From an uncultured Holdemania sp. (lineage in GTDB: Bacteria; Bacillota_I; Bacilli_A; Erysipelotrichales; Erysipelotrichaceae), in contig CAMQTJ010000018.1 in NCBI GenBank assembly GCA_947037125.1, positions 1 through 37,641 on the forward strand: a stretch of DNA of 37,641 nucleotides. Reading direction: 5' to 3'. The position numbers and the translations under genes are program-made. This document shows, one piece after another, positions 1 through 37,641 of this stretch. Numbering within the stretch: the stretch's first letter is position 1; the number at the start of each line of letters is the position of its first letter. The notes under the pieces are model-generated. The model did not search any database. It was given only the letters and a program-made list of their open reading frames with translations, and was not told the origin of the DNA.

Positions 1-117
1 TCGAATCCATTATTAAGAATAGTTACATTAGCACTACCAGTTATTCCTAATGTGAAAATGTCTGATCTTGGAATGGTTGAAGTAAATAGTAAAACGATAA
101 TCAATTTATTTGATTAG
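1..117 (+). CDS. C-terminal fragment of an unidentified protein
   Basis: An open frame enters from the left edge and ends at a TAG at 115-117, giving 38 residues that end in KTIINLFD. It is followed at once by a second stop (TAA) and then by a strong terminator, so this is the true 3' end of a gene. The fragment has a hydrophobic stretch (residues about 6-15) and no motif I can assign with confidence. It could be the C-terminus of an oxidoreductase-like protein, but that is a guess. The start lies outside the window. Confidence 0.6.
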   Translation, partial: SNPLLRIVTLALPVIPNVKMSDLGMVEVNSKTIINLFD

Positions 118-125
118 TAAATAGT

Positions 126-160
126 AAAAATGCAAACTATTAATTTAGTTTGCATTTTTT
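126..160 (+). terminator. Intrinsic terminator of the left-edge gene
   Basis: A 13-bp stem pairs 126-138 with 147-159 (core TGCAAACT/AGTTTGCA) around an 8-nt loop, and the stem ends in a T run. The A run on the left arm means it could also work on the minus strand. Confidence 0.85.
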
Positions 161-172
161 AGATATCAAGGT

Positions 173-218
173 AATAAAAAAGCACTTTTCTAATTTTAAG
201 TAAACTAGTTAAGTGCTT
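173..218 (-). terminator. Intrinsic terminator of the YjiH-like gene
   Basis: AAGCACTT (180-187) pairs with AAGTGCTT (211-218). Read on the minus strand the hairpin is followed by a T-rich tract, and it starts 7 nt beyond the stop codon of the minus-strand gene. Confidence 0.75.
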
Positions 219-224
219 AAGCTA

Positions 225-1565
225 TTAAAATAATATATGACCTACAATTGCAATAATTGGTAGGGTAACAAGTGTTCTTTGAATAAAAATAATGAATAAA
301 TCTTTGATTGAAATATCAATACTACTACCTAAAATAATACTACCAATTTCTGACATGTAAATTAACTGGACAACAGATGTTGTTGCTATTACAAAACGCG
401 TTAAATCAGAAGTGATTTCATGTGCCATAATTGATGGTAAAAACATGTCGGCAAATCCTACTATAACAGTTTGTGATGCAAGTTGTGCTTCAGGTATACC
501 TAATAGATAATAAATAGGTATAAATGGTAATCCTAATATTTTAAATACTGGTGTATATGTTGCGATAATTAAAGTAATAGTACCAAAGGCTAAAATAACA
601 GGTAATACTTGAAAATACATGTCCATTACATTTTTTAATCCTTCAATAATAAATTGCTTTAAACTAAGTGAATTTTGTGCACTATTTATTGCTTTATCTA
701 ATGCATATTTAATTGCAGTAGTATCATTTGGAATTGATTCATCAATAGTATCATGATTACCTAAATAAGTATCTGGAATTTTAGATAGTGGTGCAAGTTT
801 TGGAACAATAATGGCTGCTACAATACCGGCAAGTGCTACGGTAAGATAAAATGGTATAAAGTATGCTTCAAGACCTACTTCACTTAGTACAACAAGTGCA
901 AATGTGATAGAAACAGCAGAAAATGTTGTAGCTATAACACATGCTTCTCTTTTACTATAAAAGCCTTGTTCATATTGCTTTGCAGTTAACAATACTCCAA
1001 TTGATCCATCACCAAGCCATGAAGCAATACAATCAATAGCACTTCTACCTGGAAGATTAAATACAGGGCGCATAACTTTAATAAGTAAGACACCAAAGAA
1101 ATCCATTAAGCCATAATTTAATAATAATGGTAATAACATTCCTGCTAATAAAAATACACATAATAATATTGGCATTAAGTCATTAATTATTAAGCCACTA
1201 GTATCTGCTGATATAATAAATGATGGACCTAAATTAAAATAAAATAAGATAATAATTAAGGCACCAACTAAACGTGTAATAAACCAAAATGGTGTTGGAT
1301 TAAATAAGTTATTTAATGTTTTACTTTGTTTAAATAATTCAAATTTAAACAACTTATTAAGACATGTAATAATTGTACTTATCATAATTAATGAAAAGAT
1401 AATGTCTGTTGTATAATTTTGAATTAAATCTAATAATGAATTAGCTATTAAGGCAATTGGAATTGTGAAATTAGTTCCATCTTTAATAGGGGTTATAAAT
1501 AATAAAATACCAATTAGTGATGGAATTAAGAATTTATAAAAATTTTTGTTTTTTAATGTTTTCAT
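225..1565 (-). CDS. YjiH-family membrane protein (nucleoside-recognition/Gate domain)
   Basis: This is a 446-residue polytopic membrane protein with about ten hydrophobic segments. The central segment around residues 150-200, with LPGRSAIDCIASWLGDGSIGVLL, has the Gly/Ser-rich look of the nucleoside-recognition (Gate) domain found in YjiH and spore-maturation SpmA/B-like proteins. The substrate of YjiH proteins is not established, so transport of a nucleoside-like or other small solute is only suggested. The ATG at 1565 is preceded by AGGAGT about 6 nt away, which supports this start. The gene is monocistronic, divergent from the S41 lipoprotein gene across about 200 bp, and closed by its own terminator. 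The family call rests on reading the protein and not on a search. Confidence 0.7.
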   Translation of the reverse strand: MKTLKNKNFYKFLIPSLIGILLFITPIKDGTNFTIPIALIANSLLDLIQNYTTDIIFSLIMISTIITCLNKLFKFELFKQSKTLNNLFNPTPFWFITRLVGALIIILFYFNLGPSFIISADTSGLIINDLMPILLCVFLLAGMLLPLLLNYGLMDFFGVLLIKVMRPVFNLPGRSAIDCIASWLGDGSIGVLLTAKQYEQGFYSKREACVIATTFSAVSITFALVVLSEVGLEAYFIPFYLTVALAGIVAAIIVPKLAPLSKIPDTYLGNHDTIDESIPNDTTAIKYALDKAINSAQNSLSLKQFIIEGLKNVMDMYFQVLPVILAFGTITLIIATYTPVFKILGLPFIPIYYLLGIPEAQLASQTVIVGFADMFLPSIMAHEITSDLTRFVIATTSVVQLIYMSEIGSIILGSSIDISIKDLFIIFIQRTLVTLPIIAIVGHILF

Positions 1566-1694
1566 ATGTATACTCCTAATGTGTCAGTTATTAATTATAA
1601 ACTAAATAGATCTATAATGGAATATAATATTTATCTTTTTAACTTTAATCATATAAAAAGATAATAATTGATATTATTTTTATTATTAATATTG

Positions 1695-1741
1695 TGATAT
1701 AATGAACTTATGAAATAATTAAATTGATATATGGTTATAAT
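1695..1741 (+). promoter_or_regulatory. Candidate promoter of the S41 lipoprotein gene
   Basis: An extended -10 (TGATATAAT, 1695-1703) and a second TATAAT (1736-1741) lie upstream of the ATG at 1766. Neither has a good -35 at 17 bp. The extended -10 is the better candidate. The rest of the 200-bp intergene is featureless AT-rich DNA. Confidence 0.35.
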
Positions 1742-1765
1742 TAGTTAAAATGGAGACATATATAT

Positions 1766-3034
1766 ATGAAAAGAATAGTTAAATTATTATTAGTATTATC
1801 AATAAGCTTTGCATGTTTTGGATGTAGTAAAGTAGATACAACAAATAGTGATTTGTTATTATTAAGTGAAATAGAAAATATTGAACAAAATGATAAACTA
1901 CAAGATTTATTGTATTTTTATCAAACATTAAAAGAGGGTCATAAAAACTTGTTTTTTAATGTAACGCCAGAAGAATTTGTTGGCGAAATAATAAAAATAG
2001 CTAAACTAACACCTGAAATGAATGAAGATGATTTTTATTATTCATTGAATTATTTATTGTCTTTAGTAGGCGATGCGCATACAAATATTGTACGCTTTGC
2101 AAGTGAAGATGATTTACTTGGGGTAGACGTGAAATTTTTTAGTGATGGTTGGTATATAACGATGATCAATGGTGAAAATAGGGAACATTTATCATCAAAA
2201 TTAGTTGCAGTAAATGGAATGAGAATTGATGAAGTTTCAAATTTATTTCAAAATATAATATCATTTGAAAATTTTGTTTGGAGTAATTATATATTTGAAA
2301 CAGATATTAGGTTTAAAACAGCATTTCAATTCTTAAATATTGTAGGGGATAATGAAGATGTTATTTTTAGTTTAGAAAATAGTGAGGGTGTCATAAGTGA
2401 TGTTGTAATAAAAACAATGTTACAATTAGAAGAATCAATGAGTGTATTATCTTATGATTATAAATTTAATCATATAACAGGAGAAGATGATACTAATTAT
2501 CATGGACAAAAACTTGATGAAAATAATTATTTTATTCAATATAATACATGCTATGAAGACAAAAATTTATCGATGAAAGTATTTGCCGAAAATATGAAAC
2601 AAGAGATATCTAGTGGCAATTATCAAAATGTTATTATTGATTTGCGTTATAATTCAGGTGGGTATAAAAATGTAATAAAACCATTAGTTAAAATGTTGGA
2701 TAAACTACAAAATGAATTAGAATTTGAAGTGTTTACTCTTATTGGTACACAAACTTTTTCAGCAGGAGTGATAAGTATATTTCAAATAGATGAAAAACTT
2801 AATAGTACAACAGTCGGTAGTCTAACAGGTGGTAATGTGAATTTTTATGGAGGCTTAGAAGATTTTGAATTAATTAATCACGAATTTTATGGACACTATT
2901 CAAAACAGTATTATGAAGGAATTAAAGATTATGAGGGTGATGCATATTGTCCAAATATTGAAATAGAACATAATCATGATAATTATCGTAAGGGTGTCGA
3001 TGCAGAAATTGAATGGATTTTAGAGAATAAATAG
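1766..3034 (+). CDS. S41-family (tail-specific) peptidase-like lipoprotein
   Basis: The 422-residue protein opens with Lys-Arg, a hydrophobic stretch and FGC-S, so Cys20 is a likely lipidation site. The residue at -3 is Cys, which is not textbook. The C-terminal half looks like a peptidase S41 domain: a strand ending IIDLRYNSGG (about 290-299), typical of the family's DxRxNxGG signature, and GTQTFSAGV (about 327-335), where Ser332 sits where the family nucleophile is expected. The N-terminal 100-250 region, with VGDAHTNI, resembles the helical/PDZ-substitute part of secreted S41 proteins. It is expected on the outer face of the membrane, acting on unknown peptides or proteins. A GGAG lies 11 nt upstream of the ATG, a long spacing. 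The gene is a single-gene unit with its own terminator. Confidence 0.75.
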   Translation: MKRIVKLLLVLSISFACFGCSKVDTTNSDLLLLSEIENIEQNDKLQDLLYFYQTLKEGHKNLFFNVTPEEFVGEIIKIAKLTPEMNEDDFYYSLNYLLSLVGDAHTNIVRFASEDDLLGVDVKFFSDGWYITMINGENREHLSSKLVAVNGMRIDEVSNLFQNIISFENFVWSNYIFETDIRFKTAFQFLNIVGDNEDVIFSLENSEGVISDVVIKTMLQLEESMSVLSYDYKFNHITGEDDTNYHGQKLDENNYFIQYNTCYEDKNLSMKVFAENMKQEISSGNYQNVIIDLRYNSGGYKNVIKPLVKMLDKLQNELEFEVFTLIGTQTFSAGVISIFQIDEKLNSTTVGSLTGGNVNFYGGLEDFELINHEFYGHYSKQYYEGIKDYEGDAYCPNIEIEHNHDNYRKGVDAEIEWILENK

Positions 3035-3036
3035 AT

Positions 3037-3073
3037 AATAAAAACAGATTAAGATATTAAATCTGTTTTTATT
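3037..3073 (+). terminator. Intrinsic terminator after the S41 lipoprotein
   Basis: A 14-bp stem pairs 3037-3050 with 3060-3073 (core AACAGATT/AATCTGTT). The right arm contains the T run. Confidence 0.85.
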
Positions 3074-3231
3074 ATTTAAATAAGTTCACATTTTTAAGAG
3101 AATAAAACAGGAATAAAGCTTACTTGTGAAATTATTAATGAATTAAATTGCATTTTGTAAGAAACATAAATCATTTATGAAAAGTAATAATTTACATAGT
3201 GTTTTTATAGTGTTAAGCTGGCGTATGCGCT

Positions 3232-3258
3232 TGCGAAAGAATTAATAAGTGCTATAAT
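3232..3258 (+). promoter_or_regulatory. Probable promoter of the flavoprotein lipoprotein gene
   Basis: TATAAT at 3253-3258 follows TTGCGA at 3232-3237 with a 15-bp spacer, which is short. The 3216-3240 stretch is noticeably richer in G+C than its surroundings and may hold a regulator site I cannot name. Confidence 0.45.
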
Positions 3259-3277
3259 TTAGTGGGAGGAAAGAAAA

Positions 3278-5146
3278 ATGAAAATGACAAAAAAAGTTTT
3301 TAGTTTAGTTTTATGCTCATTATTAGTGTTCGCACTTGTTGGTTGCACTAAACCAAAAGAAGATGCAGTAGTAGGAGCTAAGGATGGTACATATTCTGTG
3401 GTAACAACAGGTATGTTTGAAGGATTAACAGTAGATACAACGTTTGAGGGTGGTAAAATCACAAGTGTTGTAATCGGTGAAAACACAGAAACACCAACAA
3501 TTGCAGAAGGTGCTTTAACTACATTACCAGCAGCAATCGTTGCTTCACAAAGTATTATGGTTGATGCAATCTCTGGTGCAACACGCACAAGTGAAGGTAT
3601 TGTTGATGGTGTTAAACAAGCAATTGAACAAGCTGGTGGAAATGTTGCAGATTTTTCGGCAGAAGTTGAAACAGTTGATGTATTCAATGCTGAATTAACA
3701 AATAATGAAGTTCCCACTACTTGGGACAAAGAAGTTGATGTAATAGTTGTAGGTGGAGGATTTGCAGGACTTGCAGCAACACATACTGCAGCTGAGGCTG
3801 GAGCTGATACTTTATTAGTAGAAAAAATGCCTGTTGTTGGTGGTAATAGTGCTATCAATGGTGGTCAATATGCATCATATACAAGTGATGCAGCAGCAGA
3901 ATTACAAGAAAAATTTGATTTAGTGCCAGATACTGCACAGCAACATATCGAAGATACTATTAAAGGTGGAGACAATGAGCCTATCGAAGAATTAGTATCT
4001 GTTATGGTTAATGGTTCACCAATTTATTTTAATAAATTATTAAGTGCAGGACTTGTTATTCGTGATACTTTAGCAAGACCTGGTGGTCATTATGGTTACA
4101 GAACTTATGTTACAGAAAATTCAATTGGATCAGATATTGTTGAAGTACAAAAAACTTTAGTAGAACAAACTGATGCTGTTGTTGAAACAAATGCAAAAAT
4201 GGTTCAAATTTATAAAGTAGAAAATACAGTAGTTGGAATTCAGGTTGCAACTCAAGATGGATTAAAAAATTATAAAGCAAATCAAGGTGTTATTTTAGCA
4301 ACAGGTGGTTTTAGTGCTAATGTTGAAATGCGTTTATTATATGATGAAAAATTAACAGCTGATATTCCTACAACAAATGCTGTTAGTGCTACAGGCGAAG
4401 GTTTACAAATGGCAATGGATTTAGGTGCTGATACACTTCACATGGATTATATCCAACGTTACCCATGGGCTGATCCTAATACTGGTGTATTAGATACAGT
4501 GGCTGTTATGCCATTTACTGGTCCTTCATACGGAGTTATTTATGTTGACCAAGATGGAAATCGTTATGTTAATGAAGGTGAAAGACGTGATGTATGTGCA
4601 AATGCTGCTGTTGCTACAGGTGGTACTTCTACATTCTCAATCTTTACAAAAGAAATCGTTTCATTTTCAACTGATGAAGATATCGAAAAAGGAATTGCTG
4701 CAGGACGTATTTTTAAAGCTGATACTATTGAAGAATTAGTAACTCTTATCAATGCTCAACAATATCAAGGTGCAAGTGTTAATTTAACTGCTGAAACTTT
4801 ACAAGCAACAATTGATGCTCATAACTCATATATTGAATCAGGTGTTGATGCTGATTTTGAAAAAGTAATGTCTGATACAATGCTTCCAATTACACAAGGT
4901 CCATATTATGCTATACCTCAATGGCCTTCAGTTCACCATACAATGGGTGGATTAAGTATTACCACTAATGCACAAGTTAAAGATGTTGATGGAAATATCA
5001 TTGATAATTTATATGCAGCAGGTGAAATTACAGGTGGAATTCATGGTACAAACAGACTTGGATCAAATGCTGATGCTGATGCTTGTACATTTGGATATGT
5101 TGCAGGACATTATGCTGTAACTAAAGAAAATCCTGTTACAAAATAG
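3278..5146 (+). CDS. Secreted lipoprotein flavoprotein: FMN-binding domain plus fumarate/urocanate-reductase-type FAD domain
   Basis: The 622-residue protein starts with a lipoprotein signal (lipobox LVGC, Cys23). Residues about 37-118 form an FMN-binding domain with the SGAT motif (Thr102), the site where ApbE-type transferases attach FMN covalently. From about 153 an FAD-dependent reductase domain begins with VVGGGFAGL (158-166). Conserved reductase residues are visible: NEGERRD (432-438), HHTMGG (553-558) and GTNRLGSNA (590-598). No CxxCH heme site is present, unlike Shewanella flavocytochrome c, so electrons must come through the FMN domain. The likely job is reduction of an extracellular unsaturated acid as terminal acceptor. 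Tyr395 stands where fumarate reductases usually have a carboxylate-binding His, so fumarate is not assured. The ATG at 3278 has GGAGG 8 nt upstream. Confidence 0.85.
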   Translation: MKMTKKVFSLVLCSLLVFALVGCTKPKEDAVVGAKDGTYSVVTTGMFEGLTVDTTFEGGKITSVVIGENTETPTIAEGALTTLPAAIVASQSIMVDAISGATRTSEGIVDGVKQAIEQAGGNVADFSAEVETVDVFNAELTNNEVPTTWDKEVDVIVVGGGFAGLAATHTAAEAGADTLLVEKMPVVGGNSAINGGQYASYTSDAAAELQEKFDLVPDTAQQHIEDTIKGGDNEPIEELVSVMVNGSPIYFNKLLSAGLVIRDTLARPGGHYGYRTYVTENSIGSDIVEVQKTLVEQTDAVVETNAKMVQIYKVENTVVGIQVATQDGLKNYKANQGVILATGGFSANVEMRLLYDEKLTADIPTTNAVSATGEGLQMAMDLGADTLHMDYIQRYPWADPNTGVLDTVAVMPFTGPSYGVIYVDQDGNRYVNEGERRDVCANAAVATGGTSTFSIFTKEIVSFSTDEDIEKGIAAGRIFKADTIEELVTLINAQQYQGASVNLTAETLQATIDAHNSYIESGVDADFEKVMSDTMLPITQGPYYAIPQWPSVHHTMGGLSITTNAQVKDVDGNIIDNLYAAGEITGGIHGTNRLGSNADADACTFGYVAGHYAVTKENPVTK

Positions 5147-5155
5147 TTAATAAAT

Positions 5156-5182
5156 AAGATAGATTAATTTCTATCTTTTTTT
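5156..5182 (+). terminator. Intrinsic terminator after the flavoprotein gene
   Basis: AAGATAG (5156-5162) pairs with CTATCTT (5171-5177) around an 8-nt loop, followed by a T run. Confidence 0.85.
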
Positions 5183-5192
5183 AACGAATATT

Positions 5193-5243
5193 GTTGCATA
5201 TGCAACGAAAGTGTGGTATTCTGTATATCGTTGCAATCGCAAC
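5193..5243 (+). promoter_or_regulatory. MATE-MarR promoter with two palindromic operators
   Basis: Operator 1 is a perfect 14-bp palindrome, GTTGC-ATAT-GCAAC (5193-5206). Operator 2 is GTTGC-AATC-GCAAC (5230-5243). The -35 TTGCAT (5194-5199) lies inside operator 1, and the -10 TATTCT (5217-5222) follows after exactly 17 bp, so operator 2 begins at about the transcription start. Palindromes with TTGC/GCAA arms are typical of MarR-family sites, and a MarR gene lies downstream in the same direction. Auto-repression is inferred from this geometry. Confidence 0.75.
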
Positions 5244-5260
5244 AAAATAAGGAGACACAT

Positions 5261-6640
5261 ATGATAGACAATAAAAACAATAGTTTAGGTACCGAAAAGA
5301 TAGGGAAGTTATTAATTAAATATTCTATTCCTGCAATTATTGGAATGGTAGTTAATATGCTTTACAATGTAATAGATAGAATGTACATTGGGCAAATCGC
5401 AGAAGTTGGTGGACTTGCAATTTCAGGTGTTGGTATTACAATGCCAATAACATCAATTATTACAGGTTTTGGAATGTTGATAGGAATTGGTACTTCCGCA
5501 TCAATTTCAATTGCCTTAGGTAAAAAAGAAATAGGAAAAGCTCAAAAAATATTAAATAATGGATTTTTATGTATAGTATTTATAAGTATCTTAATTGCTA
5601 TATTTGGTAATGTATTCGCAAATGATATTGTGACATTATTTGGTGCTACAGAAAATACTTCAGTTTATGCATTATTGTATTTAAGACCATTAATGTTTGG
5701 TACTGTCTTTAATTTAATTGCGTTTGGTTTAAATCATTCAATATCTAGTGACGGAAATCCTAATATCGCAATGTTTACAATGATTATTGGTGCTATTATC
5801 AATATAGTAATTGACCCATTATTTATCTTCACATTTGATATGGGAATACAAGGTGCAGCATATGCTACAGTATTATCACAATTTATTGCTTCTATTTGGG
5901 TTGTAAATTATTTTTCTAGAAGTGATAAGTCAAAAATCAAAATTCAAAGAAAATCTTTAAAAATAGATTTCAAGATAGTTAAAGTTATATTAGCTATTGG
6001 TATGGCTCCATTTTGTATGCAACTTGCAGGAAGTTTAGTTCAAGTTCTTGCAAATAAAGCCTTATTATTACATGGTGGTGACTTGGCCATTGGTGCAATG
6101 AGTGTTATTGTTTCAGTTTATACAATCTTTATTATGCCAATTTTTGGTTTAAATCAAGGTGCTGCACCTATTATTGGTTATAATTATGGCGCTAAAAATT
6201 ATGATCGTGTTAAAAAAGTATTTATGTATACAATAATATTGTGTTTTATATTTTTAACTTTAAGCTTTTTATTAGTACAAACATTTCCAGAATTTGCGAT
6301 TTCAATGTTTAATAAAGATCCTAAGTTAACTGAACTTGCAGTAAATGGAATTAAAATATATTTATTATCAATGCCTATAATTGGTATTCAAATGGCAACA
6401 TCTAATTATTTTCAATCAATTGGTAAAGCGAAAAAAGCTATGTTAATAGGTCTTACTCGCCAAGTAATATTTCTAGTTCCATGCTTCTTATTTTTCCCAA
6501 CAATTTGGGGATTAGATGGTGTATGGTGGTCAGGTCCAATTGCCGATTTAATGGCAGTAACAGTTTCAGCAATTGCAATAATTTTTGAATTTAGACATTT
6601 AGATAAAAGTCATAAAGAGGATTTAGTAGAAATAAAATAA
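5261..6640 (+). CDS. MATE-family multidrug efflux transporter (MepA-like)
   Basis: This is a 459-residue protein with about twelve membrane segments in two pseudo-repeats. The first begins LLIKYSIPAIIGMVVNMLYN, with IDRMYIGQI after it, and the second begins near VILAIGMAPFCMQLAGS. GLNQGAAPIIGYNYGA is a hallmark of the NorM/MepA branch. It exports cationic drugs or dyes in exchange for Na+ or H+. The start is the ATG at 5261, 6 nt after GGAG (5251-5254). A longer frame opens 48 nt earlier, but it would begin inside the promoter. It is 58 bp upstream of a MarR gene and probably co-transcribed with it from the operator-flanked promoter. Confidence 0.88.
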   Translation: MIDNKNNSLGTEKIGKLLIKYSIPAIIGMVVNMLYNVIDRMYIGQIAEVGGLAISGVGITMPITSIITGFGMLIGIGTSASISIALGKKEIGKAQKILNNGFLCIVFISILIAIFGNVFANDIVTLFGATENTSVYALLYLRPLMFGTVFNLIAFGLNHSISSDGNPNIAMFTMIIGAIINIVIDPLFIFTFDMGIQGAAYATVLSQFIASIWVVNYFSRSDKSKIKIQRKSLKIDFKIVKVILAIGMAPFCMQLAGSLVQVLANKALLLHGGDLAIGAMSVIVSVYTIFIMPIFGLNQGAAPIIGYNYGAKNYDRVKKVFMYTIILCFIFLTLSFLLVQTFPEFAISMFNKDPKLTELAVNGIKIYLLSMPIIGIQMATSNYFQSIGKAKKAMLIGLTRQVIFLVPCFLFFPTIWGLDGVWWSGPIADLMAVTVSAIAIIFEFRHLDKSHKEDLVEIK

Positions 6641-6698
6641 TAGATTGATTATTTTTAGATATAATGTACAATAACAATATATAGAAAAGAGTAATTAT

Positions 6699-7121
6699 AT
6701 GAATAATACAAATAAGTTATCTATAGGAAATAAGATAAGTTTAATACATCGAAGTGGTGCAAATTATTTAACGACTAACTATTTAAAATATCATATTGGC
6801 TTTGGACAATATCAATATTTAATTAATTTATATCTTAAAGATGGATTAAGTCATGATGAATTAACACATTTAGTTAAAATGGATAAAGCAACAACAACTA
6901 GGAGTGTAAACAAACTTTTAAGTTTAAATCTTGTTAGGATAGAGCAAAATCCATTAGATAAACGTAAGTATTGTATTTATTTAACTGATTATGCAAAATC
7001 AATTAAAGATGATATATTTTCAACTGCAACTGATTGGGAAGAGAAATTATTAAGTGATCTTAGTGAAAGTGAAATTATTTTACTAGAAAATATCTTAATA
7101 AAAATAAGTAATAATATTTAA
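6699..7121 (+). CDS. MarR-family transcriptional regulator
   Basis: The 140-residue protein has the MarR winged-helix layout. An N-terminal dimerisation helix is followed by the DNA-binding part LSHDELTHLVKMDKATTTRSVNKLLSL (about 49-75) and a wing with EQNPLDKRKYCIYLT (about 81-95), whose DxRxxxxxLT pattern is a family signature. A C-terminal helix closes the dimer interface. The ribosome-binding site (AAAGAG, about 8 nt upstream) is modest. No GTTGC/GCAAC palindrome lies directly ahead of it, so it is most simply expressed from the MATE promoter and feeds back on the two operators there. The ligand is unknown and is presumably a substrate of the pump. A strong terminator follows. Confidence 0.88.
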   Translation: MNNTNKLSIGNKISLIHRSGANYLTTNYLKYHIGFGQYQYLINLYLKDGLSHDELTHLVKMDKATTTRSVNKLLSLNLVRIEQNPLDKRKYCIYLTDYAKSIKDDIFSTATDWEEKLLSDLSESEIILLENILIKISNNI

Positions 7122-7171
7122 TTAATTTGATTTTATATTAGATTAATAAAGTAATAATCAAATCAAAATAA

Positions 7172-7211
7172 CAAAAAAAACTAATAATTATATTAATTAT
7201 TAGTTTTTTTG
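7172..7211 (+). terminator. Intrinsic terminator of the MATE-MarR operon
   Basis: A long stem pairs CTAATAATTA (7181-7190) with TAATTATTAG (7194-7203) across a 3-nt loop. It is extended by an A run on the left and a T run on the right, so it works in either direction. Confidence 0.88.
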
Positions 7212-7446
7212 TTTCTAGGAAAGTTAATCTGGAGACTAAAAATATCAAAAATACATAATTGGTCACTAATAAATGCATTTCTTACAGATTCTATATGAAG
7301 GTACACTTATTTGGATTTAATCATCGTTAGCGTTAACTATATATAATAAAAGGTGATGAATATTACTTAAAAAGTTTTTTCATAACTAATTAATAGTAAC
7401 TAATGCATGCAAGTGGTGCATTCATTGCACCACCTTTTGATGGTAC
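7212..7446. other. Gene-free stretch downstream of the MATE-MarR operon
   Basis: No open frame with a ribosome-binding site is present on either strand. It contains a GC-richer hairpin at 7413-7433, listed separately. The rest shows no recognisable structure. It probably includes decayed flank of the IS91-like remnant. Confidence 0.5.
7413..7433 (-). repeat. 8-bp inverted repeat just past the IS91-like transposase stop
   Basis: GTGGTGCA (7413-7420) and TGCACCAC (7426-7433) form a perfect dyad around TTCAT, 13 nt beyond the transposase stop on the minus strand. IS91 elements carry a hairpin-bearing origin end downstream of the transposase, so this may be its remnant. It could equally be the element's terminator. 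Confidence 0.45.
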
Positions 7447-8052
7447 TTAGTGGTCTACAAAATCCATATAATGTCCACAGCTACAAAGCAAGGGGGCAAC
7501 AACAAAAGTTTCTATTAATTCTTTTCCATAACTAATATTTTTTTATAGTTGTACAGGAATTAGCGATTAATATTTTAACTACTTTTTTCTTCGAATGATT
7601 TAAGTTGCATAACGACCATAATTCTAAGTATTTTAAATTGTTTTTCATGAATTTGAATACATGCTCAATATCTTTAATTGTTTCTCTTTATCATAGTCAA
7701 TAATTTTACTTTGAGCCCTAGCAGGTATTGCGGCATAACGAATAATATAATTCACAATGGCGTTGTTATTTTTATATTTCACATTAGTAGCATAAACAAA
7801 GAAACCATTTTTATGGTCTTTATAAAATTATGTACTTAACTTTTTAAACTTTCTAATTTCATGTGAATTTGGATTAAATGAATCACGTATATTATCGAGT
7901 ATAGTCATAAAAGAGCAACCACTTAATTGTACAACGAAATGTATTAAGAATGGTACTCTAGTTTTATAGTTCTTGAATTTGGCTTTTAGATTGATTGAAC
8001 GGGTTACTCCATCATTTTTTAATTTACACAATAAGGATAAAATATTTGATTT
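7447..8052 (-). pseudogene. Decayed IS91-like transposase (C-terminal half)
   Basis: Several frames on the minus strand together read like the C-terminal part of an IS91-family transposase. The order is: an intact stretch (8031-7828) containing KNDGVTRSINLK; then DKDHKNGFFVYATNVK; then NYIIRYAAIPARAQSKIIDY (about 7775-7710), which matches the family's xYxxRYxxxPxxxxxRI region; then NYGRYATLNHSKKK (about 7630); and finally LIETFVVAPLLCSCGHYMDF with a stop at 7447-7449. The CSCGH zinc-like end is typical. At least three frameshifts or stops separate these blocks. The N-terminal zinc-finger half is missing, and homology fades at about 8050, close to the start of the decayed HxlR gene. It is not functional. 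Confidence 0.72.
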
Positions 8053-8110
8053 ATAAAAGATTGATAATTAAATATGTAATAAAAGATAAAATATGAAAGG
8101 TGGAGATAAG

Positions 8111-8461
8111 ATTCCAAAAGATAGTAATAATAAAATAAAATGTAATCATTACAGATGTGATATTGAACTAACATTATAAATTATTGGGTGTAAATGGAAG
8201 GATTTGATATTATGGGAGTTACATCTTAATTCTGTTATTAGATTTAATGAAATAAGAAGACTTATTCCTTAAATAACTCTAAAAATACTTTCTCAATAAC
8301 TTAAAGATTTAGAAAACGATCAAATAATCAAAAAGAAAATATATCCTCAAGTACATATGATGGTTGAATACAGATTAACTAATTTTGATTAGCAACTTAT
8401 ACCAATACTAGATATTATGGATAAATGGAGAAAAAGCTATGTACAGGAATATAAAAAATGA
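8111..8461 (+). pseudogene. Decayed HxlR-family regulator, paralogue of the gene at 20977
   Basis: The frame aligns without any insertion or deletion to the intact HxlR regulator at 20977-21333. Shared blocks include HYRCDIELTL, KDLILWEL against KALILWEL, VIRFNE and LKDLE. Four in-frame stops interrupt it: TAA where the intact gene has Glu (LTL-E-II), TAA for Glu in LIP-E-IT, TAA for Gln before LKDLE, and TAG near FD-QLIP. The start codon has become ATT (8111-8113), although GGTGGAG still sits upstream. All the damage is by substitution. An upstream in-frame ATG (8093) is not the ancestral start. The neighbour downstream is the ADH paralogue, so the whole module is duplicated. Confidence 0.9.
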
Positions 8462-8510
8462 ATGAGTTTAAAATATTTTTAATACATAAAAGCATAATAA
8501 AATACAAAGT

Positions 8511-8558
8511 AATACCTTTTAGATACTGTCAATTACTACCATAAAGTTACTATCAAAC
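8511..8558 (+). promoter_or_regulatory. Decayed tandem HxlR operator ahead of the first ADH
   Basis: Two 24-bp units (8511-8534 and 8535-8558) align to the intact tandem operator at 21377-21424. Each keeps the left half-site TACC, and unit 1 keeps the linker TGTCAATT. The right GGT half-sites are lost (AGA and AGT in their place). Confidence 0.6.
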
Positions 8559-8595
8559 AAAAAAGTACCTACGTATAATTATTTTAATGTTAGTG

Positions 8596-8627
8596 TATAC
8601 TATGTTTATGTTGGTGATCCAACATAA
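8596..8627 (+). promoter_or_regulatory. Candidate -10 and 9-bp dyad ahead of the first ADH
   Basis: TATACT (8596-8601) could be a -10, with no clear -35. Directly after it lies a perfect inverted repeat, TTATGTTGG (8606-8614) and CCAACATAA (8619-8627) around TGAT. At that place it could be an operator over the start site or a 5' hairpin. Confidence 0.4.
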
Positions 8628-8676
8628 TTAAAAAAGTTGTACAAATTAACTATATGTTAGAAAAGAGGTATTTAAA

Positions 8677-9843
8677 ATGACAAGATTTACAATTCCAAGA
8701 GATGTATTTATGGGTGATGATGCTATTAGTGAACTTAGAAATATTAAAGGAAAAAAAGCTTATATTGTGATTGGTTCACAAAGACTAAAAAATGATGGGA
8801 CTTTAAGTAAAGTTGAAGGTTATCTTAAAGAGGCAGGTATTGAAAGTAAAGTATTTATTGGTGTTGAACATGACCCAAGTGTTCAAACTGTAAAAAAAGG
8901 CGTTGCAGAAATGTTAGAATATAAACCAGATTGGATTATTGGAATTGGTGGTGGTTCTCCAATTGATGCAGCTAAAGCAATGTGGTTATTTTATGAATAT
9001 CCAGAATTTACTTTTGAAGAAGCAATTAAACCATTTAATTTACCAGAACTTCGTAAAAAAGCTAAATTTATTGGCGTTACAACAACAAGTGGTACGGCAA
9101 CTGAAGTTACATCATTTAGTGTAATTACTGATAAAGAAACAGGTATTAAATACCCGATTGCAGACTTTAATTTAACTCCAGATATTGCAATTGTTGATAC
9201 TAATTTAGTATTAACATTAAGTCCTGAAGTTGTTGCAAATACAGGTCTTGATGTTTTAACTCATGCTATTGAAGCTTATGTTTCAACTATGGCAACACCA
9301 TTAACTGATGCACTAGCTATGAAAGCAATTGAAATGACTGTTGAAAATTTAGATGGTTCATACAATAAAGTTATGACGGCTAGAAAAAATATGCATATAG
9401 CTCAAAATTTAGCGGGTATGGCATTCTCAAATGCTATTTTAGGTATTGTGCATTCAATGGCACATAAAACAGGAGATATCTTTGTTATTCCACATGGTTT
9501 AGCAAATGCGATCTATCTTACATATGCAATTGAATATAATGCGAAAACTGCTCCTAAAAAATATGTAGAAATAGCAACACAGTTAAGATTAAAAGGAAAT
9601 ACAGATCAAGAACTAGTTAAAGCGTTGGTTGATTTAATTAAAAAAATGAGAAAAGATTTCAATATACAAGCTTCATTAAAAGAATTTGGTGTTGATGAAA
9701 AAGACTTCTTAAATAGATTACCAAGTCTTGCGAAAACTGCAGTAGCAGATCCATGCACTGGAACAAATCCTCGTACTATTGATGTTGCTACAATGGAAAG
9801 ACTTTATAAAGCAGCATATTATGGAGAGACTGTAGATTTTTAA
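8677..9843 (+). CDS. Iron-containing (group III) alcohol dehydrogenase, copy 1
   Basis: This is a 388-residue Fe-ADH. It has the NAD(P)-binding GIGGGSPIDAAKAMW (about 90-104), TTTSGTATEVT and metal-site residues in GLDVLTHAIEAY (Asp and His) and in VHSMAHKTGD...IPHGLANA (two His). It is expected to interconvert short-chain alcohols and aldehydes in the cytosol, probably in fermentative NAD+ regeneration or aldehyde removal. It is about 85% identical by eye to the copy at 21537, with the same length and no gap. AGAGG lies 8 nt before the ATG. The reading frame is intact although its cognate regulator upstream is dead, so expression may now be constitutive. No C-terminal or N-terminal AdhE-type fusion is present. 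Confidence 0.9.
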   Translation: MTRFTIPRDVFMGDDAISELRNIKGKKAYIVIGSQRLKNDGTLSKVEGYLKEAGIESKVFIGVEHDPSVQTVKKGVAEMLEYKPDWIIGIGGGSPIDAAKAMWLFYEYPEFTFEEAIKPFNLPELRKKAKFIGVTTTSGTATEVTSFSVITDKETGIKYPIADFNLTPDIAIVDTNLVLTLSPEVVANTGLDVLTHAIEAYVSTMATPLTDALAMKAIEMTVENLDGSYNKVMTARKNMHIAQNLAGMAFSNAILGIVHSMAHKTGDIFVIPHGLANAIYLTYAIEYNAKTAPKKYVEIATQLRLKGNTDQELVKALVDLIKKMRKDFNIQASLKEFGVDEKDFLNRLPSLAKTAVADPCTGTNPRTIDVATMERLYKAAYYGETVDF

Positions 9844-9898
9844 AAAAATTGAAATGTAAGAAATAAATATATAAAGCTTGTTATATAAAAAAATGTAA

Positions 9899-9925
9899 CC
9901 CCACTTAAAGTGTATTTAAGTGGGG
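9899..9925. terminator. Shared terminator between ADH copy 1 and ispH
   Basis: CCCCACTTAAA (9899-9909) pairs with TTTAAGTGGGG (9915-9925). The minus-strand side continues into TTACATTTTTTT, so it suits ispH best. The plus side has only a short T tract. Confidence 0.75.
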
Positions 9926-9931
9926 CTTTAA

Positions 9932-10834
9932 TTATAAAATTTTAGTGATATCAATTTCTTGATGAATAACTTGCTTTGTTATTGCATAGTTTTTTAAACA
10001 ATCGATAACCTGATTAGTTAAATAAGTAGGGGTACTTGCACCACTTGTTATACCAACACGATTGCTATCAATTAAGTATTCTGGTTTGATATCTAAATTA
10101 GATTCAATCAAAAAGACATTTGTGATACCACAATTGATTGCAATATCTCTTAATTTATTAGAGTTATTTGAAACAACATCACCGACAACAAATAATGTAT
10201 CTAATGAATTAGCTTCAAAAATTGCTTTTTGTCTAATAGTTGTAGCATTACATATTTCATGTTGAATAATGGCTTTTGGATATTTATTTAAAATAGCAGA
10301 GTTAATATGCTTTATTTCTAAGATACTCATTGTTGTTTGATTAGTTACAAAGATTTTATCATTATTTACATTTGGTATAGTATCATCACAAATTAGTGTG
10401 ATTTTATCTGATATATCACAAATTGCTTCAGCTTCAGGGTGATTTTTTTTTCCAATATATAAAATAGCATAATCTTGATTTAATTTATTAATTACAATAT
10501 CTTGAGTTTTTTTAACGTCAATGCAAGATGCATCAATGCATGTTAGACCTTTTGCTATTGCTTTTTGTTTTACATTTGCACTTATACCATGGGCTGTAAA
10601 GATAATAATTCCACTATCAATCTCATCAAGTAATTGTAATCTTGTCATATTTTTATTTTCAATTGTTTTAATATTTAAATTGTCTAAAGCCATTACCACA
10701 TATTTATTGTGGACTATCATTCCTAATACGTAGATATTTTGGTTAGGGTAATCAATTAAACATTGTTTCGCAACATTAATTGCATTCACTACTCCCTTGC
10801 AATATCCACGTGGTGTAATCGGTATTATTTGCAT
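9932..10834 (-). CDS. ispH: 4-hydroxy-3-methylbut-2-enyl diphosphate reductase
   Basis: IspH makes IPP and DMAPP from HMBPP in the last step of the non-mevalonate pathway, using a [4Fe-4S] cluster. The three cluster cysteines are visible in PRGYCKGV (about residue 12), IDASCIDVKK (about 97) and HEICNATTIRQ (about 195). Substrate-site residues are also present: VHNKY, FTAHG, the HPEAEAI Glu, and SGASTPT near the end. The start is the ATG at 10832-10834, preceded by AGGAG with 8 nt spacing. A frame opening 33 nt earlier would run through that ribosome-binding site. The product is 300 residues, the usual length. ispG is also in this window at 22.9 kb. B. subtilis has the same ispH-cshB-nfo neighbourhood, but here ispH is divergent from cshB. 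Confidence 0.95.
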   Translation of the reverse strand: MQIIPITPRGYCKGVVNAINVAKQCLIDYPNQNIYVLGMIVHNKYVVMALDNLNIKTIENKNMTRLQLLDEIDSGIIIFTAHGISANVKQKAIAKGLTCIDASCIDVKKTQDIVINKLNQDYAILYIGKKNHPEAEAICDISDKITLICDDTIPNVNNDKIFVTNQTTMSILEIKHINSAILNKYPKAIIQHEICNATTIRQKAIFEANSLDTLFVVGDVVSNNSNKLRDIAINCGITNVFLIESNLDIKPEYLIDSNRVGITSGASTPTYLTNQVIDCLKNYAITKQVIHQEIDITKIL

Positions 10835-10871
10835 AAAAAACACTCCTTTTATATATAATGATAACATACCT

Positions 10872-10900
10872 TTGCTATTTGTGTAAAAAAAATGTATAAT
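10872..10900 (+). promoter_or_regulatory. Promoter of cshB-nfo
   Basis: TTGCTA (10872-10877), a 17-bp spacer and TATAAT (10895-10900) stand 18 nt before the ATG, with GGTGAT as the ribosome-binding site. The 5' leader would be very short. Confidence 0.65.
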
Positions 10901-10918
10901 ACTATCGGGTGATATTAC

Positions 10919-12286
10919 ATGAATCTATATAGAGATTATCAATTTAGTGAAAAAACTAAAAATTTTATTGAATTAAATGGTTTTGAAACACCAACAAAAA
11001 TTCAAAAAGCGGTTATACCAATGGCAACAAAAGGAAAGGATATAATTGCTGTTTCAGATACAGGTACAGGGAAAACACATGCTTTTCTAATTCCTATTCT
11101 AGAAGCTGTGAACTCGGATAAACCTACAGTTCAAGCAGTTATAACAGCACCAACACGTGAACTTGCACAACAAATTTTTAATCGTGCAAAATTAATGATG
11201 AAAGTTGATCCAGAATTAAGAATCAAGTTAGTTACAGGAGGTTCAGATCGTAAACATATGGCAGATAGTATGAGTATCCAGCCACATATCGTTATCGGAA
11301 CTCCAGGTAGAATTAAAGACTTATTTTTAACTGATGGTGTTTTAAGAATTGACACAACTAAAATTTTAGTTGTCGATGAAGCTGACATGACTTTAGAATT
11401 TGGATTTTTAGAAGACATCGATGCTATGGCTACACGTATGTCTAAATCTCTTCAAATGATGGCATTTAGTGCAACAATTCCTCAAGCTTTAAAACCATTT
11501 TTAAAAAAATATATGACTAATCCTCAACTTGTTGAAATTAAAGATGATGAAGCTATGGCTCCACAAATCGAACATATTTTAATACCTTGTAAACATCGTA
11601 GTTATATTGAAACATGTATTGACATACTTCCAGGATTTATTCCTTATGTATGTTTAATATTCGCTAACACAAGAACTGATGCTGCTGATTGTGCTACACA
11701 ATTACGTAAAAATGGTTATGATGTTGTTGAATTACATGGTGGTTTAGAAGCTCGTCAAAGAAGACAGGCAATGAAACAATTAAGTAATCTTAAACAATCT
11801 TTTGTTGTTGCATCAGATATTGCTGCAAGAGGAATTGATATTGAAGGAATTACACATGTTATTTCTTTAGGTTTCCCAAGTGAACCAGATTTTTATATTC
11901 ACAGATCTGGAAGAACTGGTCGTGCTGGACGTGAAGGTGTATGTTTTGCAATCTATAAAGAAAGTGACATGAAGAGTGTTAATTACTTTAAAGAACGCGG
12001 TATAGTCTTTACACATAAAACATTTAAAAATGGTGTATGGTCAGAAATGAAAGATTTAGGTCAAAAATATATTCAAAAAAATGACTTGAGTGAAAAACAA
12101 TTAAGTCATAAATTAACTAGAAAAAAAGAAAAAGTTAAACCTGGTTATAAAAAGAAAAAAGCTGAAGAAGTTAAAAGAATTAAACAAAAAGAAAAAAGAG
12201 ATTTAATTCGTAAGAATATTAAAGAAGTAAGAAAAGAGCGTTATAAAACAGAACAAAGAGCTAAAACTGAGGCGCTAAATAAATGA
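10919..12286 (+). CDS. cshB: DEAD-box RNA helicase (CshB-like)
   Basis: The 455-residue ATP-dependent RNA helicase has the motifs in order: the Q motif in GFETPTKIQ (about 21-29), Walker A SDTGTGKT (45-52), PTRELAQQ, TPGR, DEAD in VVDEADM, SAT in AFSATIP, then the second RecA domain with ARGIDIEG and HRSGRTGRAGR. A basic C-terminal tail (from about 390, rich in Lys/Arg/Glu) probably adds RNA binding. Family members help mRNA decay, ribosome assembly and cold growth. The order cshB-nfo is as in B. subtilis (yqfR-yqfS), which supports CshB over other DEAD paralogues. Its stop overlaps the nfo start in ATGA, so the two are translationally coupled. Confidence 0.9.
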   Translation: MNLYRDYQFSEKTKNFIELNGFETPTKIQKAVIPMATKGKDIIAVSDTGTGKTHAFLIPILEAVNSDKPTVQAVITAPTRELAQQIFNRAKLMMKVDPELRIKLVTGGSDRKHMADSMSIQPHIVIGTPGRIKDLFLTDGVLRIDTTKILVVDEADMTLEFGFLEDIDAMATRMSKSLQMMAFSATIPQALKPFLKKYMTNPQLVEIKDDEAMAPQIEHILIPCKHRSYIETCIDILPGFIPYVCLIFANTRTDAADCATQLRKNGYDVVELHGGLEARQRRQAMKQLSNLKQSFVVASDIAARGIDIEGITHVISLGFPSEPDFYIHRSGRTGRAGREGVCFAIYKESDMKSVNYFKERGIVFTHKTFKNGVWSEMKDLGQKYIQKNDLSEKQLSHKLTRKKEKVKPGYKKKKAEEVKRIKQKEKRDLIRKNIKEVRKERYKTEQRAKTEALNK

Positions 12287-13125
12287 TAATCGGCTCACAT
12301 TGTAAAATGAGTTCAAAAGATTTTCTTTTGGGTTCTGTAAATGAAGCTTTAAGTTATGATGCTAATGCATTGATGATCTATACAGGTGCTCCACAAAATA
12401 CTATGCGACGCCCTGTAAAAGATTTAAAAGTTAAAGAAGCAACAGAGTTGTTAGCTCAAAATAATATTCCTATGGAAAATATGATTGCGCATGCACCATA
12501 TATTATTAACTTAGCAAACTGTGTTAATGCATCAACTTTTGAATTAGCAACTACTTTTTTAGAAAAAGAAATTGCAAGATGTGAAGAAATTGGTTTGAAA
12601 TACCTAGTATTACATCCAGGTTCATTCACAACAGCTACTTTTGATAAAGGTATTAATAAAATTGTTGAAGGCTTAAATATGGTTTTAAAACAAGATCAAA
12701 AAGTAACTATTTTACTTGAAACTATGTCAGGTAAGGGTAGTGAAGTTGGTTATGAGTTTGAACATTTAAAATATATTATGGATAACACTATTTTTAAGCA
12801 ACACCTTGCAGTATGTTTAGACACTTGTCATATTCATGATGCTGGTTATGATTTAAATGATTTTGACACAATCTTAAATGATTTTGATAAGATTATTGGA
12901 TTAGATAAATTAAAAGTTATGCATATTAATGATTCTAAAAATGAAATGGGAGCTAAAAAAGATCGTCATGCAAATATCGGTGATGGCTTTATTGGTTTTA
13001 AAAACTTACATTATATTGTGAATCATGAAAAACTTGAAAATGTAATTAAAATATTAGAAACACCATATATTGAAGAACAAGCTCCATATAAGGCTGAGAT
13101 AGCATTGTTAAAAAGTGAAATATAA
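12283..13125 (+). CDS. nfo: Endonuclease IV (AP endonuclease)
   Basis: The 280-residue protein cleaves DNA 5' of abasic sites in base-excision repair with a three-zinc centre. Metal-ligand motifs are all visible: the His in MIAHAPYIINLA, LVLHPGS, LLETMSGKG (Glu), CLDTCHIHDAGYD (Asp and His), VMHINDSK, DRHANIGDG and the ETP Glu near the end. The family signature HPGSF is complete. The ATG overlaps the cshB stop by 4 bp, with no need for a separate ribosome-binding site. A terminator follows within 10 bp, so the operon is cshB-nfo only. Length and motifs are normal. Confidence 0.95.
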   Translation: MIIGSHCKMSSKDFLLGSVNEALSYDANALMIYTGAPQNTMRRPVKDLKVKEATELLAQNNIPMENMIAHAPYIINLANCVNASTFELATTFLEKEIARCEEIGLKYLVLHPGSFTTATFDKGINKIVEGLNMVLKQDQKVTILLETMSGKGSEVGYEFEHLKYIMDNTIFKQHLAVCLDTCHIHDAGYDLNDFDTILNDFDKIIGLDKLKVMHINDSKNEMGAKKDRHANIGDGFIGFKNLHYIVNHEKLENVIKILETPYIEEQAPYKAEIALLKSEI

Positions 13126-13131
13126 AATATT

Positions 13132-13172
13132 AGAATTCAATGACATTTATTTGTACTTGAATTCTTTTTTTA
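13132..13172 (+). terminator. Intrinsic terminator of cshB-nfo
   Basis: AGAATTCAA (13132-13140) pairs with TTGAATTCT (13157-13165) across a 16-nt loop, followed by a T run. Confidence 0.8.
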
Positions 13173-13186
13173 TTATTATTATTATG

Positions 13187-13215
13187 TTGACTTGTGAAAG
13201 AATTAGTGATATTAT
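13187..13215 (+). promoter_or_regulatory. Near-consensus promoter of the 18-codon ORF
   Basis: TTGACT (13187-13192), a 17-bp spacer and TATTAT (13210-13215) make one of the best sigma-A promoters in the window. Transcription should start near 13222, just ahead of the AAGGAG of the small ORF. Confidence 0.75.
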
Positions 13216-13240
13216 GCATTCATTGGAAGGAGTTATTACT

Positions 13241-13297
13241 ATGACAAATATTCTAAACTTAAAATTAAATAGCAGCATAGTAATTAACTTACTATAA
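13241..13297 (+). CDS. 18-residue small ORF, leader peptide or small peptide upstream of the ABC pair
   Basis: ATG at 13241 to TAA at 13295-13297 encodes 18 residues: MTNILNLK, then LNSSIVINLL. It has a strong AAGGAG (13227-13232) with 8 nt spacing and its own near-consensus promoter, and a strong hairpin terminator follows 25 nt after the stop. The peptide is rich in Leu, Ile and Asn and has no Gly-Gly leader, Cys or signal peptide. Two readings are possible. It may be a regulatory leader whose translation controls readthrough into the ABC exporter genes 160 bp downstream. Alternatively it is a small peptide, perhaps exported by them. I favour the leader reading because the terminator lies between the ORF and the transporters. 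A longer frame beginning at 13115 runs through the nfo terminator and is not credible. Confidence 0.6.
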   Translation: MTNILNLKLNSSIVINLL

Positions 13298-13360
13298 ATT
13301 TTTTCTATAATTATTATAAATGAAAAAATACTAGGTTATTGCTAACTTAGTATTTTTTTA
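13298..13360 (+). terminator. Terminator with a possible competing hairpin (attenuator-like)
   Basis: The terminator stem pairs 13323-13338 with 13343-13358 (core TACTAGGTTA/TAACTTAGTA, one G-T) around TTGC, and its right arm ends in a T run. Upstream, ATTTTTTC (13298-13305) can pair with GAAAAAAT (13322-13329), with a further inner dyad TATAAT/ATTATA (13306-13318). That pairing would take up the left foot of the terminator. It is all A-T, so competition may be weak. Confidence 0.6.
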
Positions 13361-13459
13361 TGCTAAATCGCTAAATTTATTACAATTTGCTTTTTTAGTC
13401 TACAAAAAAATTATAAGATAAAAGTTATAATCAATAAAAATAAGGGGAGGTTGATAGTA

Positions 13460-15226
13460 GTGAAACGGCTAAAGATTATGATTAAAAGTTATAAAGATTT
13501 AATTAAAATGGCTTATAAGGATGAAAAAATGTATTTCTTTTGGGTTATGTTAAATTTTATATGTTATGGAGTATATGGTTATTCGATAATCCAAGTACCA
13601 AGAATTGTTTTAGAAATGCTTGAATCTAATACGGTTAATTTTGAGCTTCTAATTATTGTATTTACTATTATCTTTATAAGTGATTTAGGAATTTCATTGT
13701 GTAAAATAAAGTATACACCTGTAGGATATCGTATTCGATATGGTTTGATGCTTAAATATAATGAAAAGAATTTATCAATACCTTTAGATCAATATGAAGA
13801 TCCAAAAATTTTGGATAACTTATGGAATATCACAAGACCGATAACTTCAGTAAATGGTGTGCAGTTTTTTTACTTGCATTGCGCTGAATTTAGTGGGAAT
13901 TTCGCAATTATATTAATATCAATAGGAGTTTTATTAAAACTTAACATTATATTAGCGATATTTATTTTTATATGGATTATCATCTATACATTCTTAAATG
14001 TTTTAAATTCTGAAAAGATTGGAAAAATAAAAGATGATGGTGGTAGCATTTATAGAAAACATTTTTACTTTAAAAACATTAGCATGGATATTTCTTTTGC
14101 GAAGGAAATGCGTGTATTTAGATTAAAAAATTGGTTTAAAATAAAAATGAATACTTTACTAGATGACATGGAGAAATTTTCAAAACTAACTTATAAGTTT
14201 AGTGCTAAAATTATGATTTTGGATAATATTTACCAATTTATACGTGATAGTATTATGTATATTACATTAATTATTTTATATTTTGATAATAAAATTAATC
14301 TGGCACAGTTTTCTATGTATTCAGTATTAGTAATGCAGTTAAACAATGCCTTGTCATTAGGGGTTAATAATATTAAAACGATAGTTAATGAATATGAAAA
14401 ATATACTAAGATGTTTGATTATTTTAGAATTGAAAATGAAGATAATAAAGGTTTAGAATTTAAATGTGATAATGATTGGGAGATAAAATTTGATAATGTT
14501 AGTTTTCATTATTTAGGTAGTGATAAAAACATTTATGAAAATTTAAACTTTACAATTAAAAAAGGTAAAAAAATTGCAGTTATAGGTTTAAATGGTGTTG
14601 GTAAAACAACTTTGATTAAATTATTAATGCGTTTATATAAGCCAACTGATGGGAAAATATTATTTAATGGTGTTGATATTCAATCTTTTAAATTAAGTGA
14701 ATACTATAATCTTTTTGCACCAGTATTTCAAGAAATTAACTTGTTTGCTTATTCAGTTAAAGAAAACTTAGTTTTTGATCAAGAATATGATGATAAAATA
14801 GCTTATGATGCACTTATACAAGTAGGTCTAAAAGATAAAATATCGCTTGATCAATTAGATAAAAGCATGACTAAAATAATTGATGAAGATGGATTATTAT
14901 TATCAGGTGGTGAATCTCAAAAGTTTGCAATGGCACGAGCAATTTGTTCGAATCGACAAGTACTAATCCTTGATGAACCAACAAGTGCCTTAGATGCAAT
15001 AGCAGAATATGATTTTTATCATAAAATTAATAATGATTATAAAGATAAGACAATTTTATTTATATCTCATCGTTTAGCAAGTACTAGTTTTTGTGATGAA
15101 ATAATTTTAGTTGATGATAAGTGTATTAAGGAACATGGTACTCATGATCAATTAATGAAACTTGAAGGTAAGTACTTTGAATTATATCGAGTTCAATCAA
15201 AGTATTATCAAAAGGAGGAATCATAA
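13460..15226 (+). CDS. ABC exporter half-transporter 1 (membrane domain plus ATPase)
   Basis: The protein is 588 residues. The N-terminal half has about five to six membrane helices of the ABC exporter type (residues about 25-300). The C-terminal ATPase has Walker A GLNGVGKTT, Q-loop FQEINLF, signature LSGGESQ, Walker B VLILDEPTSALD with the catalytic Glu, and H-loop ISHR. The start is the GTG at 13460, placed 9 nt after GGGGAGG. The TTG at 13451 abuts that site and is unlikely. The next gene starts in TAATG overlap, so the two halves are made together and probably form a heterodimer. No peptidase C39 domain is present. The substrate is unknown: the family exports peptides, lipids or drugs. 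Confidence 0.88.
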   Translation: MKRLKIMIKSYKDLIKMAYKDEKMYFFWVMLNFICYGVYGYSIIQVPRIVLEMLESNTVNFELLIIVFTIIFISDLGISLCKIKYTPVGYRIRYGLMLKYNEKNLSIPLDQYEDPKILDNLWNITRPITSVNGVQFFYLHCAEFSGNFAIILISIGVLLKLNIILAIFIFIWIIIYTFLNVLNSEKIGKIKDDGGSIYRKHFYFKNISMDISFAKEMRVFRLKNWFKIKMNTLLDDMEKFSKLTYKFSAKIMILDNIYQFIRDSIMYITLIILYFDNKINLAQFSMYSVLVMQLNNALSLGVNNIKTIVNEYEKYTKMFDYFRIENEDNKGLEFKCDNDWEIKFDNVSFHYLGSDKNIYENLNFTIKKGKKIAVIGLNGVGKTTLIKLLMRLYKPTDGKILFNGVDIQSFKLSEYYNLFAPVFQEINLFAYSVKENLVFDQEYDDKIAYDALIQVGLKDKISLDQLDKSMTKIIDEDGLLLSGGESQKFAMARAICSNRQVLILDEPTSALDAIAEYDFYHKINNDYKDKTILFISHRLASTSFCDEIILVDDKCIKEHGTHDQLMKLEGKYFELYRVQSKYYQKEES

Positions 15227-16998
15227 TGAAAAAACAATTAAGTGTCCTATTTTTTGTACTTAAAAAGACACATAGATTAGCCCCTTCATATATTATACTG
15301 CAATGTATTCAAACAGTTTTAGAAACAAGTTTAATCTTTGCATTTATTTATTTGCCAGCATTTATTATTGAAATTTTAACTAGTGATATGCAAGTAGAAA
15401 TAATCAAAAAGCAAGTTATAATATTTTTGTTTATAATACTTGTCGTAAGATTATTTATTAGTATTATTAATAAGCGAATTTCTATAATATCAGAAGTATT
15501 ACAATTTAAAATGATAGCTGAAGTAAATGAACAATTATTAGATGTGTCATATGATAAATTAGAGAGTCCAAAATTTATGGATCAGTTAGCTAATGCTGTT
15601 GAGCCTATTGATAATCTTGGAGCAAACACAAACTTATTTTTGGCTCTACCTAAAATAATACAGCATTTTATAACAATAGTTGGTGTAATTTCAATTGTTT
15701 ACACTTATAGTATATGGGTGGTAGTTATAGTATTTATGATGTCATTTGCTTTGTTTTTATTTAATAAAGCAAGAATTAATGAAGAGATAAATAATGCGAA
15801 GTCAAACTTTGATCAACATAAAACATATTGGTATTATTTAAGGATGATGAAAGATCCAAGTATTGCGAAAGATGTGCGATTATATAAGGCTCAACCATTT
15901 TTACTTAAAAAGGCTAAAGAGTATTATCAAAGTGTGATTGATTCAGGTACTTTACTATACAAAAATCGTGACTTAAGAGCACTTGCAGGACGTAGTTTTT
16001 CAGTATTAGTACTTATATTTATGTATTCATATTTATTGATTAATCCAAATAATGTTACAATGGAGGCATCATATTTAATCTTATTAGTTAATGCTTGTAC
16101 TACATTGTTTATCGCAATAAATATGATTCAAACAGAATTACTTACAGCTAATCAGTCACTAGTTTATTTAGCTCAATATTTAAAGTTTAATGAAATGGTT
16201 ACTTTAAGTAAAGATGATGGGACAATTAAGTGTGATCCTGAAATAACTTCAATTGAATTTAAAGATGTAACATTTGCATATCCTGATACACAAAAAAATA
16301 TTTTAGAAAACTTTAACTTACTAATTGATTCAAAACAAAGAGTTTCAATTGTCGGTGAAAATGGTTGTGGTAAAAGTACAATAATTAAATTAATTGCGAA
16401 ATTATATATACCTTGTAGTGGTTGTATTTTAATTAATGGTATCGATTTAAATTTATATGATTATGATTCTTACTTAAAACAAGTTTCAATTATTTTTCAA
16501 GATTTTAAAATCTTTGATATTTCTATTAAAGAAAATATTACATTTGAAAATAATGATGATTTAAAGTTAATGAATGCACTTCAAGAAAGTGATTTTGATA
16601 AAGAACTAGTCAAATTTAATAATGGTGTCGACACATTTACTGGAAAAGCCTTTGATGATAATGGTGTAATGCTGTCTAAAGGGCAAGAACAAAAATTAGC
16701 GATTGCTAGAAGTATTTATAAAAATGGTTCTTTAATGATCTTAGATGAACCAACAGCATCACTTGATCCGATGGCTGAAGAGTTAGTATATCAACATTTT
16801 AATCAGCTAACAAAAGATAAACTTTCAATAATTATAAGTCATCGTTTATCTAGTTGTCGTATGAGTGATGTTATAGTACTGATTGAAGATGGAAAAGTTA
16901 AACAATTAGGTAGTCATCAACAACTAATGAATGCGAAAAATAGCTATGCAAATATGTTTAATCTACAAGCTAGTAACTATTTACAAACACAAGAATAA
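15226..16998 (+). CDS. ABC exporter half-transporter 2 (membrane domain plus ATPase)
   Basis: This 590-residue protein has the same build as the preceding gene. Membrane helices lie in the first about 310 residues. The ATPase has Walker A GENGCGKST, Q-loop FQDFKIF, Walker B LMILDEPTASLD and H-loop ISHR. The signature is LSKGQ, not LSGGQ, so one of the two composite ATP sites is mildly non-canonical. Both halves keep the catalytic Glu. The ATG overlaps the stop of half 1 (TAATG), with AAGGAGG about 7 nt upstream. A weak terminator follows. Because of the coupling and matching length I read the pair as one heterodimeric exporter. No biosynthetic or immunity gene lies next to it, apart from the 18-codon ORF. 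Confidence 0.88.
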   Translation: MKKQLSVLFFVLKKTHRLAPSYIILQCIQTVLETSLIFAFIYLPAFIIEILTSDMQVEIIKKQVIIFLFIILVVRLFISIINKRISIISEVLQFKMIAEVNEQLLDVSYDKLESPKFMDQLANAVEPIDNLGANTNLFLALPKIIQHFITIVGVISIVYTYSIWVVVIVFMMSFALFLFNKARINEEINNAKSNFDQHKTYWYYLRMMKDPSIAKDVRLYKAQPFLLKKAKEYYQSVIDSGTLLYKNRDLRALAGRSFSVLVLIFMYSYLLINPNNVTMEASYLILLVNACTTLFIAINMIQTELLTANQSLVYLAQYLKFNEMVTLSKDDGTIKCDPEITSIEFKDVTFAYPDTQKNILENFNLLIDSKQRVSIVGENGCGKSTIIKLIAKLYIPCSGCILINGIDLNLYDYDSYLKQVSIIFQDFKIFDISIKENITFENNDDLKLMNALQESDFDKELVKFNNGVDTFTGKAFDDNGVMLSKGQEQKLAIARSIYKNGSLMILDEPTASLDPMAEELVYQHFNQLTKDKLSIIISHRLSSCRMSDVIVLIEDGKVKQLGSHQQLMNAKNSYANMFNLQASNYLQTQE

Positions 16999-17011
16999 AA
17001 TAGATTATAAG

Positions 17012-17042
17012 ATAACTTATTGTAAAGATAGGTTATTTTTAT
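17012..17042 (+). terminator. Intrinsic terminator of the ABC pair
   Basis: ATAACTTAT (17012-17020) pairs with ATAGGTTAT (17028-17036), with one G-T pair, followed by TTTTATT. It is moderate in strength. Confidence 0.6.
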
Positions 17043-17233
17043 TGTAAAGATACAATTTTGTTTTAGTTGGTCTAAATAACTATTTTAGTAAGAGTTTTTA
17101 TATGGTATAATTTTATCATTGATGTATATAAATTTATATATTTAATTATGAAAGAATCAAAGCTTATATGTTTATAGCAAATAATTTTGTTTATAAAAAA
17201 ATGTATATATTTGAACTTTATAGGAAGGTTTTT

Positions 17234-18688
17234 ATGGCTAAAAAAATAGGGGTATTAGCACCAGTTTCAATTCTGCCAGGAAGTCATGGGATTGGAGATT
17301 TTGGAAGTGTTTCATTTGAATTTATTGATGTTTTAGCAAATAACAATATTAGTTTATGGCAAGTATTACCTTTGAATCCATTAGGATATGGTAATTCACC
17401 TTACCAACCATATTCATCATATGCAGGTGAAGAATTATATATATCATTAGATGAATTAAAACAATTAGGTTTATTAAGTGATATTAAAAATTATGATTTA
17501 AATAATAATGTTACAGAATATGAAAAAGTAAGAATATTTAAAAATGAATATTTGAATATAGCTTATAATAATATCAATAAAAATTCAAATTTACTTGGTG
17601 AATTTAATAAATTCAAACAAGAAGTTAAATGGCTTAATAATTATGCTATTTTTATAACATTAAAAAAAGAAAATAATCTTGCTTGTTGGATTGAATGGGA
17701 AGCAAAACAAAAACAATATTTAAATAATCAATTTGATTTAAAACAATATGAAGCAAAAATAGATTATGAAAAGTTTGTGCAGTATATTTTTTATAAGCAA
17801 TGGTTTAAGTTAAAACAATATGCAAATGATAAAATGATTTCAATAATGGGTGATATACCAATTTATGTTGGAATTGATTCTTGCGATGTTTGGGAAAATC
17901 AAGAAGGTTTCTTATTAGATGATGATGGTAATCCAACATTTATTGCAGGTGTTCCACCTGATTATTTTAGTGAAACAGGTCAAAGATGGGGTAATCCTAT
18001 TTATGATTGGGAATATCAAAAAAAGACTGACTTTGAATTTTGGATAAATCGATTAAAATGGAATGATTTAATGTATGATGTAATAAGAATAGATCATTTT
18101 AGAGCATTTGATACTTATTGGAAAATACCTGCAAGTTGTACTACTGCAATTGATGGTGAATGGGTAGAAGCTCCAGGATATGAGTTATTTGATGAAATAT
18201 ATCGTCAATTACCAAATATTAATATTGTTGTAGAAGATTTAGGTTTATTAAGACCTGAAGTTTTAGAGCTTAGAGATTTTTATAAATTAGCTGGTATGAA
18301 AATTATTCAGTTTGAATTAAGACCAAACGAGGAAGAATCAATAGTTGATTATCAAAAAAATACAATTATTTATACAGGAACTCACGATAATCAAACACTT
18401 GTAGGTTGGTTTAGTGAATTAAATACTCAAGAACAATTAAACTTAAGTGTACAATATGATTGTGAAATTGATGAAGTGGTATTAGAAATTATTAAACAAT
18501 GTTTAAATTTTAATAATGAACTAACAGTATTACCAGTTCAAGATATTTTAGGTTTAGGAACTAATGCAAGATTTAATACTCCAGGTACAGTTGGAGCACC
18601 TAACTGGTTGTGGAAGATGGAATCATTTGATGAATTATACAAAAAAATAATAAGTTTTAAAAGCTTAGTTAAATCGATTAAGTCATAA
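17234..18688 (+). CDS. malQ: 4-alpha-glucanotransferase (amylomaltase, GH77)
   Basis: The 484-residue enzyme transfers maltodextrin segments between alpha-1,4-glucans in the cytosol. It starts with the family's VLAPVSILPGSHGIGDFG and WQVLPLNPLGYGNSPYQPYS. The catalytic residues are visible: Asp nucleophile in IRIDHFRAF, Glu acid/base in VVEDLG, and transition-state Asp in GTHDNQT. The end, NTPGTVGAPNW, is also typical. The start is the ATG at 17234, with AGGAAGG 5 nt upstream. A longer frame from 17168 lacks a ribosome-binding site. An extended -10 (TGGTATAAT, 17103-17111) may be its promoter, giving a leader of about 115 nt. No other maltose or glycogen gene is adjacent. Confidence 0.95.
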   Translation: MAKKIGVLAPVSILPGSHGIGDFGSVSFEFIDVLANNNISLWQVLPLNPLGYGNSPYQPYSSYAGEELYISLDELKQLGLLSDIKNYDLNNNVTEYEKVRIFKNEYLNIAYNNINKNSNLLGEFNKFKQEVKWLNNYAIFITLKKENNLACWIEWEAKQKQYLNNQFDLKQYEAKIDYEKFVQYIFYKQWFKLKQYANDKMISIMGDIPIYVGIDSCDVWENQEGFLLDDDGNPTFIAGVPPDYFSETGQRWGNPIYDWEYQKKTDFEFWINRLKWNDLMYDVIRIDHFRAFDTYWKIPASCTTAIDGEWVEAPGYELFDEIYRQLPNINIVVEDLGLLRPEVLELRDFYKLAGMKIIQFELRPNEEESIVDYQKNTIIYTGTHDNQTLVGWFSELNTQEQLNLSVQYDCEIDEVVLEIIKQCLNFNNELTVLPVQDILGLGTNARFNTPGTVGAPNWLWKMESFDELYKKIISFKSLVKSIKS

Positions 18689-18756
18689 GATTTTAATCAC
18701 ACTTAAATATTTTATGAAATTACAATGTATGATTAATTAAATGTAAATAATATAAT

Positions 18757-18803
18757 AAACAGGATACATGGATGAATTATACATCTTTGTATCCTGTTTT
18801 CTT
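18757..18803. terminator. Shared terminator between malQ and the Crp/Fnr regulator
   Basis: A 12-bp stem pairs AAACAGGATACA (18757-18768) with TGTATCCTGTTT (18788-18799). An inner GATG/CATC helix and a T run follow. It suits both converging genes. Confidence 0.85.
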
Positions 18804-18827
18804 TATGTAATTATAGGTTGATATTTA

Positions 18828-19475
18828 TTAATATAAAAGTTGAAATTCATTTTTATGATACTTTATTAAACCATCTTTTTGCATTTTACTTAATTCATTA
18901 GACATTGCACTTCTATCAACACATAAATATGCAGCAAGATTTTCTCTACTATAGGTAATTGTGAAATTATTTGAATTTTGCATACTAAAAAACATTAATA
19001 GACGTTCTCTTATTGATCTTTTCGATATTATTTCAATTTTTTGATGTAACACTAAGTTTTTTCTTGAGATTACTTTAAGCATATTTTCAATAAGTTTTAA
19101 ATGAAATAAACAGCCTGTACAACATGTTGTTATTTTTTGATAGTTAATGATCAATACTTCAGTTTTTTCTAAGCTAATGACACTTACAGGACTTTTAGGG
19201 ATAGTTGCACAGGCAAAAACTTCACCAAATGTTTGTGGTGAAATGATTTTTGCTATGATATTTTCTTTCCCATCAAAACTTTCTTTTATGACTTTTACAC
19301 TACCTGATATAATAATATAAACTGAGTCAACTGGATCATTTAGATTTAAAATAATTTCTTTATTTTTAAATGATTTTATAGTTGGTGATAAACAATTAGA
19401 CAATGTAATAAAATCATTTAAATTTTTGTCTTCAAATAAAGGGTTATTCTTTACAATATTATAAATATATTCCAT
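18828..19475 (-). CDS. Crp/Fnr-family transcriptional regulator with a Cys-rich motif
   Basis: The 215-residue protein has an N-terminal cyclic-nucleotide-type beta-roll (about 10-115, with GSVKVIKE and GEVFACATI), a long dimer helix and a C-terminal winged helix (YSRENLAAYLCVDRSAMSNELSKMQKDGLI, about 175-204). TTCCTGCLFHLKLIENML (about 116-133) carries Cys118, Cys119 and Cys122, followed by FH and LIxN. This looks like the redox or metal-sensing variants found next to hybrid-cluster-protein genes in anaerobes. The residues for cAMP binding are not evident. The start is the ATG at 19475 with AGAGG upstream. The longer frame would run through the shared promoter. It diverges from a ferredoxin-like gene and very likely controls it and itself through two sites in between. 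Confidence 0.8.
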   Translation of the reverse strand: MEYIYNIVKNNPLFEDKNLNDFITLSNCLSPTIKSFKNKEIILNLNDPVDSVYIIISGSVKVIKESFDGKENIIAKIISPQTFGEVFACATIPKSPVSVISLEKTEVLIINYQKITTCCTGCLFHLKLIENMLKVISRKNLVLHQKIEIISKRSIRERLLMFFSMQNSNNFTITYSRENLAAYLCVDRSAMSNELSKMQKDGLIKYHKNEFQLLY

Positions 19476-19487
19476 ATATACCTCTTT

Positions 19488-19547
19488 ATGTTGTAATAAC
19501 AACATACTTATTGATTGAATTATACTATAATAAAGTTGTATAAACAA
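19488..19547. promoter_or_regulatory. Divergent promoters with two TTGT-N4-ACAA operators
   Basis: Site 1 is a perfect dyad, ATGTTGT-AATA-ACAACAT (19488-19505). Site 2 is TTGT-ATAA-ACAA (19536-19547). Their centres are 45 bp apart. For the plus gene, TATAAT (19526-19531) has no good -35, and site 1 centres about 41.5 bp before the expected start, the class II activator position. For the minus gene, TATAAT (19524-19519) has TTGTTT (19547-19542) as -35 at 17 bp, inside site 2. Activation of the ferredoxin gene and self-repression are inferred from this. Confidence 0.7.
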
Positions 19548-19560
19548 GTAGGAGAAAATT

Positions 19561-20235
19561 ATGAATAAACAAATTATAACAATAGATAAAGAAAAATGTG
19601 TTGGTTGTGGACTTTGCGTTAACACATGTCATCAAGGTGCAATAGGATTAGTAGATGGTAAGGCACAATTATTACGTGAAGATTATTGTGATGGACTTGG
19701 TAGATGTCTGCCAATGTGTCCTACAAATGCTATAAGTTTTACAATGAAAGACGTATCAAATACAAATGATCAAAGTACAGTACAAAATGCAGGTGCTAGT
19801 TGTGCTAGTGTAAAACCTATGGTATTTAAAGCAAATAATGCTATATCAAATCAATCAATGATTTATAAACCTCAAACACAACTTAGACAATGGCCAATTC
19901 AAATTAAACTAGTATCACCTAATTCATCATTTTTAAAAAATGCTGACATTTTAATTGCAGCTGATTGTAGTGCTTATGCTTATGCGAATTTTCATAATGA
20001 ATTTATGAAAAATAAAGTGACAATTATTGGCTGTCCTAAACTTGATGATATTGATTATTCAAATAAATTAAAAGAAATATTTAGCTTTAATGATATTAAT
20101 TCAATAACTGTTGTAAGAATGGAAGTTCCATGTTGTACTAAAATTGAAAGTTACACAACAAAAGCATTAAATGAATGTGGTAAAAACATACCATATAAAG
20201 TTATTACAATTAGTTGTGATGGAAGAATACTGTAA
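19561..20235 (+). CDS. Two-cluster 4Fe-4S ferredoxin-like protein with a C-terminal Cys-containing domain
   Basis: The 224-residue protein begins with a bacterial ferredoxin domain. Cluster 1 ligands lie in CVGCGLCVNTC (about 13-23). Cluster 2 is variant, CDGLGRCLPMC followed by PTNAI. A linker leads to a C-terminal part with ADCSAYAYANFH, GCPKLDD and EVPCCTKIE, which look like extra metal or thiol positions. Proteins of this build often lie beside hybrid cluster protein (Hcp) genes and an HcpR/Crp-type regulator in anaerobes, where a role in electron supply under nitrosative stress is proposed. No hcp gene is next to it here. AGGAG sits 6 nt before the ATG. Its promoter looks activator-dependent (see 19488-19547). 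Confidence 0.82.
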   Translation: MNKQIITIDKEKCVGCGLCVNTCHQGAIGLVDGKAQLLREDYCDGLGRCLPMCPTNAISFTMKDVSNTNDQSTVQNAGASCASVKPMVFKANNAISNQSMIYKPQTQLRQWPIQIKLVSPNSSFLKNADILIAADCSAYAYANFHNEFMKNKVTIIGCPKLDDIDYSNKLKEIFSFNDINSITVVRMEVPCCTKIESYTTKALNECGKNIPYKVITISCDGRIL

Positions 20236-20251
20236 TATAAAATAAGATAGT

Positions 20252-20296
20252 AAAAAAGGATAAATTCGATATATCATCGTCATTATCCTTTTTTTA
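20252..20296. terminator. Shared terminator between the ferredoxin and PH-domain genes
   Basis: AAAAAAGGATAA (20252-20263) pairs with TTATCCTTTTTT (20283-20294), with a further CGAT/ATCG helix inside. It is symmetric enough to serve both converging genes. Confidence 0.88.
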
Positions 20297-20309
20297 TTAA
20301 TCTATAATT

Positions 20310-20684
20310 TTAATCTAGTTCTATGTTACTAATGTCATCAGCACCAATATCTTGCATATTGATTGTTCTGCGTTTAATGCGGTGATCTTCTGAAGCGTTT
20401 AAAATGAAGTCTTTAATTTCACGTGCATTTTTAATGTGATGTAATTCAAGTGTTGGGTGAGTTGTATCACCAGTGCTACAAACAACTGTACCTAAACCAA
20501 AGATTCTTTCTAATAGACTAGAATTTAATGCTACGTCTTGTATTTTGTACATGTAACAATCATTTTCTTTGCGATTTAAAAATCCTTCACGAATTGTAAG
20601 ACGTTCTTCATCAATTTCATATGTTGTGAAAGTGAAAGGTAAACCTAAAAATAATATTCTTTTGCGTTCTGTATAACTTCTCAT
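20310..20684 (-). CDS. Small PH-domain protein (bPH2/YdbS-like)
   Basis: The 124-residue protein reads as a bacterial PH (bPH2) domain. An early hydrophobic/aromatic strand ([17 protein letters not shown]) is followed by [14 protein letters not shown], the turn that in this family reports L-x-I-x-x-G-x-x-x-x-x, then [22 protein letters not shown], the most recognisable part of the fold, and a closing helix ([10 protein letters not shown]). No membrane helix or partner domain is attached, unlike YdbS/YdbT. Function is unknown. The start is the ATG at 20684 with AGGAG 8 nt upstream. The longer frame to 20726 would include that site. It is monocistronic. Confidence 0.75.
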
Positions 20685-20925
20685 AAGTGTTTCTCCTTTT
20701 TTTATAGTAGATGTAAAATGTACCATAATAATTTATACTCGTATAATTTTTGTAATAAATTAATTAACCTAATTGTAATTAAGGTTTAATTTAATCTATA
20801 TTATAACATAATTATTTATTAAATTATTCATTTATCATCAATTATATAATTATTATTATTTTTATATTGATATATCTTAAAATATAATTATAAATATGCT
20901 TTATATATGTTATAGTTAGACGTAC

Positions 20926-20947
20926 TTTGATAAATGATTTTATCAAA
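20926..20947 (+). promoter_or_regulatory. 9-bp inverted repeat ahead of the intact HxlR gene
   Basis: TTTGATAAA (20926-20934) and TTTATCAAA (20939-20947) form a perfect dyad around TGAT, 29 bp before the ATG. It is probably an auto-operator or a 5' hairpin. The rest of 20727-20976 is AT-rich, with a possible TATAGT -10 at 20911. Confidence 0.5.
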
Positions 20948-20976
20948 ATGATATTGATAAAAATAGGAGGAATAAA

Positions 20977-21333
20977 ATGCCGAAAGATAGAAATAATAAA
21001 GTCAGCTGTGAGCATTATAGATGTGACATTGAATTAACCTTAGAAATAATAGGGGGAAAGTGGAAGGCTTTAATACTGTGGGAGTTGATCAAATATTCTG
21101 TTATAAGATTTAATGAGTTTAGAAGACTTATTCCAGAAATAACACAAAAAATGCTTACACAACAACTTAAAGATTTAGAAAGTAATGCAATTATTAGTAA
21201 AAAAGTTTACCCACAAGTACCACCAATGGTTGAATATAGTTTGACTCAAATGGGTATTAATCTTATTCCGATATTAGAATCAATGGATAATTGGGGAAAA
21301 GATTACGTTATTAATTATAATTTGAAAAAATAA
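20977..21333 (+). CDS. HxlR-family transcriptional regulator
   Basis: The 118-residue protein shows the HxlR winged-helix pattern: CEHYRCDIELTLEIIGGKWKALILWEL (about 11-37), where the GGKWK-x-x-IL core is the family hallmark, RFNEFRRLIPEITQKMLTQQLKDLE (about 44-68) as the recognition part, and VEYSLTQMG as the wing and following helix. Cys11 and Cys16 lie at the N-terminus, where redox- or electrophile-sensing relatives (YodB, HypR) have their reactive Cys. Sensing of aldehydes or oxidants is therefore plausible but not shown. AGGAGG stands 6 nt before the ATG. It precedes ADH copy 2 by about 200 bp, which contain a tandem operator. A decayed paralogue lies at 8111-8461. Confidence 0.88.
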   Translation: MPKDRNNKVSCEHYRCDIELTLEIIGGKWKALILWELIKYSVIRFNEFRRLIPEITQKMLTQQLKDLESNAIISKKVYPQVPPMVEYSLTQMGINLIPILESMDNWGKDYVINYNLKK

Positions 21334-21376
21334 TTAAATATTTAAAATGTTAGCTAAACCTTTATTTTAGCTATTT

Positions 21377-21417
21377 CCTACCAAAAGGTGAGTGTCAATT
21401 CCTACCATTTGGTAAGT
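21377..21417 (+). promoter_or_regulatory. Tandem operator for the HxlR regulator ahead of ADH copy 2
   Basis: Two units, CCTACC-AAAA-GGTGAGT (21377-21393) and CCTACC-ATTT-GGTAAGT (21401-21417), repeat with a 24-bp period. Each contains a small dyad, TACC/GGTR. HxlR proteins bind short TACC/GGTA-like dyads as dimers. Assignment to this regulator is inferred from its position and from parallel decay in the other copy. Confidence 0.65.
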
Positions 21418-21467
21418 AACGAACTATAAAGTGCCTTCTTTTTTTATTATTGATATTGATTTATTAT

Positions 21468-21507
21468 ATTGTCAGCAAACAAATACAAATTAGTGTTTGC
21501 AGACAAT
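21468..21507 (+). promoter_or_regulatory. 13-bp imperfect inverted repeat in the ADH copy 2 leader
   Basis: Arms 21468-21480 (ATTGTCAGCAAAC) and 21495-21507 (GTTTGCAGACAAT) pair with one mismatch across 14 nt, ending 29 bp before the ATG. It may be an operator or an mRNA hairpin. No clear promoter can be assigned around it. Confidence 0.5.
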
Positions 21508-21536
21508 TATATTATATAATAGAAAGAGGTATTAAA

Positions 21537-22703
21537 ATGGCAAGATTTACAATTCCAAGAGACACATATATGGGAGATGATGCAATAAGCAACCTTAAAG
21601 ATATTACAGGTAAAAAAGCTTATATTGTAATCGGATCAAACAGATTAGTAAAAGATGGTACTTTAGCAAAAGTTGAAGGATATCTTAAACAAGCAGGTAT
21701 TGAAAGTAAAGTATTTATTGGTGTAGAAGCAGATCCTAGTGTTAATACAGTTAATAAAGGTGTAGCTGAAATGAATGAATATAATCCTGATTGGATTATT
21801 GGTATTGGTGGTGGTTCACCAATTGATGCTGCAAAAGCAATGTGGTTATTTTATGAGTACCCAGAATTTACATTTGAAGAAGCTATTAAACCATTTAATC
21901 TTCCACCACTTCGTCAAAAAGCAAGATTTATTGGTATTACAACAACTAGTGGTACTGCAACAGAAGTTACATCATTTAGTGTTATTACAGACAATGAAAC
22001 AGGTATTAAATACCCGATTGCTGACTTTAACTTAACTCCTGATATTGCAATAGTTGATACAAACTTAGTATTAAGTTTAACTCCTAATGTTGTAGCAAAT
22101 ACAGGTCTTGATGTACTGACTCATGCAATTGAGGCTTATGTTTCAACTATGGCTACACCATTAACTGATGCATTAGCGATGAAAGCTATCGAAATGACAG
22201 TTGAAAATTTAGAAAAATCTTATGCAGAAGATGTTACTGCAAGAAAAAATATGCATATTGCACAAAACTTAGCTGGAATGGCATTCTCAAATGCAATTTT
22301 AGGAATAGTTCATTCAATGGCACATAAGACAGGTGATATCTTTAGTATTCCTCATGGTTTAGCAAATGCTATTTACCTTACTTATGCAATTGAGTACAAT
22401 GCAAAAACAGCTCCGGCTAAGTATGTGGAAATCGCTAAGCAATTACACTTACAAGGTGATACAGATCAACAACTTGTTACTTCATTAATTGATTTAATCA
22501 AGAATATGAGAAAAGATATGAATATTCCTGCAACACTTAAAGAATTTGGTGTTAATGAAGCTGAATTCTTAAAAAGATTACCAAGTCTTGCATCAACTGC
22601 AGTTGCAGATCCATGTACTGGTACAAATCCTCGTACAATTGAGAATTCTACTATGGAAAAATTGTATATGGCAGCATACTATGGTGAAACTGTTAAGTTT
22701 TAA
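21537..22703 (+). CDS. Iron-containing (group III) alcohol dehydrogenase, copy 2
   Basis: This is a 388-residue paralogue of the ADH at 8677, with the same motifs: GIGGGSPIDAAKAMW for NAD(P), and metal ligands in GLDVLTHAIEAY and VHSMAHKTGD...IPHGLANA. It interconverts alcohols and aldehydes in the cytosol. Differences from copy 1 are scattered substitutions, many of them at the surface, such as ELRNIKGKK against NLKDITGKK. No gap is present. The start is the ATG at 21537, 7 nt after AGAGG. A frame opening at 21450 would run through the leader repeat and has no ribosome-binding site. It still has an intact HxlR gene and operator, so it is probably the regulated, ancestral member. Confidence 0.9.
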   Translation: MARFTIPRDTYMGDDAISNLKDITGKKAYIVIGSNRLVKDGTLAKVEGYLKQAGIESKVFIGVEADPSVNTVNKGVAEMNEYNPDWIIGIGGGSPIDAAKAMWLFYEYPEFTFEEAIKPFNLPPLRQKARFIGITTTSGTATEVTSFSVITDNETGIKYPIADFNLTPDIAIVDTNLVLSLTPNVVANTGLDVLTHAIEAYVSTMATPLTDALAMKAIEMTVENLEKSYAEDVTARKNMHIAQNLAGMAFSNAILGIVHSMAHKTGDIFSIPHGLANAIYLTYAIEYNAKTAPAKYVEIAKQLHLQGDTDQQLVTSLIDLIKNMRKDMNIPATLKEFGVNEAEFLKRLPSLASTAVADPCTGTNPRTIENSTMEKLYMAAYYGETVKF

Positions 22704-22750
22704 GTAATAAAAGATTTAAACTTTATAAATAACAATAATGGATTACAATT

Positions 22751-22797
22751 ACATACACCAATAAACTATAATAAGTTTATTGGTGTATGTTTTCTTA
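22751..22797 (+). terminator. Intrinsic terminator of ADH copy 2
   Basis: A 17-bp stem pairs 22751-22767 (core CACCAATAAACT) with 22774-22790, followed by TTTTCTTATTT. Confidence 0.85.
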
Positions 22798-22814
22798 TTT
22801 ATTATTATATATTT

Positions 22815-22868
22815 TAATTAAAAAACTCTAAGTATTTATCACAATTATGTGGTTTATACTTAGAGTTT
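22815..22868 (-). terminator. Intrinsic terminator of ispG
   Basis: AAACTCTAAGTAT (22823-22835) pairs with ATACTTAGAGTTT (22856-22868). Read on the minus strand it ends in a T-rich tract, 10 nt beyond the ispG stop. Confidence 0.82.
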
Positions 22869-22878
22869 ATTTTATTAA

Positions 22879-23958
22879 TTATATTGTGTTTGCTTTTCTA
22901 TTTTCTACTTCAAGCATTATCTCTTTTTTTAATTCACTTACAATATCACATTGTTTAACTGTTTTAATAAGCACACCTTTTTTAAATAATACTGCACTAT
23001 CTTTACCACCTGCAACGCCAATATCAGCACGTGATGCTTCTTGAGGTCCATTTACTGGGCATCCCATGATTGCGACTTCAATATCAGAATCAATGGTATT
23101 TAAGAATGTTTCAATTTCATTTACAATAGGAATCATATCGTATTGAATTCTTCCACATGTTGGACATGCAATTAAATTTGGGACATTTTTATATAAATCA
23201 AAACATTTTAATAATTTCTTACAAACAATTAATTCATCTTTAGGATCAGCACTTACAGAAATTCTAATAGTATTACCAATTCCTTCGTATAATAATACTC
23301 CAAGGGCAGCACTTGATTTAATAGATGATGAATTAAATGATCCAGCCTCAGTAACACCTAGGTGTAAAGGGTAATCAAATGTATCTGATGCAAGTTTATA
23401 TGCTTGAATTGTTAAGTTAACGTCACTTGATTTAAATGATAAACAAATATCATAAAAATTAAGTTTTTCTAAAATATCGACATGCATTTTTGCACTTTCG
23501 ATCATTGCTTGTGCACATGGTTTTCCATATTTTTCCAACATAGATTTCTCTAAAGAACCACTATTAATACCTATTCTTATAGGGATTTGATATTCTTTAC
23601 ATTTATTTACTACTTTTTCAACATTTTCAATTGAACCAATATTACCAGGGTTCAATCTGATTTTATCAATACCTGCTTCAATCGCAATGATCGCTAAACG
23701 ATAATTAAAATGAATATCCGCAACTAATGGCACATCAACTAATTTTTTTATTTCACTAATTGCACTTGCATCTTGCTCGTCTAAAATGGCTAATCTAACT
23801 ATCTGACAGCCGTTTTGAACTAATTCATTAATTTGTTTTACAGTATCATTTACATTTTTAGTTTTAGTATTAGTCATAGATTGAATAATAACATCATTAT
23901 TATTTCCTATAATATACTTTCCAACTTTAATACTTCTTGTACTTTCTCTTCTATTCAT
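22879..23958 (-). CDS. ispG: 4-hydroxy-3-methylbut-2-en-1-yl diphosphate synthase
   Basis: IspG (GcpE) converts MEcPP to HMBPP, the substrate of IspH, with a [4Fe-4S] cluster. The N-terminal TIM-barrel starts with NRRESTRSIKVGKYIIGNNN, QSMTNTKT and LVADIHFNYRLA, and KIRLNPGNIGS is also conserved. Cluster ligands are in LIACPTCGR and IMGCPVNGPQEA, followed by ADIGVAGGKD. The product is 360 residues, the usual bacterial length. The start is the ATG at 23956-23958 after GGTGAT. A GTG four codons earlier is possible but lies on that ribosome-binding site. The gene is alone on the minus strand, divergent from the PBP gene, and is pathway partner of ispH at 9932. Confidence 0.95.
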   Translation of the reverse strand: MNRRESTRSIKVGKYIIGNNNDVIIQSMTNTKTKNVNDTVKQINELVQNGCQIVRLAILDEQDASAISEIKKLVDVPLVADIHFNYRLAIIAIEAGIDKIRLNPGNIGSIENVEKVVNKCKEYQIPIRIGINSGSLEKSMLEKYGKPCAQAMIESAKMHVDILEKLNFYDICLSFKSSDVNLTIQAYKLASDTFDYPLHLGVTEAGSFNSSSIKSSAALGVLLYEGIGNTIRISVSADPKDELIVCKKLLKCFDLYKNVPNLIACPTCGRIQYDMIPIVNEIETFLNTIDSDIEVAIMGCPVNGPQEASRADIGVAGGKDSAVLFKKGVLIKTVKQCDIVSELKKEIMLEVENRKANTI

Positions 23959-24034
23959 ATTTATCACCACACTTATTATAACATTATTTATAAATATGTG
24001 TTATTATTTAATTAGTTTCAAAATGGAGAAAATA

Positions 24035-26179
24035 ATGATTAAAACAAATAGAAAAAGCAAAAAATATACATATCATAAATCAGACTTCTTTAAAAAGAGT
24101 ATTGATATTAATAAAACCGTTTCATTTAGAATTAAATTACTTGCATCGTTTATTTGTATTGCGATGTTTTTATTGTCGGTTAAACTATATAATCTACAAA
24201 TATTAAATCAAGAAAAGTATAATAATCGCTTAACTAATTACACGCAACGACTTTTAAGTGTTACACCTCCTAGAGGTGAAATGATTGATTCACAAGGTAA
24301 TGTTATAATTGGTAATAGTCAACAAATTAATATTTCTTATTTTCCTGTTAAAAATGTTAAGTCGAGTGCAGAATATGATTTGGCTTATAATTTTAGTGAA
24401 GAGTTTGATTTTGAATATAAAAGTACTAGTCGTGATAAAAAAGATTTGTATTTAAGTATTTATGAATCATCATTTAAAACTTGGGTAGAGGATTATGAAA
24501 TAGCTCAATATAATTATTTTTATAGTGATGAAAATCTTGAATTGTATGAATCTTTAATAACAGATGAAGAAATGCAACAATATAAAAATAATGAAATGGA
24601 TGATATGGATTTATATTATTTGAAATTAGCAAGAATTAATGATGTTCATTTTGGTTTGATTGATGAATCATTGGCTAAGATGTATTCTGTGAAGCAGTCT
24701 ATGGATTTTGCTTCGTCAAGTGTTGCAAGTAATATTTTAACTGATGTATCAAATGAGCAAATGGCGTATTTAATTGAGCATAGCACTGACTTTAATGGCT
24801 TTAGTGTTGTAGTAGATTGGCAAAGAGAAAATATGTATGACGACCTTTTAAGAGGTGTTTTTGGTAGTGTTTCAAATGAATCGGTAGGGATTCCTATTAA
24901 TGAGGCTGATTATTTATTAGCTAAAGGTTATGAACTTAATGATAAAATAGGGGTATCAGGATTAGAAAAAGAATATGAAGTATTATTAAATGGTGAAAAA
25001 ACACAGTACTCTATTACTTATGATGCAGATGGTATGCCAAATTTTAGTGAGATGGAACAAGGTGTAAAGGGTTATGATTTACAATTAACACTTAGTGCTG
25101 ATTTTCAAATAGGGGTACAAGAAATTTTAAATAAATATTTAGCAGTCGCAGATAATAATTCTAGACGATTATATATGGATCGCATATCAGTTGTAGCAAT
25201 GGATCCTGTATCTGGTGATATTTATGCCTTGGCAACACAGGTCAAATCTGATAGTGGTGAAATATATTCAGATCCTGTATCTACTTATACAATGGCTTAT
25301 GAAGCAGGTTCTATTGTTAAGGGTGCAGTTGTTTATATGGGACAAACTGAGGGTGTCATTGATATTGGAGAAGTAATTGTTGATCAACCGATGAAAGTTA
25401 AATCAACACCGGAAAAATCATCTTGGAAAAATTTGGGTTCAGTTAATGATATTCAAGCACTTGCCCAATCTAGTAATGTTTATATGATGATGACAGCAGC
25501 AAGACTTGGTGGTGGCAAATATAGCTATAATCAACCATTATATTTAGATCCAAATACTTTTGATTTAATGCGTAATTACTTTAGTTTGTTTGGCCTTGGT
25601 GTAAAAACTGGTATTGATGTTCCAAATGAGTTTGTGGGATATGTCGGTAATTCTTTGAATACAGGTAATGTATTAGATTTTGCTATTGGTCAATATGATA
25701 CTTATACAGTTATGCAATTAGCACAATATGCTTCAGTAATTGCAAATGATGGAATTAAAGTTGTTCCACGTTTAGTTAGTCATGCATATGAAGCTAGTAG
25801 TGATGAAGTTGTTTTTGAAAACCAGGTTACACAATTAAGTGTTGCGGATAATTATGAATCAATTCAAAGGATTCAAATGGGGCTTTTAGAGTGTTCGTAC
25901 GGGTCTTATGGACTGTGTAAAGGTGTTCAATCACCAGTTGCTCAAATCGCTGCAAAAACAGGCACTGCAGAGGCCTATAAAGTTATTGAAGATGAATTTG
26001 GTAATACACGACGTGTATCTTCTCCAATTAATTCAACTATTTCGTATGCACCATATGATAATCCTGAAATTGCAATCGGATGTCTTATACCAAATGCTTG
26101 GAATGGGGTATCTCAATCTAATTTATGCTTAGATATATCGCAAGAAATTACCGAACTTTATTATGAAATGTTACGATAA
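24035..26179 (+). CDS. Class B penicillin-binding protein (peptidoglycan transpeptidase)
   Basis: The 714-residue protein has a short basic cytoplasmic start, one membrane anchor (about residues 30-55), a dimerisation/pedestal region with TPPRGEMIDSQGNVI (class B signature), and a C-terminal transpeptidase domain. Active-site motifs are S426-I-V-K429, S479-S480-N481 and K641-T642-G643. It cross-links stem peptides outside the membrane. It resembles the PBP2/FtsI (MrdA/PbpB) group, but I cannot separate an elongation role from a division role. The start is the ATG at 24035, 6 nt after GGAG. The ATG at 24023 and an upstream frame lack this spacing. No PASTA repeats follow the transpeptidase. 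Confidence 0.9.
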   Translation: MIKTNRKSKKYTYHKSDFFKKSIDINKTVSFRIKLLASFICIAMFLLSVKLYNLQILNQEKYNNRLTNYTQRLLSVTPPRGEMIDSQGNVIIGNSQQINISYFPVKNVKSSAEYDLAYNFSEEFDFEYKSTSRDKKDLYLSIYESSFKTWVEDYEIAQYNYFYSDENLELYESLITDEEMQQYKNNEMDDMDLYYLKLARINDVHFGLIDESLAKMYSVKQSMDFASSSVASNILTDVSNEQMAYLIEHSTDFNGFSVVVDWQRENMYDDLLRGVFGSVSNESVGIPINEADYLLAKGYELNDKIGVSGLEKEYEVLLNGEKTQYSITYDADGMPNFSEMEQGVKGYDLQLTLSADFQIGVQEILNKYLAVADNNSRRLYMDRISVVAMDPVSGDIYALATQVKSDSGEIYSDPVSTYTMAYEAGSIVKGAVVYMGQTEGVIDIGEVIVDQPMKVKSTPEKSSWKNLGSVNDIQALAQSSNVYMMMTAARLGGGKYSYNQPLYLDPNTFDLMRNYFSLFGLGVKTGIDVPNEFVGYVGNSLNTGNVLDFAIGQYDTYTVMQLAQYASVIANDGIKVVPRLVSHAYEASSDEVVFENQVTQLSVADNYESIQRIQMGLLECSYGSYGLCKGVQSPVAQIAAKTGTAEAYKVIEDEFGNTRRVSSPINSTISYAPYDNPEIAIGCLIPNAWNGVSQSNLCLDISQEITELYYEMLR

Positions 26180-26242
26180 ACATGAAGTTAATTAACTTTT
26201 TGAATAAGTATACTAAAAATAGTAGAATTTTCATTTAGGATA

Positions 26243-26251
26243 TGATATAAT
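26243..26251 (+). promoter_or_regulatory. Extended -10 promoter of rpmG
   Basis: TGATATAAT (26243-26251) is an extended -10 with no clear -35. It lies 30 nt ahead of the rpmG ATG. Confidence 0.55.
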
Positions 26252-26280
26252 CTTTTTGCGTAAACAGGAGGATGATATAA

Positions 26281-26439
26281 ATGGCATCAGGTAGACAAGA
26301 TTTAACATTCAGATGTTCTGAGTGCAAAGAAGAGAATTACATTGGAACAAGAAACAAAAGAAAAAACCCTGAAAAAATGGAAATTAATAAGTATTGCCCA
26401 CGTTGTAATAAAAAAACTTTACACAAGGAGAAAAAATAA
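26281..26439 (+). CDS. rpmG: Ribosomal protein bL33 (zinc-binding form)
   Basis: The 52-residue protein of the large ribosomal subunit begins MASGRQDLTFRCSEC and ends CNKKTLHKEKK. It holds two CxxC pairs (Cys12/15 and Cys39/42), so it is the zinc-binding C+ version. Many Firmicutes also carry zinc-free copies that replace it under zinc starvation, but none is in this window. A strong AGGAGG lies 9 nt before the ATG. The TAA stop overlaps the base of the terminator hairpin. It is a single-gene transcript unless readthrough feeds the MBL-fold gene just downstream. Confidence 0.95.
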   Translation: MASGRQDLTFRCSECKEENYIGTRNKRKNPEKMEINKYCPRCNKKTLHKEKK

Positions 26440-26458
26440 GCCTATAAAGGCTTTTTTT
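26438..26458 (+). terminator. Intrinsic terminator overlapping the rpmG stop
   Basis: AAGCC (26438-26442) pairs with GGCTT (26449-26453) around 6 nt, followed by T. It is short but GC-richer than usual here. Confidence 0.75.
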
Positions 26459-26466
26459 ATAATATT

Positions 26467-27063
26467 ATGAATATTACAACCATAAAAGTAGGAGCATACC
26501 AGGTTAACTGTTATGTGATTCGTCAAAATAACCATGTTTTAATTATTGATCCAGGATCAAATTTTGAAAGAATTAGTTCAAACATTTTAGAAAATGAAAT
26601 TGTTGATGGAATTATATTGACTCATGGTCACTTTGATCACATAGGGGCAGCTGATAAATTATCACGTTTTTACAAAACAAAAATTTATATTAATGAATTA
26701 GATATGAGACTTGCAAGTGATCCATTAGTTGATCGTCATGGATTTAATGGGATTGTTAAAGAAAAGATGTATGCACTTAAAGAACCAAAAATGACAATTG
26801 GTAATTTTAATTTTGAAGTATATTTTACACCAGGTCATACTATTGGCAGTACTTCAATTAAAATGGATAATCATTTTTTTGCTGGAGATTTCATCTTTAA
26901 AAATTCTATTGGTAGATGTGATTTAGAAACTGGTAATGAATCAGAAATGAGAAGGTCATTAAATTTAATCCATACTTTATCAATGGATACAATTATATAT
27001 CCTGGTCATGATCAAATAACAAATGTCAAAGATGAATTAAATAATAATCCTTATTTAAGATAA
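26467..27063 (+). CDS. MBL-fold metallo-hydrolase (glyoxalase II-like)
   Basis: The 198-residue metallo-beta-lactamase-fold hydrolase has THGHFDHIGA (about 58-67, the HxHxDH motif), FTPGHTIGST (third His), FAGDFIFKNSIGRCDL (bridging Asp) and YPGHD near the end (last His). All five ligand positions for two metals are seen. It is close to the YcbL/glyoxalase II-like group that cleaves thioesters. The true substrate is unknown. The ATG at 26467 lies only 8 nt after the rpmG terminator T run and has no ribosome-binding site. TATAAT (26458-26463) directly before it is too close to be its promoter. It may therefore be translated from a readthrough transcript (see findings). Confidence 0.88.
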   Translation: MNITTIKVGAYQVNCYVIRQNNHVLIIDPGSNFERISSNILENEIVDGIILTHGHFDHIGAADKLSRFYKTKIYINELDMRLASDPLVDRHGFNGIVKEKMYALKEPKMTIGNFNFEVYFTPGHTIGSTSIKMDNHFFAGDFIFKNSIGRCDLETGNESEMRRSLNLIHTLSMDTIIYPGHDQITNVKDELNNNPYLR

Positions 27064-27087
27064 GTATAAAAAAATATATGTAAAATG

Positions 27088-27137
27088 AAGCCTGTGAATA
27101 GCCACGAATATAAATCGTGATTATTTACAGGTTTTTT
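27088..27137 (+). terminator. Intrinsic terminator after the MBL-fold gene
   Basis: CCTGTGAATA (27091-27100) pairs with TATTTACAGG (27122-27131), with an inner CACGA/TCGTG helix (27103-27119) and a T run after. Confidence 0.88.
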
Positions 27138-27196
27138 AATTTTATATTTTATAGGTTAAATATTATAAATGCTTATATTTAATTAGGGAGGTTATT

Positions 27197-28084
27197 ATGT
27201 ATGAAAAATTAACTACGCTATTAAATCTTGCGATTAATAATGATGTGACTGATATACACTTTCAACTTAAAAATGGTAATTTATTTATTCAGTTTAGAAA
27301 AAATGGTGATATATATCAATATAACAATGATTTATTAGATAATAAATTCTTTAATTATATCCAATATCAAGCTAATTTAGATGTTTCTAATTTAACTGCA
27401 CCACAATCTGGAAGTTTTGAAATAGAAATTAATGATTATTTGTATGCAATTAGAATTTCTATTGTGCATTCATTAAATATTTCTAATTGTGTTTTAAGAA
27501 TTTTAAATAAACAATTAAATTTAAAAATAAATCAATTAACATATTGTAAGGATGATGTTATTCAATTAGAAAAGATGATTTTGCATAAAAATGGCTTGAT
27601 ATTGATTTGTGGTTTAACAGGCAGTGGTAAAACAACAACACTTTACACATTATTAAATCATATTAGTTATAAAAAAATATTTACATTAGAAGATCCAGTA
27701 GAACTTTATAATGAAAATTTTGTGCAACTTCAAATTAATGAAAAACAAAATTTGACTTATGAAAGTGGTATTAAACAACTTTTAAGGCACGATCCTGATG
27801 TTATAGTAATAGGTGAAATAAGAGATAGTATTGCCGCTAAGATGGCTTTAACAAGCGCTCTTACAGGGCATTTAGTGATTAGTACAATCCATTCATCAAA
27901 TTGTTATATAGCAATAAAAAGAATGCTTGATTTAGGGGTTAATTTAAGTAATTTAAAAGATGTTTTGATTGGAGTAAGTTATCAAACTATAAAGGATGTT
28001 GACTCGCATAAAAAGATTGGTGAATATGAAATACTAAATGGTGTTTTACTTAATGAATATTTGAATGGTATTAAAAATGTATAA
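27197..28084 (+). CDS. comGA: Competence pseudopilus assembly ATPase
   Basis: The 295-residue GspE/PilB-type ATPase powers assembly of the competence pseudopilus at the inner face of the membrane. It has Walker A GLTGSGKT (139-146), the Asp box region FTLEDPVE, Walker B in DPDVIVIGEIRD (199-210) and the His box in GHLVISTIHSS (224-234). It is shorter than B. subtilis ComGA (about 350 residues) at both ends and lacks the tetracysteine zinc motif of PilB. It opens the seven-gene comG operon, with AGGGAGG 5 nt before the ATG. Its 3' end overlaps comGB. Confidence 0.92.
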   Translation: MYEKLTTLLNLAINNDVTDIHFQLKNGNLFIQFRKNGDIYQYNNDLLDNKFFNYIQYQANLDVSNLTAPQSGSFEIEINDYLYAIRISIVHSLNISNCVLRILNKQLNLKINQLTYCKDDVIQLEKMILHKNGLILICGLTGSGKTTTLYTLLNHISYKKIFTLEDPVELYNENFVQLQINEKQNLTYESGIKQLLRHDPDVIVIGEIRDSIAAKMALTSALTGHLVISTIHSSNCYIAIKRMLDLGVNLSNLKDVLIGVSYQTIKDVDSHKKIGEYEILNGVLLNEYLNGIKNV

Positions 28085-29066
28085 AATAAAGAAAAAACAA
28101 TATTTAAGTAGTGAATTATGCAATGATATTTGTAGTTTGCTTGATAGTGGTTTATTTATAAAAGATTGTTTAGCTGTATTAGATGATAATAAACTTATCA
28201 ATAAAATGATTGATGAATTAGTTCAAGGTAATTTAATCAGTGATATTATTTGTAATTATCTTAGTAAAGATATTTTAGTTAATTATAAATCGTTTATCAA
28301 ATATCTAGATTTTAATCAATCACTTAAGCTATCAATGGAGGTTTGTACTTACTTTAACCAAATTAAGCAAGAAAGCTATAAAAAATTAATATATCCAATT
28401 TCGATGTTTTTAATTACTATTGTGGGTTTAATATTATTTAGTAATTATGGATATAGTTTGATGGTTAATATGTTTACAAGTTTTAGTTTAGATTATCAGA
28501 ATTTAGAAATGATTTTTTCTTTTATAAATGCATTAATTATTATATTAGTAACATTTGTTTTGTTTGTATTTAGTTGTTTTATATTATTTCGTAGTGAAAA
28601 ATATCAAATTATCATTTATATTATTTTAACTAAATATAAATTGACGTTTTTTTTGAAGGATTATTATAGTAATCAGTTTGCTTTTTATTTAATGAAATTT
28701 AATAATTATGGTACAAATACATTAGCGTCATTAGAAATGATAAATAATTGTAATGATAAGGCAATGCTTAAATTCATGGCTTATCATGTAGATCAACTGT
28801 TACAAAGCGGAGAAAAATTAGATAATTCGATTAGTAATGTTTATATTGATTGTAAATTAGCTCATTATATTAAATTATCTTATTTTAATAATAATTTAAG
28901 TGAAATGTTGAATATATATATCCAACAAAATAAAACTAAACAAATTCGTTTTATTAAAAAACTTACAATAGCTATACAATTATTTAGTTATATAGCTATA
29001 GGGTTAATTATTATTGTTGTTTATCAAATATTATTTATACCTTTGTCAATTATATCAAAAATGTGA
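28077..29066 (+). CDS. comGB: Competence pseudopilus inner-membrane platform protein
   Basis: This 329-residue GspF/PilC-family protein has three membrane segments: about residues 105-127 (ISMFLITIVGLILF), about 145-170 (IIILVTFVLFVFSCFILF) and near the C-terminus (AIGLIIIVVYQILFIPL). Two cytoplasmic GspF domains are weakly conserved. The family's GxxLxxxL pattern in the second is replaced by SGEKLDNSISNVY. The start could be the ATG at 28065 or at 28077. Both lack a ribosome-binding site, so translation is probably coupled to comGA, whose stop they overlap. I chose 28077 because MYKIKKK gives the more usual basic start. Confidence 0.82.
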   Translation: MYKIKKKQYLSSELCNDICSLLDSGLFIKDCLAVLDDNKLINKMIDELVQGNLISDIICNYLSKDILVNYKSFIKYLDFNQSLKLSMEVCTYFNQIKQESYKKLIYPISMFLITIVGLILFSNYGYSLMVNMFTSFSLDYQNLEMIFSFINALIIILVTFVLFVFSCFILFRSEKYQIIIYIILTKYKLTFFLKDYYSNQFAFYLMKFNNYGTNTLASLEMINNCNDKAMLKFMAYHVDQLLQSGEKLDNSISNVYIDCKLAHYIKLSYFNNNLSEMLNIYIQQNKTKQIRFIKKLTIAIQLFSYIAIGLIIIVVYQILFIPLSIISKM

Positions 29067-29075
29067 GGTGAGAAG

Positions 29076-29369
29076 ATGAAAAAGGGATTTACTTTATTAG
29101 AAATGGTTGTTGTAATAACTGTTTTATCAATTTTATTTTTATTAACTATTCCAAATATTCAAAAAGTATTAGATATTGTCGATGAAAAGGGTTGTGAAGC
29201 GTTAGTTAAAGTTGTGGATAGTTCAATAATTCAATATCGCTTAGTTTTTAGTAATAGTCCAATTAGTGTTAATGATCTTGTGAATGCGAATTTAATAACT
29301 CAAGAGCAAACTAAATGTTCAAATGGAAAAATTATTTATATTAATGATGGACAAGCTTATGCGAAATAA
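29076..29369 (+). CDS. comGC: Major competence pseudopilin
   Basis: The 97-residue prepilin starts KKGFTLLEMVVVITVLSILFLL. The class III signal peptide is cut after Gly4 by a ComC-type peptidase, which is not in this window, and Phe becomes the N-terminal residue. Glu is at position +5, as in canonical pilins. The following about 20 hydrophobic residues form the filament core. Two Cys (about residues 40 and 81) may form the disulfide known for ComGC. The ribosome-binding site GAGGTGAG is good, unlike the overlapping genes after it, which fits a higher expression level for the major subunit. Confidence 0.92.
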   Translation: MKKGFTLLEMVVVITVLSILFLLTIPNIQKVLDIVDEKGCEALVKVVDSSIIQYRLVFSNSPISVNDLVNANLITQEQTKCSNGKIIYINDGQAYAK

Positions 29370-29646
29370 GGGATATACTTTGATTGATGTTTTATTGTCA
29401 TTATTTATCATATTTTTAATTGCGACATGGTTTATGACAAGTCTTAATTTTAGTTATACTTCCCATGTTTATGCACTTAATTATTTACAAAAGCAAAGTG
29501 AAGCCATGGTGTTAAAAGAAAAGATAATTTATGATCAAACCGTATTTAATTCATTAGGTAATGTTAATATTGCTAAAACTGTAATCAAGAATAATTATAA
29601 ATATATTATCAATTTAGGTATGGGAAGATTGCGTTATGTTAAGTAA
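29359..29646 (+). CDS. comGD: Minor competence pseudopilin ComGD-like
   Basis: The 95-residue protein starts MRNKGYTLIDVLLSLFIIFLI, a class III prepilin signal with cleavage expected after Gly5. Position +5 of the mature form is Asp, not Glu. The rest is a short helical and strand part with no clear motif. The start is the ATG at 29359, which overlaps the end of comGC by 11 bp. A frame opening at 29323 would bury the prepilin motif. Assignment to GD rests on order in the operon and not on sequence similarity. Confidence 0.75.
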   Translation: MRNKGYTLIDVLLSLFIIFLIATWFMTSLNFSYTSHVYALNYLQKQSEAMVLKEKIIYDQTVFNSLGNVNIAKTVIKNNYKYIINLGMGRLRYVK

Positions 29647-29794
29647 AAAAGGTTATGTAATTATAGATGCTATTATTGTTATGTTTATTTTGATGATGGT
29701 TGTGAATATTGTTTTTTTATGTGTTTTGAGTCTTGATAATACAAATAATTTGATTGATAGTAAAATCATGGAAATTGATTTAATATATGAATAA
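29636..29794 (+). CDS. comGE: Very short minor pseudopilin, ComGE-like
   Basis: A 52-residue frame from the ATG at 29636 to TAA at 29792-29794 encodes a protein starting LSKKGYVIIDAIIVMFILMM. The KKG-Y prepilin cleavage motif, the hydrophobic helix (about 7-32) and the +5 Asp are clear. Only about 20 residues follow, so it has almost no globular domain and is shorter than known ComGE proteins (about 90-115). It overlaps comGD by 11 bp and comGF by 8 bp, in a different frame from each, which supports a real translated gene in a tightly coupled operon. Its small size makes it easy to miss in automatic annotation. Confidence 0.7.
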   Translation: MLSKKGYVIIDAIIVMFILMMVVNIVFLCVLSLDNTNNLIDSKIMEIDLIYE

Positions 29795-30179
29795 AAAGGG
29801 GTATGCAATAATTGATGTTATAATTTCTATATTAATAATATGTATATCAATGCCACTAATTTATAGCACTTATAAAATAATTGGTAATAATGAAATGTTT
29901 CCAGTTGTCATTCAAGATCAAATAGGTTTAACACAATTAAGAAGAGTTATGAATACATGTTATGACATTGATATTCAATATAATACCTTAAGTTGTATTT
30001 ATAAGGATGAAGTAATAAGTATTCAAACAAGTAGCAATAATACTTTTATTAGTGACGGTACTTTAATTATATTTAGTGGCGTTAGTGATATATTTTTTAC
30101 AGTTTTACAAAATAAAATATATTTGAATTATTTAAGAAATAGTAAGTGGGAAAAAGGATTTATTAGTTATGTTCAGTAA
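29787..30179 (+). CDS. comGF: Minor competence pseudopilin ComGF-like
   Basis: The 130-residue protein starts NKKGYAIIDVIISILIICI, again a class III prepilin signal with Asp at +5. After the hydrophobic helix comes QDQIGLTQLRRVMN (about 53-66), where the QLRR element resembles the ComGF domain, followed by a beta-rich part (YNTLSCIYKDEVISIQ, SDGTLIIF). The ATG overlaps the ComGE-like stop by 8 bp, without its own ribosome-binding site. The name follows operon order plus the QLRR element. Confidence 0.75.
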   Translation: MNKKGYAIIDVIISILIICISMPLIYSTYKIIGNNEMFPVVIQDQIGLTQLRRVMNTCYDIDIQYNTLSCIYKDEVISIQTSSNNTFISDGTLIIFSGVSDIFFTVLQNKIYLNYLRNSKWEKGFISYVQ

Positions 30180-30561
30180 TGGGTGTTTATTAGTGTATTT
30201 TCTGGTGTTAATGATGAATATTTTTCAAGTTAGTGATTATTTACTATATAAAAGCAATGTTGAAATGAATATTATTGAAAATATTGTTGTCGTTAATCAT
30301 AGCGTAAATTTTGAAAAGAAAATAATAACACTTGTGGAAAGTATTGATTATGATATAAAAGAAGAACAACTTAAAAGTGATGATATACAAGATAGCGAGG
30401 ATGAAGAAATTATTCATCAATATTATATAGATGATCATCTTATTACAATTAATAATATCGATAATATAATTAATGTAATAGTGCAAGGTGAGTTTTGTTT
30501 TAATATGGAAATTGAACTAAATGCAATAGATAATAGGGCTATGTGGTATAAATTAAATTAA
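30169..30561 (+). CDS. comGG: Last gene of the comG operon, ComGG-like
   Basis: The 130-residue protein has one N-terminal hydrophobic helix (MFSNGCLLVYFLVLMMNIF) and a soluble acidic rest (EEQLKSDDIQDSEDEEI around residues 63-80). No prepilin cleavage motif with KG-F/Y is present: SNG-C stands in the equivalent place, so processing is uncertain. ComGG proteins of other Firmicutes also lack the canonical motif and cap the pilus tip complex. The ATG overlaps the ComGF-like stop by 11 bp. I name it from place and build only. No clear terminator follows before efp. Confidence 0.55.
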   Translation: MFSNGCLLVYFLVLMMNIFQVSDYLLYKSNVEMNIIENIVVVNHSVNFEKKIITLVESIDYDIKEEQLKSDDIQDSEDEEIIHQYYIDDHLITINNIDNIINVIVQGEFCFNMEIELNAIDNRAMWYKLN

Positions 30562-30674
30562 AAAAAACAAAATTGTTTAAATTTTCAGTTAATGAATTTA
30601 ATAATATAAAATTAATATAAAAAAGGAAATAATTGAATAATTAATCTATTTTAAACAATGATTTATGATATATA

Positions 30675-30703
30675 TTGACAAATAGTGAAAATTACCTTAA
30701 ATT
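30675..30703 (+). promoter_or_regulatory. Promoter of efp
   Basis: TTGACA (30675-30680), 17 bp, then TAAATT (30698-30703). A perfect -35 is combined with a weaker -10, 28 bp before the ATG. Confidence 0.55.
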
Positions 30704-30731
30704 TAATAGGTGAAGTCAGGATGGTGTACAT

Positions 30732-31289
30732 ATGATTATAGTAAATGATTTAAAACCGGGAACAACTTTTGAAAAAGACAAAAACATTTTTATCGTGATT
30801 AATATTTCTCACAATAAAACTGCTATGCGTCAAATGATTGTTAAGTTAAAGGTAAGAAATTTAAGATCTGGTGTTATCAATGAAATCTCTTTTACAGGTG
30901 GAGAAAAAGTTGAACAAGCAATGATTGAAAAGAAAGTTATGCAATATCTTTATGATGAAGGTGATGCTATCGTATTTATGGATAGTGAAACTTTTGAGCA
31001 AGTTGAAATTAATAAAGAACGTCTTGAATGGGAAATGAAATTCATGAAAGAAAGCGACAATGTTGTTATCTCAATGTATGAAGAAGAAATTTTAGGTGTT
31101 ATTTTACCTGATAAAGTTGAATTAAGAATTAAAGAGTGTGAAGTTGGTGTTAAAGGTGATACTGCTACTTCTGCTACTAAAAATGCAACTTTAGAAACAG
31201 GATTAGATATTAGAGTTCCATTATTTATTACTGAAGGAGAAATGGTTTTAATTTCTACTGCTGATGGTAAATATTCGGGTAGAGCATAA
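30732..31289 (+). CDS. efp: Translation elongation factor P with a non-canonical loop
   Basis: The 185-residue protein has three beta domains. It rescues ribosomes stalled on polyproline. It matches EF-P along its length: MIIVNDLKPGTTFE at the start, VKLKVRNLRSG, KVMQYLYDEGD, MDSETFEQVEI, GVKGDTATSATKNATLETG and VPLFITEGE. The domain I loop that reaches the peptidyl-transferase centre is normally PGKG (modified Lys32 in B. subtilis). Here the aligned residues are NKTAMRQ, with Met32 and Arg33, so the usual Lys is absent. EF-P variants with Arg at the tip are known to need other modifications or none. No efp-modification gene is in this window. The gene is monocistronic, with a terminator at its stop. 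Confidence 0.92.
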   Translation: MIIVNDLKPGTTFEKDKNIFIVINISHNKTAMRQMIVKLKVRNLRSGVINEISFTGGEKVEQAMIEKKVMQYLYDEGDAIVFMDSETFEQVEINKERLEWEMKFMKESDNVVISMYEEEILGVILPDKVELRIKECEVGVKGDTATSATKNATLETGLDIRVPLFITEGEMVLISTADGKYSGRA

Positions 31290-31310
31290 AAAGACGAAAG
31301 TCTTTTTTTC
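31289..31310 (+). terminator. Intrinsic terminator of efp with a GAAA tetraloop
   Basis: AAAAGAC (31289-31295) and GTCTTTT (31300-31306) close a GAAA tetraloop. It begins on the last base of the stop codon. Confidence 0.85.
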
Positions 31311-31325
31311 TTTTAAGCATATTTA

Positions 31326-31354
31326 TTTACAATTAATTATTATTAGCTTATAAT
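31326..31354 (+). promoter_or_regulatory. Promoter of the FMN riboswitch-ribU unit
   Basis: TTTACA (31326-31331), 17 bp, TATAAT (31349-31354). Transcription would begin about 31361, just before the aptamer. Confidence 0.75.
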
Positions 31355-31367
31355 ATTAAAGTATAAA

Positions 31368-31471
31368 AACTTCAGGGCAGGGTGTGATTCCCGACCGGCG
31401 GTATACCCCGCGAGCGAAAGCTGAACTGGTTAGATTCCAGTGGCGACAGTAAAGTCTGGATGAAAGAGTGT
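31368..31471 (+). promoter_or_regulatory. FMN riboswitch (RFN element)
   Basis: The conserved RFN core is plain: CAGGGCAGGGTG, ATTCCCGACCGGCGGT, CCCGCGAGC, CTGAACTGGT, AGATTCCAG and GCGACAGTAAAGTCTGGATG. The whole six-helix junction can be drawn. FMN binding should favour the downstream terminator at 31497-31523 and so lower RibU when flavin is sufficient. This patch is much richer in G+C than the rest of the window, as expected for a constrained RNA. Confidence 0.97.
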
Positions 31472-31496
31472 TTTTTTTATCTTTTATTTTTATCCT

Positions 31497-31523
31497 AAAG
31501 GTTTTTATGAAACCTTTTTTTAT
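31497..31523 (+). terminator. Riboswitch-controlled terminator
   Basis: AAAGGTTT (31497-31504) pairs with AAACCTTT (31510-31517) around 5 nt, followed by a T run. It stands between the aptamer and the ribU ribosome-binding site, the expected place for an expression platform. Confidence 0.82.
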
Positions 31524-31555
31524 TTATTAAAAAAAGCATTCATAAGGAGAAAAAA

Positions 31556-32161
31556 ATGAATAACAAAAAATTATTATCTACAAGAAACATGAGTATTATT
31601 GCAATATTAAGTGCTATGGCTACAATTTTGCTGTATTTTGATTTTCCGATTCCTTTTTTACCACCATTTTATAAATTGGACTTTAGTTCGATACCTGCAT
31701 TAATTGGAGGCTTTGCTATTGGTCCCATGGCGGCTGTTGTAATTGTTGTTTTAAAAATTATTTTGAATTTATTAATTCAAGGTTCTAATTCTGCATTTGT
31801 GGGTCAAATCGCTGATTTTGTTTTAAGTATTGCATTTATATTCCCATCTGTACTTTATTATCATAACAAAAAAAATAAAAAAGGAGCTATAATAGGATTA
31901 TTATTAGGAGTTTTATCTCTTTGTGTTTTTGGCGGAATATTTAATTACTATTTTTTGATTCCGGCTTATTCTACATTATATAAAATGCCAATAGAAACTA
32001 TTATTCAAATGGGGACTGTTGTATTTCCATTTATTAATGATAAATTTACTTTTGTACTGTTTGTAACAAGTATTTTTAATATTATTAAAGGATTATTGCT
32101 TTCGATTATTACATTAAGTATTTATAAACAAATATCAATTATCATAAAAAGAGTGAAATAA
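31556..32161 (+). CDS. ribU: Riboflavin ECF-transporter S-component
   Basis: The 201-residue membrane protein binds riboflavin and works with the ECF energising module (EcfA/A'/T, not in this window) to import it. Six hydrophobic segments are seen. Family signatures are MSIIAILSAMATILLYFDFPIPFLPPFYKLDFSSIPALIGGFAIGP, here read as helix 1 and the Lxxxx-DFSDIPAL-like riboflavin-binding segment, and NYYFLIPAY in the middle. The FMN riboswitch upstream makes the assignment secure. AAGGAG lies 6 nt before the ATG. The organism therefore depends at least partly on imported riboflavin, in line with the FMN/FAD flavoprotein at 3278. Confidence 0.95.
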   Translation: MNNKKLLSTRNMSIIAILSAMATILLYFDFPIPFLPPFYKLDFSSIPALIGGFAIGPMAAVVIVVLKIILNLLIQGSNSAFVGQIADFVLSIAFIFPSVLYYHNKKNKKGAIIGLLLGVLSLCVFGGIFNYYFLIPAYSTLYKMPIETIIQMGTVVFPFINDKFTFVLFVTSIFNIIKGLLLSIITLSIYKQISIIIKRVK

Positions 32162-32181
32162 GCGATTTTAATCGCTTTTTA
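32159..32181 (+). terminator. Intrinsic terminator overlapping the ribU stop
   Basis: AGCGAT (32161-32166) pairs with ATCGCT (32171-32176) around TTTA, followed by a T run. The left arm begins on the last base of the TAA. Confidence 0.82.
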
Positions 32182-32201
32182 TTTATATTTATCGTATAAT
32201 T

Positions 32202-32210
32202 TGTTATAAT
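32202..32210 (+). promoter_or_regulatory. Extended -10 promoter of the cmk-der-gpsA operon
   Basis: TGTTATAAT (32202-32210) is an extended -10, with TTTATA (32182-32187) as a weak -35 at 17 bp, 22 nt before the first ATG. Confidence 0.55.
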
Positions 32211-32231
32211 AGATAGGTGAGGAGATTTGTT

Positions 32232-32984
32232 ATGGAAAAAATATCAAGAGTTAAAAAATATCAAAATTTAAGAGAATCATTGCAAAACGATGCTGAGACA
32301 AAGATTGAAACGCCAGATCTTTCTGAATTTGCTAATCGTTTAAATAAAATAGACGCTAACCAATTCGAAAAGATTGAAATTGAGGATGTTAATCATGATC
32401 CAATTCATGCACGTCGTAATCGTTACTTAACTGAAAGTGGTGATATTCAAGAAGATTTAGGTAAGACAACACAATTTTCATTTAATAATGAATACCTAGA
32501 TGAATACATCAGTGAAGTTAAACAGTACAATAAAAATAAAGGACTGTTAAAAAACGAAGATACATCACTAAACATATTAGAAAACATGAAACAAGATAAA
32601 GTTAATTATTCTGATTTTATGATGGAAAAAGAAAATGTGCAAAACGATGTTAAAATGCAAGATATTTCTGCTGATGTGCAAAGTTTAGTTTCTCAATCAT
32701 TTAATGAATTCACAAGATTTGAAGAAGAAGAAATTATTGATGAAATCGTTGAAGAAGAAGTTAAACCTAGTAATGTTAAAAAAATCAAAGCAGATGATGC
32801 AGCATCTTTAAGAAAAAAACTTCAAGATTATGATTATGAAGACGAAGATGATGATGAAGACGAAGATGAAAATCGTGGTTCTAATAAAATTTTAAATGTT
32901 ATTTTGATTGTTCTTATTTTGGCATTATTTATTTTATTAGGTGTAGTACTTTATTGGATTTTATTAAGTAATGGAACAATTTAA
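32232..32984 (+). CDS. Unrecognised acidic, C-terminally anchored protein ahead of cmk
   Basis: I do not recognise this 250-residue protein. Residues 1-200 are hydrophilic, charged and probably mostly helical or disordered, with no catalytic motif. A Glu-rich stretch (EEEEIIDEIVEEEV, about 165-178) and a very acidic run (DYEDEDDDEDEDEN, about 200-213) precede a single hydrophobic helix near the end (about 219-246), leaving only a few residues outside. It is therefore likely tail-anchored with a cytoplasmic body. GAGGAG lies 7 nt before the ATG at 32232. The GTG at 32217 overlaps that site. It heads the cmk-der-gpsA operon and overlaps cmk in TAATG, so it is made together with cytidylate kinase and Der. 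A regulatory or scaffold role is possible but unproven. Confidence 0.75.
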   Translation: MEKISRVKKYQNLRESLQNDAETKIETPDLSEFANRLNKIDANQFEKIEIEDVNHDPIHARRNRYLTESGDIQEDLGKTTQFSFNNEYLDEYISEVKQYNKNKGLLKNEDTSLNILENMKQDKVNYSDFMMEKENVQNDVKMQDISADVQSLVSQSFNEFTRFEEEEIIDEIVEEEVKPSNVKKIKADDAASLRKKLQDYDYEDEDDDEDEDENRGSNKILNVILIVLILALFILLGVVLYWILLSNGTI

Positions 32985-33655
32985 TGAAATTTAATATTGC
33001 AATTGATGGACCAAGTGCAGCGGGTAAAAGTACCATTGCTGATATGCTTGGAAAAAAATTAAATTATTCTCATTTAGATACAGGTGCAATGTACCGTTGT
33101 ATTGCCTTAGCAGCAATTGTCAATAATGTTGATTTAACTAATGAAGAACAAATTGTTGATATTATAGCAACTACAAAGCTAGATATGAAAAGTGATGGAT
33201 CAATATATCTTAATGATAAATTGATTAGTGATGAAATTCGTAGTGAACAAATCTCAATGGCTGCCTCTAATATATCGAAGTTTTCAAAAGTTAGAGAAGC
33301 TTTAGTTAAAATGCAACAAGATATAGCCTTAAATAATGGTTACATTATTGATGGTCGTGATATTGGAACAGTAGTGTTAAAAGATGCGAAAATTAAAATC
33401 TATTTAACTGCCACAAGCGAAGCGCGTGGAATACGTCGTCATAAGCAAAATCTTGCAAAAGGTTTTGAATCTGATTTGCAAAAAATTATCAAAGATATTG
33501 AAATACGTGATTATCAGGATATGAATAGAGAGCATTCGCCTTTAAAAAAAGCTGACGATGCACTAGAATTGGATAGTTCAAATATTTCGATTGACGAAGT
33601 TATTAATATAATAGAAGATTATATTAAGAGTAAAGAAGATAGGAGTATATTATGA
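32984..33655 (+). CDS. cmk: Cytidylate kinase
   Basis: The 223-residue enzyme phosphorylates CMP and dCMP with ATP in the cytosol. The P-loop GPSAAGKST (9-17) is typical, followed by the NMP-binding [12 protein letters not shown] (32-43), [11 protein letters not shown] (about 123-133) and the LID region with RGIRRHKQN and [25 protein letters not shown]. The length is normal. The start overlaps the previous stop (TAATG), without a separate ribosome-binding site. The stop overlaps the der start. The order cmk-der-gpsA is seen across Firmicutes, where rpsA often lies between cmk and der. It is absent here. Confidence 0.95.
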
Positions 33656-34962
33656 TTGATGGAGTTATAGCAATAGTAGGTAGACCAAATGTAGGGAAAT
33701 CGACAATTTTTAATCGTATTATTCAACAAAGACTTTCGATTGTTGAAGATACACCAGGGGTTACCCGTGATAGAATTTATGCAAAAGGAACATGGTTAAC
33801 AAAAGAGTTTAGAGTCATTGATACAGGGGGAATTCAATTAATTGATCAACCTTTCCAAGTAGAAATAAAAGCACAAGTAGAAATTGCTATTGAAGAAGCT
33901 GATGTTATCTTTTTTATCGTTAATGGTAAAGATGGAGTAACGCCGGATGATGAATATATTGCAAGAATGCTTAAAAGTTCAAATAAAGAAGTTATTTTAT
34001 TAGTTAATAAAGTTGATGATGGACAAATGATTGACAGTATTTATGAATTTTATTCTTTAGGACTAGATACAGATCCAATCGGTGTTTCTGGAATTCACGG
34101 AATCGGTATGGGTGATGTTCTTGACATAGCAATAGGTTTGTTTCCAACAGAAAAAGGAAATGATTATGAAGGTATGTGTAAATTTGCCTTTATCGGTCGT
34201 CCAAATGTTGGTAAATCAAGTTTAGTTAATGCAATATTAAATGAAGAACGTGTTATTGTAAGCGAAATTGAGGGTACTACTCGTGACGCTGTCGATACAC
34301 CGTTTAAACATGATGACAAAGAATATGTTGTTGTTGATACTGCAGGAATTAGAAAACGTGGTAAGGTATATGAGAGTATTGAAAAATATTCTGTATTAAG
34401 AGCAATGAGTGCTATTGAAAAATGTGATGTTGTTTTATTTGTAATAGATGGTGAATTAGGAATTCGTGATCAAGATAAACATGTTGCAGGATATGCTCAT
34501 GAAGCTGGAAAACCAATTATTATTGTTTATAATAAATGGGACACAGTTACAAAAGATGATAAAACTATGTACACAATTACTGAAACAATCCGTAATGAAT
34601 TTACATATCTTGCATATGCACCAATTATATTTGTATCTGCAAAAACAAAACAAAGAGTTGCGAATTTATTTGGTCTAATTGACGAAGTTTATAGTTTCTC
34701 TAAGTTAAGAATAGCTACAAATGTATTAAATGAAGTTGTATTAGATGCACAAATGATTACACCTGCACCTACTCATAATGGTAAAAGATGTAAGATTTAC
34801 TATGCTTCACAAGTTGCAGTTGCTCCGCCGACTTTCATATTATTTGTTAACGATTCAGAATTAATGCATTTTAGTTATCAAAGATTTATTGAAAATCGTT
34901 TAAGAGAGGCATTTGGATTTAAGGGTTCTCCAATCCATATTATTTGTCGTACGAAAGATTAG
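33652..34962 (+). CDS. der: Double-domain ribosome-assembly GTPase
   Basis: Der (EngA) has two tandem GTPase domains and a KH-like C-terminal domain and helps 50S subunit maturation. Domain 1 shows [10 protein letters not shown] (9-18), the DTPGVTRD switch, DTGG and NKVD. Domain 2 shows [10 protein letters not shown] (about 181-190), EGTTRD, DTAG and NKWD. The end has [20 protein letters not shown] and GFKGSPI, typical of the KH-like part. The length, 436 residues, is standard. It overlaps cmk by 4 bp and has AGGAG 6 nt upstream of its ATG. Essential in bacteria studied. Confidence 0.96.
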
Positions 34963-34971
34963 GTGATTAAT

Positions 34972-35964
34972 TTGAAAATTAGTATTTTAGGTAGTGGTAG
35001 CTGGGGAAGTGCTTTAGGAAATGTTTTAGCTAAAAACAACCATGAAGTTCTTATTTGGGGAAGAGAAGTTGATGAAGTTAATGATATCAACCAAAATCAT
35101 GAAAATAGTAAATATTTTAAAGAAGTTAAACTTGATTCAGGTCTTGTTGCAACTAATGATTTTAATCATATCAAAAATAGTGATGTAATTTTAATTGCAG
35201 TACCATCTATTGCGATTGAAGAAGTTTGTTTTAGAATTAATGATGTTATAGATAAACCAGCTATTATCGTAAATGTTGCTAAGGGATTTCATCCTGTATC
35301 ACATTTACGAATTAGTGAGGTTATTAAAAATGCAATCGATAAAGATTTATTAGTTGATGTTGTATCACTAATTGGTCCAACCCATGCGGAAGAAGTAGTT
35401 TTAAATTTACTAACTGCAATTAATGCTGTTTGTGAAAATGATGATTCAGCTAAAGTCATACAAGAAATATTCTCTAATGATACCTTTAGAGTTTATCGTA
35501 GTAATGATGTTGTTGGATCAGAAATTGGTGTTGCACTAAAGAATGTTATGGCTATAGCTTCAGGAATTGTTGAAGGACTAAAGCAGGGTGATAACGCTAA
35601 AGCTGCACTAATGACAAGAGGACTTGCTGAAATTTCTCGTTTTGGTCAATACTTTGGTGCTAAACCTGAAACTTATTTAGGTTTAACAGGTGTAGGAGAC
35701 TTAATAGTTACTTGTACTTCACATCATTCACGTAATTTTATGGCAGGATATGAAATTGGTAAAGCGAATAGTGCTACTGATTTTATGCTTAACAATAAAA
35801 AAACAGTTGAAGGTATATTTTGTGCTAAAATTGTTTATGAATTAGCAATTGAACATAATATTCAAATGCCAATTACTAATCAAGTGTATGAAGTTTTATT
35901 TCAAAATAAAATGCCAAGTTTAGCAATATTTGAATTGATGCAACGTGAACTTAAAGCAGAATAG
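34972..35964 (+). CDS. gpsA: NAD(P)H-dependent glycerol-3-phosphate dehydrogenase
   Basis: The 330-residue enzyme reduces dihydroxyacetone phosphate to sn-glycerol 3-phosphate for membrane lipid synthesis. The dinucleotide-binding start KISILGSGSWGSALG is typical, followed by IGPTHAEEV, the catalytic Lys in GVALKNVMAIASG, and GLTGVGDLIVTC. I chose the TTG at 34972, because it gives the conserved start directly and stands 4 nt after AGGTGAT. The in-frame GTG at 34963 overlaps that ribosome-binding site. It ends the operon: the stop codon lies inside the terminator stem. Confidence 0.94.
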   Translation: MKISILGSGSWGSALGNVLAKNNHEVLIWGREVDEVNDINQNHENSKYFKEVKLDSGLVATNDFNHIKNSDVILIAVPSIAIEEVCFRINDVIDKPAIIVNVAKGFHPVSHLRISEVIKNAIDKDLLVDVVSLIGPTHAEEVVLNLLTAINAVCENDDSAKVIQEIFSNDTFRVYRSNDVVGSEIGVALKNVMAIASGIVEGLKQGDNAKAALMTRGLAEISRFGQYFGAKPETYLGLTGVGDLIVTCTSHHSRNFMAGYEIGKANSATDFMLNNKKTVEGIFCAKIVYELAIEHNIQMPITNQVYEVLFQNKMPSLAIFELMQRELKAE

Positions 35965-35988
35965 ACATGAAAATGTCTATTTTTTTTA
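35960..35988 (+). terminator. Intrinsic terminator containing the gpsA stop codon
   Basis: AATAGACAT (35960-35968) and ATGTCTATT (35973-35981) close a GAAA tetraloop, followed by a long T run. The TAG stop (35962-35964) is part of the stem. Confidence 0.88.
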
Positions 35989-36068
35989 TACAACATTCAT
36001 AATAAAGTATTATTAAAATGTATGTATACATTATTTATATAATAGTGATATAATAAATAGATGATTAC

Positions 36069-36097
36069 TTGAATATGAAATAATCGTGTATTATACT
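36069..36097 (+). promoter_or_regulatory. Promoter of the DUF4003-like gene
   Basis: TTGAAT (36069-36074), 17 bp, TATACT (36092-36097), 31 bp ahead of the ATG. Confidence 0.6.
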
Positions 36098-36128
36098 GCT
36101 TATTTTATATAACTATAAGGAGAATAAA

Positions 36129-37115
36129 ATGGAACAGCAACTTGATAAATTATGTAACAACTTTATTAAAAATAGAGATATTATAAAAGAAACATTAAAA
36201 TGGGAAAGTAGCTATTTGTTTCCTGTATGTGCATCAATATTTACTGATAAAGATATTATTGTAGATAGTAAACAATTGCTAATGTGTAAGCAAATATTAA
36301 AAGATAATACGGGTATATTTTCGAATTTCAAAGGTAGCTGTAAGCTTGTTATTATTTCAATTTTAGCTTCTTCAAAAAATCCACAAGAAAAGTTAAAGAA
36401 AGCACTTGAAATTTATGATGAGCTTAGAAATAATTTTGGAAGTTCCACATACCTTGTTTTAGGTGCAATAATGCTAGCGGATTTAGAAAAAGAACAGAAT
36501 TATTCTGATTTATCTTTTAAAGCTAAACAAATATACAAAATTATGAAAAATAATCACCCATTTTTAACTTCGTCTGAAGATAGTGTTTTTTGTATACTTC
36601 TTGCTTTATCACATATGTCAAATGAGGAAATATCATTTGAATCAGAAAAGTGTTACGATTTAATTAAAACACATTTTAGCTCTAAAAATGCTATTCAATC
36701 ATTGAGTCATGCACTTACCTTATGTGAAGGCTCTGCAGAAACTAAAACTGCAAGAGTAATGGATCTTTATAAAGCATTAAAAAGGAAAGGTTATAAATAT
36801 CCAACAGGATATGAACTTGCAAGTTTAGGCGTATTAGCGATGTTGCCTGAACATATTGATGTTATTATAGATGAGTTAATTTATGTAGATAATTTTTTAT
36901 TATCACAAAAAGGTTATGGGATATTTGGATGTTCAAAACGTCAAAGATTAATGCATTCAGCAATGATTGTAGCATCTAATCATATAGATAAGAATGATTT
37001 TAATATTTTAACACCTACAATTACAAGTTCAACTATTTCAATAATTATTGCACAGCAAACAGCTATGATAGCGGCTATTGTTGCAACAACTGCAGCTACT
37101 AGTGCAAGTACTTAG
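36129..37115 (+). CDS. DUF4003-like protein of unknown function
   Basis: The 328-residue soluble protein is mostly helical and fits the DUF4003 family: an N-terminal SSYLFPVCASIFT region, then FSNFKGSCKLVIISILASSKNPQEKLKKALEIYDELR, followed by LVLGAIMLAD and CILLALSHMSNEEI. The pattern is of repeated helical pairs, without catalytic motifs. The last about 30 residues are low-complexity and hydrophobic (Ile, Ala, Thr, Ser), a possible C-terminal membrane or surface segment. AAGGAG stands 7 nt before the ATG and a good promoter upstream makes it a single-gene unit. Function is unknown. The assignment is from reading, not a search. Confidence 0.72.
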   Translation: MEQQLDKLCNNFIKNRDIIKETLKWESSYLFPVCASIFTDKDIIVDSKQLLMCKQILKDNTGIFSNFKGSCKLVIISILASSKNPQEKLKKALEIYDELRNNFGSSTYLVLGAIMLADLEKEQNYSDLSFKAKQIYKIMKNNHPFLTSSEDSVFCILLALSHMSNEEISFESEKCYDLIKTHFSSKNAIQSLSHALTLCEGSAETKTARVMDLYKALKRKGYKYPTGYELASLGVLAMLPEHIDVIIDELIYVDNFLLSQKGYGIFGCSKRQRLMHSAMIVASNHIDKNDFNILTPTITSSTISIIIAQQTAMIAAIVATTAATSAST

Positions 37116-37194
37116 GATAAAACTAAACAGATTTTAATTATATTATAATGTTGAATTAGAATAATTTAAATAGATAATATATTAGTCAATATAA

Positions 37195-37261
37195 TAAAAA
37201 AAAGTATACTTAATTAATGCTGTAACTAGGGAAAGTTATGTGCACACAATTAGGTATACTT
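37195..37261 (-). terminator. Structured element and probable terminator of the Cof pseudogene
   Basis: Arms 37202-37215 (AAGTATACTTAATT) and 37248-37261 pair over 14 bp with one G-T. The 32-nt loop holds a smaller GTAACT/AGTTAT hairpin. On the minus strand it ends in eight T. The flanks (37116-37194 and 37262-37287) show nothing else. Confidence 0.55.
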
Positions 37262-37287
37262 ATTTAATATTTCTATAAGAAAAAAAT

Positions 37288-37641
37288 TTAGCTTAGGATT
37301 AAGTCATTAATAACTTTTGCAACTCCGTTTTCTTCGTTGCTTGTGGTGATAAGGTCAGCAATATCTATTAGTGCATCTACTGAATTTGACATAGCAACAC
37401 CAAGTCCTGCAGCTTTTATCATTGTTAAATCGTTGTAGCTGTCGCCAATAGAGATGACTTATTCTATTTTGATGTCCAAAATATTTGCAAGACGTATAAG
37501 ACTCGCACCTTTGTCCACTTCTTTATTCATAAACTCAAGAAAATATGGTTTTGATATGGTAATAAACATTTTATCTTCCATAAGGGGTTTAATTTTCTTC
37601 TCTATCTGTGATAAATATTTAGGCTCTTGTAGCATCATTGC
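37288..37641 (-). pseudogene. Cof-type HAD phosphatase interrupted by one stop codon, cut by the window edge
   Basis: On the minus strand the frame enters from the right edge and reads VDKGASLIRLANILDIKIE, then a TAA (37461-37459), then VISIGDSYNDLTMIKAAGLGVAMSN and a normal end at TAA (37290-37288). K-G-x-x-L and GDSxNDxxM are the third and fourth HAD motifs of Cof-type sugar-phosphate phosphatases. The stop replaces a residue that is usually Glu (IKIEEVISIGD), so GAA to TAA is likely. No frameshift is seen in the 117 codons. Codons here (GAC, GAG, CTT, ACC) look less AT-biased than those of its neighbours, perhaps from recent arrival. A sequencing error cannot be excluded. The N-terminal part with the catalytic Asp is beyond the window. 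Confidence 0.8.

Follow-up and report, generated by a model that had tools for sequence, protein, structure and literature searches.

A putative ribosome-mediated transcription attenuator ahead of an ABC exporter operon in an uncultured Holdemania sp.

In the trp, thr, his, ilv, and leu leaders of Escherichia coli, the amino acid whose synthesis is controlled occurs in runs. In Bacillus subtilis, a small translated ORF (bmrB), alternative stem-loops, and an intrinsic terminator precede the two-gene ABC exporter bmrC/bmrD, and the bmrB leader contains rare codons and shows increased readthrough with ribosome-targeting drugs (PMC4191407). In Listeria monocytogenes, the ABC transporter gene lmo1652 likewise follows a leader, Rli59, in which a small ORF is combined with a terminator, and translation inhibitors open this leader (PMC8079631). 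In vmlR and in the Listeria Rli53/lmo0919 system, the uORF lies within an anti-antiterminator, and an antiterminator competes with a terminator (PMC9226507, PMC8079631); the vmlR leader also harbors a hairpin sequestering the Shine-Dalgarno (SD) sequence (PMC9226507). Here, the window (i.e., the whole stretch of 37,641 nucleotides that was analysed) was found to contain a short leader ahead of an ABC exporter operon in an uncultured Holdemania sp., and on balance we lean towards reading it as a ribosome-mediated transcription attenuator for the exporter. Attenuator control is of a known type and the locus is apparently undescribed. None of the titles and abstracts searched evidently dealt with such an exporter leader in the family, and such leaders are easily overlooked by annotation because the ORF has only 18 codons.

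Between nfo (deoxyribonuclease IV, 12283-13125), the upstream neighbour of the leader, and the two-gene ABC exporter lie, in order, a hairpin, a promoter, an SD sequence, a small ORF, a terminator, a second SD sequence, and a GTG codon. The terminator-like hairpin of nfo (AGAATTCAA/TTGAATTCT followed by a T-run; 13132-13165, plus strand) has a predicted fold of -10.7 kcal/mol (13130-13180), suggesting that nfo has its own terminator and that the leader is a separate unit. Downstream, all on the plus strand, lie a sigma-A type promoter (TTGACT-17-TATTAT, 13187-13215; 10/12 matches) with a TGn extended -10, the only one of the listed sites in which TG precedes the -10, and an SD sequence (AAGGAG, 13227-13232) placed 8 nt before the ATG of an ORF of 18 codons plus TAA (MTNILNLKLNSSIVINLL, 13241-13297), which carries AGC-AGC at codons 11-12. 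A leader ORF with a ribosome-binding site, one feature of an attenuator, is present in this AAGGAG-8-ATG arrangement, from which translation is predicted. A further feature, a predicted intrinsic terminator between the leader ORF and the first structural gene, is present at 13320-13361, 22 nt past the ORF stop, with a perfect 19-bp stem, a 4-nt loop, a T-rich 3' arm, and a fold of -18.3 kcal/mol. The ABC operon begins with the SD sequence GGGGAGG (13444-13450, plus strand), 9 nt before the GTG start of half 1 (13460-15226, plus strand), which is followed by half 2 with an overlapping start (15226-16998, plus strand). The promoter, AAGGAG, 18-codon ORF, strong terminator, and GGGGAGG-led ABC operon listed in the preliminary description are therefore all in place. 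A second promoter-like site (TTAACT-16-TATAAT, 10/12) was also seen inside the leader at 13284-13311 (plus strand), 5' of the terminator. Elsewhere in the window, an FMN riboswitch (98.9 bits) was detected at 31364-31476 (plus strand) before the ORF at 31556-32161, which is probably a riboflavin-related gene, and an SD-led short gene of about 52 codons at 26281 (plus strand) resembles that of ribosomal protein L33 (MASGRQDLTFRCSECKEENYIGTRNKRKN...), below the 60-codon limit of the ORF listing.

The unit was compared with a genomic background of ten sampled 20-kb stretches plus the window (237.6 kb, same genome, 27% GC). Nine intergenic small ORFs with an SD sequence and ATG were found outside longer ORFs in these 237.6 kb, two of which resemble ribosomal protein L33 genes by inspection. 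The leader ORF alone among the nine combined a -18 kcal/mol hairpin-plus-T-run within 140 nt with a same-strand gene behind it, and the next-best small ORF had a downstream hairpin of -11.3 kcal/mol with no gene behind it in the scanned stretch. Moreover, the 159-nt leader (13217-13375) showed a fold z of -4.57, with 0/200 shuffles as good, mostly because of the terminator (z = -1.22 without the right arm). It is thus very unlikely that the small ORF and the pairings arose by chance in intergenic DNA of 20% GC: AT-rich DNA does yield many hairpins, and rare codons would equally suit a non-coding frame, but the unit is the sole one of its kind in 238 kb of the genome and its fold departs from that of the shuffles. 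Promoter-like matches were not in excess (11 observed versus 7.3 +- 3.3) and are uninformative alone because the DNA is AT-rich.

The self-contained nature of the unit is also what would be expected of an independent small gene, i.e., a 140-nt sRNA or peptide transcript unrelated to the ABC operon, with the latter served by a weak promoter of its own after 13362. The 100-nt spacing gives room for such a promoter, and a TATAAT lies at 13426-13431; however, no promoter-like site with at least 9/12 matches occurs between 13362 and 13450, and no copy of the unit was found elsewhere in the genome or family, making this explanation unlikely. Another short element of the same genome, with the core AACATTAGGGGTTTGCATTCATA, was observed in three copies on the minus strand of L035 (G000:C12) near 1690, 1477, and 666, its only sites in the genome. 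Each copy directly follows a terminator-like hairpin of the AAAAAAGCC..GGCTTTTTT type and is followed by a variable hairpin-like stretch; one copy is an SD-led 22-codon ORF (MNNIRGLHSYYVRTIIFLTRLL), and no Rfam family matched the element at gathering score.

Under the attenuator reading, the pairings available to the leader RNA are central. The preliminary description had proposed a second pairing overlapping the left foot of the terminator, formed by ATTTTTTC with GAAAAAAT plus TATAAT/ATTATA. The ATTTTTTC/GAAAAAAT helix exists, but by itself amounts to just -3.3 kcal/mol without engaging the terminator core (core alone -8.5 kcal/mol), and TATAAT/ATTATA is sterically limited, being unable to pair over 6 bp because one base only lies between the arms. 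The competing pairing is not confined to the A/U-tract; a larger one, between 13285-13305 and 13322-13338, arises from the 3' end of the ORF. The ORF end and U-tract UAACUUACUAUAAAUUUUUUC (13285-13305) resemble the terminator right arm UAACUUAGUAUUUUUUU and, in the fold before the right arm is made, pair along the whole terminator left arm (13285-13291/13332-13338, 13293-13295/13328-13330, and 13300-13305/13322-13327). This antiterminator helix is the minimum free energy structure of 13284-13341, at -5.7 kcal/mol. In addition, the SD/start region (13230-13243) pairs with 13276-13290, giving -12.2 kcal/mol for 13229-13291, and this helix would act as an anti-antiterminator that would also hide the leader start. 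By prediction, the leader is therefore of the classical 1:2, 2:3, 3:4 layout, in which segment 1 comprises part of the SD sequence and the start codon (13230-13243), segment 2 the ORF end and U-tract (13276-13305), segment 3 the terminator left arm (13320-13338), and segment 4 the terminator right arm with its U-tract (13343-13361), all on the plus strand; segment 2 is contested, as it pairs with segment 1 or 3. At -5.7 versus -18.3 kcal/mol, the antiterminator is weak beside the terminator, and it would have to prevail through timing. The energy of the 2:3 duplex is unremarkable (shuffle p of 0.26, or 0.11 with slightly different borders), in a test that is too weak to decide, since among the E. 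coli leaders it catches thrL, ilvL, and hisL and misses the known attenuators leuL (0.20) and trpL (0.58).

From these elements and the mutually exclusive pairings predicted for them, we infer the following course of transcription, translation, and termination. RNA polymerase would initiate near 13222, followed by translation of the leader ORF. A ribosome reaching the ORF end would cover segment 2, allowing the 3:4 terminator to form and the RNA to end at about 13360. A ribosome that is slow or stalled near codons 8-10 would instead break the 1:2 helix and leave 13285-13305 free for the left arm, and with these paired, transcription would proceed into the ABC pair. If the leader is not translated, the 1:2 helix would form and termination would be favoured.

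The dependence on ribosome position was modelled by placing a ribosome at each codon, with its footprint kept unpaired, and reading out the pairing of the core left arm with upstream RNA. In this model, core left-arm pairing was 0.42 without a ribosome, about 0.57-0.60 with the ribosome at codons 1-5, and highest (0.76-0.83) with the P-site at codons 8-10, before falling to 0.04-0.22 at codons 15-19, with about 0.17 for a ribosome at the ORF end. Four footprint sizes all gave a profile of this shape, the peak shifting by one or two codons, and E. coli trpL gave an analogous mid-ORF peak in the same model. A choice of pairing set by ribosome position, a third attenuator feature, is thus reproduced in modelling. 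The earlier proposal that ribosome position decides readthrough accordingly gains support from anatomy and modelling, although the antiterminator differs from the one proposed. Among dinucleotide shuffles of the leader, 1.25% of 400 switched as strongly, a figure that is indicative given that the switch statistic was chosen after the profile was seen. The left arm showed a pairing of 0.56 with upstream RNA, matched by 3.6% of 55 gene-end terminators of the same genome. Furthermore, 12% of 400 synonymous recodings of the ORF reached an equal switch, so recoding retains much of the switch and gives no clear sign of codon-level selection.

A simpler explanation is fixed attenuation, in which readthrough is constant and the terminator does no more than reduce the ABC transcription driven by the 13187 promoter, the ORF being incidental or weakly translated. 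The far greater strength of the terminator than of the antiterminator, the ordinary segment duplex energy, the weak codon-level signal, and the lack of conservation of the leader (see below) would all suit it. Nevertheless, it is rather unlikely considering the consensus SD sequence at ideal spacing, the pairing of the ORF end with the ORF start as well as with the terminator, and a ribosome-position switch within the top 1.25% of shuffles.

As for what might slow the ribosome in the attenuator reading, the modelled peak at codons 8-10 directly precedes the rare AGC-AGC pair at codons 11-12. AGC makes up 4% of serine codons, and tandem AGC-AGC is absent among the window's 7,874 genic codons. 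Four of the 18 leader codons have a relative usage of at most 6.3%, a rare-codon density found in 2.8% of genic stretches; this codon signal is no more than suggestive, as rare codons are also expected in a non-coding frame and AGC need not be slow. No known drug-arrest motif could be placed at codons 8-10 of the leader peptide. It is decidedly unlikely that the leader belongs to a mid-ORF arrest class without a known drug response (NLKLNSS, codons 8-10), opening a lineage-specific exporter for a specific inhibitor or gut compound.

Regarding the signal, a translation-inhibiting compound would be the most natural one because the target is an exporter, by analogy with bmrCD, vmlR, and Rli59/lmo1652, and the exporter may be a drug pump. 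Leucine shortage is still a conceivable signal, with Leu at 5/18 codons and the A-site at codon 9. No weight can be given to the enrichment in Leu, Ile, and Asn pointed out earlier, since reading frames in 20%-GC DNA generally abound in these residues. Two other modes of control were considered: attenuation of amino-acid biosynthesis, which is disfavoured by the lack of a single-residue run in the ORF and by an exporter as target, and translation attenuation through a hidden ABC SD sequence, which gained no support, as the predicted pairing of GGGGAGG is partial and does not exceed that in shuffles (z -0.69). If the attenuator reading holds, drug- or starvation-sensing leader control of exporters would be added to this bacterial family, and the 140-nt unit would offer a testable report of what the exporter responds to.

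The ABC pair consists of two adjacent half-transporter ORFs of about 590 aa each, meeting at 15226. It is asymmetric: half 1 has a canonical LSGGE signature and half 2 a degenerate LSKGQ instead of LSGGQ, with the Walker B glutamate (ILDE) kept in both. Neither half reached an NCBIfam equivalog cut-off. Across 273 family genomes, half 1 had one close relative, in Breznakia pachnodae (52%; L011/L012), and half 2 had relatives in Breznakia pachnodae (49%) and as a fragment in G252 (45%). Searches of the order and phylum added further relatives at 32-38% only, seven of them elsewhere in the class; none occurred in viral contigs, and the two on plasmids were both distant. By sequence comparison, the ABC pair is thus lineage-specific. 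In sister species of the genus, no comparable ABC pair follows nfo as far as the contigs reach. Other ABC exporter pairs, not preceded by this leader, were observed in the same genome (L007/L009, G000:C17:9643-13207) and in G002:C27 (L006/L008); both are preceded by genes with GHKL histidine kinase-like ends, as judged by inspection, and one in-frame TAA lies within the matched part of the second half of L007/L009.

The leader itself was seen in no relative. The upstream side of the Breznakia pachnodae orthologue does not carry it, nor was a comparable leader found at the seven 32-38% relatives, for two of which (L041 and L045) the match is on the opposite strand and the sequence examined was not truly upstream. 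The leader DNA had no match covering the ORF in the 273 family genomes, with short AT-rich matches only, all near the ORF end, the U-tract, and the A-tract, and Rfam searches at gathering and relaxed thresholds found no family in the leader, yielding only a chance microRNA match (E 0.33). The preliminary description had counted a lack of conservation in related genomes against its proposal, and formally that is the outcome, as judged from the one close orthologue available for comparison. About 100 nt before the Breznakia pachnodae orthologue, an unrelated perfect 16-bp hairpin (ACCAAACATATCTTCC..GGAAGATATGTTTGGT) without a T-run was observed at 2361-2402 of L011.

These comparisons also bear on the earlier suggestion that the ORF product is a small peptide secreted by the ABC pair. 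The exporter does lie directly 3' of the ORF, yet the 18 residues lack a double-glycine or signal-like leader by inspection, neither ABC half contains a C39 peptidase domain (Pfam), the neighbours nfo and malQ are neither modification nor immunity genes, and no such peptide precedes the related transporters, so this suggestion gains no support and is extremely unlikely.

Read as an attenuator, the Holdemania leader resembles bmrBCD in combining a leader ORF with rare codons, alternative folds, and a terminator before an ABC pair, whereas bmrB has about 53 codons with the terminator inside the ORF, compared with 18 codons and a terminator 22 nt past the stop here. Like Rli59/lmo1652, it combines a small ORF with a terminator in a 5' leader ahead of an ABC transporter; it showed no known Rfam family. 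With vmlR and Rli53/lmo0919 it shares, by prediction, an ORF in an anti-antiterminator and competing antiterminator and terminator structures; however, their uORF has three codons, and vmlR encodes an ABC-F resistance protein rather than an ABC exporter and responds to drugs that stall ribosomes at initiation, in contrast to the mid-ORF optimum modelled here. By analogy, the likeness to the bmrCD, vmlR, and Rli59 leaders would be functional, with no descent implied. In contrast to the amino-acid attenuators of E. coli, the leader has no run of a regulated residue and its target is an exporter, but it has in common with them the 1:2, 2:3, 3:4 layout and, in the model, the position-dependent pairing of the terminator left arm.

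Follow-up and report, generated by a model that had tools for sequence, protein, structure and literature searches.

A methionine-tipped elongation factor P is the only EF-P found in an uncultured Holdemania genome and recurs across Erysipelotrichaceae

The charged, usually modified tip residue of its β3-β4 loop is considered the functional end of elongation factor P (EF-P). Canonical Lys-type EF-Ps, such as those of B. subtilis and E. coli, carry a modified lysine in a PGKG loop, and the rhamnosylated Arg-type EF-Ps that occur with EarP (Pseudomonas, Neisseria) have Arg32 and no proline two places before it. In T. thermophilus EF-P, Arg32 contacts tRNA residue C75 and, in 23S rRNA, the phosphates of C2064 and C2065 (PMC2821294). 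EfpL (YeiP), which bears an arginine on an extended loop, is an unmodified paralogue with overlapping function (PMC11611912). Firmicutes are reported to lack yjeA/yjeK (PMC2821294), and over half of bacteria have no gene for any of the known EF-P modification enzymes (PMC6544042). A methionine tip is itself already known and has been on record as a rarity since 2010. Of the organisms lacking yjeA/yjeK, 3.4% were counted with it (PMC2821294), and it was reported for 0.77% of 1166 EF-Ps, in no case together with a proline at −2 (PMC6544042); methionine is also among the tip residues listed for EF-P (PMC11611912). The two surveys report these proteins as percentages, and their passages on tip residues describe no lineage, sole-copy status or basic neighbor (PMC2821294, PMC6544042). 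At the level of titles and abstracts, we found no published description of the lineages that carry a Met tip, of its sole-copy status or of the neighboring basic residue.

Here, we describe an EF-P with this tip residue from an uncultured Holdemania sp. The window (the whole stretch of DNA that was analyzed) comprises 37,641 nucleotides of contig CAMQTJ010000018.1, assembly GCA_947037125.1, and its features are collected in Table 1. In profile searches, the efp product scored 217 bits against the efp equivalog TIGR00038 (cut-off, 185.8) and exceeded the cut-offs of all three Pfam domains, EFP_N, EFP, and Elong-fact-P_C, which places it among EF-Ps. The EfpL/YeiP profiles remained well below cut-off (NF003392, 124.6 of 216; TIGR02178, 106.7 of 264).

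Table 1. Features of the window around the Met-tip efp gene
Feature	Positions	Strand	Basis
Upstream pair of genes from a comG-like pilus operon: T2SSE ATPase (27197-28084) and ComGB/T2SSF-like (28065-29066)	27197..29066	+	Profile searches
Upstream ORF of 130 aa without a Pfam match; pilin-like neighbor cluster common to Gln-tip and Arg-tip loci	29787..30179	+	
efp gene encoding a 185-aa EF-P of the Met-tip type, the sole EF-P found in this genome	30732..31289	+	Translation, profile searches
β strand 3, residues 18-28, ends at N28	30783..30815	+	AF2 model; coordinates from codon numbers
Seven-residue β3-β4 loop, K29-T30-A31-M32-R33-Q34-M35	30816..30836	+	Translation, AF2 model, alignment
Met32 codon ATG, loop tip, Lys/Arg position of other EF-Ps	30825..30827	+	AF2 model, alignment
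Arg33 codon; TAMAK relatives have Ala33 and Lys34	30828..30830	+	Loop comparison
β strand 4, residues 36-43	30837..30860	+	AF2 model
S component of an ECF transporter, immediately downstream; neighbor cluster shared by loci with Met, Gln, Leu, and Arg tips	31556..32161	+	

The tip loop (HNKTAMRQM in context) stands in place of KPGKG with no insertion or deletion. Aligned with S. aureus EF-P (6rk3) and T. thermophilus EF-P (1ueb), the protein shows no gap across the loop, and TAMRQ falls opposite PGKGS and LGRGG; thus, Met32 occupies the Lys/Arg position of other EF-Ps. (The B. subtilis residue numbers are those of the original prediction; our alignment was made against the S. aureus and T. thermophilus proteins.) The top Foldseek matches of an AF2 model of the protein (mean pLDDT, 87.9; pTM, 0.68; 39 rows), which we used for loop geometry and not for side chains, were EF-P structures (6s8z, TM 0.91; 9a6x, 0.88), consistent with an EF-P fold that includes the β3-β4 loop. 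In this model, the two flanking strands and the seven-residue loop between them put Met32 at the loop center and Lys29 at the base. The original prediction that no lysine stands at the tip is therefore borne out by alignment and model alike, and Lys29, which it had considered as the possible true tip, is a base residue present in PGKG and Arg-type loops too.

The protein resembles canonical Lys-type EF-Ps in fold, length, and the lysine at the loop base, but it has T30-A31-M32 where the Lys-type signature has a tip lysine and a proline at −2. Lack of that proline is shared with the rhamnosylated Arg type and with the Met-tip proteins of the surveys, whose proline-free −2 position was reported without exception (PMC6544042). 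Unlike the EarP-type proteins, however, it has methionine at the tip and arginine at residue 33, and its loop is of ordinary length, seven residues that align without gaps, in contrast to the extended loop of EfpL/YeiP.

To survey relatives, we used the DNA pattern NKTAMxxM, which misses Met-tip loops of differing make-up, such as the NKTAMREG loop of one genome of another family (G462, f23). The pattern matched 118 of the 195 genomes of the window's own family, Erysipelotrichaceae, and in 117 of them the match lay within EF-P (the match in G181 did not and was set aside). Loop codons in relatives vary synonymously at K29, T30, A31, R33, and Q34, and this variation, together with recurrence in 117 of 195 genomes, excludes a chance origin of the loop. 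A frame or assembly error behind the Met loop is likewise ruled out, since the loop recurs in other genomes. Among the named relatives are Holdemania, Bulleidia, Traorella, Dielma, Anaerorhabdus, and many metagenome-assembled genomes labeled Solobacterium. The nearest relatives of the window's EF-P are 80% identical to it, and the proteins in our alignment A1 range from 46 to 80% identity; K29 never varies among them, and N28 and A31 hardly do. In a sample of the class (296 genomes), the pattern matched in 60; outside the family, an NKTAM EF-P was present in 31 of 32 genomes of family f8 and in all 6 of family f19, whereas the matches in G044, G329, and G336 were stray, on contigs other than the EF-P contig of those genomes.

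In many of these genomes the Met-tip protein is the sole EF-P. EFP_N was found in 182 of the 195 family genomes. With the Lys-type label assigned at E-values below 5e-22 (the loop itself was read at 38 such Erysipelotrichales loci, some genomes contributing twice), 71 genomes had the Met type only, 46 had it with a canonical Lys type, 7 had the Lys type only, 15 had another type with a Lys type, 43 had a single other type, and 13 had none, a last figure that may be too high because neither profile search returned a candidate from G019 or G081, two genomes that may be unreadable. The corresponding counts for the 124 good genomes (at least 90% complete and at most 5% contaminated) were 48, 30, 2, 12, 27, and 5. 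Among the 71 are the single-contig genomes G107 and G148 and the window's own genome, whose 135 contigs (95.69% complete) yielded one EFP_N match and hence not the second, canonical efp that would have told against the original prediction. That a canonical copy was missed through incompleteness alone is unlikely, since genus-mates G001 and G003 are single-copy as well, although at 95.69% completeness some chance of it remains; no EF-P was detected in a third genus-mate, G002. Each of the f8 and f19 genomes with a match also had one EF-P copy (37 of 37, including the single-contig G428). Because the Met-tip EF-P is common to several families as the sole copy, it resembles a stable variant more than a gene in disrepair. 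The original prediction had argued against decay as well, and the conservation of the loop across relatives bears this out.

Loop comparison revealed a regularity next to the tip. Across 241 distinct EF-Ps, with three whose loops are of another length set aside, all 131 with an uncharged Met (122), Gln (8), or Leu (1) tip had Arg33 or Lys34, compared to 0 of 39 with an Arg tip and 0 of 67 with a Lys tip. Among the 122 Met-tip proteins, residue 33 was Arg in 105 and Ala in 17, and all 17 of the latter had Lys34. Arg33 is written with five different codons in those 105 proteins, indicating that the residue is kept and not the DNA. N28, K29, T30, and A31 were identical in 122 of 122, many of these loci having been gathered with a query or pattern that favors them. 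The positive charge thus seems, from these alignments, to have moved along the loop. Arg33 is not a strict substitute for the tip charge, as the Ala33/Lys34 proteins show, and the single Asn-tip EF-P (L246, f15; SANSM within KSANSMA), in which neither residue 33 nor residue 34 is basic, counts against a charge shift. The best 99-row tree, a quick tree from which seven long or odd rows and most PGKG rows were dropped, shows each trait changing four times, with one independent pair where branches have good support, and a single origin of the pattern would also fit it. A 128-row tree has two independent pairs, one of which shows no contrast in the basic residue. The pattern is therefore a strong regularity, not a proven correlation, and it rests on few events.

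Met-tip EF-Ps are closest to a group of Arg-tip proteins. In the 128-row tree, built without the loop columns and after near-identical rows were left out, the Met-, Gln-, and Leu-tip proteins fall together with the Arg-tip EF-Ps of Erysipelotrichales and Mollicutes-like genomes with a support of 88, which is not strong; PGKG proteins, including the Erysipelotrichales PGKG paralogue, fall apart from this group. Several of the Mollicutes-like genomes can be read solely with table 4, and this code and the size of the genomes lead us to infer that they are Mollicutes. The Arg-tip proteins (TGRQQ, QGRGQ, TARSA, and TARAA) share with the Met-tip ones the loop length, the absence of a proline at −2, and the absence of EarP in the family sample, but they carry the charge at residue 32, and their residues 33 and 34 are not basic. 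PGKG, the yardstick of the original prediction, consequently proved the wrong reference, as the PGKG EF-P is a separate gene, about 40% identical to the Met-tip one, that many relatives keep beside it.

Within one genus (g73; L213 to L220 and L255 to L258), Gln and Met tips interchange, 3 of the 12 loops read being TAMRQ and 9 TAQRQ, both with Arg33-Gln34; one genome (G150) has the Leu-tip loop TALRQ. The pilin-like gene upstream was found at 60 of 121 Met loci, 8 of 9 Gln loci, and 7 of 38 Arg loci, and ECF/cmk-type neighbors downstream at 72 of 121, 9 of 9, and 12 of 38, respectively, counts that are lower bounds because many loci are short. On the basis of this interchange within a genus and of neighbors common to Met, Gln, and Arg loci, the tip residue appears to have changed in place. 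The collection also held loops of other lengths (VLQNKVAY, one residue short, and VPTKRGSV, at L253 and L254 of f21 and L260 of f20), a Lys tip without a proline at −2 (KTAKSGA; L240, f22), and a strongly diverged third EF-P copy with 27% identity and the loop KAGNGAG (L124, in G024).

The canonical PGKG gene of Erysipelotrichales has a neighborhood of its own (L112 to L161, e.g., L113, L142, and L144). It lies directly before a FabG-like SDR gene at 33 of 38 loci, some genomes being represented twice, and behind a conserved membrane protein of ~407 aa at 30 of 38. Elsewhere, an SDR gene adjoins efp at none of 34 further Lys-tip loci and at 1 of the remaining 169. In B. subtilis, YmfI is itself an SDR. 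Given this adjacency and the nature of YmfI, the SDR may be a dedicated EF-P reductase that was lost together with the Lys-type gene.

We also searched for the known modification enzymes. EarP had no match in the window's genome. It was found in 1 of the 195 family genomes (G197, contig C126:3114-4561), beside a third EF-P on one contig, probably through contamination or transfer; since the 14 control genomes lack EarP, this match is the sole sign that the search works. The best TIGR00462 (EpmA) score in the window's genome, 219.5 bits in a 499-aa frame, was below the cut-off of 286.9. The YmfI model was unusable as a marker of 5-aminopentanol: it had seven SDR matches in the window's genome, none listed over cut-off, and it matched all 14 control genomes too and 192 of the 195 family genomes, 1 over cut-off. 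With no EarP and EpmA below cut-off, an unmodified factor is the simplest reading. The original prediction that the loop may use an arginine without the usual modification agrees with these searches, but its choice of Arg33 in particular does not extend to the 17 of 122 proteins with Ala33 and Lys34.

Collectively, these comparisons suggest, with a probability of roughly 60%, that the protein is a functional EF-P of the Mollicutes/Erysipelotrichales group that works without posttranslational modification. As an uncharged and unbranched residue, Met32 would pack at the tip, and the tRNA and 23S rRNA contact made elsewhere by Lys32 or Arg32 would fall to a basic residue just after it, either the next one (Arg33) or the one following that (Lys34, where residue 33 is Ala). 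By analogy with T. thermophilus, that residue could make contacts like those of Arg32. From sequence and predicted structure, we infer ribosome binding, rescue activity, the Arg33/Lys34 contacts, and the absence of any modification. An unmodified, working EF-P finds support in B. subtilis, where the K32R variant, from which the modification is removed, suppresses the swarming defect of ymfI (PMC5885033). Against it, E. coli EF-P is inactive when K34 is replaced by A, M, N, or Q (PMC6544042); those variants, however, have a PG-K-G loop with no basic residue next to the tip, unlike the Met-tip loop. More tentatively, Met, Gln, and Leu tips might define a separate class of EF-P, one never modified, with the uncharged tip packing on the CCA end, the basic residue 33 or 34 on phosphate, and a stalling-motif spectrum of its own (a shift in motif specificity was also among the possibilities raised by the original prediction), and forming the sole EF-P of several whole families.

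Alternatively, the Met-tip EF-P could be a specialized paralogue. Like EfpL in E. coli, it would then serve only some stalling motifs and leave the general task to a canonical Lys-tip EF-P or to ABC-F proteins. EfpL, a paralogue that is Arg-tipped, unmodified, and overlapping in function (PMC11611912), offers a precedent, 46 of the 117 Met-tip genomes also have a canonical PGKG EF-P, and the four ABC-F matches in the window's genome could carry rescue load. We nonetheless consider this unlikely: 71 of the 117 have no second EF-P, nor does any sampled f8 or f19 genome with EF-P; EfpL profiles score well below cut-off; and the loop is independent of the Lys-type gene, which is present in 32 of 92 TAMR genomes and 14 of 25 TAMAK genomes.

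A weakened EF-P on its way out, with poor polyproline rescue tolerated by proteomes that have few Pro-Pro motifs, is quite improbable. The inactivity of the K34M variant of E. coli EF-P (PMC6544042) fits such a view, and in a sample of 105,696 aa from the window's genome, Pro-Pro was underrepresented (47 observed; observed/expected ratio [O/E], 0.70) and PPP absent, against 2.1 expected. However, O/E ranged from 0.41 to 0.82 in all nine genome samples, including Lys-tip and Arg-tip genomes, so that the count to which the original prediction had pointed does not stand out, and polyproline depletion, which showed no contrast between tip types in these small samples, was discarded as a sign of a poor EF-P (PPP is too rare in them for comparison). 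Identity of 46 to 80% with an invariant K29 and near-invariant N28 and A31 is, moreover, not expected from decay. Demand for EF-P persists: the window's genome keeps an IPPPNVTG motif in an 873-aa ORF that we take to be ValS, and this Pro-Pro-Pro motif also occurs in 67 of the 71 genomes with the Met type alone and in 43 of the 46 that have a Lys type as well, although its retention in 9 of 13 genomes without detected EF-P makes it weak evidence for EF-P activity. An undescribed modification of Met32 (e.g., a sulfonium) or Arg33 (a group added by an enzyme other than EarP) is highly improbable, because the interchange of Met with Gln or Leu among close relatives and of Arg33 with Ala33 leaves no constant target, no enzyme-like neighbor common to Met-type loci was recognized among the largest neighbor clusters, and nothing direct favors it beyond the many bacteria without a known modification enzyme (PMC6544042).

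Relative to the literature that we found, the lineage-wide distribution, the sole-copy status, and the apparent charge shift are new, and the pattern is worth testing. It is open to residue swaps, and named isolates are among the matches (Holdemania, Bulleidia, Traorella, and Dielma). Families in which the Met-tip protein is the sole EF-P would show how EF-P manages without a charged, modified tip.
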